The notes beneath the pieces were generated by a model. That model searched no databases. It was not told the origin of the DNA and saw only the letters and a list, made by a program, of their open reading frames with translations. Of a stretch of 64,000 bases of DNA, positions 1 to 64,000 are shown in pieces; position 1 is the first letter of the stretch, and the number at the start of each line of letters is the position of its first letter. This DNA comes from Noviherbaspirillum cavernae (GTDB taxonomy: Bacteria > Pseudomonadota > Gammaproteobacteria > Burkholderiales > Burkholderiaceae_D), in assembly GCF_003590875.1 (NCBI RefSeq), contig NZ_QYUN01000003.1, positions 186,001 through 250,000 on the forward strand. The letters are read 5' to 3'. The position numbers were made by a program, and so were the translations under genes.

Positions 1-2105
1 ACTTTACGTCGAGCTATAACGAAGCAATTCTTGGAAAGAATGGTCTTTTGGGGATCGTCGGTGATGACCATAAAATGCGCGTCACGCGCATAGGTCACAC
101 CGTTCACTCCGCAAACGTGCACGCCTTTGTTTCGGTGCCGCGTTTTGCTCCACAAAAAAGCGGAAGCGCCGTCCTGAACGGCAATGAATGGTTCGCTGAC
201 AAACGCAGCCGGTACGTCGGGTGGCACGCCGTTGAGCGATATCCCCTTATTGCAATGGCCGGGCTGGACGCGCAGGACATGCTGACGCCTTACCGGGAAA
301 ATCGGGCCGCTGCAATCCGCACCGCGTTGGGAGCCACGCTGGCATTGGCAGTATTCACACTGATCGCGATGATACTTTCGCTACGCCTGGCCTGGAGGAA
401 GCATCAGCTGGAGATGACCCGCACTACCTATCGCATGGCCACGGAAGGAGGGAACGAGGGATTTTACATATCTCGTCCCATTCGGGATGTGCATGGGGCA
501 ATTGTGGACTTCATGACAATTGACTGCAACCAGCGAGGTGCAGAGCTTTTCCTTCATCGACGTGAAGAGCTGATCGGCAAGACGATTTCGACCCTCTATG
601 ACCGGACCCCATCTGACCGAATAATCAAATTGCTTTGCCTGGCCATGGAGGCCGGCTCGCATGAAACCGAGTTGGAAGTGCCTGGCGAAAGCCCGTTTAC
701 GGGCCGATGGGCACACCTGAAAGCCATCCGCTCCGACGGCGACCTTGCGGTAACACTACGCGACATCAGTGACACAAAAGCGCATGTCGCGGAACTTGAA
801 CGGCGCAGCAATGAAGATGCATTGACCGGCCTGCCGAATCGACATTGGGTCCAGACCTCGCTCCCGACGGCAATCGAACATGCGGCGGCAAACAATGACA
901 TGCTGGCGGCGCTGTTCATCGACCTGGACGGATTCAAGGCGGTCAACGACACGCTGGGCCATGAGGCGGGAGATGAGGTCTTGCGCAATGCAGCCCGGCG
1001 TTTGAAAGTTGCTGTTCGCCCTCATGACTGCGTGGCCCGTCTGGGCGGCGACGAGTTCGTGGTTATCCTCGAACGCATTGCGCAGAAGGCGGACGCCGCG
1101 CATGTCGCGGAACGCATACTGCATGCCTTCCAGGATGGTTTCCATCTTTTGCAGGGCGTGCACGCGATTGGAACATCGATCGGAATCAGCATTTTCCCGA
1201 CTGACGGAACAGACTCCGAAACATTGTTACGCAATGCCGACATTGCCATGTATTCGGTAAAAACCAGCGGAAAAAGGAACTACCGCTTTTATGATGAGAA
1301 GTTCCATGACGCCTTGCGTGCGCGTCTGGAGAGAGAAGCAGAGCTTCGGCATGCCATAGGGCATGACCAGTTGGTGATGCACTACCAGCCGCGTGTCGAT
1401 ATCTCGACTGGCACGACATCCAGCATGGAAGCACTGGTACGCTGGGCGCATCCATCAAGAGGGGTGCTAGAACCGCTCGAATTCATTCCGCTGGCAGAAG
1501 AGACCGGCCTTATCCTGGACCTGGGCGCGCTGGTGATCGACAAGGTGTGCGCCCAGCTGGCATGCTGGGCGCAACGGGGTCAGCAACTGGTACCTGTGTC
1601 CATCAATGTCTCTCCCCGTCAATTCAATGAGACGGACGTCGCCAAAATCCTTTCAACGTCTCTGGCACGCCACAACGTCGATCCGAGACTGATTGAAATC
1701 GAACTCACCGAATCGTCGATGATGGGAGACAGTCACGATGTTGCCAATGCGCTCACGGCAATCCAGAAAATGGGCATCAAACTGCTGGTCGATGACTTCG
1801 GAACTGGCTATTCATCGCTGTCACAGCTGCAACGGCTGGATTTTGATGTACTGAAAGTCGACCGCGCGTTTACATCCGGGCTGGAGAGAACCGGGGAAGG
1901 CAACGTGTTTTTCAAGGCCATCATCACCATGGCGCATGCACTCGGGATGCGGGTAGTGGCCGAGGGCGTTGAAACCCTCGAACAGATAAGAATACTCAAG
2001 TCGCTCAAGTGCGATGAGATTCAAGGGTTCTATATTTCAAGGCCATTGCCCCCGTCCGACACGCAACCCATTCTGCCCAGGTGGTTTTTCCCGTCGACAG
2101 CGTGA
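1..2105 (+). CDS. Membrane-anchored diguanylate cyclase/phosphodiesterase (PAS-GGDEF-EAL), 5' partial
   Basis: This gene is cut by the window edge: the frame is open upstream of a possible TTG at 48, and the residues there (YNEAILGKNGLLGIVGDD) resemble the end of a periplasmic dCache sensor domain. Counting from 48, a membrane helix lies near residues 92-115, a PAS-like region near 125-245, GGDEF near 250-415 and EAL near 430-680. The cyclase motif GGDEF is intact and is preceded five residues upstream by RPHD, the RxxD inhibitory site. The phosphodiesterase keeps EALVRW, the IELTES glutamate, DDFGTG, LKVD and EGVE, so both activities look possible. The role is turnover of cyclic di-GMP in response to an extracytoplasmic signal; the ligand is not predictable. 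Confidence 0.95.
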   Translation, partial: FTSSYNEAILGKNGLLGIVGDDHKMRVTRIGHTVHSANVHAFVSVPRFAPQKSGSAVLNGNEWFADKRSRYVGWHAVERYPLIAMAGLDAQDMLTPYRENRAAAIRTALGATLALAVFTLIAMILSLRLAWRKHQLEMTRTTYRMATEGGNEGFYISRPIRDVHGAIVDFMTIDCNQRGAELFLHRREELIGKTISTLYDRTPSDRIIKLLCLAMEAGSHETELEVPGESPFTGRWAHLKAIRSDGDLAVTLRDISDTKAHVAELERRSNEDALTGLPNRHWVQTSLPTAIEHAAANNDMLAALFIDLDGFKAVNDTLGHEAGDEVLRNAARRLKVAVRPHDCVARLGGDEFVVILERIAQKADAAHVAERILHAFQDGFHLLQGVHAIGTSIGISIFPTDGTDSETLLRNADIAMYSVKTSGKRNYRFYDEKFHDALRARLEREAELRHAIGHDQLVMHYQPRVDISTGTTSSMEALVRWAHPSRGVLEPLEFIPLAEETGLILDLGALVIDKVCAQLACWAQRGQQLVPVSINVSPRQFNETDVAKILSTSLARHNVDPRLIEIELTESSMMGDSHDVANALTAIQKMGIKLLVDDFGTGYSSLSQLQRLDFDVLKVDRAFTSGLERTGEGNVFFKAIITMAHALGMRVVAEGVETLEQIRILKSLKCDEIQGFYISRPLPPSDTQPILPRWFFPSTA

Positions 2106-2130
2106 CGCTTGCGAACCATCCGTCATTGAA

Positions 2131-2293
2131 CTAGTGTCCCGAGTTGGAAATTCGCTGCATAAAAGATGACGAGAATCGCACCGATACCGCGTCAAAAATG
2201 CGCGCAAGGCCTCGGCCTTGCTGCGCTTTTTTCCTTGTCTCGTCGCGATTTCATCACTTTTATTCGCAACGAATTTCGAACTCGGGACACTAG
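2131..2293. repeat. Palindromic MITE-like element with central terminator
   Basis: The two ends, starting CTAGTGTCCCGAGTT and finishing AACTCGGGACACTAG, are inverted copies, and the similarity continues imperfectly for about 55 bases inward on each side. CTAG sits at both outer ends and could be a target duplication or part of the repeat. The centre (about 2200-2226) is a GC-rich hairpin followed by six T at 2227-2232, so it would also act as a rho-independent terminator for the GGDEF-EAL gene ending at 2105. It is 163 bp and has no coding capacity. I infer a non-autonomous insertion element; no other copy was noticed in the window. Confidence 0.7.
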
Positions 2294-2383
2294 GACCAGG
2301 CATCCGCATGTGGAAACATGAATTGCTCATGCAATTGCCTTCATGGCCGATGAATGAAGTGAACGGGCTCTTGCCCGCCCGTT

Positions 2384-2692
2384 TCACTCCGGCTTCCGGA
2401 TAACCGCATACGCCGCATCAAACGCCTCGTCAAACGATGCATACGAATTGCCGTGCGCATTGAATCCGCCTTCCGATTCGGGCAGCGACTGCACGTATGT
2501 CCTGAAGCGGCGATAGCGTTCGGCATCCTGGCGCAGCGTGGATTCGGCCTGCTCGAACTCCATGATTCTCCGGTGCTGAAGTTCCGCCTTTGCCTGCAGC
2601 TGTTCGATCGCCTGCGCGGCTTTCTCCACCATGGCCAGCAGCTTTGCCAGACTGTCGTGGCGTTCGCTTTCCTGTTGTTTTGATTGTTCCAT
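2384..2692 (-). CDS. Small coiled-coil protein of unknown function
   Basis: A 102-residue protein starting at an ATG preceded by GGGAG at good spacing. Residues 5-70 are rich in E, Q, K, A and L with heptad-like spacing and should form a continuous coiled coil; the C-terminal third is less charged (GNSYASFDEAFDAAYAVI). There is no signal peptide or membrane segment, so it is predicted cytoplasmic. It lies downstream of another short coiled-coil ORF (2800-2964) on the same strand and may be co-transcribed. I do not recognise the family. Coding potential is supported by the ribosome binding site and the helical periodicity only. Confidence 0.6.
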   Translation of the reverse strand: MEQSKQQESERHDSLAKLLAMVEKAAQAIEQLQAKAELQHRRIMEFEQAESTLRQDAERYRRFRTYVQSLPESEGGFNAHGNSYASFDEAFDAAYAVIRKPE

Positions 2693-2799
2693 CGGACTCC
2701 CATTCCGATCCGTTCACGGGCCGCGCCGGTAAAAACCGGGCACGGGTCCGCGAGAACGGGCAACTACGGCGCGTTGCAATTCTTGTTTGAAAATGCGGA

Positions 2800-2964
2800 T
2801 CAGCTCGCCAGCCGCTGCTCCAGCTGTGCCGCCAGCACGTTCAGCATACGCAACCTCGCGTGATCCGTGTAGTAACTGTCTGTCAGTGGAGATTCTGTCG
2901 ATCTTTTGAGCGTTTCGATTTCGGCGAGCATCTTCCTCAACTTCAGCCGGTAATACCATTTCAT
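2800..2964 (-). CDS. Very small basic helical protein (54 aa), unknown function
   Basis: This short ORF begins MKWYYRLKLRKMLAE and ends LAAQLEQRLAS. Two ATG codons lie two codons apart; AAGGGG directly abuts the first (2970) and is six bases from the second (2964), so the second is the likely start. The N-terminus is aromatic and basic (KWYYRLKLRK), which suggests association with membrane or nucleic acid, and the rest is an amphipathic helix. It precedes the 102-residue coiled-coil gene on the same strand with a gap of about 107 bp. No family is recognised. Confidence 0.55.
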   Translation of the reverse strand: MKWYYRLKLRKMLAEIETLKRSTESPLTDSYYTDHARLRMLNVLAAQLEQRLAS

Positions 2965-3058
2965 TGTCATCCCCTTGGAACTAAAACACTTGCAACATTT
3001 GCTCTAGATCGTCAATTCGGTAATTAGTTCCACACAAGAAACAAATGATTTTGCGGCG

Positions 3059-3089
3059 CGCTGCGGCAGGCGTCACACCTGCCGCAGCG
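3059..3089. other. Perfect 12-bp stem-loop in the intergenic region
   Basis: CGCTGCGGCAGG and CCTGCCGCAGCG form a perfect stem with a 7-base loop (CGTCACA). It lies between the small minus-strand gene starting at 2964 and the SPW gene starting at 3201. Neither strand has a T run after it, so it is either an mRNA leader structure or a protein site rather than a classic terminator. Confidence 0.5.
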
Positions 3090-3200
3090 AGGCGGCGCTG
3101 CCGCTGAACGGCGGCCTGATGCACATCCTGGAACATTTCCATTTTTGAAATATCTAATGTTCAGGAAGGCAAGGGGGCGCATACGTAAAGGAGCAAGGAT

Positions 3201-3575
3201 ATGGACGCGAAAATGACAACCAGGCGATGGCAAGACTGGGGCAACTTGTTGCTTGGAGCATGGCTGTTTGTATCCCCTTGGGTAATGCTGTATCCGGCTG
3301 ATGTACCGAGTGCGATGTGGAACGCCTACATTCTCGGCAGCGCGATCGTGGTGTTTGCGATCATCGCAATATACTTGCCGCGCGCATGGGAAGAAGGCTT
3401 GAACATGCTGTTTGGCCTCTGGCTCGTCATTTCTCCCTGGGTGCTGGGATTCTCCATGTACAGGGACATCACGGCAAATGCGGTAATCGTCGGCGTGTTT
3501 GTGGCGGCACTCGCTGCATGGGCGATGACGCATGACAAGGAGTTCGCCGCATGGCGGCAAAAGCTGCATGTCTGA
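3201..3575 (+). CDS. SPW-repeat membrane protein
   Basis: A 124-residue integral membrane protein with two copies of the SPW motif, SPWVMLY near residue 25 and SPWVLGF near residue 80, each followed by a hydrophobic segment. Four membrane helices are predicted. This is the SPW-repeat family, known from sequence but without an assigned biochemical role. The start ATG at 3201 has AAAGGAG upstream. It stands alone on the plus strand and a strong terminator follows at 3688-3723, so it is probably monocistronic. Confidence 0.88.
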   Translation: MDAKMTTRRWQDWGNLLLGAWLFVSPWVMLYPADVPSAMWNAYILGSAIVVFAIIAIYLPRAWEEGLNMLFGLWLVISPWVLGFSMYRDITANAVIVGVFVAALAAWAMTHDKEFAAWRQKLHV

Positions 3576-3687
3576 CTGGAGCGACGACACAGGCGGCATG
3601 AGGATGCGCCGCAGGAGCATCAAGGCGCATCAGGATGCAGCCGGGAGCCGCTGAAGCGGTCCGCCCGCCGCAACGAGCGGTGCGACT

Positions 3688-3723
3688 ATCCCGCCGGTAG
3701 AGATACCGCTGCGGGATTTTTTT
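3688..3723 (+). terminator. Rho-independent terminator after the SPW gene
   Basis: ATCCCGC-CGGTA pairs with TACCG-GCGGGAT (two unpaired bases on the right arm), followed by an uninterrupted T run at 3717-3723. It is about 110 bp past the SPW stop codon. Confidence 0.8.
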
Positions 3724-3754
3724 ATGCTCCCGTTTATCGGCAAAAATCGGCAAC

Positions 3755-3780
3755 AAAAAAGCCGTGCATCGCTGCACGGC
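3755..3780 (-). terminator. Rho-independent terminator of the Hsp20 gene
   Basis: GCCGTGCA and TGCACGGC form a perfect 8-bp stem with a 4-base loop; read on the minus strand it ends in six T. It lies 30 bp past the Hsp20 stop codon, facing the plus-strand terminator at 3688-3723. Confidence 0.85.
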
Positions 3781-3809
3781 TCTCTGGCCGCATGCCGACG
3801 GCATGACGA

Positions 3810-4289
3810 CTATTGCACGGTAAGCTTTTTCGCCTCCGTCGCGCGCTTCTTCGGCAGGGACAGCATCAGGATGCCGTTCTCCAGCCGGGCCTGGGCGGCG
3901 CTCTCGTCCACTTCCGAGGGCAGCGTGAAGCTGCGTGCGAAATGCCGCGTTATGCGTTCCGCATAGACGATGCTCTCGCCCTCTTTTTGCGCCGACTCGC
4001 GTTTGGCTTCGCCTTCGATCGAGACGCGCTGATTCTCGACCGCGACCTTGATGTCTTCCTTCTTGACGCCGGGCATTTCCGCCTCGACCTCGAACGACTT
4101 GTCGTTTTCCGTGACTGTCAGCCGCGGGCTGGCGATGTCGTCCGCACCCTGCCGCGACAACGCGGAATACGGCGAACCTGGCGCAAGGAAATCCTCAAAC
4201 ATGTTTTCAACCATCCGTCCGAAGGAATCGTCCATCGACGCGGGACGGTACGTTGAAAGCGGTGAAGCATGACGTCTGATGATGTTCAT
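3810..4289 (-). CDS. Hsp20/alpha-crystallin small heat shock protein
   Basis: A 159-residue small heat shock protein that would bind unfolding clients in the cytoplasm and hold them for DnaK refolding. A variable N-terminus (about 1-50) precedes the alpha-crystallin domain (about 50-150), which starts with SPRLTVTENDKSFEVEAEMPGVKKEDIKV-like sequence and ends with the conserved ARLENGILMLSLPKK strand. The start has AAAGGAGG upstream. A promoter with a TTGAAA -35 lies 57-84 bp upstream of the start codon and a terminator follows the gene. A second, divergent Hsp20 is present at 35.8 kb, so the organism has at least two types. Confidence 0.95.
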   Translation of the reverse strand: MNIIRRHASPLSTYRPASMDDSFGRMVENMFEDFLAPGSPYSALSRQGADDIASPRLTVTENDKSFEVEAEMPGVKKEDIKVAVENQRVSIEGEAKRESAQKEGESIVYAERITRHFARSFTLPSEVDESAAQARLENGILMLSLPKKRATEAKKLTVQ

Positions 4290-4345
4290 GACCGCCTCCT
4301 TTCACTGTCTTTCATCACATCGGGCTCATCTCGCCCCATGCTTTC

Positions 4346-4373
4346 TTTATAGCCTTCCAGACAGCGATTTCAA
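4346..4373 (-). promoter_or_regulatory. Candidate promoter of hsp20
   Basis: On the minus strand TTGAAA and TATAAA are separated by 16 bp. The -35 is embedded in CTTGAAA, which also matches the heat-shock sigma-32 -35 hexamer, but the -10 does not match CCCCAT. Position relative to the start codon is suitable. Sigma-32 control is inference. Confidence 0.5.
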
Positions 4374-4604
4374 GAGTGCGGCTGCGCGTGCAGGCTGCCG
4401 AAGCAGCTCGCCGTGCGGATCTACGTAGAGGCATTCGCATGACTTCAATATTTGAATGCAATCTTGATAACCCTGCGACGCGATCCTGTTCATTATTCAG
4501 CGTGCCGCTGCGGCGAGTTGCTGCACTCCTGCGGCCCGGCTTGCGTGCCGCATGCGCATGACGCAACGCAGCATGCGCACTTCTTGATTTTCGCGAATCG
4601 TTCA

Positions 4605-4628
4605 GCTATTGTACAAACGTTCAATAGC
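4605..4628 (+). promoter_or_regulatory. Candidate operator of the SorC-type regulator
   Basis: GCTATTG and CAATAGC form a 7-bp dyad with a 10-base spacer, 26 bp upstream of the chosen regulator start at 4654. SorC/DeoR-type sugar regulators bind such dyads near their own promoters, so autoregulation is plausible. Confidence 0.45.
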
Positions 4629-4653
4629 CGTGATCATCTGTTCAAAGCATGCA

Positions 4654-5664
4654 ATGACCAACATGGATCGCCAGGAAACCGCCCTCGCCGCTGTGCGCGT
4701 GGCGCGCCTTTACTACTTTCAGGAGATGACGACCGCCGTCATTGCGGAAGAGATGGGAACGTCCAGGGCAACGGTGTCGCGCCTGCTGTCGTACGCAAAG
4801 GAAAAAGGCCTGGTCGAGATCCGCGTGCACGATCCGAGCGAGCAATCCGGCTCGCTGGGAGAAGCGATCAAGGAACACTATCAACTGCGCTCGATTCAGG
4901 TCGTTCCGGTGTCCGACACGGCCAGCGAACAGGAGAAACTGCAGCGCGTCGCCGCGCATGCCGCCGCCTACCTCAATACCCTGGTTGTGCCTTCGTCGGT
5001 GCTGGGTCTGGCATGGGGAAACACGGTTGCCGCCATTGCCGACAACCTGATGCCCAAGCATGTGCATGCCATCGACGTGGTGCAGTTGAACGGTTCCGCC
5101 ACCGGCCTCGATATCGTCAACACATTCGGCGAATCGATCGTGTCGCGCTTTGCGCAGAACTACGGCGGCAGAGCGCACAGCTTTCCGGTTCCGGCGTTCT
5201 TTGACTATGCAGAAACCCGTGCGGCGCTGTGGCGGGAACGCAGCATCAAGTCCATCCGCAGCCTGCAGGACAACGCATCGATCCTGCTGTTCAGCATCGG
5301 CGCAATGGAAACCAGCAGCCACATCTATACCGGCGGCTACCTGGACAAGAAGGACCTGCAGGACATCCGCAAGGACGGCGTGGTCGGCGATATCGCAACG
5401 ATGTTCTTCCGCGGCGACGGCAGCTGGCGCGACATCACGCTGAACGCACGCAGCAGCGGCCCCGATCTGAACCGCTTTCAACGCGCGGACCACTCGATCT
5501 GCGTGGTGTCAGGCAAGGGCAAGATCCCCGGTCTGCAGGCGGCGCTCCTGGGCGGTTTCATCAACGAGCTGGTCATCGACGAACCGACCGCGCGACTCCT
5601 CATTGGCGACATCGGCATGGCGCGGCCGGTCGCGGAAAAGAAACGACGCAAGAATACAAGATGA
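4654..5664 (+). CDS. SorC-family sugar-binding transcriptional regulator
   Basis: A 336-residue regulator with an N-terminal helix-turn-helix (about 10-60; TTAVIAEEMGTSRATVSRLL) and a C-terminal SorC sugar-phosphate binding domain (about 65-330; VLGLAWGNTVAAI and the GGYLDKKDL region). This family binds phosphorylated sugars or polyols. I place the start at the ATG at 4654 because the frame upstream runs through the dyad at 4605-4628; an earlier TTG at 4609 and a later ATG at 4663 are alternatives. It overlaps the glpD start by ATGA and so probably controls the downstream glycerol-phosphate operon, where E. coli would use GlpR and PhoB. The effector is likely glycerol 3-phosphate or a related compound (inference). 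Confidence 0.9.
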   Translation: MTNMDRQETALAAVRVARLYYFQEMTTAVIAEEMGTSRATVSRLLSYAKEKGLVEIRVHDPSEQSGSLGEAIKEHYQLRSIQVVPVSDTASEQEKLQRVAAHAAAYLNTLVVPSSVLGLAWGNTVAAIADNLMPKHVHAIDVVQLNGSATGLDIVNTFGESIVSRFAQNYGGRAHSFPVPAFFDYAETRAALWRERSIKSIRSLQDNASILLFSIGAMETSSHIYTGGYLDKKDLQDIRKDGVVGDIATMFFRGDGSWRDITLNARSSGPDLNRFQRADHSICVVSGKGKIPGLQAALLGGFINELVIDEPTARLLIGDIGMARPVAEKKRRKNTR

Positions 5665-7235
5665 CCAAGATGACAAACACGGCTACTTACGATCTGTTGA
5701 TCATCGGCGGCGGCATCAATGGCGCCGGCATCGCCCGCGATGCGGCAGGCCGCGGCCTGTCCGTGGCGCTGTGCGAGCAGAACGACTTCGCGGGCGCGAC
5801 CTCGTCCGCCAGCACCAAGCTGATTCACGGCGGCCTGCGCTATCTGGAGTATTACGAGTTCCGCCTGGTGTCCGAGGCGCTGGCCGAGCGCGAACACCTG
5901 CTCGATATCGCGCCGCACATTTCCTGGCCCCTGCGTTTCATCATGCCGCACGTCAAAGGCCTGCGTCCGCGCTGGATGATCCGGCTCGGCCTGTGGCTGT
6001 ACGATCACATCGGCGGGCGCATCAGCCTACCGCATTCGCAGGCGGTGGACCTGAACCGGCTGCCCGCATCCAGCGGTCTGCGCCATGACATCGCCCGAGG
6101 TTTTGCCTACTCCGATGCATGGGTGGATGATGCGCGGCTGGTGATCCTCAATCTGCTCAGTGCCCAGGAACATGGCGCCGACATCCTTGCGCGCACCCGG
6201 CTCGCTGCCGCCGAGCGTGCGGACGGGGCGTGGCGGTGCGTACTGGAAAACACGCTCACTCATGCGCAGCAGACGGTCACCGCACGGGCGATTGTCAATG
6301 CGACCGGCCCCTGGGTCGCGACGATGGATCGCCTGCTGAATCCTGCGCCGAAGTCGGCATCGGGACATGCCGCGGTCAAGCTGGTGCGCGGCAGCCATAT
6401 CGTCGTGCCGCGATTGTTCGCCGGCGAACATGCATACATCCTGCAGAACGACGACCGGCGCATCGTCTTCATGATCCCCTACGAGGAGCGCTACACGCTG
6501 ATCGGCACCACCGATGTGCCGCAGGAAAACATGGACAAGGGCGCGCGCATCAGCGCGGACGAGGAGGCCTACCTGCTGCGCGCCGTCAATGCCTACCTGG
6601 AGAAGCCGATCGCCGGCGGCGATATCGTCTGGCGATATGCCGGCGTGCGGCCGCTGTTCGATGACGAATCCGACAATCCTTCGGCCGTCACGCGCGACTA
6701 CACGCTCGTCCTTCAGGATGAACAGAATATTCCGTGCGTGTCCATCTATGGCGGAAAGATCACGACCTACCGCCGCCTGGCCGAATCCGTGCTCGACAAG
6801 CTCGCACCATGGACGAGCACCCGCCGCGGATCGTGGACGAAACAGGAGCCGCTGCCCGGCGGGAATTTCAAGCGCGCCGACCGCGCAAAGGAAGTCACAC
6901 GCCTGCAAGAAAAGTTTGGCAAACTTGCGCCACGCTTCCTCGGACAGCTGTTTTCCCGTCACGGATTGAATGCATACAACATCTTGAGAGAAGCGCAAAC
7001 CCATGAGGAGCTGGGGCGCGATTTCGGCGGCGGCCTGACACAGCGCGAGGTCGATTACCTGGTGCTGCACGAATGGGCGCACAGCGCCGACGACATTCTC
7101 TGGCGGCGCACCAAGTGCGGCCTGCACATGAGCGAGCAGCAAAGATCCGCATTCGCCGAATATTTCGCTGCGCGCGGCACGCGTGCTGCGGCCGACGGCG
7201 CAGCGGACCGGACTCAACATCCAATCACAAATTAA
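5661..7235 (+). CDS. glpD: Aerobic glycerol-3-phosphate dehydrogenase
   Basis: A 524-residue FAD-dependent dehydrogenase that oxidises sn-glycerol 3-phosphate to dihydroxyacetone phosphate and passes electrons to quinone at the inner membrane. The N-terminus has the dinucleotide motif LLIIGGGINGAGIARDAA and the family signature SSASTKLIHGGLRYLE; IGTTDVPQ and YGGKITTYRRLAE follow, and a C-terminal DAO_C domain (about 395-510) completes the usual length. The start ATG overlaps the stop of the SorC regulator, so the two are translationally coupled. It is followed after 9 bp by ugpC, linking import of glycerol phosphate with its oxidation. Confidence 0.97.
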   Translation: MTKMTNTATYDLLIIGGGINGAGIARDAAGRGLSVALCEQNDFAGATSSASTKLIHGGLRYLEYYEFRLVSEALAEREHLLDIAPHISWPLRFIMPHVKGLRPRWMIRLGLWLYDHIGGRISLPHSQAVDLNRLPASSGLRHDIARGFAYSDAWVDDARLVILNLLSAQEHGADILARTRLAAAERADGAWRCVLENTLTHAQQTVTARAIVNATGPWVATMDRLLNPAPKSASGHAAVKLVRGSHIVVPRLFAGEHAYILQNDDRRIVFMIPYEERYTLIGTTDVPQENMDKGARISADEEAYLLRAVNAYLEKPIAGGDIVWRYAGVRPLFDDESDNPSAVTRDYTLVLQDEQNIPCVSIYGGKITTYRRLAESVLDKLAPWTSTRRGSWTKQEPLPGGNFKRADRAKEVTRLQEKFGKLAPRFLGQLFSRHGLNAYNILREAQTHEELGRDFGGGLTQREVDYLVLHEWAHSADDILWRRTKCGLHMSEQQRSAFAEYFAARGTRAAADGAADRTQHPITN

Positions 7236-7244
7236 AGGACTGCG

Positions 7245-8297
7245 ATGGCAGCAATTTCGCTACAAGGCATCACAAAGAACTGGGGAGAGGCGCAAGCCGT
7301 CAAGGGCATCGACTTCGAGGTCAAATCGGGCGACTTCACGGTGCTGCTCGGCCCGTCCGGCTGCGGCAAGTCGACCACGCTGCGCCTGATCGCCGGCCTT
7401 GACACGCCGTCCACGGGCAACATCCGCATCGGCGAGCGCGACGTCACGAACCTGCCGCCGGCGCAACGCAAGATCGCGATGGTCTTCCAGTCGTATGCCC
7501 TGTTTCCGCATCTGAATGTGCGCGACAACATCCTGTTCGGCGTGCGCGTGCGCAAGGAACCCAGCAAGCATTTCGAAACCCGGCTCAAGCGCGTTTCCGA
7601 CATTCTCGGTCTGAGCCACCTGCTCGACCGGCGTCCCGGCCAGCTCTCCGGCGGCCAGCAGCAGCGCGTCGCGCTGGGCCGGGCCATCATCGCCGAGACG
7701 CCGGTGTGCCTGATGGACGAACCGCTTTCCAATCTCGATGCGCAGCTGCGCCAGGAAATGCGTCGCGAAATCCGCGCATTGCAGCAGCAGCTGGGCATGA
7801 CGATGATCTACGTCACGCATGACCAGACCGAAGCGATGAGCATGGCCGACCAGGTCATCCTGCTGCGCGACGGCCGCATCGAGCAGAACGCACCGCCCGG
7901 CGAACTGTATGCGCAGCCGGCGTCGATCTTCGCCGCGCGCTTTATCGGCACGCCGCCGATGAACATCCTGCCATTGAGCGCCACCCCGGCCGGCATGGTG
8001 ATCGACGGCAGCAACGGCCCGGCCGTCCTGCCGCACAACGCCGCCGAGGAATGGCAGCTCGGCGTGCGGCCCGAACATATCCGCCTCGTCGAGCGGGGCA
8101 TCCCCGCCGTCGTCGAGAACATCGAATATTTTGGCGCCGACACCATCGTCGGCGCCAGAGTAGGCAACGCACCGCTGCTGATACGAGTGCCGGGTCAACT
8201 GGCACTGGATGCAGGCAACACGGTTCAACTCGGCTGGGATGAGTCGAACCAGTATTTCTTCGACAAGAAGACAGGCTTGCGGCGTCACCTGGCCTAG
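7245..8297 (+). CDS. ugpC: sn-Glycerol-3-phosphate ABC transporter ATP-binding protein
   Basis: A 350-residue ATPase of the MalK/UgpC type. Walker A is GPSGCGKST, the signature is LSGGQQQR, Walker B is CLMDEPLSNLD and the switch histidine is in YVTHDQTEA. The C-terminal part (about 235-350) is a TOBE regulatory domain. It energises uptake through UgpA and UgpE. The frame starts 9 bp after glpD and is preceded by AAAGGA. The role as Ugp rather than a generic sugar ATPase rests on the neighbours (glpD and matching permeases). Confidence 0.93.
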   Translation: MAAISLQGITKNWGEAQAVKGIDFEVKSGDFTVLLGPSGCGKSTTLRLIAGLDTPSTGNIRIGERDVTNLPPAQRKIAMVFQSYALFPHLNVRDNILFGVRVRKEPSKHFETRLKRVSDILGLSHLLDRRPGQLSGGQQQRVALGRAIIAETPVCLMDEPLSNLDAQLRQEMRREIRALQQQLGMTMIYVTHDQTEAMSMADQVILLRDGRIEQNAPPGELYAQPASIFAARFIGTPPMNILPLSATPAGMVIDGSNGPAVLPHNAAEEWQLGVRPEHIRLVERGIPAVVENIEYFGADTIVGARVGNAPLLIRVPGQLALDAGNTVQLGWDESNQYFFDKKTGLRRHLA

Positions 8298-8345
8298 ACC
8301 CGCAGGCCGGAAAATTGAAGCGAATCATCAACCGAGGAGACTAGC

Positions 8346-9641
8346 ATGCGCAGAGTTCTACTGAAATCCATGGCCGCCCTGGCCGTCAGCACGGCATTTG
8401 GCGTCGCACCGGCACTGGCTGCCAATCCGGTCGAAGTGAGTCTGTATTACCCGGTCGCCGTCGGCGGACCGGTCACCAAGACCATCGACGGCATGGTTGC
8501 CGAATTCGAGAAGCAGAATCCGGACATCAAGATCAAGGCGGTGTATGCCGGCACCTATCAGGAAAGCATCGTCAAGGCGCTGACCGCTTACAAGAGCGGC
8601 ACCCCGCCGACGATTGCGGTGCTGCTGTCGACCGATCTGTTCACGCTGATCGATGAGAACGCGATCGTGCCGATCGACGGCCTCGCATCGACGCCGGACG
8701 ACAAGAAATGGATCGGCGGCTTCTACAAGAGCTTCATGGAAAACAGCCAGACCGGCGGCAAGACCTGGGGCATTCCGTTCCAGCGCTCCACCATCGTCAT
8801 GTTCTGGAACAAGAACCTGTTCAAGGAAGCCGGATTGAATCCGGACAAGGCGCCCGCCAACTGGGCCGAAACCGTGAGCTACGCGAAGAAGCTGACCAAG
8901 GCCGACGCCAACGGCAACGTCACGCAATGGGGCGTCAAGATTCCGTCAACCGGCTTCACGTACTGGATCTTCCAGGGCATGACCACGCCGAACGACACGA
9001 TCCTGATGAACTCGGCCGGAACGCAAACCTACTTCGACAAGCCCGGCGCGGTCGAGGCCCTGCAGTACTGGGTCGACCTGTCCGCAAAGCACAAGGTCAT
9101 GCCGAGCGGCGTGATCGAATGGGGCACCACGCCGAAGGATTTTCTCGAACAGAAGGCCGCCATGGTCTGGACCACCACCGGCAACCTGACCAATCTGCGC
9201 GCCAATGCCACCTTCCCGTTCGGCGTCGCGATGCTGCCGGCCAACAAGCATCCGGGCAGCCCGACCGGCGGCGGCAACTTCTACGTCTTCAACAAGACCT
9301 CGCCAGAACAGCAGAAGGCGGCCATGAAGTTCATCCGCTGGGCCACCGAACCGCAGCGCGCCGCGCAATGGAGCATCGCCACCGGCTACGTCGCGACCCG
9401 TCCGGACGCATGGGAGACGCCCGAGATGAAGAAGTATCTGCAGGAAGTCCCGGCCGCAGGCGTGGCACGCGATCAGCTGCAGTACAGCGTCGCCGAGCTG
9501 TCGACCCACGACAACCAGCGCGTGACCAAGGCACTCAACGACAACCTGCAGGCTGCGCTGTCCGGCACCAAGACGCCGGAAGCCGCACTCAAGGATGCGC
9601 AGCGCGAAGCGACGCGCATCCTGCGCAGCTGGCAGCGTTGA
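8346..9641 (+). CDS. ugpB: Glycerol-3-phosphate-type periplasmic substrate-binding protein
   Basis: A 431-residue family 1 extracellular solute-binding protein. Residues 1-25 form a signal peptide ending APALA-AN. The mature part has the two-lobe fold with typical UgpB sequence (GIPFQRSTIVMFWNKNLFKEAGL, and WTTTGNLTNLR). It captures the substrate in the periplasm for UgpAE. AGGAG lies upstream of the start. Glycerol 3-phosphate or glycerophosphodiesters are the likely ligands from context; a related phosphorylated polyol is possible. A long intergenic palindrome follows and may protect the ugpB end of the mRNA. Confidence 0.9.
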   Translation: MRRVLLKSMAALAVSTAFGVAPALAANPVEVSLYYPVAVGGPVTKTIDGMVAEFEKQNPDIKIKAVYAGTYQESIVKALTAYKSGTPPTIAVLLSTDLFTLIDENAIVPIDGLASTPDDKKWIGGFYKSFMENSQTGGKTWGIPFQRSTIVMFWNKNLFKEAGLNPDKAPANWAETVSYAKKLTKADANGNVTQWGVKIPSTGFTYWIFQGMTTPNDTILMNSAGTQTYFDKPGAVEALQYWVDLSAKHKVMPSGVIEWGTTPKDFLEQKAAMVWTTTGNLTNLRANATFPFGVAMLPANKHPGSPTGGGNFYVFNKTSPEQQKAAMKFIRWATEPQRAAQWSIATGYVATRPDAWETPEMKKYLQEVPAAGVARDQLQYSVAELSTHDNQRVTKALNDNLQAALSGTKTPEAALKDAQREATRILRSWQR

Positions 9642-9699
9642 TCGCTCGCGGCGGCTTGCGTATCGATCCGGAATCCGGATAACGATCGTTTGTCCAGAG

Positions 9700-9797
9700 T
9701 CTCCCTCCCCTTCAAGGGGAAGGATGGGATGGGGATGGGTTTGAAGTGGTCTGCTTTAACCCATCCCCTCCCTACCTCTCTTCGTGAAAGGGAGGGA
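9700..9797. repeat. Extragenic palindromic repeat between ugpB and ugpA
   Basis: A nested palindrome: an inner pair GGGATGGGGATGGGTT / AACCCATCCCCTCCC encloses a 15-20 base loop and an outer pair CTCCCTCCCCTT / AAGGGAGGGA closes it. Such GC-rich repeats occur in many proteobacterial intergenic gaps. Its place after the binding-protein gene fits a role in higher ugpB than ugpA transcript level (inference). Confidence 0.65.
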
Positions 9798-9932
9798 ACG
9801 TGGCCGATGGTGGCCGATGGTGGCCGCGCATCGTCGCCTGCTGCTTCGCCGGATACTCATTGAACGGCAACGCATCGCATGACAACCGCAACACACGCCA
9901 TGAATATCGCCGCATTGCGGCAAAGGCTTTTG

Positions 9933-10808
9933 ATGAATCGCATTCACTCTCCACTCACACCGTGGCTGCTCCTGCTGCCCGCGATGGTGCTGCTGCTCGG
10001 CTTCACGCACTATCCGGCCGTCGCCACGATCTGGCACAGCTTCTTCTCGACGCCCAAGGGAGCCAATCCCGCGGTCTTCGTCGGCCTGGAAAACTATGCA
10101 TTGATGATCGACGACCCGGTTTTCTGGCGCGTGCTCACCAACAATATCTGGTTTGCGCTCGGCACGATCCCGGTCTCGATCGCACTGGCGATCATGATGG
10201 CGCTCTGGGTCAACGACAGGCTGGCGGGACGCGGCCTGTTGCGCATGGCGTTCTTCACGCCGACCGTGCTGCCGATGATCGCGGTGGCCAACATCTGGCT
10301 GTTCTTCTACACACCGCAATACGGCCTGCTGGAACAGGTGACGCAGGCGCTCGGACTGCCCTCCCACAACTGGCTCGGCAATCCGAACACCGTGCTCGGT
10401 TCGATGATGGTGGTGGCGATCTGGAAGGAAGCCGGCTTCTTCATGATCTTCTACCTGGCGGCGCTGCAGCAGATCTCCCCGACGCTGGCCGAGGCGGCCG
10501 GACTGGAAGGCGCTTCGCGCTGGCAGTACTTCTGGCGCGTGCAGTTCCCGCTGCTGATGCCAACCACCTTGTTCGTGCTGATCAACGCCCTCATCAATTC
10601 CTTCCGGCTGGTCGATCACATCGTCGTGATGACCAAGGGCGGGCCGGACAATGCCAGCTCGCTGCTGCTCTATTACATCTATGAAGTCGGCTTCAGCTTC
10701 TGGGATTCGTCCTACGCCGCCGTGCTGACCGTGGTGCTGTTGCTGGTGCTCGCGCTCGTGGCGCTGGTCAAGTTCCGCATTCTCGACCGAAGGACTCATT
10801 ACCAATGA
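9933..10808 (+). CDS. ugpA: Glycerol-3-phosphate ABC transporter permease UgpA
   Basis: A 291-residue MalF-type permease with six membrane helices. The cytoplasmic EAA loop is seen at LAEAAGLEGASRWQYFWRVQFP, which docks onto UgpC. The start at 9933 has AAAGG at correct spacing and gives the usual UgpA length; an ATG at 9879 would add 18 residues with no ribosome binding site. The end overlaps ugpE by ATGA. It forms the translocation channel with UgpE in the inner membrane. Confidence 0.93.
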   Translation: MNRIHSPLTPWLLLLPAMVLLLGFTHYPAVATIWHSFFSTPKGANPAVFVGLENYALMIDDPVFWRVLTNNIWFALGTIPVSIALAIMMALWVNDRLAGRGLLRMAFFTPTVLPMIAVANIWLFFYTPQYGLLEQVTQALGLPSHNWLGNPNTVLGSMMVVAIWKEAGFFMIFYLAALQQISPTLAEAAGLEGASRWQYFWRVQFPLLMPTTLFVLINALINSFRLVDHIVVMTKGGPDNASSLLLYYIYEVGFSFWDSSYAAVLTVVLLLVLALVALVKFRILDRRTHYQ

Positions 10809-11641
10809 TCAATGCACAAGCCGCCAATCCGTTCGGCGAACAAAGCAAGCTGTTGGAAACCGTCGCCGCCTGGACGCTCGGGCTGCTGTGGGTGTTGCCG
10901 CTGCTGTACGCGATCTGGACCGCGTTCCATCCGGCGGAATTCGCCACGCGCTTTTCGCTGACAGCGCCCCTGAGCCTGCAGAATTTCGTCAACGCATGGC
11001 ATGCCGCGCCCTTCCCCCGCTATTTCCTGAACACCTTCCTGCTCGTGACGATGATTCTCGCCGCGCAGATCGTGCTGTCAACAATGGCGGCCTACGCATT
11101 CGCCCGCTACCAGTTCCGCGGCAGCAACCTGATGTTCATGCTGGTGCTGATGCAATTGATGGTCATGCCCGACATTCTGATCGTCGAAAATTACAACACG
11201 ATGAACTTGCTCTCGCTGCGCGACACGATTCTCGCAATCGGCTTGCCCTATTTCGCCTCGGCCTTCGGCATCTTCCTGCTGCGCCAGACTTTCAAGACGG
11301 TGCCGCGCGAACTGGATGAAGCCGCGACGGTGGAAGGCGCGAGCGCCTTGCAGACCTTGTGGAAGGTGTATGTCCCGCTGGCCAAGCCGATCTACCTGGC
11401 GTTCGGCCTGGTATCGGTCAGCACCCACTGGAACAATTTCCTGTGGCCGCTGATCGTCACCAATTCGGTCGAGTCGCGGCCCCTGACCGTCGGCCTGCAG
11501 GTCTTCTCATCGACCGACCAGGGCGTCGACTGGTCGATCATCACGGCGGCCACCCTGATGACATCGGCTCCGCTGCTGCTGGCCTTCCTGCTGTTCCAGC
11601 GCCAGTTCGTGCAATCGTTCATGCGCGCCGGCATTCGCTAG
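10805..11641 (+). CDS. ugpE: Glycerol-3-phosphate ABC transporter permease UgpE
   Basis: A 278-residue MalG-type permease with six membrane helices. Its EAA loop is LDEAATVEGASALQTLWKVYVPLAKP. It pairs with UgpA, whose stop it overlaps by ATGA. The sequence STHWNNFLWPLIVTNS near the C-terminus is typical of UgpE. A phosphodiesterase-like gene follows after 11 bp with its own GGAGG site, so the operon continues downstream. Confidence 0.94.
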   Translation: MINAQAANPFGEQSKLLETVAAWTLGLLWVLPLLYAIWTAFHPAEFATRFSLTAPLSLQNFVNAWHAAPFPRYFLNTFLLVTMILAAQIVLSTMAAYAFARYQFRGSNLMFMLVLMQLMVMPDILIVENYNTMNLLSLRDTILAIGLPYFASAFGIFLLRQTFKTVPRELDEAATVEGASALQTLWKVYVPLAKPIYLAFGLVSVSTHWNNFLWPLIVTNSVESRPLTVGLQVFSSTDQGVDWSIITAATLMTSAPLLLAFLLFQRQFVQSFMRAGIR

Positions 11642-11652
11642 GAGGAACACGG

Positions 11653-12501
11653 ATGAAACTGATCAGCTGGAATATCCAATGGTCGCGCGGCGTCGACGGC
11701 ATCGTCGATCCGCAGCGCATCATCGACGACGCAAGCAAGCTCGGCGACTTCGACGTGCTGTGCCTGCAGGAGGTCGCCGCCAATTATCCGTCGCTGGCCG
11801 GCAGCAAGGGCGAAAACCAGTTCGCGATGTTCGCCGAACTGCTTCCCGGCTTCACGCCGGTGCCTGCTGCCGCGGTGGACGTTGCGGCCCCGGATGGCTC
11901 GCGCCGCTGCTTCGGCAACATGCTGCTGTCGCGCTACCCCGTGCTGCGCGTGCTGCGGCATCAATTGCCGTGGCCGCTCGATGCCGGCGTCATCAGCATG
12001 CCGCGTATCCTGATCGAGGCGACGCTGGACACGCCGCTCGGCGCAATCCGCGTCATGAATACCCATCTGGAGTACTACTCCGCGTCGCAACGGCAGCAGC
12101 AGGTCGAAGCGATCCGCACGCTCCACGCGCAAGCCTGCCTGCGCGCAACCGGCAGCCGCGTGCGCGACACGAGCGGATCGCCCTATCACGCATTTGCCGA
12201 CTCCACCCGCACGATCGTGACCGGCGATTTCAATTTCCGCCCCGAGGACCCGCTTCACGCGCGCCTGCAGCAGGATTTCGACAACGGCATCCCGCGTCTG
12301 CGCGATACCTGGCAATACCTGCACGGCAATGAACCCCATCCGCACAACGTCGGCATCTACGACCGCGAGCAATGGCCGGAAGCCTTCACCTGCGACTTCA
12401 TCTTCGCGAGCGAGGACCTGCTGCCGCGGGTGCGCAATTTCAAGGTCGATGGCGCAACGCGCTCATCCGATCATCAACCGCAACTGCTGGAGCTTGCATG
12501 A
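11653..12501 (+). CDS. Endonuclease/exonuclease/phosphatase-family hydrolase
   Basis: A 282-residue metal-dependent phosphodiesterase of the EEP superfamily. All catalytic blocks are present: WNIQWSRG (Asn), LCLQEV (Glu), MNTHLEYY (His), VTGDFNF (Asp and Asn) and SSDHQPQ (Asp-His). There is no signal peptide, so it acts in the cytoplasm. The family covers DNases, sphingomyelinases and phosphoinositide phosphatases; lying inside a ugp operon it may cleave imported glycerophosphodiesters, taking the place of UgpQ (inference). The start has AGGAGG and it overlaps the HAD gene by ATGA. Confidence 0.85.
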   Translation: MKLISWNIQWSRGVDGIVDPQRIIDDASKLGDFDVLCLQEVAANYPSLAGSKGENQFAMFAELLPGFTPVPAAAVDVAAPDGSRRCFGNMLLSRYPVLRVLRHQLPWPLDAGVISMPRILIEATLDTPLGAIRVMNTHLEYYSASQRQQQVEAIRTLHAQACLRATGSRVRDTSGSPYHAFADSTRTIVTGDFNFRPEDPLHARLQQDFDNGIPRLRDTWQYLHGNEPHPHNVGIYDREQWPEAFTCDFIFASEDLLPRVRNFKVDGATRSSDHQPQLLELA

Positions 12502-13301
12502 AACCCGTCAACCAGTTGCCGGCAGCACAGGTGACCACCGTCTTCACGGACATCGACGACACGCTGACCACCGAAGGCAAGCTTGGCGCACAGGCATACG
12601 CGGCGCTGCAGGCATTGCAGGACGCAGGACTGCGCGTCATCCCCGTCACCGGACGCCCGGCCGGATGGTGCGACCATATCGCGCGCATGTGGCCGGTGGA
12701 CGGCATCATTGGAGAAAACGGTGCGCTGTACATGTGGCATGACCATGCATCGGGCAAGCTGCGCACGCGCCACTTGCTCGATGCGCCGGAGCGGGCCGGC
12801 AACGCGGCGCGCCTGGCGCAGGTCCGCGAACAGGTTCTGCGCGAGGTGCCGGGCTGCGCAGTCGCCTCCGACCAGTTCTGCCGCCAGTACGATCTCGCCA
12901 TCGATTTCTGCGAAGACGTACCGGCGCTGGAGCGGGACGATGTTGATCGCATCGTCCGGATCATGGAACAGGCCGGGATGACTGCGAAGATCAGCTCGAT
13001 CCATGTCAACGGCTGGTTTGGCGACTACGACAAACTGAGCATGGCGCGACTCATGATGCGCGAGCGCTACGGCATCGATCTGGGCGACGAGGAGCAGCGC
13101 GCACGCTGCGTGTTTGCCGGCGACTCGCCGAACGACGCGCCGATGTTCGCCTACTTCCCCCTGTCGGTCGGCGTGGCGAACGTACTGGCATTTTCCGATC
13201 GACTGCCGCATCCGCCGCATTACATCACGCACGATGCCTGCGGTGCCGGGTTCGCGGAACTGGCGCAGCATCTCCTGTCGGACCATGGTCACGCTTCTTA
13301 A
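12498..13301 (+). CDS. HAD-IIB family phosphatase
   Basis: A 267-residue Cof-type HAD hydrolase related to mannosyl-3-phosphoglycerate and sucrose-phosphate phosphatases. Motif I is FTDIDDTLT (nucleophile Asp), motif II is VTGRP, and motif IV is AGDSPNDAPMF. A C2B cap lies between. It would dephosphorylate a small sugar- or glycerol-phosphate in the cytoplasm. ATGA couples it to the EEP hydrolase, and its 3' end overlaps the Na/Pi gene by 17 bp, so the three are translated together. The substrate cannot be told from sequence. Confidence 0.85.
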   Translation: MKPVNQLPAAQVTTVFTDIDDTLTTEGKLGAQAYAALQALQDAGLRVIPVTGRPAGWCDHIARMWPVDGIIGENGALYMWHDHASGKLRTRHLLDAPERAGNAARLAQVREQVLREVPGCAVASDQFCRQYDLAIDFCEDVPALERDDVDRIVRIMEQAGMTAKISSIHVNGWFGDYDKLSMARLMMRERYGIDLGDEEQRARCVFAGDSPNDAPMFAYFPLSVGVANVLAFSDRLPHPPHYITHDACGAGFAELAQHLLSDHGHAS

Positions 13302-14988
13302 TCTGCTCTCGGCGCTGGCCCTGCTGGTGTGGGGCACGCATATCGTGCGCACCGACATCCTGCGCGTGTACGGCGCGCAACTGCGGCGCATCCTGAGCAC
13401 GAGCATTACGCGGCGCGGCTATGCCTTTCTGGCCGGCGTTGGCGTCACCAGCCTGGTACAGAGCAGCAATGCCACCGCCGTCATCGTGTGCTCCTTCGTC
13501 GCGCAAGGCCTGGTCGGGCTGGCACCGGCGCTGGCGATCATGCTGGGTGCCGATGTCGGCACGGCGCTGATGACCGGCGTTCTCAGCTTCGACTTGTCGT
13601 GGATATCGCCCTTGCTGATCTTCTGCGGCGTGATGGTCTACCTCTCGCGCCGGCATACCAGCATCGGCCGTCTCGGGCGTGCCGCGATCGGCCTCGGATT
13701 GATCCTTCTCGCGCTGGAACTGATTGCCGCGGCGACGCGTCCGATGACGCAGGCCGCCGGCCTCAAGGTACTGTTTTCCTCGCTGACCGGCGACGTCATG
13801 CTGGACGCTGTGGTCGGCGCGGTATTCGCCATGCTGACCTACTCCAGCCTGGCTGCGGTGCTGCTGGCGGCGACGCTGGCCACATCCGGCGTCATTTCGC
13901 TGAAGGTGGCGCTGTGCATGGTGATCGGCGCGAACCTCGGCAGCGGCATCCTGGCATTGATCAGCGCAAGCCGGCAGAATGCCGCCGGCCGCCGCGTCGC
14001 GCTCGGCAGCATGCTGTTCCGCCTCGCCGGCGCGGCCGTCGCGCTGCCACTGATTCAGTATGCGGAAATCTGGATCGGCTACCTCAGCAGCGATGTGCGC
14101 GTCGGCGTCGTCGCTTTCCACGTGATCTACAACACGGTGCGCTGCAGCCTGCTGCTGGCGCTGGTCGGACCGATGTCCAGATTGTGCATGCAACTTCTGC
14201 CGGCATCGCCCAGGGACAGCGACGTGATTCAAGCCCGCTATCTGGACCCGGCCGCCGTTGGCACGCCGTCGCTGGCGCTTGCCAACGCCGCGCGTGAAGT
14301 CCTGCGCATCGGCGACATCATCGAGAACATGCTGGCCAGCCTGATGCTCGTCATCCGCGACAATGATCTGCTTCAGGCCAACAATGTGCGCAAGCTCGAT
14401 GACGATGTCGACCGGCTCTATACGGAAGTCAAAATGTTTCTCGCCCGCGTATCGCGCGAAGAAATGAATGCCGAAGAAGTGCGGCGCTGGACCGAGATCA
14501 TCACGCTGACGATCAACCTCGAGCAGGCAGGCGACATCATCGAGCGCATCGTCACCGACGTCGAAAGCAAGAAGATCGCGCCGCAACGAACGTTCTCCAG
14601 CGCCGGCATGACCGAAGTGAGCGAGTTGCATGCGCGCCTGCTGGCAAGCCTTCGCCTCGGCCTGTCGGTCTTCCTGAACGGCGACCTGAAAAATGCCCAG
14701 CGCCTGATATCCGAAAAAGAAGCATTCCGCGATCTGGAACGCACCTACGCCAAGACCCACCTGATCAGACTCGCCGGCGAAACGCAGCAAAGCATCGAAA
14801 CCAGCTCACTGCACCTGGACCTGATCAGCGACATGAAGCGCCTGCATTCCCTGTTCTGCTCGACCGCCTACTCCGTACTGGACGCGGCGGGCATGCTGCA
14901 CAAGAGCAGAATCAATACCGAGCAGGAAGCGGTCGTGCTGGTTGCGAATAGTGTCAGCGATGCGGCAGCAGGGGCTTTCCCGCCCTAA
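13285..14988 (+). CDS. Na/Pi cotransporter family protein with PhoU domain
   Basis: A 567-residue protein with two Na/Pi-cotransporter II repeats (residues about 5-300), each carrying the QSSNATAVI/SSLAAVLLAATLA-type motif, then a cytoplasmic PhoU-like helical domain (about 345-555). Homologues such as E. coli YjbB export phosphate when it is in excess. At the end of a glycerol-phosphate operon that releases phosphate via a phosphodiesterase and a phosphatase, export of surplus phosphate is a natural role (inference). The start ATG lies within the end of the HAD gene; an in-frame upstream extension is antisense-free but unsupported by a binding site. Confidence 0.9.
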   Translation: MVTLLNLLSALALLVWGTHIVRTDILRVYGAQLRRILSTSITRRGYAFLAGVGVTSLVQSSNATAVIVCSFVAQGLVGLAPALAIMLGADVGTALMTGVLSFDLSWISPLLIFCGVMVYLSRRHTSIGRLGRAAIGLGLILLALELIAAATRPMTQAAGLKVLFSSLTGDVMLDAVVGAVFAMLTYSSLAAVLLAATLATSGVISLKVALCMVIGANLGSGILALISASRQNAAGRRVALGSMLFRLAGAAVALPLIQYAEIWIGYLSSDVRVGVVAFHVIYNTVRCSLLLALVGPMSRLCMQLLPASPRDSDVIQARYLDPAAVGTPSLALANAAREVLRIGDIIENMLASLMLVIRDNDLLQANNVRKLDDDVDRLYTEVKMFLARVSREEMNAEEVRRWTEIITLTINLEQAGDIIERIVTDVESKKIAPQRTFSSAGMTEVSELHARLLASLRLGLSVFLNGDLKNAQRLISEKEAFRDLERTYAKTHLIRLAGETQQSIETSSLHLDLISDMKRLHSLFCSTAYSVLDAAGMLHKSRINTEQEAVVLVANSVSDAAAGAFPP

Positions 14989-15377
14989 GTACCGACCGGC
15001 GTGCAAAGTTCGACAAGCGTTCCATCCGGACAACGCACATAGGAGACAACCTGACCCCATGGCTTGGCTGTCGGTGACGACAGTTCCGTTGCACCGGCGG
15101 AGAGCGCTTTCTCATGCGCTTTTTCGACTTCGGGTGTGACGAACGCCACCTCCATTCCGAGCGGTTGCGGCGATTCGTGCGCGGCCACATGACCGGACGG
15201 GAAGTTCATTTCTCCAAGCTGGTGCACTGCAAAGGCGAGCGTGGTTTCGCCGGTTTCCAGCTCGCCGTACGTTCCGGATTCATGAAGGAAGCGGCAGGAG
15301 AAGCCAAACGCGCGCTCGAAAAATGCGAGAGATGCCGCGACATCGGGGACGTAAATGATGGTGTAGCCGAATTTCAT
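14985..15377 (-). CDS. VOC-family (glyoxalase/bleomycin resistance-like) protein
   Basis: A 130-residue single VOC module beginning MKFGYTIIYVPDVAASLAFFERAFGF and ending PDGTLVELCTPVGT. Two beta-alpha-beta-beta-beta units are visible, with the C-terminal metal-ligand Glu position in LVELC. The reaction is unknown; the family includes lyases, dioxygenases and binding proteins. The start at 15377 has AAGGAG about ten bases upstream. It converges on the Na/Pi transporter gene and overlaps its end by 4 bp. Confidence 0.85.
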   Translation of the reverse strand: MKFGYTIIYVPDVAASLAFFERAFGFSCRFLHESGTYGELETGETTLAFAVHQLGEMNFPSGHVAAHESPQPLGMEVAFVTPEVEKAHEKALSAGATELSSPTAKPWGQVVSYVRCPDGTLVELCTPVGT

Positions 15378-15413
15378 TTGCACGGAACTCCTTTGAATGA
15401 AGCGTAACGCCGG

Positions 15414-15449
15414 ATTCAAGCCGAGCCGCAAAGCGGGCTCGGCTTGAAT
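15414..15449 (-). terminator. 14-bp stem-loop between fcl and the VOC gene
   Basis: ATTCAAGCCGAGCC and GGCTCGGCTTGAAT pair perfectly around an 8-base loop. It lies 120 bp past the fcl stop on the same strand, but there is no T run, so termination is likely rather than shown. Confidence 0.45.
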
Positions 15450-15570
15450 GGCTGGATGAATTTCCTCCGCCTTTCCACGTCAAGGCGGGCATGCTGTTCA
15501 ACATCGGGCAGCTCGGCAGGGCCGGCAGTGCATGTCTGTCCCGCACCGATGCAATCAATGAGACGCGGTG

Positions 15571-16545
15571 TCAGTCTCGCACCCTGCCCTCGTTGTCGAG
15601 AAACCAGCGGTACGTGTCGCGCAAGCCGTCGTCCAGTCCGATCGAGGCCTGCCAGCCGAGCGATTTCAGACGCGACACATCCATCAATTTGCGCGCCGTG
15701 CCGTCGGGCTTGCTGCTGTCGAATGTCAGGCGTCCTGTGAATCCCGTGGTACGCGCGATGCTTTCTGCCAGTTCGCGGATCGTGCAGTCGATGCCTGTGC
15801 CGACGTTGATATGGGACAGCATTGGCCGCGTGCTGGCGGCATAGGTGGCATGATCGAGTTCCATCACGTGCACGCTGGCTGCGGCCATGTCATTGACGTG
15901 CAGGAATTCGCGCATGGGCGTGCCGCTGCCCCAGATCACGACCTCTGGCGCGCCCTGCTCGACGGCTTCGTGAAAGCGGCGCAGCAAGGCGGGGATGACA
16001 TGGCTGTTCTCCGGATGGAAGTTGTCACCCTGCCCGTACAGGTTGGTCGGCATGACGCTGCGATAATCGCGCCCGTACTGCCGGTTGTAGCTTTCGCACA
16101 GCTTGATGCCGGCGATCTTGGCGATGGCATACGGCTCGTTGGTGGCTTCCAGCGTGCCGGTAAGCAGGGCCTCCTCGACCATCGGCTGCGCCGCGTATTT
16201 GGGATAGATGCAGGACGAGCCGAGAAACATCAGTTTCTGCACGCCGGAGACGTGCGCCGAATGCATCACATTGGCTTCGATCATCAGATTGGCGTGGATG
16301 AATTCCGCCGGATAGGTATTGTTGGCGTGAATGCCGCCCACCTTCGCAGCCGCGAGATACACCTGGTCGATCACCCGGCTCTCGAAGAACGCCTCGACTT
16401 CCGCCTGGCGCGTCAGATCGAGCTCGCCGCGACTGGCGGTTACGATGTTCCGGTACCCGAGATTCTTCAGGCGCCGGACGATGGCCGAACCCACCATGCC
16501 ACGGTCGCCGGCCACGAAGATGCTTGCATCAAGTTCACGAATCAC
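15571..16545 (-). CDS. fcl: GDP-L-fucose synthase
   Basis: A 324-residue short-chain reductase/epimerase that converts GDP-4-keto-6-deoxymannose to GDP-L-fucose for polysaccharide synthesis. The NADP motif is [12 protein letters not shown], followed by the family's SSCIYPK and the catalytic EPYAIAK (Tyr-x-x-x-Lys). The best start is a GTG at 16545 (VIRELDAS) with GGAG about ten bases upstream; no ATG gives the correct N-terminus. Gmd, its usual partner, is not in the window, although a mannose-1-phosphate guanylyltransferase is at the far end. A terminator separates it from denD. Confidence 0.93.
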
Positions 16546-16671
16546 GGTGATTGTTCTCCACAGAGTCTGCTGGCACGCAGGAATGTCAAGGGAAGTTAAT
16601 CCTATGCCAACTTTCGCACAAGCATGTGGACTTTCCTCAAATACAGGCGCATCGCGTTTCCCGCTCCGAAC

Positions 16672-16702
16672 AAAAAACGGGAACCTGTGCGCTCCCGTTT
16701 TT
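16672..16702 (-). terminator. Terminator after denD
   Basis: AAAAACGGGA and TCCCGTTTTT form a 10-bp stem with a 10-base loop and U-tracts on both strands. It is 30 bp past the denD stop and separates denD from fcl. Confidence 0.85.
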
Positions 16703-16732
16703 CTCCTGAAACAGCTATCCGCGTATGCAGTA

Positions 16733-17713
16733 TCACACCACGCGTATCGACTCGTCCTCGATGTAACCGCGCACGATGTCGTCGAAGCTGGCATCGCGCT
16801 GGAAGCCCAGCGCGTCGCCGCGCACGGTGGCGAAGTTGCCGGGCCAGGTATTGACGATGCGGATGATGGCCGGATCCGGCTGCCAGCGGATGCGCTTGAC
16901 GACTTCCGCGCCGACGACGCGTTCCAGCGCGGCCACCATCTCGCTGACCGTGGTGGCAAGACCCGGCAGACTCAGCGCGCGACTGCTGCCGAACAGACTG
17001 CCGTCGATGTCGTGACCATGAATCAGGCTCTCGATCGCGTGGCGCGGCGACAGCAGCCACATCGGGGTTTCTGGAGCGACCGGGCAGATCGCTTCGGCAC
17101 CGTTGAGCGGTTCGCGGATGATGCCACTGGCGAAGCTGGACGCGGCCTTGTTCGGCGCGCCGGGACGCACGCACACCGTCGGCATGCGCAGCGCACGGCC
17201 GTCGATGAAGCCCTTGCGGCTGTAATCGTTGACCAGCAGTTCGCCCATCACCTTTTGCGCACCGTAGGAACTCTGCGGCGTCAGCACTTGCGCATCCGGC
17301 ACGACGGCCGGCAGGTCGCCGCCGAACACCGCGACCGAACTGGTGAAGACAACGCGCGGGCAATTGCCGTTCTTGCGCGCCCGTTCGAGAATCAGGCGCG
17401 TCGCATCGAAGTTGATGCGCATGCCGAGTTCGAAGTCCGCCTCGGCCTGGCCGCTGACGATGGCCGCCAGATGAAAGATGGATTGCGTCTGCGGCGTCAG
17501 CACGCTGTCGATCACCTTTTCATCGGCGATGTCGCCAGTCACGATCTGAATGCGCGGATCGTCGAAGCCCCTGGCCGGCACGACATCGAGCAATGTGATG
17601 CGCGTGATCGGTGTCTGTTCGCCCTGCGCGTTGGTCAATGTGCCGCGCTTGAGCAGTTCCCGCGCCAATCGCGCACCCAGCAATCCCGCGCCGCCTGTGA
17701 TCAGTACCTGCAT
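16733..17713 (-). CDS. denD: D-erythronate dehydrogenase (DenD)
   Basis: A 326-residue NAD-dependent epimerase/dehydratase-fold enzyme. The cofactor motif is [12 protein letters not shown] and the catalytic pair is SSYGAQK. It matches the DenD family, which oxidises D-erythronate to 2-oxo-tetronate at the start of the acid-sugar pathway completed by OtnI, OtnK and OtnC, all encoded divergently just upstream. The start ATG at 17713 has AAAGGGA in front; the frame upstream has no binding site. The shared intergenic region holds a dyad at 17824-17840 that probably controls both directions. Confidence 0.92.
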
Positions 17714-17823
17714 GATTCCCTTTCCAATTTTCAAGATGCGTCGTGCCTGTCGTATCCGCAGGCACGCCAATGAACCCGCTCCGACCGCCCTAGCGCGGCC
17801 AGTTGTGGTCCGCCGATTCAAGT

Positions 17824-17840
17824 TGTATGATAAGCATACA
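17824..17840. promoter_or_regulatory. Candidate GntR operator between denD and the otn genes
   Basis: TGTATG and CATACA flank ATAAG, a 17-bp perfect dyad in an AT-rich stretch, 47 bp upstream of the GntR start and 110 bp upstream of denD. GntR/FadR-type regulators use short dyads of this kind. Confidence 0.5.
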
Positions 17841-17887
17841 TCATATATCTTTTGGCTTGTTGACCCCGCACACAAGGTCGGTGAAAA

Positions 17888-18667
17888 ATGGCGAATGCCC
17901 CTCAATTCCGAGTCACGCCCCTGAACGCTTCGGCCACCATGCCGGAACGGGTGACGCAGGCATTGCTGGAACTGATCCGCAGCGGCGAATACCCGGCGAA
18001 GTCACGCTTGCCGTCGGAAGCGCAGATGGCCGAGCGCTTCGGTGTCAGCCGCACCGTGATCCGCGAAGCGGTATCACGCCTGAAGTCCGAAGGGCTGGTC
18101 GAGTCGCGCCAGGGCAGCGGCGTGTTCGTGCGCGAGGTCAGCCTGGATACGCCGTTCCGCATCGATCCGATGGTGGTCGAGTCGGTACAGGCGGTATTGC
18201 AGGTCGCCGAACTGCGGCGCAGCCTGGAAGCGGAGATTGCCGCACTGGCCGCCGAACGCTGCACGAAAAAGCAGATTGCGGAAATCCGCGCCGCGCTCAA
18301 GGCCATCGATGCCGATGTTGCCGCCGGCAAGGATGGCGTCGATGCGGACATGGAATTTCATCGCAGCATCGCGCGCGCAACCGGCAATCCGCATTTCGTC
18401 GCGCTGTGGGATTTCGTCGGCCAGTTCCTGAAAGGCGCGATGGCGATCACCCGTTCTCTCGAAGCGCAACAGGAAGCGACGCGCCGCCAGGTGATCGACG
18501 AGCACAAGGCGATTTACGAGGCGATCGCGAGCAAGGACCCGGAGGCCGCCCGCACAGCGGCGCGGCAGCACATGGAAATGGCATCGCAACGCATCCAGAC
18601 CATGGAGCCGAAGACCAACGGCGGCAGCAAGCCGCGACGGCGCACAAGCAAGCCTCGGCAGACATGA
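17888..18667 (+). CDS. GntR/FadR-type regulator of tetronate catabolism
   Basis: A 259-residue regulator. The N-terminal winged helix (about 15-85; SRLPSEAQMAERFGVSRTVIREAVSRL) is followed by an all-helical FCD ligand domain (about 100-235) with the metal/ligand residues D.EFHRSIARATGN and the HKAIYEAI helix. The C-terminal tail is basic (KPRRRTSKPRQT). It is first in the plus-strand otn operon and divergent from denD; it would respond to a tetronate or its oxo form (inference). Confidence 0.92.
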   Translation: MANAPQFRVTPLNASATMPERVTQALLELIRSGEYPAKSRLPSEAQMAERFGVSRTVIREAVSRLKSEGLVESRQGSGVFVREVSLDTPFRIDPMVVESVQAVLQVAELRRSLEAEIAALAAERCTKKQIAEIRAALKAIDADVAAGKDGVDADMEFHRSIARATGNPHFVALWDFVGQFLKGAMAITRSLEAQQEATRRQVIDEHKAIYEAIASKDPEAARTAARQHMEMASQRIQTMEPKTNGGSKPRRRTSKPRQT

Positions 18668-18709
18668 ACTGCGATGCAAGACAACAAACGAACAACGAGT
18701 AATACCGAC

Positions 18710-19978
18710 ATGACTCTCTTACTTGGCTGCATTGCCGACGACTTCACCGGCGCGACGGATCTGGCGGGCATGCTGGTGCGCGCCGGCATGCGCACCGTGC
18801 AGATGATCGGCGTGCCAACGACGCCGCTGCCGCGCGACGTCGATGCCGTGGTGATCGCGCTGAAGTCGCGCACCACGCCGCCGCGCGAGGCGGTCGAGGA
18901 ATCGCTGGCCGCGTTGCAGTGGCTGCGCGATGCCGGCTGCCGGCAGTTCTATTTCAAGTACTGCTCGACCTTCGATTCCACCGATGTCGGCAACATCGGG
19001 CCCGTGACCGACGCGCTGATGACGGCGCTCGATACGCGCTTCACCATCGCCTGCCCCGCCTTCCCGGAAAACAAGCGCACGATATTCAAGGGCCATCTGT
19101 TCGTCGGCGATCAGTTGTTGAGCGACAGCGGCATGCGCCACCATCCACTGACGCCGATGACCGACTCCAACCTGGTCCGCGTGCTGCAACGACAGACGGC
19201 GCGCAAGGTCGGCCTGATCGGTCATGAGGCAATCGGCGGCGGCAAGGAAGCCATCGAGAAACGCATCCGCCAATTGCAGGATGAGGGTGTGGAAATCGCC
19301 ATCGTCGATGCAATCTCGAACGATGACCTGATGCAGATCGGCGCCGCCTGTGCGGACCTGCCGCTGCTCACGGCAGGCTCCGGCATCGCGCTCGGATTGC
19401 CGCAGAATTTCCGCGCATGGGGCTTGCTCGACACGCAGTCGGCTGCCGACGCGCTGACGTATCCGGCCGGGCTGCGCGCCGTGATATCCGGCAGCTGCTC
19501 GGTGGCGACGCAGGCGCAGGTTGCGCACTTCATCAATGCGGGACGGCCTGCGTTTGCGGTCGATCCGCTGCGGCTGGCGGCTGGCGAGGACGTTGTCGCG
19601 GAAGCACTCGAATGGGCGACGCCCTTGCTGGCGGACGGCCCGCCATTGATCTATGCGACGGCCAGCCCGGCCCGCGTGAAGGCGGCGCAGGAAAGCATCG
19701 GCATCGAGCGTGCCGGCGCGCTGGTGGAGGAAGCCTTGTCCGCGATCACGCAAGGCCTGGTCGAACGCGGCGTGCGACAACTGGTCGTGGCAGGCGGCGA
19801 GACCTCCGGCGCGGTGGTGCAGGCGCTGAACGTGACGGGCCTGCACATCGGTCCGCAGATCGACCCCGGCGTGCCGTGGACGACCAGCATCGGCGAGCGG
19901 CCGCTGGCGCTGGCGCTCAAGTCGGGTAATTTCGGCACGACGGATTTCTTTACCAAGGCATGGAGCATGTTGCGATGA
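18710..19978 (+). CDS. otnK: 3-oxo-tetronate kinase (OtnK, DUF1537)
   Basis: A 422-residue four-carbon acid sugar kinase. It starts MTLLLGCIADDFTGATDLAG, the family's N-terminal signature, and the C-terminal nucleotide-binding domain shows SGSCSVATQ and VAGGETSGAVV. It phosphorylates 3-oxo-tetronate at C4. I place the start at 18710; an upstream ATG at 18674 would add 12 polar residues. Its stop overlaps the otnC start by ATGA. Confidence 0.94.
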   Translation: MTLLLGCIADDFTGATDLAGMLVRAGMRTVQMIGVPTTPLPRDVDAVVIALKSRTTPPREAVEESLAALQWLRDAGCRQFYFKYCSTFDSTDVGNIGPVTDALMTALDTRFTIACPAFPENKRTIFKGHLFVGDQLLSDSGMRHHPLTPMTDSNLVRVLQRQTARKVGLIGHEAIGGGKEAIEKRIRQLQDEGVEIAIVDAISNDDLMQIGAACADLPLLTAGSGIALGLPQNFRAWGLLDTQSAADALTYPAGLRAVISGSCSVATQAQVAHFINAGRPAFAVDPLRLAAGEDVVAEALEWATPLLADGPPLIYATASPARVKAAQESIGIERAGALVEEALSAITQGLVERGVRQLVVAGGETSGAVVQALNVTGLHIGPQIDPGVPWTTSIGERPLALALKSGNFGTTDFFTKAWSMLR

Positions 19979-20610
19979 ACGAATCGGCATTGCGTGAACA
20001 CATCTGCAGCTGCGGCAAGTCGCTGTACGACCGCGGACTTGCCACCGGCAGCAGCGGCAACATCAGCGTGCGGCTGGACGACGGCTGGCTGCTGACGCCG
20101 ACCAACGCCTGCCTCGGCCATCTCGATCCGGCCCGCCTGTCCAAGCTCGACTGGCAGGGCAATCTGATCTCCGGCGATCCGGCCTCGAAGGAAGCCTTCC
20201 TGCACCGCGCGATGTACGAGGAGCGCGGCAGCGCCGGCGCGATCGTGCATCTGCATTCGACCCACTCTGCCGCCGTGTCCTGCATGTCGGGGCTCGATGC
20301 CTGCGACTGCATTCCGCCGCTGACCGCCTACTTCGTGATGAAGATCGGCAAGCTGCCGCTGGTGCCGTATCACCGTCCAGGCGACCCGCAGCTCGGCGAT
20401 GCGATTCGCGGCCTGGCTGGCAAGCACAGCGCGGTGCTGCTCGCCAACCACGGTCCCGTCGTCTCGGGCAAGACGCTGGAAGCAGCCATGTATGCGAGCG
20501 AAGAACTGGAGGAGACCGCCAAGCTGTTTCTGATGCTGCGCGGCCACAATCCGCGCGCGCTGAACGAAGAGCAGATCGCGGAACTCAGGCGCGTGTTCCA
20601 GCTCGATTAA
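19975..20610 (+). CDS. otnC: 3-oxo-tetronate 4-phosphate decarboxylase (OtnC)
   Basis: A 211-residue class II aldolase/adducin-fold enzyme. Zinc ligands are visible in HLHSTHS and the later HRPGD histidine, with [10 protein letters not shown] and ANHGPVV also typical. It decarboxylates 3-oxo-tetronate 4-phosphate to dihydroxyacetone phosphate and CO2. Translation is coupled to otnK by ATGA. The next gene starts 26 bp downstream. Confidence 0.94.
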
Positions 20611-20636
20611 ATCCATTCAACGAGAAACCAAGCACC

Positions 20637-21416
20637 ATGCCCAAGTTCGCCGCCAATCTCACCATGATGTTCAACGAAGTGCCGTTCCTGCAGCGCTTCC
20701 CTGCTGCCGCGCAGGCCGGCTTCACGGCGGTCGAATTCCTGTTCCCCTACGAGCACGGCGCCGATGAAATTGCCGCGCAACTCAAGGCCAACAAGCTGGA
20801 GAATGTGCTGTTCAACATGCCACCCGGCGACTGGACGGCGGGCGAGCGCGGCATCACCTCACTGCCGGGACGCGAAGCGGAATTCCGCGCAGGTGTGGCG
20901 AAGGCGATTGCGTATGCAAAGGCATTGGGCACGCCGCGCCTGCACGCGATGGCCGGCTTGCTTCCCGAAGGCGCGGACGCAGCGGTGCATCGCAAGGTAT
21001 TTATCGACAATCTTCGCTACGCGTGCGCGGAAGCGGCACAGCACGGCATCACGATCCTGATCGAACCGATCAACACGCGCGACATCCCGCGCTACTTCCT
21101 GAACACCCAGGCCGATGCGCACGCGATCCGCGAGGAAGTCGGTGCGGACAATCTGAAGGTGCAGATGGATTTCTATCATGTGCAGATCGTCGAGGGCGAC
21201 ATCGCGATGAAGCTGCGGCGCTATCTGCCGCATGTCGGCCACATCCAGATCGCCGGCGTGCCGGAGCGCCATGAGCCGGATACCGGCGAGATCAACTACG
21301 CTTATCTGTTCCGACTGCTCGACGAGCTCGGCTACGACGGCTGGCTCGGATGCGAGTACCGTCCGGCGAAAGGCACGGTCGAAGGACTCGGATGGATGAA
21401 GGCGCTGTGCCCTTGA
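20637..21416 (+). CDS. otnI: 2-oxo-tetronate isomerase (OtnI)
   Basis: A 259-residue TIM-barrel of the hydroxypyruvate isomerase family. The pattern [21 protein letters not shown], the metal-site residues in [10 protein letters not shown] and MDFYHVQ, and [18 protein letters not shown] are characteristic. In this neighbourhood it should convert 2-oxo-tetronate to 3-oxo-tetronate, linking DenD to OtnK. A hydroxypyruvate isomerase role is the alternative, less likely in this operon. Confidence 0.92.
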
Positions 21417-21546
21417 TTTGCCATTCAGAGGAGATTAACCATTTCACAACATTCGCTTTTTCCGGTTTTTTGGAGATAATCCCGAGACCTCGCTTCACCC
21501 TGCACCACGATTCACCCCAACTCAAATCAATATCGAGGAGACACAC

Positions 21547-22533
21547 ATGAAGATTTACCGTTCCAGCGTCATCGCACTCGCCGTATCCGGTCTGATGTTC
21601 GGCTTCGCATCCCAATCCGCATCGGCGCAGACCGTCATGCGCATCAGCGTATCCACCGCGCAGAACTCGCATCAGGGCGTGGCGATCGATACGCTTGCCA
21701 AGGAAGTGGAAAAGCGCACCAACGGCCGCTACAAGATTCAGACCTTCTACGGCGGCGCGCTTGGCGCGGAACGCGAAGCGACCGAGGCGGTACAACTGGG
21801 CACGCAGGAGCTCACCTGGACTTCCACCGGCCCGATTCCGAATTTTGTACCGGACGTGAAGATTTTCGACGTGCCTTTCCTGTTCCGCGACTATGGCCAT
21901 GCGCGCGCAGTGCTGGACGGCCCGATCGGCCAGGACATGCTGAAGAAGTTCGAGCCAAAAGGATTCAAGGCATTGGCCTGGGGCGAGAACGGATTCCGCC
22001 ACATGACGAATAACAAGCGTGCAGTGAATGCTCCGGAAGACCTGCGGGGCTTGAAACTGCGCACCATGGAAAATCCGGTGCACATCCAGGCATACAAGGG
22101 CTTTGGCATCATCCCGACGCCGATGTCCTTCACCGAAGTGTTTTCCGCCATGCAGCAGGGCACGGTCGATGGCCAGGAAAATCCCTTGTCCGTCATCACC
22201 GCGAACAGGTTCGAGCAAGTGCAGAAGCATCTGACACTGACCGGCCACGTCTACTCGCCGGGCGTGTTCCTGATGAACAAGGCGGTATTCGAAAAGCTGT
22301 CGGCGGCGGATAAGCAGGCATTCCTCGACGCCGCGAAGGAAGCCGCAAAAGCGAACCGCGCACGCGTCGACGCCGACGAAAAGGTCGCTGTGAATGATCT
22401 GCGCAGCAAGGGCATGCAAGTTGTTGACAAGGTAGACAAGTCAAAATACCAGGCCGCACTGGCTCCCGTGTTTGCCGACTTTGAAAAGCAGTTTGGCAAA
22501 GCCAATCTCGACAAGATCAAAGACGTCAAGTAA
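21547..22533 (+). CDS. dctP: TRAP transporter substrate-binding protein
   Basis: A 328-residue DctP-family periplasmic receptor with a signal peptide (residues 1-28, ending SASAQT). The conserved arginine region that pairs with the substrate carboxylate is at GLKLRTMENPVHI, and the family's TPMSFTEVFSAMQQGTVDGQENP follows. It should bind an acid sugar such as erythronate or threonate. GAGGAG precedes the start. A strong hairpin follows, between it and dctQ. Confidence 0.93.
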   Translation: MKIYRSSVIALAVSGLMFGFASQSASAQTVMRISVSTAQNSHQGVAIDTLAKEVEKRTNGRYKIQTFYGGALGAEREATEAVQLGTQELTWTSTGPIPNFVPDVKIFDVPFLFRDYGHARAVLDGPIGQDMLKKFEPKGFKALAWGENGFRHMTNNKRAVNAPEDLRGLKLRTMENPVHIQAYKGFGIIPTPMSFTEVFSAMQQGTVDGQENPLSVITANRFEQVQKHLTLTGHVYSPGVFLMNKAVFEKLSAADKQAFLDAAKEAAKANRARVDADEKVAVNDLRSKGMQVVDKVDKSKYQAALAPVFADFEKQFGKANLDKIKDVK

Positions 22534-22547
22534 ATCACCGTTGACCG

Positions 22548-22571
22548 AATGCCCCGCTGATGCGGGGCATT
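22548..22571 (+). other. Hairpin between dctP and dctQ
   Basis: AATGCCCCGC and GCGGGGCATT pair perfectly around TGAT, 15 bp after the dctP stop. There is no T run, so it may stabilise dctP mRNA or attenuate read-through into the membrane subunits. Confidence 0.6.
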
Positions 22572-22589
22572 CCCTTATTGAGAATCCCT

Positions 22590-23102
22590 ATGAACAAGTT
22601 TGAAGAAGGATTCATTGCGCTCAACCGCTGGATCCTGATTGCCTTGCTGGCGGCCATGTCGGTCATCGTGTTTGCCAATGTCGTCATGCGCTACGTCACG
22701 GATGCATCGATCCCGTGGTCGGAAGAGGTATCGCGCCACATGATGATCTGGCTCACCTTCCTGGGAAGCGGACTGGTGCTGCGCAGCGGAGGCCATATTG
22801 CAATCGACAATCTGCAGGATGCCCTTGCGCCGCGATATGCGCGCGTCTTGCGCGGCATCGTGCTGCTGCTGATGGTGGCCTTCTTGTCGCTGCTTCTCTA
22901 TTTCGGCTGCATCTACGTCAGCCGCACCATGGTTCAGACGACGGCTGCGACAGAGATCCCCTTCGGCTACATCTATCTGGCGATGCCGCTTGGATGCGCA
23001 CTCATGCTGGTGCATCTGGCATTGATCGCGCGCCCCTGGCTGAAAAGCCGGGAATTCATCGCCGACGAAGACTTCGACGCCACGGCGAGCGCATCACTGT
23101 AG
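22590..23102 (+). CDS. dctQ: TRAP transporter small permease (DctQ)
   Basis: A 170-residue protein with four membrane helices and the DctQ signature SIPWSEEVSRHMMIWLTFLGSG. It is the small membrane subunit that partners DctM. The chosen ATG at 22590 follows the hairpin; an upstream GTG-type extension reads through the stem and is unlikely. The gene is 13 bp from dctM. Confidence 0.93.
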   Translation: MNKFEEGFIALNRWILIALLAAMSVIVFANVVMRYVTDASIPWSEEVSRHMMIWLTFLGSGLVLRSGGHIAIDNLQDALAPRYARVLRGIVLLLMVAFLSLLLYFGCIYVSRTMVQTTAATEIPFGYIYLAMPLGCALMLVHLALIARPWLKSREFIADEDFDATASASL

Positions 23103-23115
23103 ATCGGAACTGATT

Positions 23116-24408
23116 ATGAGCATGAGTTTAATTCTGGTGATTTCCGTCTGCGTGCTGATGGCGATCGGCATGCCTGTCGCATTTGCGCTCGGCCTTTCCG
23201 CATGCATAGCGGTGCTGGCCGTCGGCCAGTTCTCGATGATCGTTGTGCTGAAGGAGACCTTCACCGGCATCGATAGTTTCCCGCTGATGGCAGTGCCCTT
23301 CTTTATCCTGGCAGCGGAACTGATGAGCGGCGGGTCGCTGACGCACGTTCTGCTGCGTTTTGCCGGACAGTTTGTCGGACACAAGCGGGGCGGCCTGGGC
23401 TACACGAACATCGTTTCGCTGACATTCTTTTCCGGAATTTCCGGCTCGGCGCTTGCCGATGCCGCAGGACCGGGTTCGATGATGATCAAGATGATGGACA
23501 AGGCAGGTTATGGCCGCGCATATGCCGGTGCACTGACCGCATCGACCGCGATTGTCGGGCCGATCATCCCGCCTTCGATCATCATGATCATCTATGGACT
23601 GCAGGATGAACGGGTCTCGATCGGGGCATTGTTTGTGGCCGGATTCGTCCCAGGCATATTGATCGCCATCGCGATGTCGGTCGTGAACTGGTATGTCTCC
23701 AACAAGCGGAATTATCGCGGCGACGGCTGCTTTCCGCCCATCAGGGAAGTCTTGCACAACACATGGACCGCCATTCCGGCCTTGCTGCTGCCAATCATCA
23801 TCCTGGGCGGCATGCGGGCCGGTTGGTTCACCCCGACTGAAGCCTCCGTCGTCGCGGTCTTCTATGCGCTGATTTGCGGCAAATGGATGTATCGCACGCT
23901 GGAGTGGGAAGCGCTCCCGCACATTCTCGTGCGATCCGCGCTGCTGACATCTGCGGTACTGATCATCATCGGCTTCTCGGCAGCGTTCGCATGGATCCTG
24001 ACGGTGGAACGGGTTCCTTATGCGATGGCCGAATGGATCACGCAGTTGCAGTTGTCGCCCTGGCTTCTGCTCATTGCCATCAATATCCTGTTATTGATTT
24101 TCGGAATCTTTATCGAACCGCTGCCCGGCGTAATGGTTCTCGTGCCGATTCTTGCGCCGGTTACCGCCGCCGCCGGGGTCGATCCGATTCACTTCGCGAT
24201 GATCGTCATTTTCAATCTCACATTGGGCATGATTACGCCGCCAGTGGGAGGTCTGTTGTTTGTGACGTCCAATGTGGCGAAGATCCCGCTGCCCGAACTC
24301 ACCCGCGAACTGAAACCGTTCCTTGTGGCGCACGCGATCGTGCTGATGCTGCTGACCTTCATCCCGTCGCTCTCGACCGGGCTGCCTCATTTGTTGGGAT
24401 TCAAGTAG
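23116..24408 (+). CDS. dctM: TRAP transporter large permease (DctM)
   Basis: A 430-residue protein with about twelve membrane segments. Family motifs include GSALADAAGPGSMMIKMM, TASTAIVGPIIPPSIIMIIYG and GMITPPVGGLLFVTSNVAKI. It forms the sodium-driven translocation channel of the TRAP system and completes the otn operon: uptake, isomerisation, phosphorylation and decarboxylation of a tetronate to DHAP. Confidence 0.95.
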   Translation: MSMSLILVISVCVLMAIGMPVAFALGLSACIAVLAVGQFSMIVVLKETFTGIDSFPLMAVPFFILAAELMSGGSLTHVLLRFAGQFVGHKRGGLGYTNIVSLTFFSGISGSALADAAGPGSMMIKMMDKAGYGRAYAGALTASTAIVGPIIPPSIIMIIYGLQDERVSIGALFVAGFVPGILIAIAMSVVNWYVSNKRNYRGDGCFPPIREVLHNTWTAIPALLLPIIILGGMRAGWFTPTEASVVAVFYALICGKWMYRTLEWEALPHILVRSALLTSAVLIIIGFSAAFAWILTVERVPYAMAEWITQLQLSPWLLLIAINILLLIFGIFIEPLPGVMVLVPILAPVTAAAGVDPIHFAMIVIFNLTLGMITPPVGGLLFVTSNVAKIPLPELTRELKPFLVAHAIVLMLLTFIPSLSTGLPHLLGFK

Positions 24409-24433
24409 CCTGACTGACTTCTTGTCGGAAACA

Positions 24434-24467
24434 CCGGCCTGTTCAGCGTCATCATTGAACAGGCCGG
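24434..24467 (+). terminator. 12-bp stem-loop after the otn/dct operon
   Basis: CCGGCCTGTTCA and TGAACAGGCCGG pair perfectly with a 10-base loop, 25 bp after dctM. A T run is missing, but position and strength suit transcript end formation. Confidence 0.55.
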
Positions 24468-24511
24468 CATCATGCATAGCGGCTGCGAACAGCCGGCCGC
24501 GTCGCAAAGAC

Positions 24512-24543
24512 CTCGTCATTCCGGCCGTCGCCGGAATGACGAG
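24512..24543. repeat. REP-like palindrome (CGTCATTCCGG type)
   Basis: CTCGTCATTCCGG and CCGGAATGACGAG form a 13-bp perfect stem around CCGTCG. This is a common extragenic palindrome of proteobacteria, here between dctM and a membrane protein gene. Confidence 0.65.
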
Positions 24544-24668
24544 ACGGCACAGGCTTTGCGCGCATTGCTGCGATAAAACGTGTCTTGTCTGTAAAAAGAT
24601 CAAGTGCCCGCCCGCAATCGCCCTGTATGCTTTTGTCGACCACCTCCAATCTCGACAAAGGCTCGGCG

Positions 24669-25184
24669 ATGAAATTCATCAACAGGATATTCGCGGCCGG
24701 CTATATCGCCATCATCGTGCTGTTCTTCTGTTGCGCCCTTGCCCTGATCGTGTTCGCCATTCTCGAGCTATGGCACGGGATCGGCGCGGGAGCCGATGTT
24801 CCGTTACGGGCCCGCTTCAACTCCGTCGTCGAATGCGTCGGCTTGCTCACCATCGCCGTCGCGGCGCTTGAGCTGGGGCAAATGATTCTTGAGGAAGAAG
24901 TGCTTCGAACGGCGCAGATGAGCGCGCCAACGCGGGTGCGACGGTTTCTGTCACGATTCATGGTCGTGATCATCGTGTCGCTCTCCATCGAATGCCTGGT
25001 CGCGGTGTTTCAATTCATTCACGACGATCCAATGCATCTGCCGCAGGCCTCGTCCATCGGAGTCGCTGCCGCAGTATTGCTTGCGGCATGGGGCGTGTTC
25101 GTGAAGCTGAACAAAAGCGTCGAGGAAATCGAGCCCGAGGCGATGAAGGAAGCCAAGAGCGAGGACAAGAAAGTGTCGACATGA
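24669..25184 (+). CDS. Putative inner membrane protein
   Basis: A 171-residue protein with four hydrophobic segments (near 8-32, 50-70, 95-115 and 128-145) and a charged, lysine/glutamate-rich C-terminal tail (EEIEPEAMKEAKSEDKK). AAAGG precedes the ATG at 24669; longer in-frame starts lack a site. I do not recognise the family and no function can be given. The gene stands alone between the TRAP operon and the Mut7-C gene. Confidence 0.7.
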   Translation: MKFINRIFAAGYIAIIVLFFCCALALIVFAILELWHGIGAGADVPLRARFNSVVECVGLLTIAVAALELGQMILEEEVLRTAQMSAPTRVRRFLSRFMVVIIVSLSIECLVAVFQFIHDDPMHLPQASSIGVAAAVLLAAWGVFVKLNKSVEEIEPEAMKEAKSEDKKVST

Positions 25185-25248
25185 TCTCGACGCGCACTAT
25201 GCGCCCGGTGACGCGCATTCCGTGTTCCGCGGAGCGTAAGATGGCCGT

Positions 25249-25992
25249 ATGGTCACGGCGACATTCCGTTTCTATGAGGAACTGAACGACTTCCTCGCGC
25301 CCGAGCGGCGCAAGCACGAATTCGACTGCCGCTGCGCGCGCGCCGCGACCACCAAGCACATGATCGAGGCGCTCGGCGTACCGCATACTGAAGTCGAATT
25401 CATCCTGGTCAATGGCGAGTCGGCCGGCTTCGACCGCCTGCTGCAACAAGGCGACCGTGTCGCCGTCTATCCGATGTGCGAGACGCTGGATATCACGCCC
25501 CTGTTACGCGTGCGCGAATATCCGTTGCGCGTGACGCGATTCATTGCCGATGTGCATCTGGGAGGGCTGGCGCGGCTCTTGCGCATGGCCGGATTCGATA
25601 CGCTTTATGAAACATATTTCCGCGACGAGGAAATTTCCGCCATCTCGGCACGCGACAATCGCATTGTCCTCACGCGCGACCGCGAATTGCTCATGCGACG
25701 GGAAATCACGCATGGCTGTTATGTGCGCGAATTGAAATCATCGCGGCAGCTGCGCGAAATTTTCGAGCGCCTCGATCTGGTCGGCAGCATGCGGCCCTTC
25801 ACCTTGTGTCTGCATTGCAATACGCCCTTGCAATCCATAGGCAAGGAAAGGGCGAAGCATGTTGTTCCATCTGGCGTACTTTCCCGTTACGAGAAATTCA
25901 GCACCTGCGAGGTATGTCATGGAATCTTCTGGGAAGGGACACACTGGGAACGCATGCAAGCATTGCTCGCGGGGCTCGTGCCGCCGGCTTGA
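25249..25992 (+). CDS. Mut7-C RNase-domain protein with ubiquitin-like N-terminus
   Basis: A 247-residue three-part protein. Residues about 1-80 form a ThiS/ubiquitin-like fold (FRFYEELNDFLAPERR ... GDRVAVYPM), residues about 93-185 a PIN-type Mut7-C nuclease domain with acidic residues in RFIADVHLGGLARLLRMAGFD and VLTRDRELL, and the C-terminus a zinc ribbon with CLHC and CEVC pairs. The architecture (Mut7-C_ub plus Mut7-C) is known across bacteria but its RNA target is not. There is no clear ribosome binding site; the start at 25249 fits the domain boundary. Confidence 0.88.
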   Translation: MVTATFRFYEELNDFLAPERRKHEFDCRCARAATTKHMIEALGVPHTEVEFILVNGESAGFDRLLQQGDRVAVYPMCETLDITPLLRVREYPLRVTRFIADVHLGGLARLLRMAGFDTLYETYFRDEEISAISARDNRIVLTRDRELLMRREITHGCYVRELKSSRQLREIFERLDLVGSMRPFTLCLHCNTPLQSIGKERAKHVVPSGVLSRYEKFSTCEVCHGIFWEGTHWERMQALLAGLVPPA

Positions 25993-26212
25993 AGTGAAAT
26001 CATTCCGCATGCAAGAGCGGCCGATATGTCATCGACCGTGAATGCGGCAATGATGGCCGCAGGGCAGCCAGGCTGGAGCGATGAGTGGTATGCGATTCAA
26101 AAAGCCATGCCAGTCGGCGCAGGACGTTCAAGCGTTTTGAACGCGGCACGCCGCTCAAGGGAGGCACTTGCCCGACAACGATGCCATCCGCAGTCAGGCA
26201 AGTGTTGGCATG

Positions 26213-27244
26213 CTACCCCTCCGTGGTCTTGACCGCCGTTGCATGAAGCGAGGATGCAGCCTGTTTCGTCTCTTTCGGCTTCCTGAGCTTCTTGAACAAC
26301 GCGCCCAACTCCCCCACGATGCCCCTGCGGAAGGCCAGCACGCAGACGATGAAGATGGCGCCGGTGACGATGGTGACGGATTCGCCGATGGTGCGGAACC
26401 ACTCGACATTGGTCGTCACCGCCAGCCAGTTGCCGAGGTCGCCCAGCTTGTTCTCCAGCGCGATGATCACGATCGCGCCGACGATCGGCCCGGTCAGGGT
26501 GCCGAGGCCGCCCACCAGCGTCATCAAGACCACCAGCCCCGACATGCTCCAGTGCACGTCGGTCAGCGTCTCGAAGCCCAGCACCACCGTCTTGGTGGCC
26601 CCCGCCAGCCCCGCCAGCGCCGCCGACAGCACGAACGCCAGCAGCTTGAAGCGGTCGACGTCGTACCCCAGGGAAACGGCGCGCGGCTCGTTCTCCTTGA
26701 CCGCCTTCAGCACCTGGCCGAACGGCGAATGCACGGTGCGCACGATCAGCGCGAAGCCGGCCGCCGCGATCGCCAGCACCACGTAGTACAGCGTCAGGTC
26801 GTGCCCCAGATCGATGATCCCCAGCAATTTGCCGCGTGGCACGCCCTGCAGGCCGTCCTCGCCGCCGGTGGCCGGCAGCTGCAGGCACACGAAGTACAGC
26901 ATCTGCGCCAAGGCCAGCGTGATCATGGTGAAGTAGATCCCCTGGCGGCGGATCGCCAGCGCCCCCATCACGAGGCCGATGGCGGCGGCCGCCGCCGTGC
27001 CGGCCAGCAGGCCCAGCTCGAACGGCACACCCCACACCTTCAGCGCATGGCCGGCGACGTAGCCGGCGCCGCCGAAGAAGGCGGCATGGCCGAACGACAG
27101 CAGGCCGGTGAAGCCGATCAGCAGGTTGAAGGCGCACGCGAACAGCGCAAAGCACAGCACCTTCATCAGGAACACCGGGTACAGGAAGAATGGCGCCGCC
27201 ACGGCGGCCGCCACTGCGATTGCATATCCGACTCTCTTGTCCAT
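26213..27244 (-). CDS. livM: Branched-chain amino acid-type ABC permease LivM
   Basis: A 343-residue permease with about ten membrane helices and the LivM features LIGFTGLLSFGHAAFFGGAGYVAG and VRTVHSPFGQVLKAVKENEPRA. TTG, GTG and ATG codons occur in a row at the start; AAGGGGAG is correctly spaced from the ATG at 27244. It is last in the pruA-livKGFHM operon and forms the channel with LivH. Confidence 0.94.
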   Translation of the reverse strand: MDKRVGYAIAVAAAVAAPFFLYPVFLMKVLCFALFACAFNLLIGFTGLLSFGHAAFFGGAGYVAGHALKVWGVPFELGLLAGTAAAAAIGLVMGALAIRRQGIYFTMITLALAQMLYFVCLQLPATGGEDGLQGVPRGKLLGIIDLGHDLTLYYVVLAIAAAGFALIVRTVHSPFGQVLKAVKENEPRAVSLGYDVDRFKLLAFVLSAALAGLAGATKTVVLGFETLTDVHWSMSGLVVLMTLVGGLGTLTGPIVGAIVIIALENKLGDLGNWLAVTTNVEWFRTIGESVTIVTGAIFIVCVLAFRRGIVGELGALFKKLRKPKETKQAASSLHATAVKTTEG

Positions 27245-27272
27245 CACCAACTCCCCTTGTTTCTCTCTTTGC

Positions 27273-28160
27273 TCATTTCTCTTTGCCGAACAGCCCGGCC
27301 GGCCGGATCATCAGCACGATCGCCATGATGATGAACACCACCGTGGCCGACAGTTCCGGGTAGAACACCCGCGTCAGGCCCTCGATCACGCCCAGCCCGA
27401 GCCCGGTCACGATCGAGCCGAGGATCGAGCCCATGCCGCCGATCACCACCACCGCGAACACCACGATGATCAGGTTGCTGCCCATCAAGGGCGAGACCTG
27501 GATCACCGGTGCCGCCAGCACCCCGGCGAAGGCCGCCAGCGCCACCCCGAAGCCGTAGGTCAGGGTCACCATCAGCGGCACGTTGATGCCGAACGCCTCC
27601 ACCAGCCGCGGGTTCTCGGTGCCGGCGCGCAGGTAGGCGCCCAGTTTCGTCTTCTCGATCACGAACCAGGTGGCGAGGCACACCGCCAGCGAGGCGACCA
27701 CCACCCAGGCGCGGTACTTCGGCAGGATCATGAAGCCGAGGTTGAAGGCGCCCGAGAGCGCCTCCGGCACCGAATACGGCTGGCCGGAGACGCCGTAGAA
27801 GGAGCGGAACAGGCCTTCCACCATGAGCGTGATGCCGAACGTCAGCAGCAGGCCGTACAGGTGGTCCAGCTTGTACAGCCAGCGCAGCATGGTCTTCTCG
27901 ATCACGATGCCGAAGGCCGCCACCACCAGCGGCGCCAGCAGCAGCATCGGCCAGTAGCCGATGCCGAGGTAGTTCAGCCCCATCCAGGCGAGGAACGCGC
28001 CCATCATGTACAGCGCGCCATGCGCGAAATTGATCACGTTGAGCAGGCCGAAGATCACCGCCAGCCCCAGCGACAGCATGGCGTAGAACGAGCCGTTGAC
28101 CAGTCCCAGCAAGAGCTGGCTCAACATCGCTTGCAGCGGAATTCCAAAGATTTCTGTCAT
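27273..28160 (-). CDS. livH: Branched-chain amino acid-type ABC permease LivH
   Basis: A 295-residue permease with eight or so membrane segments. It contains LLNVINFAHGALYMMGAF and RAGTENPRLVEAFGINV, both typical of LivH. The ATG at 28160 has GAGGA upstream. It lies 10 bp after livF and 28 bp before livM. Confidence 0.95.
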   Translation of the reverse strand: MTEIFGIPLQAMLSQLLLGLVNGSFYAMLSLGLAVIFGLLNVINFAHGALYMMGAFLAWMGLNYLGIGYWPMLLLAPLVVAAFGIVIEKTMLRWLYKLDHLYGLLLTFGITLMVEGLFRSFYGVSGQPYSVPEALSGAFNLGFMILPKYRAWVVVASLAVCLATWFVIEKTKLGAYLRAGTENPRLVEAFGINVPLMVTLTYGFGVALAAFAGVLAAPVIQVSPLMGSNLIIVVFAVVVIGGMGSILGSIVTGLGLGVIEGLTRVFYPELSATVVFIIMAIVLMIRPAGLFGKEK

Positions 28161-28170
28161 ATCGTCCTCA

Positions 28171-28878
28171 CTACACGCCCAGCAATTCATTCAATACCGG
28201 CATCTTGTCATTCAGTTCGGATGCAGCGAAGGATTCCACGATCTGGCCGTGCTCCATCACGTAGAAGCGGTCGGCCAGCGGCGCGGCGAAGCGGAAGTTC
28301 TGCTCCACCATCACGATCGTGTAGCCCCGCGCCTTCAGGGTCGTGATCATGCGCGCCAGCGCCTGCACGATCACCGGCGCCAGTCCTTCCGAGATCTCGT
28401 CCAGCAGCAAGAGGCGCGCGCCGGTGCGCAGGATGCGCGCCACCGCCAGCATCTGCTGCTCGCCGCCCGACAGCCGCGTGCCCTGACTCATGCGGCGCTC
28501 GGCCAGATTCGGGAACATGGCGTAGATTTCCTCGACCGACATGCCGCGCTCGGTTTTCGACACCGATGGCGGCAGCAGCAGGTTTTCCTCCGCCGACAGC
28601 GAGGCGAAGATGCCGCGTTCCTCCGGGCAGTAGCCGATGCCGAGATGCGCGATCTGGTGTGTCGGCAGGTGGATCGATTCCACCCCGCCGACCTTGATCG
28701 AGCCGGTGCGCCGTCCGGTCAGGCCCATGATGGCGCGCAGCGTGGTGGTGCGACCCGCGCCGTTTCTGCCCAGCAGCGTGACGACCTCGCCCTGGTCCAC
28801 GGAAAGATTGACGTCGTGCAGGATGTGCGATTCGCCGTACCACGCCTGCAGGTTGGTGATTTCGAGTGCCTTGCTCAT
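28171..28878 (-). CDS. livF: ABC transporter ATP-binding protein LivF with Arg in Walker A
   Basis: A 235-residue ATPase of the LivF family. The signature is RLSGGEQQML, Walker B is LLLLDEISEGLAP and the switch His-equivalent is in VMVEQNF. The P-loop reads GRNGAGRTT, with arginine (codon CGC) where the catalytic lysine of GxxxxGKT/S is expected. All other motifs are intact, so this looks like a clade variant rather than decay. Its start overlaps livG by ATGA, and LivG retains a normal P-loop, so the LivFG heterodimer would have one atypical site. Confidence 0.93.
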   Translation of the reverse strand: MSKALEITNLQAWYGESHILHDVNLSVDQGEVVTLLGRNGAGRTTTLRAIMGLTGRRTGSIKVGGVESIHLPTHQIAHLGIGYCPEERGIFASLSAEENLLLPPSVSKTERGMSVEEIYAMFPNLAERRMSQGTRLSGGEQQMLAVARILRTGARLLLLDEISEGLAPVIVQALARMITTLKARGYTIVMVEQNFRFAAPLADRFYVMEHGQIVESFAASELNDKMPVLNELLGV

Positions 28879-29648
28879 CCGTGCGCTCCTTCCAGCGCGC
28901 CGCTGGTGGTGCCCATGTAGGCTTCCATCACCTGCGGATTGTTCGATACTTCCTCGTAGTTGCCTTCGGCCAGCAGCGCGCCGCGCTGCAGCACCGAGAT
29001 GCGGTCGCAGATGCCCGACACCACGCTCATGTTGTGCTCCACCATGAGGATCGTGCGGCCTGCGGACACCTTCCGGATCAGTTCCGTCACGCGGTGCACG
29101 TCCTCGTGCCCCATGCCCTGGGTCGGCTCGTCCAGCAGCATCAGTTCCGGCTCCATCGCCAGCGTGGTGGCGATCTCGAGCGCGCGCTTGCGGCCGTAGG
29201 GCAGATCGACCGTCAGGGTGTCGGCGAAGCTCTCCAGATCGACCTCGGCCAGCAGCTGCATGGCGCGGCCGTTGAGCTGATCCAGCGTGCGTTCGCTCTT
29301 CCAGAAGTGGTAGGAGGTGCCGAGCGCGCGCTGCAGGCCGATGCGCACGTTCTCCAGCACGCTCAGGTGCGGGAACACGGCCGAGATCTGGAACGAGCGG
29401 ATCACGCCGCGATGCGCGATCTGCTCCGGCTTCAGGGCCGTGATGTCGTCGCCGTTGTACAGGATCGCGCCGGCCGTGGGCGTCAGGAACTTCGTCAGCA
29501 GATTGAAGAACGTCGTCTTGCCGGCGCCGTTCGGCCCGATCAGGGCGTGAATCGAACCGCGCCTGACCTTGAGACTGACGTCATTCACGGCGGTGAACCC
29601 CTTGAATTCCTTCGTCAGGTTCCGCACTTCGAGTACGTTGGTTTGCAT
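28875..29648 (-). CDS. livG: ABC transporter ATP-binding protein LivG
   Basis: A 257-residue ATPase. Walker A is GPNGAGKTT; the Walker B region is LMLLDEPTQGM and the switch is ILMVEHNM. The signature helix is degenerate: where LSGGQ is expected the sequence reads LPYGRKRALEIATTLA, a form common in LivG. It follows the binding-protein gene after about 150 bp and overlaps livF by ATGA. Confidence 0.94.
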   Translation of the reverse strand: MQTNVLEVRNLTKEFKGFTAVNDVSLKVRRGSIHALIGPNGAGKTTFFNLLTKFLTPTAGAILYNGDDITALKPEQIAHRGVIRSFQISAVFPHLSVLENVRIGLQRALGTSYHFWKSERTLDQLNGRAMQLLAEVDLESFADTLTVDLPYGRKRALEIATTLAMEPELMLLDEPTQGMGHEDVHRVTELIRKVSAGRTILMVEHNMSVVSGICDRISVLQRGALLAEGNYEEVSNNPQVMEAYMGTTSGALEGAHG

Positions 29649-29796
29649 AGTGTAGAAATTGAAAACGACAGGATGGCGTCCGACACCTTGCCTGGAGACA
29701 AAGTGCAGACACGGAGACTGCGCGTTGACGCACCACGCAACCCATCAGGGCGACGCGGTGCATCCTTCGGTGTTGATTACAACAGCAGACGGAGGC

Positions 29797-31002
29797 TTAA
29801 CGCTTGACCATGCTGCAGCGCGAAGCCGTCAGAGGCTGGAAGGCTTCCGCTGCGGGAACGGTCGCAACCAGCTTCAGGTAATCCCACGGGGACTTGGATT
29901 CCGCCGGGGTCTTCACTTCCATCATGTACATGTCGTGCATCATGCGGCCGTCTTCACGGATGTACGCATTCTTGGCGAACATGTCGTTGATCTTGACCTT
30001 CTTCATCTGCGCCATGACCTTGTCCGCATCATCGCTGCCGGTGGCGGCGATCGCCTTCAGGTATTGCGACACGGCCGAGTAGGTTCCGGCGTGCACCATG
30101 TTCGGCATGCGCTTCATGCGGTCGAAGAAGCGCTTGCCGAATGCGCGCGAATCCGCGTTCATGTCCCAGTACCACGCGTCGGTGAACTTCATCTTTTGCG
30201 TCTGCTGGAGGCCGAGGCTGTGCACGTCGCTGATCGTCATCAACAGGCCGACCAGGGTCTGCTTCGGCGTGATGCCGAATTCATTGGCCGCCTTGATCGA
30301 GTTGATCACGTCGCCACCGGCGTTCGCCAGACCCACCACTTGCGCTTTCGACGATTGTGCCTGCAGCAGGAAGGAGGAGAAGTCGGACGCATTCAGCGGG
30401 TGCTTGACACTGCCGAGCACAGTGCCGCCGTTGGCCTTCACCACTTCGGACGTATCTTTTTCGAGCGACGCACCAAAAGCATAGTCGGCGGTCAGGAAGT
30501 ACCAGCTCTTGTATCCCTGCTTGACCATCGCCTTGCCGGCCACGTTGGCGAGCGAAAAAGTGTCGTACACATAGTGCACGATGTACGGCGAGCATTCTTC
30601 GTTGGTGTGGCGCAGGTTGGCGCCGCCGGTGATCAGGGCCACGCGCTTCTTGTCGGAAGCCATGCGCGACACGGCCAGCGCGACCGACGAGTTCGGCAGG
30701 TCGACGACGGCATCGACGCCGTCGCGGTCAAACCATTCGCGCGCCTTGGCGCTGCCGATGTCGGCCTTGTTCTGGTGATCGGCCATGATCAGCTCGATCT
30801 TCTTGCCATTCACCTTGCCGCCGAAATCCTCGACCGCCATCCGTGCCGCCTCGACCGAACCCTTGCCGGCGTAGTCCAGGTAGACGCCGGAGAGGTCCGT
30901 CATCACGCCGATCCTGATGACGTCGTCGGAAACTTGCGCACGGGCGGGGCCTGCCGCAGCGAAGGCCAGTGCGATGCTGCACATCAAAACGGATTTCTTC
31001 AT
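29797..31002 (-). CDS. Periplasmic amino acid-type binding protein (LivK-like)
   Basis: A 401-residue type 1 periplasmic binding protein with a signal peptide (residues 1-22, ending PARAQ). The receptor fold starts VIRIGVMTDLSGVYLDYAGKGSVEAARMAVEDFGG. It delivers ligand to the LivHMGF transporter encoded next. Because the upstream gene is a pyrroline-5-carboxylate dehydrogenase, the ligand may be proline or a related amino acid rather than leucine (inference). A GGGAG site lies seven bases before the ATG. Confidence 0.92.
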   Translation of the reverse strand: MKKSVLMCSIALAFAAAGPARAQVSDDVIRIGVMTDLSGVYLDYAGKGSVEAARMAVEDFGGKVNGKKIELIMADHQNKADIGSAKAREWFDRDGVDAVVDLPNSSVALAVSRMASDKKRVALITGGANLRHTNEECSPYIVHYVYDTFSLANVAGKAMVKQGYKSWYFLTADYAFGASLEKDTSEVVKANGGTVLGSVKHPLNASDFSSFLLQAQSSKAQVVGLANAGGDVINSIKAANEFGITPKQTLVGLLMTISDVHSLGLQQTQKMKFTDAWYWDMNADSRAFGKRFFDRMKRMPNMVHAGTYSAVSQYLKAIAATGSDDADKVMAQMKKVKINDMFAKNAYIREDGRMMHDMYMMEVKTPAESKSPWDYLKLVATVPAAEAFQPLTASRCSMVKR

Positions 31003-31066
31003 GTGTTGACTCCCTGGTTGTTGTACTTCGAACTTCGAATGAATCCGGAACCCCGGACGGTTTTTG

Positions 31067-32689
31067 CTACGCCATGAACGGATAGGTATAGTCGGTCGGT
31101 GGCGCCGATGTCTCCTTCACCGTGCGCGGCGAAACCCAGCGCAGCAGGTTGAGCGCGGACCCGGCCTTGTCGTTGGTGCCGCTGCGACGCGCACCGCCGA
31201 AGGGCTGCTGACCTACGACAGCGCCTGTCGGCTTGTCGTTGACGTAGAAATTACCGGCCGCGAAGCGCAATGCCTGTGCAGCCTGCTGCACTGCTGCGCG
31301 ATCACGAGCAAAAACCGCGCCGGTCAATGCGTAGGGGCTGGTGCCGTCAACCAGCTTGAGCACCTCATCCCATTGGCTGTCCTGATAGACGTAGACCGAC
31401 AGGACCGGGCCGAAGATTTCGTTCTTCATCAGCGCGTGTTGCGGATCGCTGACCTCGATCACGGTCGGCGCAACGAAATAGCCGACGCTGTCGTCCGTGC
31501 CGCCGCCCACCAGGATGGAGGCCGAGGCGTCCGCCTTTGCCTGGCCGATCGCGTTGCCGATCCGTTCGAACGCACGACGATCGATCACGGCACTCATGAA
31601 ATTGCTGAAGTCGCAGACATCGCCCATCTTGATGGTCTGCACCATGCCGACCAGGCGTTCCTTCACCGCCGGCCAGAGCGATGCCGGGATGTAGGCACGC
31701 GAGGCCGCGCTGCACTTCTGGCCCTGGTATTCGAAGGCGCCGCGCACCAGCCCGACCACCAACGCATCGACATCGGCCGACGCGTGCGCCAGCACGAAAT
31801 CCTTGCCGCCGGTTTCGCCGACCAGACGCGGATAGGCGCGGTAGTTGGAGATGTTGCGACCGACTTCGGACCACAGTGAATCGAACACGGCGGTCGATCC
31901 GGTGAAGTGAATCCCTGCCAGCGACGGATGCTTGAGGACGATATCGCTCATCTCCATCGGATCGGCCGGGACGAAATTGATCACGCCTTTCGGCAAACCG
32001 GCCTCTTCCAGCAGTTCCATGAACAGGTAGTTGCTGAGGGCAGCAGTGGTGGCGGGCTTCCACACCACCGTATTGCCCATCAATGCCGGCGCGATGGCGA
32101 GATTGCCGCCGATAGCCGTGAAATTGAACGGTGTCACGGCGTAGACGAAGCCTTCCAGCGGACGGTATTCCAGACGATTGCGCACACCGGCGGACGACAG
32201 CGGCTGCCCGGCCTCGATTTCATGCGCGAACTGCACATTGAAGCGCAGGAAGTCGATCAGTTCGCAGGCCGAATCGATTTCCGCCTGATAGGCGGTCTTG
32301 CTCTGACCGAGCATCGTGGCCGCATTCAGTTTTGCGCGCCACGGTCCGGCCAGCAGATCCGCGGCCTTCAGGAAGACGGCGGAGCGTTCCTACAAGGTCC
32401 AGCGGCTCCAGTCGCGCTGGGCCGCGCATGCGCCATCGATCGCCTTTTGAATGCCATCGGCTCCCGCAAGGCTGACCTTCGCCAGTACCCGCTGATGATC
32501 ATGCGGCGCGCGCACTGTCGTGCCATCTTCGTCAAACAGGCGTTCGCCGTTCGCCACGACGCTGATGTCGATGCTACGGTTCTTCTGGACTTCGAGTTCA
32601 GCCTGAAGCGCTGCACGCTCGGGGGAGCCCGGAGCGTAGGAAAGAACCGGCTCGTTCGGGAACGTTGGATACTGGTTAGATGTCAACAT
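31067..32689 (-). pseudogene. pruA: 1-pyrroline-5-carboxylate dehydrogenase interrupted by one amber codon
   Basis: A continuous frame of 541 codons encodes a group 1 P5C dehydrogenase (oxidises glutamate semialdehyde to glutamate with NAD), except for a TAG at 32390-32392, codon 100. The sequence reads DWSRWTL-stop-ERSAVFLKAADLL, with no shift in frame; a single GAG to TAG change explains it. The rest is intact, including the catalytic Cys in GQKCSAASRA, the Glu in LVGETGGKD and the C-terminus. Possible readings are a recent nonsense mutation, an assembly or base-calling error, or amber suppression. It heads the liv operon and is divergent from a GntR gene. Downstream re-initiation at MLGQSKTAY (32314) would lack about 125 residues. 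Confidence 0.9.
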
Positions 32690-32706
32690 AATACGATTTT
32701 TCTAAA

Positions 32707-32716
32707 TTGGATCCAA
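32707..32716. promoter_or_regulatory. Candidate GntR operator upstream of pruA
   Basis: TTGGATCCAA is a perfect 10-bp palindrome in an AT-rich stretch, 18 bp upstream of the pruA start and about 90 bp upstream of the GntR start. Palindromes of this size are common for FCD-type GntR regulators. Confidence 0.5.
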
Positions 32717-32804
32717 AATATAAAAGAGTGGATGCAGTGTAGCAGGAGATTTATTCAGGCACAATAGAGCCCTCGTTGACTTTTGACATCAAGAATCCGC
32801 CCTC

Positions 32805-33476
32805 ATGGCCCACCCCCGAAGCTCTTCTTCCGCCCCATCCAAAGGCTTGCCTCAAATGATTCGCGACCAGTTGCGCGACGAAATCCTGAAAGGCACCCTT
32901 CCCGCCGGCACCCAGTTGCGGCAGGATGCATTGGCAGAACGCTTCAGTACCAGCCGCATCCCGGTCAGGGAAGCCTTGCGGAAACTTGAAACGGAAGGTC
33001 TGGTGTCTTACGAGCGCAATCGGGGCGCGATCGTGATCGAGATGGATGTCACCCAGATCTGCGAATTGCTCGATATCCGCGTCGCACTGGAATGCCACGC
33101 AATCAGACTCAGCATTCCGAACATGGTGCAGATGGATTTCGACCAGATGCAGGAGATCCTCGACGCGTATTCCGCCTCGGAATCCATCACGGAATGGGCG
33201 GAATACAATCGCCGCTTCCACCTCGCCCTCAGCGCGCCCGCCAACAACCTCAAGCTGCGGCGACTGATCGAGGAGTTCTGCCTGAATACCGACCGCTACA
33301 CGCATGAAATGATGTCGATTGCGACCGGCAAGGAAGGCCCGCAATCCGATCACTACGAGATTCTCGATGCCTGCAAGAAAGGGGATGCAGATGCGGCGGT
33401 CAAGCTGCTGGAACTGCACATTCTGGAAACCAAGAAGAACCTGCTGGCAACTGACAGGATGAAGCAAGCCCTGTAG
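32805..33476 (+). CDS. GntR-family regulator divergent from pruA
   Basis: A 223-residue regulator with a winged helix (about 15-80; AGTQLRQDALAERFSTSRIPVREALRKLETEGLV) and an FCD effector domain (about 88-210; ELLDIRVALECHAIRL, YNRRFHLALSAPANN, HYEILDACKKGDADAAVKLLELHI). It reads away from the pruA-liv operon and is the likely local controller, with the palindrome at 32707-32716 as a site. The effector would be the transported amino acid or a breakdown product (inference). Confidence 0.92.
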   Translation: MAHPRSSSSAPSKGLPQMIRDQLRDEILKGTLPAGTQLRQDALAERFSTSRIPVREALRKLETEGLVSYERNRGAIVIEMDVTQICELLDIRVALECHAIRLSIPNMVQMDFDQMQEILDAYSASESITEWAEYNRRFHLALSAPANNLKLRRLIEEFCLNTDRYTHEMMSIATGKEGPQSDHYEILDACKKGDADAAVKLLELHILETKKNLLATDRMKQAL

Positions 33477-33503
33477 GGCGGTTTGCAGGAACGGCAGCAG
33501 GCC

Positions 33504-34037
33504 CTAATCGTTCTGAAAAGACTGCATGAGCTGCTCGATGATTGCTTCGGATGGCAGCCGGATATCGACGCGAATGCCTCGCTCATCATCCTGCAAGGAT
33601 TCCAGATCACGGAACTGGCTGTCGAGCAGCGTCATCGGCATGAAATGTCCGCGGCGAGCCAGCATGCGCGCCGCGATCAATTCGCGGTCGCCGGCAAGAT
33701 GCACGAACGCCAGATTCGGGTCGCCGCCGCGCAGGATGTCGCGATAGCGCCGCTTCAATGCGGAGCAGGAAAGCACGAGTCCCCTGCCCTCGTCCGCCGC
33801 CTTTCCGATCCGCGCCTGCAACAGCAATAGCCAGCCGTGGCGATCCTCGTCGTTCAAGGGGATGCCGGCCGCCATTTTGGCAATGTTGGCCGGCGAGTGA
33901 TCCGCATCGCCTTCCACAAACTCGACGCCCAGCCGCGCGGCAAGCCGACTCCCGATCTCGCTCTTGCCGGTGCCGCTGACGCCCATGACGATCCAGCGCC
34001 GCGGTGGAGTTGCCGTCCCGTTTGCCTTCGTCGCCAT
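33504..34037 (-). CDS. gntK: Gluconokinase
   Basis: A 177-residue P-loop kinase of the GntK/shikimate-kinase-like group. The P-loop is GVSGTGKSEIG, followed by EGDADHSPANIAKMAAGIPLNDEDRHGW, which marks gluconokinases, and LSCSALKRRYRDILR. It phosphorylates gluconate to 6-phosphogluconate in the cytoplasm. The start at 34037 has AAAGGA upstream; an ATG four codons earlier abuts that site. It is downstream of thiD on the same strand with a 98-bp gap and no functional link is evident. Confidence 0.93.
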   Translation of the reverse strand: MATKANGTATPPRRWIVMGVSGTGKSEIGSRLAARLGVEFVEGDADHSPANIAKMAAGIPLNDEDRHGWLLLLQARIGKAADEGRGLVLSCSALKRRYRDILRGGDPNLAFVHLAGDRELIAARMLARRGHFMPMTLLDSQFRDLESLQDDERGIRVDIRLPSEAIIEQLMQSFQND

Positions 34038-34135
34038 GGCGATTGACATCCTTTCTGCCGCGTGACGAGCTGCTTTGCGATTGTCCGGACAGCCTGTTGC
34101 CGCCCGGCTCCCGCCCTGCCGCGAAAATATTCGCG

Positions 34136-35017
34136 TCAGTCCCTCTTCGCCAACGGAAGTTTCTTCAACGGCAGCGGCGCATGGCCATGATTGAGAGGGC
34201 CGTGCCCATTGCCGGTTCTGACATCGGCCCCTTCCGCGATCGCCTGGTAGATGAAGCTGCGAGCGCGCTGCACGGCATCGGGGAGCGAATCGCCGAGCGC
34301 CAGATGACATGCGATGGCCGATGACAGCGTGCAGCCTGTACCGTGCGTATTGCGGCTGGCGATGCGCAGGCTGGACATGCGCAGCGCAGCCTGATCCGCT
34401 TGCAGCAGCACATCGGTCAAATGCTCGCCCGGAAGATGGCCGCCTTTCAGCAGCACCGCCTGCGCACCCAGTTTCATCAGGTCGGCGGCGGCTTCGTCCA
34501 GTTGCGATTCATCCTGCAAGGGACGTCCCAGCAGCAGCGCCGCCTCGTCGAGATTCGGCGTCACCACCGCCGCCAGCGGGAACAGTTCCTGCACCAGCAC
34601 GGCGACCGTTTCCTGCGCAATCAGGCGGTCGCCGCTGGTTGCCACCATCACCGGGTCGAGCACCACCCGTTGCCATCCGTAGCGCCGGATCGCCTGCGCC
34701 ACCACGCGCGCCACTTCGGGATCATGGAGCATGCCGATCTTGACGGCATCGACGCCGATATCGGTCGCGACCGCATCGATCTGCCTTGCCAGCATCTCCG
34801 CCGGTACGGCATGAATGCCGGTCACGCCGCGCGTATTCTGGGCGGTGATCGCGGTGATGGCTGTCATCCCGAAACAGCCGAGCGCGGCGAAGGTTTTCAG
34901 GTCGGCCTGGATGCCCGCACCGCCGCCGCTGTCGGAGCCGGCGATGCTCAACACACGCGGGTAGCGAAAAGGCATGTCGGGAAATTGCATGTCGTCCGGG
35001 GTGTTCTGCTGCGTCAC
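34136..35017 (-). CDS. thiD: Hydroxymethylpyrimidine/phosphomethylpyrimidine kinase
   Basis: A 293-residue ribokinase-fold enzyme of thiamine synthesis, phosphorylating HMP and HMP-P. Diagnostic stretches are [36 protein letters not shown] and [15 protein letters not shown] with the anion-hole and base residues. No TPP riboswitch is visible upstream. It lies 33 bp after the RibD/DHFR-like gene on the same strand. Confidence 0.95.
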
Positions 35018-35050
35018 TGCATTCTTCCTGTTGATTGAATTGGTTGCTGT

Positions 35051-35602
35051 TCAGTTCGCGTCCTGCTGCGCACGCAATTTGTATACCGATTGCGTGAAGC
35101 CCGACTTGAACGATGTTGTCTCGACGTGTTCCGCATACACGTCCTCATGCAGCGTGCCAAACAGCGGCAGTCCATCGCCGATGAGGACAGGTATGCGGGT
35201 GAGCGTCATGTCGGTGACGAGGCCGGCTTGCAGGAAGGATTGAATGACTTTGCCGCCATCGATATACAAGCGACGCACCTCCTGGGCCTTCAATGTTCGC
35301 GTCAACTCCCCCACCGTGCCGGAAAACAATTCCACTTTGCCCTTTGCCGATTCCGGCACTTCGCTCAAGCTGCGACTGAGCACCACAACCCGCCGGCCCT
35401 CGTAGGGCCATTCGGGAAAGCTCAGTGCCTTCTCGAAAGTATTTCTGCCCATCGCGAGGCAATCCACCGTCGCCATGAAATCCGCATAGCCGTAATCCTC
35501 CGAATCGCCCGGATTACCGGCGTTGATCAGCCAGTCGATGCTGCCGTCGGGGCGCGCGATGAATCCATCGAGACTGGTTGCGATGTACACGGATACTTGC
35601 AT
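35051..35602 (-). CDS. Dihydrofolate reductase/RibD C-terminal domain protein
   Basis: A 183-residue stand-alone RibD_C module beginning MQVSVYIATSLDGFIARPDGSIDWL, with MGRNTFEKAL and IDGGKVIQSFL typical of the NADPH-binding fold. Single-domain members are predicted reductases of unknown substrate, not true DHFR. The chosen ATG at 35602 removes an unsupported 30-residue extension. Confidence 0.85.
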   Translation of the reverse strand: MQVSVYIATSLDGFIARPDGSIDWLINAGNPGDSEDYGYADFMATVDCLAMGRNTFEKALSFPEWPYEGRRVVVLSRSLSEVPESAKGKVELFSGTVGELTRTLKAQEVRRLYIDGGKVIQSFLQAGLVTDMTLTRIPVLIGDGLPLFGTLHEDVYAEHVETTSFKSGFTQSVYKLRAQQDAN

Positions 35603-35706
35603 GGCGGTGTGATCAGTGAGAAAGAGATTTCTGCATGTCCGAGGCGAGAAGGCATTTGCACGAAAAATCATCAATAGATGATGATCGCCCACCGATTTTT
35701 CAAGGC

Positions 35707-35737
35707 CTTGAAAAGCATGGCGGCCATACCTACGTTG
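35707..35737 (+). promoter_or_regulatory. Possible promoter of the second hsp20
   Basis: CTTGAAA is followed after about 17 bp by TACGTT; CCATACCT lies between and resembles a sigma-32 -10 but at short spacing. The site is about 65 bp before the hsp20 start at 35803. Confidence 0.3.
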
Positions 35738-35802
35738 GACTCAGCGGATGCTCATCGGAGGTCCGCCACATCATATCGCTTAATTTGAAAGGATAGATAG
35801 CC

Positions 35803-36258
35803 ATGCGTACTTATGACTTCACCCCTCTTTACCGTTCCGCCATCGGATTCGACCGTCTGGCGCAACTCTTCGACGAAGCGCAGCGCACCGATTCGCAGCC
35901 GAGTTACCCGCCTTACAACATCGAACTGGTGAGCGAGGACAAATACCGCATCGTGATGGCCGTGGCCGGCTTCGAGCGTTCGGAACTCGATATCGAGAGC
36001 GAACACGATACGCTCAAGGTCATCGGCCGCAAGCAGCGCGATGAAACCAAGCGTACCTTCCTGCATCGCGGCATCGCGGCGCGCGACTTCGAACAGCGCT
36101 TCCAACTGGCCGACCATGTCAAGGTGGTGAGCGCGAACCTCGACAACGGCTTGCTCAGTATCGAGCTCGTGCGCGAAATCCCCGAGGCGCTGAAGCCGCG
36201 CAAGATCGAGATCAACGGCAGCGGCAACGTGGAACTGTTCAATCGCCAGGCTGCATAA
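35803..36258 (+). CDS. IbpA-type Hsp20 small heat shock protein
   Basis: A 151-residue small heat shock protein. It begins MRTYDFTPLYRSAIGFDRLAQLFDEA, the IbpA-type N-terminus, and the alpha-crystallin domain (about 38-135) runs from YNIELVSEDKYRIVMAVAGF to VSANLDNGLLSIELVREIP. It would work as an aggregate-binding holdase. It differs from the class A-like protein at 3.8 kb, which has a longer, different N-terminus. A terminator follows. Confidence 0.95.
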   Translation: MRTYDFTPLYRSAIGFDRLAQLFDEAQRTDSQPSYPPYNIELVSEDKYRIVMAVAGFERSELDIESEHDTLKVIGRKQRDETKRTFLHRGIAARDFEQRFQLADHVKVVSANLDNGLLSIELVREIPEALKPRKIEINGSGNVELFNRQAA

Positions 36259-36291
36259 ACCATCGCCACCATCCCCACCATCAGCTGCATG

Positions 36292-36323
36292 ACGCCGGCG
36301 GAAAACAACCCGCTGGCGTTTTT
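36292..36323 (+). terminator. Terminator after the second hsp20
   Basis: ACGCCGGCGG pairs with CCGCTGGCGT (one mismatch) and is followed by five T. It sits 33 bp after the stop codon. Confidence 0.8.
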
Positions 36324-36337
36324 CATTACCGGAATGC

Positions 36338-37513
36338 TCATCGCTCCGCCGCGTGCGGTTTCAGCGTCGAGTATTTGACCAGCGCGCCGATATCGGCATC
36401 GACGCCACGGTAGTACACGATTGCGTCATCCGGCACAACCGGATTGTCGCCGTGAATTTCCGTGGTCGAAGCACGGACTGCAGCGAGCGCGGGATCGTCG
36501 CAGAAGGCTTCGAGCGCCGCCACTTCCGCACCGCTTGCGCCGCCGATCCGCCACGATTGCTCCAGCACGCCGGAACGCCAGCGCCCTGCATCATCGATGC
36601 CCTGCGCAACGTCATAATTGCAGCGCGACGCAAACATGCCGGGAAACGATTGCATTGCCGCCGCATGGTACGCGCGAGCCTGCATGATCGCGAGCGTCAC
36701 TTCGCCCGCAAGCCCGAGCGCAAGCAGCGCATCGAAGCCTCCGCGCACCACCAGCAGATCCGAACCGCCATATGCTTGCCTGCCGTCATTGCCGACGGTC
36801 AAACGCTGCACACCGCAATACGTTGCCAGCAAAGGACCGACCCGCACCTGCCCGACGCTGCGCGTCGTCACATTCGACAGGTTCTGTTCGAGCACCAATC
36901 CACAGCGCTGCAAGTCGTCGTCATCGATTGCATCGAGCTGCGCTTCCAGTTGATCGGCATCGACCGCAAGCGATTGTCCCGATCCGCCGACGCCGCGCGG
37001 CTTCTTGATGCGCACACTGCCCAGCGTCAGGAGACGCAGGCCGGCACTCCTGGCATCCTGCGGCGTGAATGCCGAAAAACCGTGCAACACCGCGTCGCCC
37101 GTGCAGCGGGAAAAATCACATGGCCAGCCGCAAGGCGCAGCGGCTTCGGCATGCACCAGAGGATGCGTGATGACCTTGGTCGCCGCAAACGGAAACGGCA
37201 CGACGCCGCCGAACAGATCCTGTTCGTCACGTATGCCGAGTCCTTGCGCATGATCGATGGACGACAGCGTATCGCCCGGCACGAAATACAGCGGCCCGTC
37301 ATACCGGCATGCCGCATCGAAGCATCCGCCGAATTCGCAACCCTTGAGTGCCGCCAGTCTCCTGGCCAGCGCATCGTGCGTGACATGCTCATGGCCGAGT
37401 GGATCGCCATGCAAGCGATCCGGCCACAACACGACCGTACCGCGCCCGATGTCCGACGGGCCGGCCATGCATGACTCCGCATATTGCTGCCGCAGCTGAC
37501 GAATGGACTTCAT
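36338..37513 (-). CDS. DUF3182 family protein
   Basis: A 391-residue protein that matches the uncharacterised DUF3182 family in length and style. Visible blocks include VRIKKPRGVGGSGQSL, which resembles the glycine-rich ATP loop of ATP-grasp enzymes, and the C-terminal HGDNPVVPDDAIVYYRGVDADIG. An ATP-grasp type ligase fold is therefore possible (inference). The ATG at 37513 has GGAAGGGG upstream. It is convergent with hsp20. Confidence 0.78.
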   Translation of the reverse strand: MKSIRQLRQQYAESCMAGPSDIGRGTVVLWPDRLHGDPLGHEHVTHDALARRLAALKGCEFGGCFDAACRYDGPLYFVPGDTLSSIDHAQGLGIRDEQDLFGGVVPFPFAATKVITHPLVHAEAAAPCGWPCDFSRCTGDAVLHGFSAFTPQDARSAGLRLLTLGSVRIKKPRGVGGSGQSLAVDADQLEAQLDAIDDDDLQRCGLVLEQNLSNVTTRSVGQVRVGPLLATYCGVQRLTVGNDGRQAYGGSDLLVVRGGFDALLALGLAGEVTLAIMQARAYHAAAMQSFPGMFASRCNYDVAQGIDDAGRWRSGVLEQSWRIGGASGAEVAALEAFCDDPALAAVRASTTEIHGDNPVVPDDAIVYYRGVDADIGALVKYSTLKPHAAER

Positions 37514-37778
37514 GGGCGCCCCTTCCATGGGTTTTCGCGTTGCACAGAGCATTGTGCAACCGCCAATGCAACGAATCCAGAATTTATTACGGAGTGCCGC
37601 CTGTTGCACGAATTGCCACAGAGCATTCGCACCCGGCGTTGCCCGCACGACAACGTCCGGTCGGATTGATGCCGAACATGGGCGTCCGCAGAACGCGCCC
37701 ACGGCAGGTAGAATGCCAATCCGCCTCCCTCATCCCCGCGAGGCGTGCACCAAATGTGCACCTTCACCGAGACCCACG

Positions 37779-38219
37779 ATGGCCCGCCTGCAACTCGAAT
37801 TCCCCGAAGACCAATACTGCTACTCGACCCAGCTCACCGTGCGTGTCACCGACATCAACTCCGCCAACCATCTGGGCAACGACTCGATGATTTCGATGAT
37901 CTCCGAGGCGCGGGCGCGCTTTCTGTTCGAATATGGCATTGAAGAAACCCGCGAAGACGGCGTCGGCATCATCGTCACCGACCTCGCAACGACCTACAAG
38001 ACCGAAGCGCATGCGCGCGACCGCTTGCAGTTTGAAGTCGGCGTGATGGACTTCAACAAGTACGGCGGCGACATCACGTTCCGCATCACCCGCCCGCACG
38101 ATGGCGCATTGATCGCCATGGCCAAGTCCGGCTTCGTGTTCTTCAATTACAAAAGCACGAAAGTGGTGCCGATGCCGGAAGCCTTCCATCGCAAGTTCGC
38201 GAAGGTCAACTGGGTATAA
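37779..38219 (+). CDS. Hot-dog fold thioesterase-like protein
   Basis: A 146-residue 4HBT-type hot-dog protein. YSTQLTVRVTDINSANHLGNDSMISMISEARARFLFEYG matches the YbgC/4HBT pattern in which the substrate loop precedes the long central helix, and FRITRPHDGALIAMAKSGFVFFNY gives the later strands. It is likely an acyl-CoA thioesterase, though in this subgroup the Asp before the helix is changed (N/D HLGND). No operon partner. Confidence 0.82.
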   Translation: MARLQLEFPEDQYCYSTQLTVRVTDINSANHLGNDSMISMISEARARFLFEYGIEETREDGVGIIVTDLATTYKTEAHARDRLQFEVGVMDFNKYGGDITFRITRPHDGALIAMAKSGFVFFNYKSTKVVPMPEAFHRKFAKVNWV

Positions 38220-38505
38220 ATCACATCCGCAAAGACATGGTGTCGCGCGCCATGGACACGCGTTGTTCAGCGTGTTCGGCTGCCAGTCTGGGAGCAGGAA
38301 GCAAATCGTCATGCGCGGTCGAGGGAGTCTGCCTTCCGGCGATGACACAGAACAATGGCAAAAGGCAGGGGTATGGACCAAACTACAGCTCGTTTTTCTT
38401 GCCCGGCTGCGCGGTGCCGACCGGCTGGATTTCTCTCTCGTGATGGCCGACAGTTCGTCGGTACGTGCAGTACATGGGGGAAAAAACTGGACCGAACCCA
38501 ACCGA

Positions 38506-38787
38506 TCAAATCAGCCCCGCTCGGCGGCGCACGCCGAACTTGCGGAAGATCGTCATGACGTGCTGGTGCGTGATGGACTCGGCAAGGTCGATGCGTTCCG
38601 CAATCCGCTTATCAGATGCATCGGTCAGCAGCAACTGGAGCAGCTTGTACTCGGTCGGTGTCAGCGGCGAGGAGGCCATCAACAGGCCGTGACTGAGCAG
38701 AAAATGGCGATCACAGGCCAGTCGTGCGATGGTGTCGCGCATTCTCTCGCGCAAAACGATCGGACGCTGCTTCCTCTTCACGACCAT
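38506..38787 (-). pseudogene. LuxR-type HTH fragment
   Basis: A 93-residue ORF whose C-terminal half is a GerE/LuxR DNA-binding domain (LTPTEYKLLQLLLTDASDKRIAERI ... HQHVMTIFRKFGVRRR). There is no receiver or ligand domain, no ribosome binding site before the ATG at 38787 and a stop 33 bp upstream, so it looks like the truncated end of a larger regulator. It abuts a LysR remnant on the other strand, consistent with a rearrangement scar. Expression as a short HTH protein cannot be ruled out. Confidence 0.55.
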
Positions 38788-38795
38788 GGAGCGCC

Positions 38796-38939
38796 GGCGA
38801 GCCGGACATCTGGATGATCATGCATCCGGATGTCCGGCGTTCGCCGCGCGTCAAGGCAATGACGGATGCCATGGCCGCGCTGCTGCAGGAGAACGCAGCT
38901 TGCCAGAATGAATTTCTCCGCCGCTTGCATCCTCCTACA
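38796..38939 (+). pseudogene. LysR-type regulator C-terminal remnant
   Basis: In one plus-strand frame the sequence EPDIWMIMHPDVRRSPRVK, followed by AMTDAMAALLQEN, matches the last helix and strand of a LysR substrate-binding domain (typical D-W-HPD-R-VRA pattern). Nothing LysR-like precedes it: the bases before 38796 belong to the LuxR fragment on the opposite strand. It is a remnant of about 45 codons. Confidence 0.5.
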
Positions 38940-40527
38940 ACTGCTTGTGTCCCTTGGCCGAACGGGAATCTTTCGGCGGATTCGGAATATCCGATTGCTC
39001 GCATGACGACGTCATTTCCAGCGAGGCCATTGCAGGACCGTGAAGAACTTCGCCCTCAACGCTGAAACGCGATCCATGGCATGGACAATCCCACGATTGT
39101 TCGGCCGAATTCCAGGCCACGACGCAGCCCAGATGGGTGCAGGCGGCGGACAGCACGTGCAGTCCGCCTCCCTCGTCGCGATAAACCGCCAGTTTCCTTG
39201 TGCCCTCGCGAACGATTGCGCCCTGCCCTGCCGCGATTTCCCGCACCGATTCGACCTCGCCGCCTTGCAGCCAGTCGCGATATTGCGACAAGGTGTTCGC
39301 CTGCTCCTTGATGAAATCCGACATGCCGTGCAGGGCTTTGCGCGATGGAGCATAGAGGTCTTCCCACGCATTGCTGCGTCCCATGATCAGGTCGGTGATC
39401 AGCATGGCTCCGGCGGTGCAGTGCGTCATGCCGTTGCCGGAGTCACCGGTGATCACATAGACATTTCTGTCATCCATCGGATTGCGGCCGAGATACGCCA
39501 CCCCGTCCGCCGGTTCCATGACTTCGCCGGACCATTTGAACTCGACCGCTCCGGCCAACGGGTATCGCTGCCGCACCCAGGCCTCGATCTCGTCGTAGCG
39601 ATGCTCCGGATGCTCATCCTGTCCCACCTTGTGATCCGCGCCGCCGACCACAAGAATTTCGTGTTCCGCATTCCGGTTGGACGTTTCCAGGCGAACGTAG
39701 TAGTACGGATCTCCGGTATCCCATAGCAGGATGCGTGGCACCGCGCCCCTTGGCACGCGCAATCCCAGCACATACGTCCGATAAGCGGCCTGCTTCGTGT
39801 GCATCACCACACGATCATTGAAAGGCGTGTTGGTCGCCACCACTACGGCCTTGGCGCGGATCTCGCCATTCCGGGTTGCTACTACCTGAAGAGCATTGTC
39901 ACCATCGACGCTCAATGCGCGAGTGTGGGTGTAAATATGACTGCCGTTGCGAACCAAGGCAGCCGCCAGTCCGCTCAGGTATTTGAGCGGGTGAAATTGC
40001 GCCTGGTTCGTGAATCGCAGGCACGGCCCGGTATCGAAGCTCAGGCCCGGCACCCGTTCACGTTTTTCCACGTCAACGCCCGCCCTGCGGGCAGCTGCCA
40101 GTTCCTTGTCGAGGTCGGGATAGCCCTCTTGCGTCATCGAGAATAGATAGCCATCCAGACGTTCGAACTCGCAATCCATCTTTTCATTCCGCACGATCGA
40201 TTCGACCAGGCTGGTCGCTTCGCGATAGCTGTCCGCAACGAGCCTTGCCTTGTCGGTGCCGAACGCGCTTTCGATTTTGAAATACCGGTCGTCAGGCGGG
40301 AAGAAATGCGCGGTAGTCCGGCCGGTTTCGCCCGCGCCGACATCCATCGCGTCAATCAACACGACCGCCTTGCCTTCCCTCGACAAAAAGTACGCAGTGG
40401 TCAGCCCCGCGATGCCCGCGCCGATCACGCAGACTTCAGTGTCGATGTTTGCCTGCAGTGCGGGAAACTGCGGCATGCTTGCCGTCGCCATCCAGACGGA
40501 AGTTGATCCATGTTGGAGGTGATTCAT
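38935..40527 (-). CDS. FAD-dependent oxidoreductase with C-terminal Rieske domain
   Basis: A 530-residue protein. An N-terminal DAO-type FAD domain starts with VCVIGAGIAGLTTAYFLSREGK and has the ATG-type motif VVVATNTPF and ITGDSGNGMTHCTAGA. Residues about 430-510 form a Rieske [2Fe-2S] domain with CTHLGC (463-468) and CPCHGSRF (481-488). No signal peptide or Tat motif is seen, so it is cytoplasmic. The substrate is unknown (amine/amino acid oxidase-like fold). It is last of the sigma-DUF4142-cupredoxin unit, 77 bp after the cupredoxin. Confidence 0.92.
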   Translation of the reverse strand: MNHLQHGSTSVWMATASMPQFPALQANIDTEVCVIGAGIAGLTTAYFLSREGKAVVLIDAMDVGAGETGRTTAHFFPPDDRYFKIESAFGTDKARLVADSYREATSLVESIVRNEKMDCEFERLDGYLFSMTQEGYPDLDKELAAARRAGVDVEKRERVPGLSFDTGPCLRFTNQAQFHPLKYLSGLAAALVRNGSHIYTHTRALSVDGDNALQVVATRNGEIRAKAVVVATNTPFNDRVVMHTKQAAYRTYVLGLRVPRGAVPRILLWDTGDPYYYVRLETSNRNAEHEILVVGGADHKVGQDEHPEHRYDEIEAWVRQRYPLAGAVEFKWSGEVMEPADGVAYLGRNPMDDRNVYVITGDSGNGMTHCTAGAMLITDLIMGRSNAWEDLYAPSRKALHGMSDFIKEQANTLSQYRDWLQGGEVESVREIAAGQGAIVREGTRKLAVYRDEGGGLHVLSAACTHLGCVVAWNSAEQSWDCPCHGSRFSVEGEVLHGPAMASLEMTSSCEQSDIPNPPKDSRSAKGHKQL

Positions 40528-40604
40528 GTCTTCTATCCTTGCAATGCAAACCAGAAACGCCCGGAGGGCGCATGCCGGTCCGAGGGTTTCTCATTACTCC
40601 CTTG

Positions 40605-40958
40605 TCACTTGACGATCAGGCTTCCCTTCATCGTCGGATGCAGCGTGCATACATACGGAAAGCTGCCTTTCTGACTTGCCTTGAATTTCCACGACTTGCC
40701 GTCGGCGATTTCTCCGGAGTCGAAGCCGCGGCCTTCCGAAGTAACGGTATGAGGGAAAGGATCCTTGTTGCGCCAGATGACCGTGTCGCCGCTATTGACC
40801 TCCAGCGTCTGCGGCGTATAGCGCAAGGCTTCGATGACCACGGTGCGCGTTCGCGGCGGATCTGCATGCGTGTCCCGGTCAACCGACAACAATGCAGTCA
40901 CAACGCATGTCGCCACCGCGAGGTATCGAAGCCTGTTCCGTGCCGGCACGATAGCCAC
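40605..40958 (-). CDS. Periplasmic cupredoxin
   Basis: A 117-residue plastocyanin-like protein with an N-terminal signal segment (about 10-32). The type 1 copper ligands are visible: His in DPFPHTV, Cys in YVCTLHPTM, His three residues later and Met at the end of that loop. It would carry electrons in the periplasm. It is 10 bp after the DUF4142 gene and 77 bp before the Rieske oxidoreductase gene, and both are redox-linked genes under one ECF sigma factor. Confidence 0.9.
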   Translation of the reverse strand: MAIVPARNRLRYLAVATCVVTALLSVDRDTHADPPRTRTVVIEALRYTPQTLEVNSGDTVIWRNKDPFPHTVTSEGRGFDSGEIADGKSWKFKASQKGSFPYVCTLHPTMKGSLIVK

Positions 40959-40968
40959 GATGCCGCCT

Positions 40969-41496
40969 CTACTTCATCGACGATTGAATCTTCTTCGCCA
41001 TTTGCAGATGGTCGTCGAAAACGGGGCGCGTCTTTTCCAGAAGGCTCTTCAGTTCGGCGTTTTTCGCACTCGGTATCAGCGTCTTGTCCATGGCATCGAG
41101 CACGGCCTGATGATAGGTCACTTCATTGTCGATATAGGCCTTGTCGAACTCGGCATCCTTCATGCCTTTCAGTTTGCTCACGTTCGCAGCGCCGTCATCC
41201 TTGAGTTTCTTGCTGGTCTCACTTTCTTCCGGTTTCACCTTGAGTTTCGTCACCAGCGCCGTCGCCTGCTTGTTGGAGCCGGAGTGATCCGTGACCATGT
41301 GCTCGGCAAAGCCTTTCACTTCCTTGCTTTGCGCCCTGGACTTCGCCAGCGTACTGGCGTTGATGTCCGCCGTGTTGGCAGCGACAACGATGGCTGCAAT
41401 CTGCGCATCGTTGGGCGCACCGGCCGATTGCGCCAGGGATGCTGCGCTCGTCAAGGAAAATACGGCTGCTGCGAGAGTGATGGAAAGCTGTTTCAT
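40969..41496 (-). CDS. DUF4142 secreted protein
   Basis: A 175-residue exported protein (signal peptide 1-22, ending ASLAQS) made of a four-helix ferritin-like bundle typical of DUF4142: VVAANTADINASTLAKSRAQSKEVKGFAEHMVTDHS and YIDNEVTYHQAVLDAMDKTLIP. Members are periplasmic or outer membrane proteins linked to stress and envelope modules, without proven activity. The start overlaps the stop of the sigma factor by ATGA. Confidence 0.92.
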   Translation of the reverse strand: MKQLSITLAAAVFSLTSAASLAQSAGAPNDAQIAAIVVAANTADINASTLAKSRAQSKEVKGFAEHMVTDHSGSNKQATALVTKLKVKPEESETSKKLKDDGAANVSKLKGMKDAEFDKAYIDNEVTYHQAVLDAMDKTLIPSAKNAELKSLLEKTRPVFDDHLQMAKKIQSSMK

Positions 41497-42203
41497 GGTT
41501 GGTTCCTTTCATTGGAATCGTCCAGACGCTTCAGTACAGCGGCAACGATGCGGTCGCACCGCTCGCCGCCGAAAGTGAAAGCATCCTCAAGCGCGAAATC
41601 GATTTCACGCGACAGGGCTTCGCGCAACAGACTTCTGGCGCGGAAGAATCGCGTGCGCACCGTCGCTTCCGGGATGCCGAGGGCAACCGCGACTTCCTCG
41701 ACGCTCATTTCCTCCAGCGCGCGCAGGACGAACACCGTGCGGAATGCGGCGGGCAATCCGTCTATCTTCTTTTCGAGCAAGCGTCTTGTTTCGTCGCGCA
41801 TGGCGGCACGCTCCGGTTGTTCGCCAAATTCATCATGCGTATCCACCTCTGCCATCGACTCCACGTCGCCGTCGAGCCGGATCACCTCGGCACGGCGGCT
41901 GGCCTTGCGCGAGCGCGCGATGGCTTCGTTGACGACGATGCGGGTCAGCCATGTCTGCAGTTTTGCGTCGCTCCTGAAATTGCCGATGCTGCGATACGCA
42001 TGCAGATACGCCTCCTGCACCACATCCTCCGCCTCGGCATCGTCCCGCACGATGCTGCGCGCCGTGCGATACAGCGGCCGGTTGCAGCGCCGCATCAGCA
42101 GTTCGAATGCCTGCTGATCGCCGGCCGCGACTTGCCGCGCAAGCTCGATGTCCGGCATGTCCCTGTCGATGGCCTTGATGGCCGTGCTGGCGGTTTTGTG
42201 CAT
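41493..42203 (-). CDS. ECF-type RNA polymerase sigma factor
   Basis: A 236-residue sigma-70-family factor. Region 2 is seen at FELLMRRCNRPLYRTARSIVRDDAEAEDVVQEAYLHAYRSIGNFR and region 4 at LPAAFRTVFVLRALEEMSVEEVAVALGIPEATVRTRFFRARSLL. A tail of about 40 residues follows region 4 (FALEDAFTFGGERCDRIVAAVLKRL) and could be regulatory. No anti-sigma gene is adjacent, unlike most ECF loci; the next genes encode DUF4142, a cupredoxin and a Rieske oxidoreductase. A possible self-directed promoter lies at 42235-42263. Confidence 0.93.
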   Translation of the reverse strand: MHKTASTAIKAIDRDMPDIELARQVAAGDQQAFELLMRRCNRPLYRTARSIVRDDAEAEDVVQEAYLHAYRSIGNFRSDAKLQTWLTRIVVNEAIARSRKASRRAEVIRLDGDVESMAEVDTHDEFGEQPERAAMRDETRRLLEKKIDGLPAAFRTVFVLRALEEMSVEEVAVALGIPEATVRTRFFRARSLLREALSREIDFALEDAFTFGGERCDRIVAAVLKRLDDSNERNQP

Positions 42204-42234
42204 GGTCTCGTCGTATTTTTACGATGTCATTGCA

Positions 42235-42263
42235 TTAGATGAAAGCGGTTCTTGCGGCGTTCC
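42235..42263 (-). promoter_or_regulatory. Candidate ECF-type promoter of the sigma factor operon
   Basis: On the minus strand GGAACGC is followed by TCTAA after 17 bp, like the GGAACTT/TCTGA pattern of RpoE-type sigma factors, 32 bp upstream of the sigma start codon. Autoregulation is inferred. Confidence 0.35.
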
Positions 42264-42480
42264 CGGATCCGAAGACGCGGATGCGCCAGGCAGCACGGCT
42301 TCTCGGCGGATATGCAAAATGGCAATTCGCGCGCCCCCCGCCAACCTTGTGCAGCGAGTACGCCGGTCTTTGTTTCCTCCCCGGCGACCGGCAAGCTTGA
42401 TGCAATCGCGATACTCGCCGTCCGATCGCACTACAATCATCCAGAAGATTTCAATTCAGGCACAACGAGAGGAGATCAAG

Positions 42481-43695
<1,215 letters not shown>

Positions 43696-43730
43696 CGGGC
43701 ATTGCGCGCTGAACAACGACGCGTCCGGCA

Positions 43731-44765
43731 TCATATTCCCGCAGATGCCGTTCCCTCCATTGCGCGCGAATATTTTCCGGCGCGCGCCAGTCCGTTCAAC
43801 TGGCAGCGCGCGAAAAATGCCTTTTGCGCTTCGTCCGCATTGTCTTCCTGCCCCTTCCACGCCGCCAGCACCGGCGCCTGCAAGGCGCGCCCGTAAGAGA
43901 AGCTGACTTGCCACGGCTGCGGCCCCATCATGTTCATCGCGTTGAGATGATCGGTGGCATCCGCCGCGCTCTGTCCGCCGGACAGGAACACGATGCCGGG
44001 AACCGCCGCCGGTACATGGCGCTTGAGGCAGCGCAGCGTCGCTTCGGCGACTTCATGCACGCTGGCCTGCTGTGCGCATTTCATGCCGGGGATCACCATG
44101 TTCGGCTTGAGCAGCATGCCTTCCAGCACGATGCAATGCGCATCCAACTCGATGAATACCTGCTCCAGCACTTCTGACGTGACGGCTTCGCAGCGCTCGA
44201 TGCCGTGCGCGCCGTCCATCAAGACTTCCGGCTCCACGATCGGCACGATGTCGACCTCCTGGCACAGCGCGGCGTAGCGCGCCAGCGCATGGGCGTTGGC
44301 GCGAATCGCAAGCGGCGTCGGAACCGCATGCGCATCAACCTCGATCACGGCGCGCCATTTCGCGAACTGCGCTCCGAGTTGCTTGTATTCCGCCAGCCGC
44401 TCGCGCAAGCCGTCCAGCCCTTCCGTGATTTTTTCCGCTGGATGCATCGCCAGGATCTTCGCGCCCTTGTCCACCTTGATGCCGGGAATGATGCCTCGAC
44501 TCGACAGCAGCGTCGCGAAGGGAGTGCCGTCCTTCGCCGCTTGACGCAGCGTTTCGTCATAGAGAATGACGCCGCCCAGATATTGCTCGACGCCTGCGGT
44601 AGTAAACATCAGCTCGCGGTAGCGGCGGCGGCTTTCTTCCGTGCATTCCACCTGGATGGAATCGAAGCGCTTCTTGATCGTCGGCCCGCTTTCATCCGCA
44701 GCCAGGATGCCCTTCTGCTGCGCAACGATGGCGCGCGCCACCGATTTCAGTTCGTCGATATTCAT
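43731..44765 (-). CDS. Class I fructose-bisphosphate aldolase
   Basis: A 344-residue Schiff-base aldolase of the eukaryote-like class I. It shows KGILAADESGPTIKKRF, the catalytic lysine in LEGMLLKPNMVIPG, and GIVFLSGGQSAADATDHLNAMN. It interconverts fructose 1,6-bisphosphate with DHAP and glyceraldehyde 3-phosphate. ATG at 44765 has AGGAG. It converges with the PPi-PFK gene 35 bp away, so the two neighbouring steps of hexose metabolism are clustered but on opposite strands. Confidence 0.95.
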   Translation of the reverse strand: MNIDELKSVARAIVAQQKGILAADESGPTIKKRFDSIQVECTEESRRRYRELMFTTAGVEQYLGGVILYDETLRQAAKDGTPFATLLSSRGIIPGIKVDKGAKILAMHPAEKITEGLDGLRERLAEYKQLGAQFAKWRAVIEVDAHAVPTPLAIRANAHALARYAALCQEVDIVPIVEPEVLMDGAHGIERCEAVTSEVLEQVFIELDAHCIVLEGMLLKPNMVIPGMKCAQQASVHEVAEATLRCLKRHVPAAVPGIVFLSGGQSAADATDHLNAMNMMGPQPWQVSFSYGRALQAPVLAAWKGQEDNADEAQKAFFARCQLNGLARAGKYSRAMEGTASAGI

Positions 44766-45025
44766 TGCGGTCTCCTGTGAACTCCAATGACGCATCCCGA
44801 CAAGCACTGAAACCATGCTGTCACTGATGATGTGACATCGCCATATGCAATTGATTCGAGCTTGATTTCCAACATGTGTCCATGCAGACACATGAACGTT
44901 GCGATACGGAATTGATCATCGTTGCCTGTAAGATTTCTTTTTCTTGCGCAAGCGCAATGCGAGGGGTTTGTTGCCTGATTACATTAACGACAACTTTCCT
45001 GAGATTAACCAAAAGGAGCACACTC

Positions 45026-46450
45026 ATGACGCGAACCATGCAGAGAAAACTCATTCCGCTTTACCTCTCGCTATTGATGGCCGGTTGCGGTGGCGGCGGT
45101 GGAGACTCCAGCGGCAATGCAAATCCGAATACCAAAGGCACCACAACGCCGACCGACCAATCGAACTCGGCAAGCGACACAGCGATGATGATGAGCTGCA
45201 ACGATGGATTCCAGTGCAGCGGCGGCAGCGTCATCCGGACCGACAACGGCGTGACATTGACGCGCTCCGGCGTGCAGGTCTACGGCAAGTCGACCAGCGA
45301 CCTCGCCGCAGTGATCGCCGATCCGACCACCGCCACCGGTCTCGCTCTGGCGTCCGGCGGATTGGCCGAAGTGCGGCTCGCACGGGATGCGAGCGGCGTG
45401 ATCTCGAAGGCGGAACTGATATTGCGTACGCTGGGCCTGTCGTGGGATGGCAAGGTCGAGCGGCCGGTGATCGTCGAAACCTTCGATCCCACTCAGGGAC
45501 GCACCGTACTCGGCACAAACGATGCGATCACTTCGCTCGCGCTGCCGCCGAGCTCCGATCTCGACTTCTTCGACTTTGCGCGCAAGGACGTTGCCGCTAC
45601 GCAGGCCAACTATGCGAACAACCGCTATTTCCCGCGTACCGGAAATCCGTCGCGCTGCGCACCGGCTGCCGCCTTCTGCCCCGACATCGAGACCGCCGGG
45701 CTGGCTTTTCATCAGGGCGATTGGCGCAGCGGCGGCAGCGATCCCGACGTGGCGAGAGCCGGTCGTCTGCATGGCGACGGCGATGTCCATGCCGGCAACG
45801 ATGTGCCGGACGCGGGCGGCAATCCGACCGCTCTTCCCGGCGGCAACGGCTTCAGCGTTCCCTTCCCCGGCTCGAAGGGCTATCGCAGCTTCGACGGCTT
45901 GAGCTTCCAGTACGGCAACCTGGCTGCATGGACCACGCAGGACACCGTGCTGCTCAATGAATGGGCCCGCCTGGGCAAGGAGCACAACAAGAACCGCCGC
46001 GGCATCGTCGCGTTCGGCAAGGTCGCCGCACCCGCCAGCATTCCGGCCAGCGGCACCGCCGTGTACACCGGTATTGCCTATGGCTGGTACGCACGCAATG
46101 CGTCCGACGACGCGATACCGTTCCGCGGGAACGCCTCGGTCACGGTGAATTTCGCTGCACGCGAAGTCATCGTCACGGTCGACCAGACGGTGAGCAACGA
46201 CGCTGCGGCGACGGCGTTACCGGTCACGCTGCGGGCAACGACAGCAATGGGCGCGGCCGGCGCAAGTACCGCGAACTACCTGACCGGCACGGTGGACAAC
46301 GGCACGCTGAAGGGTGGATTGAGCGGCCGCTACTTCGGCCCCGAAAACACCGCTGCCGCGATTCCCGCAGAGATCGGCGGCGCGTTCTCGCTCTCGAACG
46401 ACACCTCCGGCCAGACTGCAATTGGCGGTTTCATCGGGCGCAGACAGTAA
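45026..46450 (+). CDS. TbpB-like surface lipoprotein
   Basis: A 474-residue lipoprotein: lipobox LLMAGC with the acylated Cys at 21, then a low-complexity Gly/Ser/Thr/Asn linker (22-50). The C-terminal part (about 300-474) has the beta-barrel and handle features of transferrin-binding protein-like lipoproteins, ending AEIGGAFSLSNDTSGQTAIGGFIGRRQ. Such proteins are often exported to the surface by a Slam protein; none is in the window. AAAAGGAG precedes the start, and a strong terminator follows. A ligand such as a metal-protein complex is speculative. Confidence 0.82.
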   Translation: MTRTMQRKLIPLYLSLLMAGCGGGGGDSSGNANPNTKGTTTPTDQSNSASDTAMMMSCNDGFQCSGGSVIRTDNGVTLTRSGVQVYGKSTSDLAAVIADPTTATGLALASGGLAEVRLARDASGVISKAELILRTLGLSWDGKVERPVIVETFDPTQGRTVLGTNDAITSLALPPSSDLDFFDFARKDVAATQANYANNRYFPRTGNPSRCAPAAAFCPDIETAGLAFHQGDWRSGGSDPDVARAGRLHGDGDVHAGNDVPDAGGNPTALPGGNGFSVPFPGSKGYRSFDGLSFQYGNLAAWTTQDTVLLNEWARLGKEHNKNRRGIVAFGKVAAPASIPASGTAVYTGIAYGWYARNASDDAIPFRGNASVTVNFAAREVIVTVDQTVSNDAAATALPVTLRATTAMGAAGASTANYLTGTVDNGTLKGGLSGRYFGPENTAAAIPAEIGGAFSLSNDTSGQTAIGGFIGRRQ

Positions 46451-46480
46451 GGCATCGCATATTGACGGGCGGCCGCTGCT

Positions 46481-46505
46481 GCAAGGCGCGGTCGCCTTGT
46501 TTTTT
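46481..46505 (+). terminator. Terminator of the lipoprotein gene
   Basis: GCAAGGCG and CGCCTTGT form an 8-bp stem (one G-T pair) with a CGGT loop and a T run at 46500-46505, 30 bp after the stop codon. Confidence 0.9.
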
Positions 46506-46954
46506 CGTGAAAAAGCAAGCAAGAGGGGTTTTACATTCCAGCCACGTCGCCAATGCTGGTTTTTCAGTTTGCAACGATGAATTCTGTTGCAAACCTCCTT
46601 TTATGGCACATGCATGCCGGGCTTTGAGAGCACTTTATTAGGGCCTCTCGTGATTACGCTGTTCTCTGTTGTTTAGGTCGTGATCAGTGATTTCGGCAGA
46701 TCGCACTCGTTCATTTCGGGGCGATCAGCGGAATGCCGATACCTTGGCCGCCCATACGAACCAGCCGTCGGCTCTGCCCAATGGTCCGGTTTCGAATGAT
46801 ATCCGGCCGTTCAATGAAAATTGTCGTCAGACAGCAGTCGGCCAGGAACGGCCCCACGCGACCGGCCGCTTTCGGGGCGCTTCGCATGAGCGCTTCCGGC
46901 TCTCGTGACGCATGCCCGTATCGCAGGCGCTCCTGGGCGCGGCGCACGCAGGGC
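46506..46954. other. Gene-free stretch with one dyad
   Basis: No supported gene is seen in about 450 bp between the lipoprotein terminator and the tetR stop. It contains GTTTGCAAC-N10-GTTGCAAAC at 46567-46594, a 9-bp inverted repeat that could be a regulatory site or hairpin. Weak ORFs on both strands around 46690-46910 lack ribosome binding sites and recognisable domains. Confidence 0.5.
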
Positions 46955-47632
46955 TCAGGTTCTCTCAAGTGGGGACTTGGCGCTGCGCTTGCGGCGCGCT
47001 TGCTCGGCCTCCGCAAGTGCCTGGCGTACGAGCGACCGAGCCGCCCAGGCGGCGGCGTCGAGTGCCTCGTCGATGCTCGCGCGGCTGATGTCGCGCACAG
47101 CGATCAAAGCCTCGGTGCCCATCACGATTGTCAGCGCCTGCTTCAGCCGCTTGCGCGCCGCCGGCGTTAACACGTCCTTCAGCGAGTCGACGATCGGCTC
47201 GATGTAGTTCATGCGCCGGCCCGGCCGCAACGGCGTCTCATGCGACTCACTTTCGAGCCACACCGTCATGAACGAACGCTCCATGACGTGCAGGCCGACT
47301 TCGTCGGCGATCAAGAGCCGGTTCAACTCGTTCGCCGCCCGGCCAATGCCCTCGACGGGGTCGTCGCCCGGTTGCCAGAAGCGCTCGAGCGGCTTCATGC
47401 CACGATCGGTCGCGGTCTCGCGAATCAGCGCCTCGATCGATGGGAAGTAGCGATACGCCGTGGCGCGCGACACCAGCGCGCGCTCGGCGACTTCCGCCAA
47501 GGTGGGGTTGTGGCCCTCGTCGCGCAATGCGAGGGCGGCATCGATAAGCGCCTGACGCGTGCGGCGCCTCTGGTTGGCGCGGCCTTCCGGATCAGTGTCG
47601 CTGAGCGGTGGGCTTGACTTTGTGGTTGGCAT
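46955..47632 (-). CDS. TetR-family regulator
   Basis: A 225-residue regulator with the TetR helix-turn-helix at residues about 25-70 (RQALIDAALALRDEGHNPTLAEVAERALVSRATAYRYFPSIEALIRE) and a helical ligand domain behind it. The start at 47632 faces the SnoaL/oxidase-like genes, and two near-identical operator dyads lie in the intergenic gap, so it most likely represses itself and those two genes. The inducer is unknown. Confidence 0.92.
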   Translation of the reverse strand: MPTTKSSPPLSDTDPEGRANQRRRTRQALIDAALALRDEGHNPTLAEVAERALVSRATAYRYFPSIEALIRETATDRGMKPLERFWQPGDDPVEGIGRAANELNRLLIADEVGLHVMERSFMTVWLESESHETPLRPGRRMNYIEPIVDSLKDVLTPAARKRLKQALTIVMGTEALIAVRDISRASIDEALDAAAWAARSLVRQALAEAEQARRKRSAKSPLERT

Positions 47633-47640
47633 GGAAAATA

Positions 47641-47678
47641 ATGAGATAAATGTCTCATAATGAGACGATGGTCTCATT
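47641..47678. promoter_or_regulatory. Two tandem TetR operator dyads
   Basis: ATGAGA-N6-TCTCAT occurs twice: 47641-47658 and 47660-47677, centres 19 bp apart (nearly two helical turns). The second is extended to AATGAGAC-GATG-GTCTCATT. They lie between the divergent tetR and SnoaL-like starts. Confidence 0.7.
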
Positions 47679-47719
47679 ATACACGCTTATTCAACCAACC
47701 AAGCAGGAGGGTGTCTCTT

Positions 47720-48154
47720 ATGGATGCTGAGTTGCAACAGCGATTCGATCGCATGATTGACCGCCATTTCCGTTTCGAGGCCGAAGACGATATCGACGGT
47801 GTGTTGAGTACGATGGTCGACGACGTCGAGCATGATGTCGTGGGATATCCCACCGGGCCGGTGCGCGGCAAGACCGCAGCGCGGGGCTTCTACGACAGCC
47901 TGTTCGCCGATCTTGCCGGCGAGAAGGTGACCACGCTACGCCGCTACTACGGCCCGGACTTCGTCGTCGACGAAAGTCTGTGGGAGGGCACCGCGCCTGG
48001 CACGCCGTTCGGCATTCCGGGGCACGGGCGGCGCCTGGCTTTCCGGCTGCTGCACGTCTTCGACATGGCACCGGACGGCCAGATCAGGCGCGAGAACGTC
48101 TGGCTCGACTTCGCATCCATCCTTCAGCAACTGAACGCGCCGCACGGCGCATGA
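47720..48154 (+). CDS. SnoaL-like/NTF2-fold protein
   Basis: A 144-residue cone-fold protein: LQQRFDRMIDRHFRFEAEDDIDGVLSTMVDDVEHDVVGYP at the start and RLLHVFDMAPDGQIRRENVWLDFASILQQL at the end. This fold covers isomerases, cyclases and binding domains, so no reaction is given. GGAGG precedes the ATG at 47720. It is followed after 10 bp by a small membrane gene and is probably co-regulated by the adjacent TetR. Confidence 0.85.
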   Translation: MDAELQQRFDRMIDRHFRFEAEDDIDGVLSTMVDDVEHDVVGYPTGPVRGKTAARGFYDSLFADLAGEKVTTLRRYYGPDFVVDESLWEGTAPGTPFGIPGHGRRLAFRLLHVFDMAPDGQIRRENVWLDFASILQQLNAPHGA

Positions 48155-48164
48155 GGAGCACGTC

Positions 48165-48590
48165 ATGACTCACAACCTCCGTTCGCGCGCATGGTTTCGG
48201 CTCGCCGCCGCCTACTTCGCAGTCGGCGTGATGCTCGGCGTGGCGATGGGCGCTTCAGGCGACCACTCGCTGTTCCCGGTACATGCCCACATCAACCTGC
48301 TGGGATGGGTGTCGATGGCGCTGTTCGGGCTCATCGGCACAGTGCATCCGTCGATCAACGAGGGGCGCATCGCTGCCTGGCAGTTCTGGATGTACAACGT
48401 TGGTGCCCCAGTGATGCTCGGCGCACTGGCACTGCGCATCAAGGGCTTCCAGTCGGCCGAACCATTGATCGGTATCGCATCGATCGTCGTCGGCTGCAGC
48501 GTGCTGCTGTTTGCGTGGCTGGTATTCACGCGCATCGGCGCACGGCCCGAGAGCTTGAGCAGCGCGACGCGCGAATTGCGCGCATCGTAG
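48165..48590 (+). CDS. Small membrane protein resembling a cytochrome oxidase subunit I segment
   Basis: A 141-residue protein with four hydrophobic segments. HAHINLLGWVSMALFGLIGTVHP resembles a heme-binding helix of heme-copper oxidase/NorB subunit I, with His pairs that could bind heme. It is far shorter than a full oxidase subunit (about 450 residues) and is annotated elsewhere as a stand-alone cbb3-like protein. GGAG precedes the start. It may act in redox or NO sensing with its TetR/SnoaL neighbours (inference). Confidence 0.75.
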   Translation: MTHNLRSRAWFRLAAAYFAVGVMLGVAMGASGDHSLFPVHAHINLLGWVSMALFGLIGTVHPSINEGRIAAWQFWMYNVGAPVMLGALALRIKGFQSAEPLIGIASIVVGCSVLLFAWLVFTRIGARPESLSSATRELRAS

Positions 48591-48765
48591 TACTCGGACA
48601 ACCAGCGGCAGCTTTCAGGCGGCGTGTCGGCGTGGTGTGAGCGTCCGCCTCGGGTCGACTGCGTCATTTCTTGCCAGACGGGCGACAGTCCGGAAGCCAA
48701 CCTATAGCCGCCGCTCCTAGTGATCGTCAATCCGGCGCTGTGCGGCCAGGAACAGACCCTCATAG

Positions 48766-50015
<1,250 letters not shown>

Positions 50016-50074
50016 CCACTACATAGAGCCTGTCAGATACCCAAAGCAGACATCACAGCGTTCTTCATCGCAAG

Positions 50075-50163
50075 GCGTCGCGCAGTATTAAGTTGCGTTA
50101 TTTTCATGTTCTTGCCAGAGGGAAGATGGCCTAAAACTCAGTCAACTTAATACTGCGCAACGT
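50075..50163. repeat. Short palindromic element downstream of the IS3 copy
   Basis: GCGCAGTATTAAGTTG at the left is repeated inverted as CAACTTAATACTGCGC at the right, with CGT outside each arm and a roughly 45-bp middle that is only weakly self-complementary. It could be a MITE or a scar of another mobile element. The remaining bases from 50164 to 50424 hold no gene that I can support. Confidence 0.55.
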
Positions 50164-50424
50164 CTAAGGGACGGATGCGATTTAGGATTCAGGCTGCACC
50201 GGCCTGCGGCGTTTCATGGAGGGTGTTGGCGAAATTAAGTGCCGATTTACAACTCCCGCATCGAAGCGTCCCTGACTGGGCCGTTCCCTCGGGCGAGCCG
50301 CAGTCGCCGTAGGCAATCAGTTTAGGGTGCCGTCGTTTGCTTCCAGATACACCGTTCGAATACCGTCGATTGCTCGCCCTATCGCCTTAATTGAAAAAAT
50401 TTATTACACAATCACTAACAACAG

Positions 50425-50474
50425 CCTACGCTTATTAACAGTGGCCCACGCTTAATTGATAGGCGCCTACGCTT
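50425..50474 (+). promoter_or_regulatory. Three direct repeats upstream of katG
   Basis: CCTACGCTT, CCCACGCTT and CCTACGCTT start at 50425, 50445 and 50466, spaced 20 and 21 bp, so they lie on one face of the DNA. They are 60-110 bp upstream of katG and may be regulator-binding sites. Confidence 0.5.
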
Positions 50475-50476
50475 GA

Positions 50477-52789
<2,313 letters not shown>

Positions 52790-52892
52790 ACGAGTGTGAC
52801 GACACCGCTGCAGCAAGCGCAGGCGCCCCTTCGGAGGGACGTCTGCGCCGCGTTGCTTGGGCGCGGCGCGCAACATCACATGAGGCATGCCC

Positions 52893-53290
52893 ATGGATCA
52901 AGACACCGCGAATCTGATTGTTCTCCTCAACTCGGTTGCTGTCTCCGTGGAAGAGTTGGTTTTTGCGAGCCACGAAGTTCATAAGCTTCCGCCTGAGCAA
53001 CGGAATTGGGAGGACAAACGACCTGCGTTGCGCGTCTCTTTAAAGAGCAGCATTACAAGGCGTTTGCAGTTCACTCCAGGCTGCAAGCCATGGCTGCCCT
53101 TATCACAAGCGGCAAACTCCCTCTGGTCCTTGTCGCTGAAATGAGCGATGGCGGTCGAATGGTTGCTGAACCGATTTTTGTTGCTGCCGCGAAAGAATCG
53201 ATTCTCTTTATGGAGAAGGAGCCGTTCTTCAATGCCGAATCCTTCATTGAAGCGGTACTCCGACACAGTGGCGTGGATGGGCATGCGTAG
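52893..53290 (+). pseudogene. Frameshifted small protein gene of unknown function
   Basis: Two overlapping frames read as one protein: MDQDTANLIVLLNSVAVSVEELVFASHEVHKLPPEQR in one, then ELGGQTTCVARLFKEQHYKAF and onward to EPFFNAESFIEAVL in the other. A single missing base near 53003 joins them into about 132 residues. The second half contains no known catalytic motif that I recognise. It may be a decayed gene or a base-calling error. An ATG at 52887 is an alternative start. Confidence 0.5.
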
Positions 53291-53635
53291 CCGCGCGTTC
53301 GAGGCGAAAGCGGTTCAGCGTTACGCGCTTCACGGCGCCACTCATGCTACGGGTGCCTGCTCGGTTAGCGCATGCATGCGCCGCAGGTGTGAAGGTGCGC
53401 ATCACTCGCCAGCGTATGGTCGGAAGAATTCGCCCGACACAGTGTTGCGGACATAGCAGCCGGAGTAACGACCGGCCACCTGTCACCTACCATTCAATGG
53501 TTAGCGAAGAACGAGCGGGATCTCTCGCCGCGAACGTTAGCTTTTGGGTCGCGTTGCGTCCCTTGGTCGTTTAGCGCTTTCGGCCACGAACAGCCTGGAG
53601 GACATTCGAATAGTAGTTTCAAATTGGAGACGAAA
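53291..53635. other. Gene-free stretch
   Basis: About 345 bp between the frameshifted gene and DUF899 hold no ORF with a ribosome binding site or known domain, and no clear terminator or palindrome. Confidence 0.4.
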
Positions 53636-54319
53636 ATGAGTGAACTACGGTATCCAAACGAAAGCAGAGAGTATCGCGATGCGCGCGAATCATTGCTCAA
53701 AGACGAACAAGAGCTTATCGACAAAGTAAGGTCTGTGGCAGAAAGACGCCGCAATCTCCCTCTCGGCGGGCAGTTGAAAGAGGACTACGTCTTCCAATGG
53801 GCCAACGATGGGAAAGTAGGGAAAAGTGTGAAATTCTCCGAGCTATTTGGGGACAAAAACACCCTGCTGCTTTACTCATTTATGTACGGTCCGAACTGGG
53901 ACAATCCCTGTCCTTCCTGTACGTCGCTGGTCGATGGGTTTGATCGAACCTGGTATCAGGTCACTCACCACGCCGCGTTTGTCGCAATTGCCAAAGCCCC
54001 GGCCGAGAAAATCAATGCGTGGGCTAAACAACGTGGATGGTCGCAGATTGCGCTGGTTTCAGGATCGGAGTCTCCCTATCAAGCCGATTACAAATGCCAG
54101 GGCGACTCTGATGATATGCAATGGCCGGTGATGCATGTATTCAGGAAGCAGGATGGAAAGATTTTTCATTTCTGGGGAACTGAATTGTCGGCGAATCATG
54201 TCGACACGGTGTGGCCGTATTGGAATCTCATGGACTTTACGCCAGAGGGTCGGCCAGACATTCCCACGCCGCCACAAAATTTCAGGTCCGAATTCTTGGA
54301 AAAAAACTATCCTGAATAA
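53636..54319 (+). CDS. DUF899 family thioredoxin-like protein
   Basis: A 227-residue protein of the DUF899 family, with a thioredoxin-like core: FSELFGDKNTLLLYSFMYGPNWDNPCPSCTSLVDGFDRTW contains a CPSC motif. The N-terminus is charged helix (YPNESREYRDARESLLKDEQELIDKVRSVAERR). No enzymatic reaction is proven for the family. The start at 53636 has TTGGAG upstream; a TTG four codons earlier is less likely. Base composition here is lower in GC than the flanks, in line with an acquired island. Confidence 0.85.
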   Translation: MSELRYPNESREYRDARESLLKDEQELIDKVRSVAERRRNLPLGGQLKEDYVFQWANDGKVGKSVKFSELFGDKNTLLLYSFMYGPNWDNPCPSCTSLVDGFDRTWYQVTHHAAFVAIAKAPAEKINAWAKQRGWSQIALVSGSESPYQADYKCQGDSDDMQWPVMHVFRKQDGKIFHFWGTELSANHVDTVWPYWNLMDFTPEGRPDIPTPPQNFRSEFLEKNYPE

Positions 54320-54381
54320 GGGGTAGTTTGGCGCCCAATCACGCGGACTTGTGAATAGTGAGGCAATCTGCAAAGCTGTCA

Positions 54382-54519
54382 TCAAGTCGTCTTCACAAAG
54401 ACAGACTCCAATGTCGCCTCCGGGTCGATCTCGCCAATTCGCGAGCCGCTTTCGAACGTCGGCTCCACGGCATTGAGTAGCCGTTCACAGCAGCCAATCA
54501 GATTTCCGTAGCCGGCCAT
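54382..54519 (-). CDS. Possible 45-residue ORF
   Basis: A short minus-strand ORF reading MAGYGNLIGCCERLLNAVEP at the N-terminus and LESVFVKTT at the C-terminus. It could be a gene fragment or a chance frame; no ribosome binding site is clear. The rest of 54320-54655 shows nothing else. Confidence 0.2.
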   Translation of the reverse strand: MAGYGNLIGCCERLLNAVEPTFESGSRIGEIDPEATLESVFVKTT

Positions 54520-54655
54520 GAGCGGTCACTCACGACAGTTGCCGTGGCGGACGATCGCGCGGATGCGCCACCTTAAGGAACGCCAATTGCTTAAGAAATC
54601 GGGCAGTCTTTATGGTTTGAGCCATGTACTTCTTATCCTCCGTAGGAGAACGAAA

Positions 54656-55135
54656 ATGGTCAGCAAGAACACGATTTGTCTCTGGTTCAACGGCACCGCA
54701 GCAGAAGCCGCGCAGTTCTACGCCGAGACGTTTCCAGACAGCGCGGTGGGAACGATCCATCGCGCACCCGGCGACTATCCCGCTGGCAAGCAGGGCGACG
54801 TCTTGATGGTCGAGCTCACCGTGATTGGCATCCCTTGTATCGGCCTGAACGGGGGCCCGGCGTTCAAGCACAACGAGGCTTTCTCCTTCCAGGTTGCGAC
54901 CGACGACCAGGCCGAAACCGACCGCTTGTGGAATGCGATTGTCAGAAACGGCGGTCAGGAAAGCGCATGCGGCTGGTGCAAGGACAAGTGGGGCCTGTCG
55001 TGGCAGATCACGCCACGCGCCCTCATTGCCGCGATCGCCGATCCTGATCGCGCGGCGGCCAAGCGCGTTTTCGAGGCGATGATGCAGATGGGGAAGATCG
55101 ACATTGCTGCGATCGAGGCGGCTCGGCGCGGTTGA
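54656..55135 (+). CDS. VOC-family protein (PhnB/3-demethylubiquinone methyltransferase-like)
   Basis: A 159-residue protein beginning MVSKNTICLWFNGTAAEAAQFY. GIPCIGLNGGPAFKHNEAFSFQV and CKDKWGLSWQITPRAL are characteristic of the PhnB-like VOC subfamily that was historically annotated as a methyltransferase. The true activity is not known. TAGGAGA lies seven bases before the ATG at 54656. It is unlike the VOC gene at 15 kb and belongs to the accessory segment. Confidence 0.85.
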   Translation: MVSKNTICLWFNGTAAEAAQFYAETFPDSAVGTIHRAPGDYPAGKQGDVLMVELTVIGIPCIGLNGGPAFKHNEAFSFQVATDDQAETDRLWNAIVRNGGQESACGWCKDKWGLSWQITPRALIAAIADPDRAAAKRVFEAMMQMGKIDIAAIEAARRG

Positions 55136-55186
55136 CGCTCATTGGTCGTCCTTTTCTGCTGGTCGTAAACGGCTGCTTTGGGTCTA

Positions 55187-55875
55187 GGCTGTGTGAAAAC
55201 GAGGCTTTTTAGTAAACGAACTTACGTCTAAAGCATCAAACGGATACTGCCTACTACGTTGGGAGATCCGGATGAAGCGCTATATTGAGGGAGCCGACCG
55301 TACCCAGAGCATTCTTTTTCCCGCGGCATTGGACGACTATGTAGCTGATGACAACGCAGTCCGGGTCATCGACGCATTCGTCGACACGCTCAACCTCGAA
55401 GGACTCGGGTTTGGGTGAACAGTACCGGCTGATACCGGAAGGCCGTCCTGCCATCCGTCAGTCCTGCTGAAGATCTACATCTACGGCTATCTCAATCGTA
55501 TTCAATCCAGTCGACGCCTGGAGCGTGAGACGCAGCGAAACGTCGAACTGATGTGGCTCAGCGGCCGGCTTACACCCGACTTCAAGACGATTGCCGACTT
55601 CCGCAAGGACAATGGCGAGGCAATCCGCGCCGTGTGCCGGCAATTCGTCTATCTCTGCCACAAGCTGAACATGTTCGAGGGCGGCGAGGTGGCCATCGAC
55701 GGCAGCAAGTTCAAGGCGGTGAACAACCGTGACAAGAACTATACGCAGCGCAAGCTCAAGACCCGGATCGAACAGGTCGAGGACAGTATTGCCCGGTACA
55801 TGGAAGAACTCGACCGGGCGGATCGGCAACCGGAGTTCTCGACCTGCGGGCGCGTCAAGCACATCAAGGACAAGA
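55187..55875 (+). mobile_element. Degraded IS1182-family element, left part
   Basis: The sequence GGCTGTGTGAAAACGA at 55187 resembles the left end of IS1182 elements, and a transposase frame follows at 55272. The right half is absent: similarity to transposase stops near 55875 and no right inverted repeat was found. It is an inactive remnant between the VOC gene and dcm. Confidence 0.75.
55272..55875 (+). pseudogene. IS1182-family transposase fragment with in-frame TGA
   Basis: The N-terminus reads MKRYIEGADRTQSILFPAAL, typical for IS1182 transposases, but a TGA at 55416-55418 interrupts the frame after LEGLGFG; C to T in a CGA codon would explain it. The same frame continues with GRPSCHPSVLLKIYIYGYLNRIQ and RNVELMWLSGRLTPDFKTIADFRKDNGEAIRAVCRQF, then VAIDGSKFKAVNNRDKNY, and is lost near 55875. 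About 200 of 470 expected residues remain. Confidence 0.85.
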
Positions 55876-55945
55876 TACGGTCATCACCGCCGGACGCATG
55901 CCGCGCATTTCTTCGAGGTGGCGGATCAGCCGGTGCAAGATCACG

Positions 55946-56065
55946 ATGATGGTAAGCGCGGCGGAAGCGGATCGCCGCTTCGCATTGCTGGCACAGGAAA
56001 ACGTGCATCTGTTTTACGTCAGGATGCCGGCCGAGTTCGGCATGCCGGGCACTGCCGAATCCTGA
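55946..56065 (+). CDS. Possible 39-residue ORF
   Basis: The short frame [20 protein letters not shown], ending MPGTAES, has protein-like composition. It could be the 3' remnant of a gene cut by the IS1182 remnant. No ribosome binding site is clear; function unknown. Confidence 0.2.
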
Positions 56066-56162
56066 ATCGCCAGGCGAGAACTCGCCAGTGAAACGATCTG
56101 CCGCCTGGCGGCCCGGATGTGTTGAGGTCATAATGTCCGCCATTGTTCCTGTCAGAGGCACC

Positions 56163-57437
56163 ATGTCCAGCGCAACACATCCTTCTCCGGATTCCGCAAA
56201 GGTGTTCGAATCTCTCGCGGCTGCACGACAGCAGCACACCCAGTCTGAAATCGCGGCCCATCTAGGCGTCCATGTGAGCACGATACGCCGCTGGGAAGCG
56301 CGGCTGTCGCAACCGCCAGTCCGGATCGTGCATGCGCTGCAGCAACTGCTCCCTGCGCCGCCGGCCGCGACCGAGGATGCCGCGTTCACCTTCATCGACC
56401 TGTTCGCCGGCATCGGCGGCATCCGGAAGGGATTCGAGGATGCTGGCGGACGCTGCATTTTCACCAGCGAATGGGACGCCTACTCACGCAAGACCTACAC
56501 GGCGAATTTTCCGGCGACGCATGCCATCGCCGGCGACATCACGCAAATCGGCGAGGATGACATTCCCGATCACGATGTGTTGCTCGGCGGCTTTCCCTGC
56601 CAGCCCTTCTCGATCGCCGGCGTGTCGAAGAAGAACTCGTTGGGGCGGGCGCACGGATTTTCCTGCGACACGCAGGGAACCCTGTTCTTCGACGTGGCGC
56701 GCATCATCGCGCAAAAGAAACCGAAGGCCTTCCTGCTGGAGAACGTCAAGAACCTGCAATCGCACGACAAGGGACGTACCTTCGATGTCATTCACCGGAC
56801 GCTGACGCACGAGCTCGGCTATGACGTCCACTACCGCGTCATCGATGGCGCCCATTTCGTCCCGCAGCATCGCGAGCGCATCATCATCGCCGGCTTCCGC
56901 GAGCCGGTCGCATTCGACTGGAACACGCTGAACCTTCCGCAAAAGGGCAGCAGGAAGCTCAAGGATATTCTGCATCGCACCGATGGCTCCGAACCGCTGC
57001 TGCCATGGGACCAGGACCGATTCTTCGACCACAGGAAGCGCAAGGTCAACGACAAGTACACCCTGACGGATGGCCTGTGGACCTATCTGCAGGCATACGC
57101 GGAAAAGCATCGTGCCAGGGGCAACGGATTCGGCTTCGGACTCGCGGGAAAAGAGTCGGTGACGCGCACGCTGTCGGCGCGCTATTACAAGGATGGTTCG
57201 GAAATCCTCGTCGATCAGGGCAAGCGCAGGAATCCGCGCCGGCTGACGCCGCGGGAATGCGCGCGGCTGATGGGCTTCCCCGACACCTACGTGATCCCGG
57301 TCTCGGACACGCGCGCCTACAAGCAGTTCGGCAACTCGGTGGTGGTCGATGTCATGCGCGAAATGGCGCGCGTGATGCGCCCCTTCATTTCCCCGGAAGG
57401 CACGCTTGCACCGCAACGTCCGATATTGGCCGCCTGA
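56163..57437 (+). CDS. dcm: DNA cytosine-5 methyltransferase with N-terminal HTH
   Basis: A 424-residue C5 methyltransferase. Motif I is [17 protein letters not shown], motif IV is [12 protein letters not shown] with the nucleophile Cys146, motif VI is LLENVKNL, motif VIII is [11 protein letters not shown], and motifs IX-X are [15 protein letters not shown] and [13 protein letters not shown]. An N-terminal helix-turn-helix (residues 22-48, [21 protein letters not shown]) is like that of methyltransferases that also regulate transcription. With vsr directly downstream, CCWGG specificity is plausible. The start at 56163 has a GAGG site. No restriction endonuclease gene is nearby. Confidence 0.93.
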
Positions 57438-57847
57438 TGGTTGACGTCGTCGACAAGTCGACGCGCAGCAGAATGATGGCAGGCATCCGGGGGAAGGATA
57501 CGTCGCCCGAGTTTGCGGTTCGTCGATTCCTCCATGCGCGCGGACTGCGATACCGCCTTCATGTCAAACAACTGCCGGGCAAGCCCGATCTCGTATTCGC
57601 CCGATACAACGTCGCCTTGTTCGTGCACGGCTGCTTCTGGCATCGGCATGCCGGATGCCGATATGCGACCACGCCGGCCAGCAACACCGATTTCTGGCAA
57701 AAGAAGTTCGACGACAACCAGCGCCGCGACAGGAAAGTCGTGAAGGAACTGCAAAAGGCGGGATGGCGCGTGCTTGTCATATGGGAGTGTGAAATCAACG
57801 AGAGCAGACTTGCTTCGTTGTATCGCCGGATTACAAAGGCGGAATGA
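57437..57847 (+). CDS. vsr: Very short patch repair endonuclease
   Basis: A 136-residue Vsr-type endonuclease that nicks at T:G mismatches created by deamination of 5-methylcytosine. Present are RSRMMAGIRGKDTSPEFAVRR, the catalytic Asp in GKPDLVF, and the zinc-site residues in FVHGCFWHRHAGC. Its ATG overlaps the dcm stop (TGATG), so the two genes are translationally coupled, matching the classic dcm-vsr pair. Confidence 0.95.
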   Translation: MVDVVDKSTRSRMMAGIRGKDTSPEFAVRRFLHARGLRYRLHVKQLPGKPDLVFARYNVALFVHGCFWHRHAGCRYATTPASNTDFWQKKFDDNQRRDRKVVKELQKAGWRVLVIWECEINESRLASLYRRITKAE

Positions 57848-58087
57848 TCCGGGAACGACGCCACGCGCGTCGTTCGCACATCACGACCCGGCCGCCGGAC
57901 ATGGCACCGGGCCCGCCACCGATGCCGAACCTCCCCATTGCCCTCAAGCCATCTTTCCCCGCACCGGATCGCTTTTCCCGATGCCGATCAAGGTTTGATG
58001 CAATTTCATTGGCATCATGAGCATTCAGACGTGACGATCCATCATCAGCCGTTCCAGCCGACTGCTTCACCCATTTGGGAGGCCAGC

Positions 58088-61000
58088 ATGACCAGTCAAG
58101 CCGAAGACAGGAAACAACAGTTGCTTGCCGGCATGTGCGATTTTGCACGGGACCGCTTGCAGCAGGATGGCTTTGCAACCATTCAGCCCTTTCTCGCGCA
58201 TTACTACGCGCAAGTCGGGGCGGATGGCGTGCTTGGCACGAACGTCGAGGATTTGTATGGCGCCGCCCTTGCTCACTGGCAGCTTGCGCGCGGCTTCGTC
58301 AGCGGCGCTCCGCGTGTGCATGTGTATAACCCGGAACTCGAAGAGCATGGCTGGAAGTCCGCGCATACGGTGATCGAGATCGTCAATGACGACATGCCCT
58401 TTCTGGTCGATTCAGTGACGATGGAAATCAACCGGCTTGGCCTGACGCTGCATTCCGCCATCCATCCCGTGTTTCGCGTGTGGCGCGATGCGCAGGGCCG
58501 CATCGAGAAACTGCAGCCGGCGTCGGACAATCTTCCCGAGGGCTCCACACACGCCACGCTGGAGTCCTGGATGCATTTCGAGGTGGACCGCTGCAGCGAA
58601 CCGGAGAAGCTCGAAGCACTGCGCACCGGCATCGCCAAGGCATTGAGCGATGTTCGCGCAGCGGTGACGGACTGGCCGGCGATGCTGGACGCGGCCCGGC
58701 GCAGCATCAAGGAGCTGGCGGACGATCATCAAGGCGATGCAGCCCGCCAGGCCGAGGTCACGGAAGCCCGGGCGTTTCTGGAGTGGCTGACGGCAGGGCA
58801 TTTCATCTTCCTCGGCTACCGCGACTTTGATCTGATCACGAAGGATGGCGACAATTTCCTTCAGGGAAAAGCCGATACCGGTCTGGGCATCCTGCGCAGT
58901 AGCGCACGCGCCCAGGAAGGCGATGCCGCCAGACTGTCGGCAGGGGCGCGGCGCATCATCGAAGCGACGTCGCCGCTGTTCCTGACCAAGGCCGACTCCC
59001 GCGCCACCGTTCACCGTCCGGGCCATCTCGATTACGTCGGCGTCAAGCGCTACGGTGCGGACGGCAGGGTGATCGGCGAACACCGCTTTCTCGGCCTCTA
59101 TACCTCGCCGGCCTACAGTGGCTCGACCAGCGACATCCCCATGGTCTGCAAGAAGGTGGCGAACGTGATCGGCCGTACCAGCTTTGTGCATGGCGGGCAT
59201 CTGGCGAAGGCCTTCGCCGCGATCCTCGATCAGTTCCCGCGCGACGAGTTGTTTCAGATCGAGGAAGACGACCTGTTCGACACGGCGATGGGCATTCTGC
59301 GGCTGGAGGAACGGCAGCGCACGCGCCTGTTCGTGCGGCGCGATGTGCTGGATCGCTATGTGTCCTGCATCATTTTCGTGCCGCGCGAAAAATACACCAC
59401 GGAGTTGCGCGTGCAGATACAGAAGCTGCTGTTGAAGTCGTTCAACGGCAGCAGTGTCGAGTTCACTCCCCTGCTGTCGGAATCGGTGCTGGCGCGTCTT
59501 TACATCACGGTGCATGCGCGTCCGGAGGGATTGCCGAACGTGAACATCGGCGAGCTGGAAGAACAGATCGTGCAGGCCACGCGCGGCTGGGACGACGAGC
59601 TGCGCGAATCGCTGCTGGAGCGCTTCGGCGAGGAAAAAGGCAGCCTGCTGCTGCGCCGCTATGCGGGTGCGTTTCCGGCGGCGTTCCGTGCCGATTATTC
59701 GGCGCGCGCCACGGTGCGTGATATCGAATTGATGGAAAGCTTAAATGGTAGCGAGGGCAACGGCGACCCGACGATGAGCCTGTATCGACCGATCGAGGCA
59801 CCTGCCCCTTCGGTGCGCCTGAAGATCTATCACGCCGCCACGCCGATCGCCCTGTCAAAGAGCCTGCCCATGCTGGAACACATGGGCGTGAAGGTGCACA
59901 ACGAACGTCCCTACCGCATCGATCGCAACGAGGCGCAGCCGGTGTGGATGCACGACTTCGACATGGAGACGGCGGACGGCAGCGAGATCGACATCGGTCT
60001 CGTCAAAAAGGTTTTCGAGACCGCCGTCGCCCGCGTATGGTCGGGCGAGGCGGAGAACGACGATCTGAATCGCCTCGTCCTGCTGGCACGAATGGACTGG
60101 CGCGAAGTAGTCATCCTGCGCGCCTATGCCAGATACCTGCGCCAGGTCGGATCGACCTTCAGCAATGCCTATGTCGAACAGGCGCTCAACGGTAATCCGA
60201 CGATTGCGCGCAGGCTGGTGGAGCTGTTCCTGGCGCGCTTCGCGCTCGCGTCGTCCGGCGATCGCGCCGAGCGGATGTCTGCATTGCAGCAGGAAATCGA
60301 GGAGGACTTGCAGCAGGTGCCGTCGCTCGACGAAGACCGCATTCTGCGGCAGTTCCTTGGCATGATCGATGCCACGCTGCGCACCAACTACTTTCAGCAT
60401 GCTTCCGGCGATGCGCCGAAACCCTATCTCTCTTTCAAGTTCGATCCGGCCATGGTGCCGGGACTGCCCGAGCCGAAACCGATGTTCGAGATATGGGTGT
60501 ACTCGCCGCGCGTCGAGGGCGTTCATCTGCGCGGCGGCAAGGTGGCACGCGGCGGCTTGCGCTGGTCGGATCGACGCGAGGATTTCCGCACCGAAGTGCT
60601 GGGTCTGGTGAAGGCGCAAATGGTGAAGAACGCGGTGATCGTGCCGGTCGGCTCCAAGGGCTGTTTCATCGTCAAGAATCCGCCTCCCGCGTCCGATCGC
60701 GACGCCTGGATGAGGGAAGGTATTGCCTGCTATCAGACCTTCCTGCGCGGCCTGCTCGACCTCACCGACAATCTGGCTGGCGGCGCGGTGGTGCCGCCAG
60801 CGGACGTGATACGCCACGACGGCGACGACCCCTACCTCGTCGTGGCCGCCGACAAGGGGACCGCGACCTTTTCCGATTACGCCAATGCGATCTCGGCGGA
60901 ATACGGCTTCTGGCTCGGCGATGCGTTTGCGTCGGGCGGCTCGGTCGGCTACGACCACAAGAAGATGGGCATCACCGCGCGCGGCGCGTGGGAATCGGTC

Positions 61001-63007
61001 AAGCGCCACTTCAGCAAGCTCGGCGTCAATACGCAGCAGGAGGATTTCACGGTGGCCGGCATCGGCGACATGTCGGGTGACGTGTTCGGCAACGGCATGC
61101 TGCTGTCGCGGCACATCAAGTTGCTGGCCGCCTTCGACCATCGCCACATCTTCCTCGACCCAGATCCCGATCCGGCCGTCAGTTTTGCCGAGCGCGAACG
61201 CCTGTTCCGTCTGCCGCGTTCGAGCTGGGCGGACTATGAGAGCGAGCTGATCTCGCCGGGCGGCGGTGTCTATCCCCGTTCGCTGAAGGCGATTCCGATT
61301 TCACCGGAAGTCGGCGCTGCGCTCGGCATCAGCGCCGCCGAACTGTCGCCTGCGGAATTGATCCGCGCGATCCTGCTCGCGCCGGTCGATCTGCTCTACA
61401 ACGGCGGCATCGGCACCTACATCAAGGCCACGCGCGAGACGCATGCACAGGTCGGCGACAAGGCGAACGACGCGATCCGCGTCAACGGCGCCGAACTGCG
61501 CTGCAAGGTGGTGGCCGAAGGCGGCAACCTTGGCGTCACGCAACTGGGCCGCATCGAATTTGCCCAGAGTAGTACCGGTGGCGGCAGCATCAACACCGAT
61601 GCCATCGACAATTCGGCCGGCGTCGATTGCTCCGACCATGAAGTCAACATCAAGATCCTGCTCAACCTCGTGGTCGCCGACGGCGAAATGACGGAGAAGC
61701 AGCGCAATGTCCTGCTCGCCGACATGACGGACGACGTCGGCCGCATGGTCTTGTCCGACAACTACTACCAGACGCAGGCGCTCGCGCTGGCCCGCCATGT
61801 CGCCGCTGACATGCTGGAACCGGAGGCGCGCCTGATGCGCTTTCTCGAACAGGCGGGACGGCTCAATCGTGCCATCGAGTTTCTTCCAGCCGATGATGAA
61901 ATCGCGGAACGCAAGCTCGCGAAGCAAGGCTTGTTCTCGCCAGAGCATGCCGTGCTGCTTGCGTACAGCAAAATGTGGACCTCCCACGAGATGCTCAACT
62001 CCGATCTGCCCGAAGAGCCGGTCATCGCACGCGCGCTGGCGCAGTATTTCCCGGAGCAGCTGCGCGAGCGCTACCGCACGACGATGGAGCAGCATCCGCT
62101 CAAACGCGAGATCATCGCGACCTATCAGACCAATGTGCTGGTCAACCGGGTCGGCCCGACCTTCGTGCATCGGCTGTCGGAGGAAAGCGGACGCAGCGCG
62201 GCGGACATCATGCGCGCCGGCGTCATCGCGCGCGAAGCGTTCGGCCTGGACGACATCTGGGCCGGCATCGATGCGCTGGACAACCGGATATCCGCCGATC
62301 TGCAAACGGACATGTTCATCGCCATCGGCCGTTTGATGGAATACGCGACGCTATGGTTCCTGCGTCACCACGATGCGCGCGAATCGATGGAGGCCACGGC
62401 CGCCCGGCTGCGCGTCGCGGCCGACGACCTCGGACCGAAACTGGTCACCCTGCTGGCGGCCCGCGATGCGGAAATCCTCGCCGCCAAACGCGACGCATTG
62501 ATGGATGCAGGCGTGCCGCAGGAACTGGCGCGGCGTATCGCCAGCGCGGAAATCGTCGGCGCGGTGCTCGACATCGCGGAAGTCGCCAGCGCCACCAGGC
62601 GCAATCTGGAACTGGTCGCCAGCATCTATTTCTCGCTTGATGTCTACCTCAACTACAACGCAATCCGCGAACGCGTGGCGGCCTTGCCTGCGGACACGCA
62701 CTGGCAGATGCTGGCGCGTACCGCCTTGCATAACGACTTGACCTCGCTGCAGCGGACGCTGACCACGGACCTGCTCAATCTGTCGCCCGCGCTCGATGCG
62801 CCGGCGCAGCTGATTGCGGCATGGCAGGCGTATAACCAGGCAACGCTGCAGCGCTATCACGGGGTCCTGGCCGATCTGCAATCGGCCAGCATGGTTGACC
62901 TGGCGATGCTGTCGGTGCTGGTGAAGGAAATGCGGGCGATCCAGACGATCCGTTACGCCGGACAGGCGAACGAGAAAGCCGTCGCCGCCAATGATTCGGG
63001 GGGGTGA
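58088..63007 (+). CDS. Large NAD-specific glutamate dehydrogenase
   Basis: A 1639-residue enzyme of the 180-kDa NAD-GDH class, oxidising glutamate to 2-oxoglutarate and ammonia. The N-terminal third contains ACT-like regulatory parts (e.g. VIEIVNDDMPFLVDSVTMEI), the catalytic core is near residues 790-1250 (GGKVARGGLRWSDRREDFRTEVLGL, VPVGSKGCFIVK, TVAGIGDMSGDVFGNGML), and the C-terminal helices follow. The start ATG at 58088 has GGGAGG; an in-frame extension to 57938 has none. It could complete proline/glutamate catabolism with pruA elsewhere in the window. Confidence 0.97.
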   Translation: MTSQAEDRKQQLLAGMCDFARDRLQQDGFATIQPFLAHYYAQVGADGVLGTNVEDLYGAALAHWQLARGFVSGAPRVHVYNPELEEHGWKSAHTVIEIVNDDMPFLVDSVTMEINRLGLTLHSAIHPVFRVWRDAQGRIEKLQPASDNLPEGSTHATLESWMHFEVDRCSEPEKLEALRTGIAKALSDVRAAVTDWPAMLDAARRSIKELADDHQGDAARQAEVTEARAFLEWLTAGHFIFLGYRDFDLITKDGDNFLQGKADTGLGILRSSARAQEGDAARLSAGARRIIEATSPLFLTKADSRATVHRPGHLDYVGVKRYGADGRVIGEHRFLGLYTSPAYSGSTSDIPMVCKKVANVIGRTSFVHGGHLAKAFAAILDQFPRDELFQIEEDDLFDTAMGILRLEERQRTRLFVRRDVLDRYVSCIIFVPREKYTTELRVQIQKLLLKSFNGSSVEFTPLLSESVLARLYITVHARPEGLPNVNIGELEEQIVQATRGWDDELRESLLERFGEEKGSLLLRRYAGAFPAAFRADYSARATVRDIELMESLNGSEGNGDPTMSLYRPIEAPAPSVRLKIYHAATPIALSKSLPMLEHMGVKVHNERPYRIDRNEAQPVWMHDFDMETADGSEIDIGLVKKVFETAVARVWSGEAENDDLNRLVLLARMDWREVVILRAYARYLRQVGSTFSNAYVEQALNGNPTIARRLVELFLARFALASSGDRAERMSALQQEIEEDLQQVPSLDEDRILRQFLGMIDATLRTNYFQHASGDAPKPYLSFKFDPAMVPGLPEPKPMFEIWVYSPRVEGVHLRGGKVARGGLRWSDRREDFRTEVLGLVKAQMVKNAVIVPVGSKGCFIVKNPPPASDRDAWMREGIACYQTFLRGLLDLTDNLAGGAVVPPADVIRHDGDDPYLVVAADKGTATFSDYANAISAEYGFWLGDAFASGGSVGYDHKKMGITARGAWESVKRHFSKLGVNTQQEDFTVAGIGDMSGDVFGNGMLLSRHIKLLAAFDHRHIFLDPDPDPAVSFAERERLFRLPRSSWADYESELISPGGGVYPRSLKAIPISPEVGAALGISAAELSPAELIRAILLAPVDLLYNGGIGTYIKATRETHAQVGDKANDAIRVNGAELRCKVVAEGGNLGVTQLGRIEFAQSSTGGGSINTDAIDNSAGVDCSDHEVNIKILLNLVVADGEMTEKQRNVLLADMTDDVGRMVLSDNYYQTQALALARHVAADMLEPEARLMRFLEQAGRLNRAIEFLPADDEIAERKLAKQGLFSPEHAVLLAYSKMWTSHEMLNSDLPEEPVIARALAQYFPEQLRERYRTTMEQHPLKREIIATYQTNVLVNRVGPTFVHRLSEESGRSAADIMRAGVIAREAFGLDDIWAGIDALDNRISADLQTDMFIAIGRLMEYATLWFLRHHDARESMEATAARLRVAADDLGPKLVTLLAARDAEILAAKRDALMDAGVPQELARRIASAEIVGAVLDIAEVASATRRNLELVASIYFSLDVYLNYNAIRERVAALPADTHWQMLARTALHNDLTSLQRTLTTDLLNLSPALDAPAQLIAAWQAYNQATLQRYHGVLADLQSASMVDLAMLSVLVKEMRAIQTIRYAGQANEKAVAANDSGG

Positions 63008-63008
63008 T

Positions 63009-63034
63009 TGCAGACCTGTGCCGGCAGGTCTGCA
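63009..63034. terminator. Stem-loop between convergent genes
   Basis: TGCAGACCTG and CAGGTCTGCA form a 10-bp perfect stem around TGCCGG, immediately after the glutamate dehydrogenase stop and 14 bp before the end of the convergent manC gene. No T run; probably a bidirectional transcript end. Confidence 0.5.
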
Positions 63035-63047
63035 CAGGATGACCAGT

Positions 63048-64000
63048 CTATACGCAGCGCCCGTAGACATCGTCAAACCGCACGATGTCGTCCTCGCCGA
63101 GATATTCGCCGCTCTGCACCTCGATCATCACGAGGTCCAGCACGCCCGGGTTTTCGAGCCGGTGCCTGTGCCCGGCGCGGATGAAGGTCGATTCATTGGT
63201 GCGCACGAACAGTTCGTCCTGATCATTGACGACTCTTGCCATGCCGCTGACGACGATCCAGTGCTCGCTGCGATGATGGTGCATCTGCAGTGACAGCGAA
63301 GCGCCGGGCTTGACCACGATGCGCTTGATCTTGAAGTTCGGCCCTTCTTCCAGCACGGTGTACGTGCCCCACGGACGATGCACGGTCAGGTGCAGCCGGT
63401 GGCTGTCGTGGCCCTGCTCCTTCAGTTTTGCGTACAGATGCTTCACATCCTGCGCGCGCGCCTTGTCGGCCACCAGCAGCGCGTCGGGGGTGTCGACGAT
63501 GACGAGGTTCTCGATGCCCACCGCGCCGACGATGCGCTTGCCGGCCTTGATGTAGCAATTCGTCACGTCGTGCAGCAAGGCCTCGCCTTCGACGCGATTG
63601 CCGCTGCCATCCGGCTCGGCGAGATTACCCAGCGCGGTCCACGAGCCGATGTCGTTCCAGCCGATGTTGCACGGCACGACCGCGACCCGGTCTGATTTTT
63701 CCATGACGGCATAGTCGATCGAATCGTCGGGCACCTGTGCGAACAGTTCCGGATCGAGATCGAGCTGGCGCACGCCCTTGCCTTCCGCCATGCGCGACTG
63801 CGCGATGCATGTGCGGGTGGCGTCGAGTATCGCGGGGCAATGTTCCTGCATCGCCTGCAGCATCGCGCCCGCACTGAAGCAGAACATGCCGGAATTCCAC
63901 AGAAAGCGGCCGGAGGCGAGGTATTGCTGCGCCTTGTCGAGCGAGGGCTTTTCCACGAAACGCAGCACCTTGCTGCCCTCGGCTTCGATGTAGCCATAGC
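63048..64000 (-). CDS. manC: Mannose-1-phosphate guanylyltransferase/mannose-6-phosphate isomerase, 5' partial
   Basis: The C-terminal 317 or so residues of a type II bifunctional enzyme; the 5' end is beyond the window (frame open to base 64000). The pyrophosphorylase part shows FVEKPSLDKAQQYLASGRFLWNSGMFCF and NIGWNDIGSWTAL, and the C-terminal cupin isomerase part shows HRPWGTYTVLEEGPNFKIKRIVVKPGASLSLQMHHHRSEHWIVVSG. It makes GDP-mannose for polysaccharides; GDP-fucose synthase at 15.6 kb uses a product of the same pathway. Confidence 0.96.
   Translation of the reverse strand, partial: YGYIEAEGSKVLRFVEKPSLDKAQQYLASGRFLWNSGMFCFSAGAMLQAMQEHCPAILDATRTCIAQSRMAEGKGVRQLDLDPELFAQVPDDSIDYAVMEKSDRVAVVPCNIGWNDIGSWTALGNLAEPDGSGNRVEGEALLHDVTNCYIKAGKRIVGAVGIENLVIVDTPDALLVADKARAQDVKHLYAKLKEQGHDSHRLHLTVHRPWGTYTVLEEGPNFKIKRIVVKPGASLSLQMHHHRSEHWIVVSGMARVVNDQDELFVRTNESTFIRAGHRHRLENPGVLDLVMIEVQSGEYLGEDDIVRFDDVYGRCV

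Follow-up and report, generated by a model that had tools for sequence, protein, structure and literature searches.

Does an amber codon in the body of a gene mean that the gene has been lost, that it is read through, or that a base has been called wrongly? The question is raised by pruA of Noviherbaspirillum cavernae, the gene for a monofunctional P5C (L-glutamate gamma-semialdehyde) dehydrogenase, which lies on the minus strand at 31067..32689 of a 64,000-nucleotide stretch of DNA (the whole of which is here called the window). A first-pass annotation, made from the letters of the window, had described a single in-frame amber codon in an otherwise intact pruA and had put forward all three readings.

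The pruA frame and its internal stop

The frame comprises 541 codons, of which 540 precede a terminator that is itself TAG. The only stop ahead of that terminator is the TAG at codon 100 (32392..32390, minus strand), which is evident on reading the frame and was also detected when the genome was searched for the Aldedh family, pruA alone among the 15 matches being flagged with an internal stop. Once the stop is masked, the product matches TIGR01236, a family of P5C dehydrogenases, at 819.7 bits, above the curated equivalog cut-off of 613.6, and so is a member; its score against PF00171 is 340.2 bits. A member of TIGR01236 would be read from an uninterrupted frame, and that of pruA is broken by the TAG at codon 100. 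The solved structures closest to PruA by sequence are P5C dehydrogenases. Cys326 and Glu292, which from knowledge of aldehyde dehydrogenases we take to be catalytic, are identical in all 26 aligned sequences. The description of a gene with one amber codon, sound elsewhere and with both catalytic sites kept, is thus borne out. Among the best 120 of 8000 database proteins, the nearest to PruA are named Herbaspirillum and share 80% identity with it, the ten nearest span 75-80%, and those named Cupriavidus 74-75%.

Upstream of the stop is an N-terminal open piece of 99 aa (32390..32689, minus strand), which by itself has no Pfam match and matches TIGR01236 weakly, at 61.9 bits. The earliest ATG, GTG or TTG past the stop is codon 126, at 32314. 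There a 415-aa ORF begins (31067..32314, minus strand), which is without the first 125 residues.

Codon 100 and the conservation of pruA

Comparison of the codon in relatives had been proposed in the first-pass annotation. Homologous DNA was taken from 89 loci, including the best 80 of 584, and one of these was left out because it does not contain codon 100; the codon is a sense codon in all the other 88. Nor is there a stop at this column in any of 207 aligned homologues, which consist of 120 proteins (the best 120 of 8000) and the translations of 87 loci, the two loci without a gene start being omitted. The DNA and protein samples overlap, and some genes are likely to be present twice. Within the samples compared, the pruA stop is private to this genome. 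The residue over the 207 homologues is E in 89, A in 42, Q in 32, D in 31 and H in 6, with T in 4 and N, V and W once each, a spread which suggests that codon 100 tolerates substitution. Gln is found in each of the ten nearest PruA proteins (P0001-P0010, again from the best 120 of 8000) and in seven of eight DNA loci from the same family, the eighth having Glu. The earlier expectation of GAG is therefore unsupported, given the variability of the column and the Gln of the nearest relatives. TAG is nevertheless one substitution from sense codons that relatives use.

Near-invariant columns of the 207-homologue alignment were defined as those at least 97% conserved among the other homologues. PruA departs from the consensus at 1 of 161 such columns, compared to a mean of 1.40 (range 0-8) in the 109 sequences, the window's included, that share less than 86% identity with their nearest neighbour. 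Between pruA and 11 orthologues, pairwise dN/dS was 0.134-0.257 along the entire gene; the part upstream of the stop gave 0.172-0.620 and the part downstream 0.102-0.204. Eight other orthologues, compared among themselves in 28 pairs, had means of 0.195 (range 0.086-0.338) for the entire gene, 0.353 for the upstream part and 0.159 for the downstream part. Whole-gene dS in the pruA comparison is 0.81-1.41, which makes the test a weak one for a recent event. Apart from the stop, then, there is no decay in pruA, and it follows that the stop is recent, or is an error, or has been tolerated because the product is still made. What is found is the pattern of a recent pseudogene, ie a disabled frame, intact relatives and little further decay.

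Assembly quality and strain comparison

The assembly consists of 4 contigs and is 99.84% complete. Frames were checked in 202 domain matches from four families (ABC 100, LysR 48, MFS 39 and Aldedh 15), a check which spans the domain stretches only and in which some matches are fragments. Two internal stops were flagged, and that of pruA is the only true one; the other, a TAG in an MFS gene on contig C2, was discarded, since two MFS genes stand there in tandem and it terminates the first. So low a count argues against a generally poor assembly, although one wrong base would still be compatible with it. A different MFS gene, at G000:C2:656082-657255, was matched in two pieces, in different frames, that cover overlapping parts of the profile, which suggests a frameshift. 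Three further MFS matches, at G000:C2:7847-8848, 3915734-3916735 and 3918330-3919331, have equal scores and frame lengths. They lie near both ends of C2, which suggests either recent copies or an assembly repeat.

No second strain with the window's GntR protein was found, the cluster of that protein holding one contig, equal in length to the replicon of the window. Among the best 120 of 472 GntR proteins no other exceeds 83% identity, and among the best 120 of 8000 pruA homologues none exceeds 80%. With the assembled sequence of one strain alone, a wrongly called base looks the same as a new mutation. The replicon that carries the window has 727,115 bases and a tRNA-Ile and tRNA-Ala pair at G000:C3:618192-618351. 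Pairs like this occur in rRNA operons, and the replicon may for that reason be not a plasmid but a chromid.

Readthrough, suppression and recoding

An amber suppressor tRNA, for which the first-pass annotation had advised a search, was dropped from consideration as none of the 52 tRNA matches in the genome has a CUA anticodon. ARAGORN confirmed 51 of them, none with that anticodon, and the remaining match is degenerate, with an anticodon which by eye is UGU. This last is a tRNA-like remnant of 60 nt at G000:C2:109406-109465, without ARAGORN confirmation. RF1 is present in the genome, above cut-off, and TAG terminates pruA itself, GntR, livF and livM, so reassignment of the codon is out. Pyrrolysine is likewise out, the three genome matches to PylS all being under the cut-off. 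Programmed readthrough or recoding would be expected at a stop that orthologues keep, and this one is shared by 0 of the 88 loci and 0 of the 207 homologues in these best-match samples. The lack of a CUA tRNA, the presence of RF1, the sub-threshold PylS matches and the TAG terminators nearby together make programmed or suppressor-driven readthrough of the pruA stop unlikely.

Folding of the 120 nt that start at the stop gave a z of -2.85, 2 of 200 shuffles being as good, and a separate run gave -2.2. When 51 windows along pruA were scanned, three reached z <= -2.5, starting at codons 101 (-3.49), 111 (-4.05) and 181 (-3.08), so that the most structured RNA stretch of the gene sits just past the stop. 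In 11 orthologues free of the stop, z at the same place ranges from 0.63 to -3.2, with two at -2.49 and -3.2. Since similar structure is seen where no stop exists, that in pruA does not seem to be specific to the TAG. No Rfam element in the window reached its gathering score.

The GntR-pruA-liv neighbourhood

Divergent from pruA is a GntR/FCD regulator (32805..33476, plus strand; PF00392 and PF07729), which ends in TAG. Behind pruA, on the same strand, are five liv genes, as the first-pass annotation has it, in the order livKGFHM: livK, for the substrate-binding protein (29797..31002), and livG, for an ATP-binding subunit (28875..29648), both identified by profile and locus comparison, livG having a near-identical copy on C2; and, by locus comparison, livF for an ATP-binding subunit (28171..28878) and the permease genes livH (27273..28190) and livM (26213..27250), livF and livM ending in TAG. 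Two Cupriavidus loci (74-82% identity) keep the GntR-pruA-liv order; one of them, L031, reaches its contig edge within livF. The divergent GntR-pruA pair is present in both of these and in seven of the eight same-family loci, the contig of the eighth ending about 250 nt upstream of pruA. In all eight, pruA is intact and lies near a different, non-orthologous liv set (24-42% identity). The GntR-pruA-liv arrangement is not a general one: a Bordetella locus (L032) is without it, and in 78 others (L033-L110) neither GntR nor livK has an orthologue. A lysine-to-arginine change in the Walker A motif of LivF was dropped as a sign of further decay, as the C2 copy and both Cupriavidus loci have it too.

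In a consensus scan of 26100-33000, promoter and terminator sites were no commoner than in shuffled sequence, and the minus strand had nothing resembling a promoter. The scan thus gives no support to livK having a promoter of its own. Polarity of the pruA stop on transcription of livKGFHM, raised in the first-pass annotation, is plausible.

Redundancy of pruA and liv

An intact trifunctional PutA of 1208 aa is encoded on the main replicon (C2:3813366-3816992). It scores 1850.8 bits, the profile cut-off being 1750, and has proline dehydrogenase, DNA-binding and aldehyde dehydrogenase domains. pruA, by comparison, is found at E <= 1e-100 in 9 of 392 genomes drawn evenly from the larger family, the window's own included, and at the same threshold in none of 14 congeners searched, and is accordingly an accessory gene in the genus.

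A second liv cluster, without pruA, lies at C2:2198702-2203567, and its gene order differs from that in the window. DNA identity to the window copy is 97.5% over 1984 aligned positions for livM-livH and 97.2% over 1447 for livF-livG; the matching stretches are 26184-28154 (livHM) and 28175-29621 (livGF) in the window and 2703-4685 and 6122-7568 in locus L177. livK has diverged, to 70.8% in DNA and 60.6% in protein. The contrast between approximately 97% for livHM and livGF and approximately 71% for livK suggests that these genes were recently duplicated or that the replicons have exchanged sequence by gene conversion. With PutA intact and copies of livGF and livHM available, loss of pruA would be buffered, and any polar effect at least partly backed up.

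Discussion

The best explanation, with a probability of about 0.6, is that pruA, an accessory and redundant gene, has lost all or nearly all of its function through a nonsense mutation that is recent and private to this lineage. Translation would end after 99 residues, giving a fragment without the catalytic residues, and little or no full-length PruA would be expected. The loss would be tolerated because the trifunctional PutA should keep P5C dehydrogenase in the cell; transcription of livKGFHM may drop through polarity, with near-identical livGF and livHM copies elsewhere. This account presumes that the base at codon 100 is called correctly, and we infer both the loss of the enzyme and the tolerance of that loss. 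Two observations tell against it: a gene still working by readthrough, or an error, would likewise show no decay, and a readthrough reading could draw on the fairly strong RNA structure just past the stop.

The main rival is a one-base error in the consensus or base calling, the true pruA being intact. That pruA is otherwise conserved like its relatives, that a single substitution separates TAG from their sense codons and that no other strain confirms the stop all speak for an error, while the good quality of the assembly and the lack of another true internal stop in the 202 domain matches from four families speak against one; we consider it a real, if distinctly less probable, alternative. 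Leaky readthrough by a near-cognate tRNA, giving full-length PruA at a low level with the stop acting as a translational dial, is improbable. It would suit a gene that is still constrained, has fairly strong RNA structure past the codon and varies so much at codon 100 that many inserted residues should be tolerated, and Belinky et al. (2021; PMC7918605) argue that such leakiness is frequent. Against it, the stop is not conserved among the homologues compared, the genome has RF1 but no detected CUA tRNA and no PylS above cut-off, two of the 11 stop-free orthologues have similar RNA structure, and TAG terminates pruA, GntR, livF and livM. Of the readings offered in the first-pass annotation, loss of function and base error both stand, and readthrough is unlikely.

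Reinitiation at the ATG 26 codons past the stop, to give a working 415-aa enzyme, is scarcely credible. The ORF alone scores 696.7 bits against the TIGR01236 cut-off of 613.6, but the first 125 residues would be missing, the start of the Aldedh domain included, and inspection by eye of the 20 nt ahead of the codon-126 ATG shows no clear ribosome-binding sequence. This last point counts little because the 20 nt before the ATG of pruA itself are weak too. A more elaborate possibility, which we hold to be very unlikely as a whole, is that the amber codon is kept as a dial: readthrough, perhaps aided by structure, would give a little PruA, polarity would lower livKGFHM, and a module for proline/P5C uptake and oxidation that is redundant with PutA would thereby be trimmed. 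If readthrough were true, the locus would show how a catabolic operon can be tuned by a stop within a reading frame. With recent loss as the preferred reading, it is an example of loss in a step also encoded by another gene, putA. Its importance beyond annotation is small, although it is a clean case in which one base decides between calling a gene functional and calling it a pseudogene.

Compared to group 1 of TIGR01236 (bacterial PruA and mitochondrial P5C dehydrogenase), the window's PruA is alike over its full sequence, is similar in length and has both presumed catalytic residues; it differs by the internal TAG at codon 100. The clusters of Cupriavidus and of the same family have, as in the window, a divergent GntR gene, pruA and a liv-type ABC transporter, although in the same-family clusters the liv set is non-orthologous and pruA is intact. 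In-frame stops in bacterial genes are, according to Belinky et al. (2021; PMC7918605), widespread, with a tendency to be short-lived and to be surrounded by sequence with dN/dS <1. The pruA stop is most likely an ordinary one, either a recent, tolerated loss or a one-base sequencing error. It fits their picture and is nothing new in kind, being a single stop, apparently short-lived, with purifying selection around it. It differs in being found in one genome, whereas the stops retained there were those common to at least two species, a requirement meant to limit artefacts.
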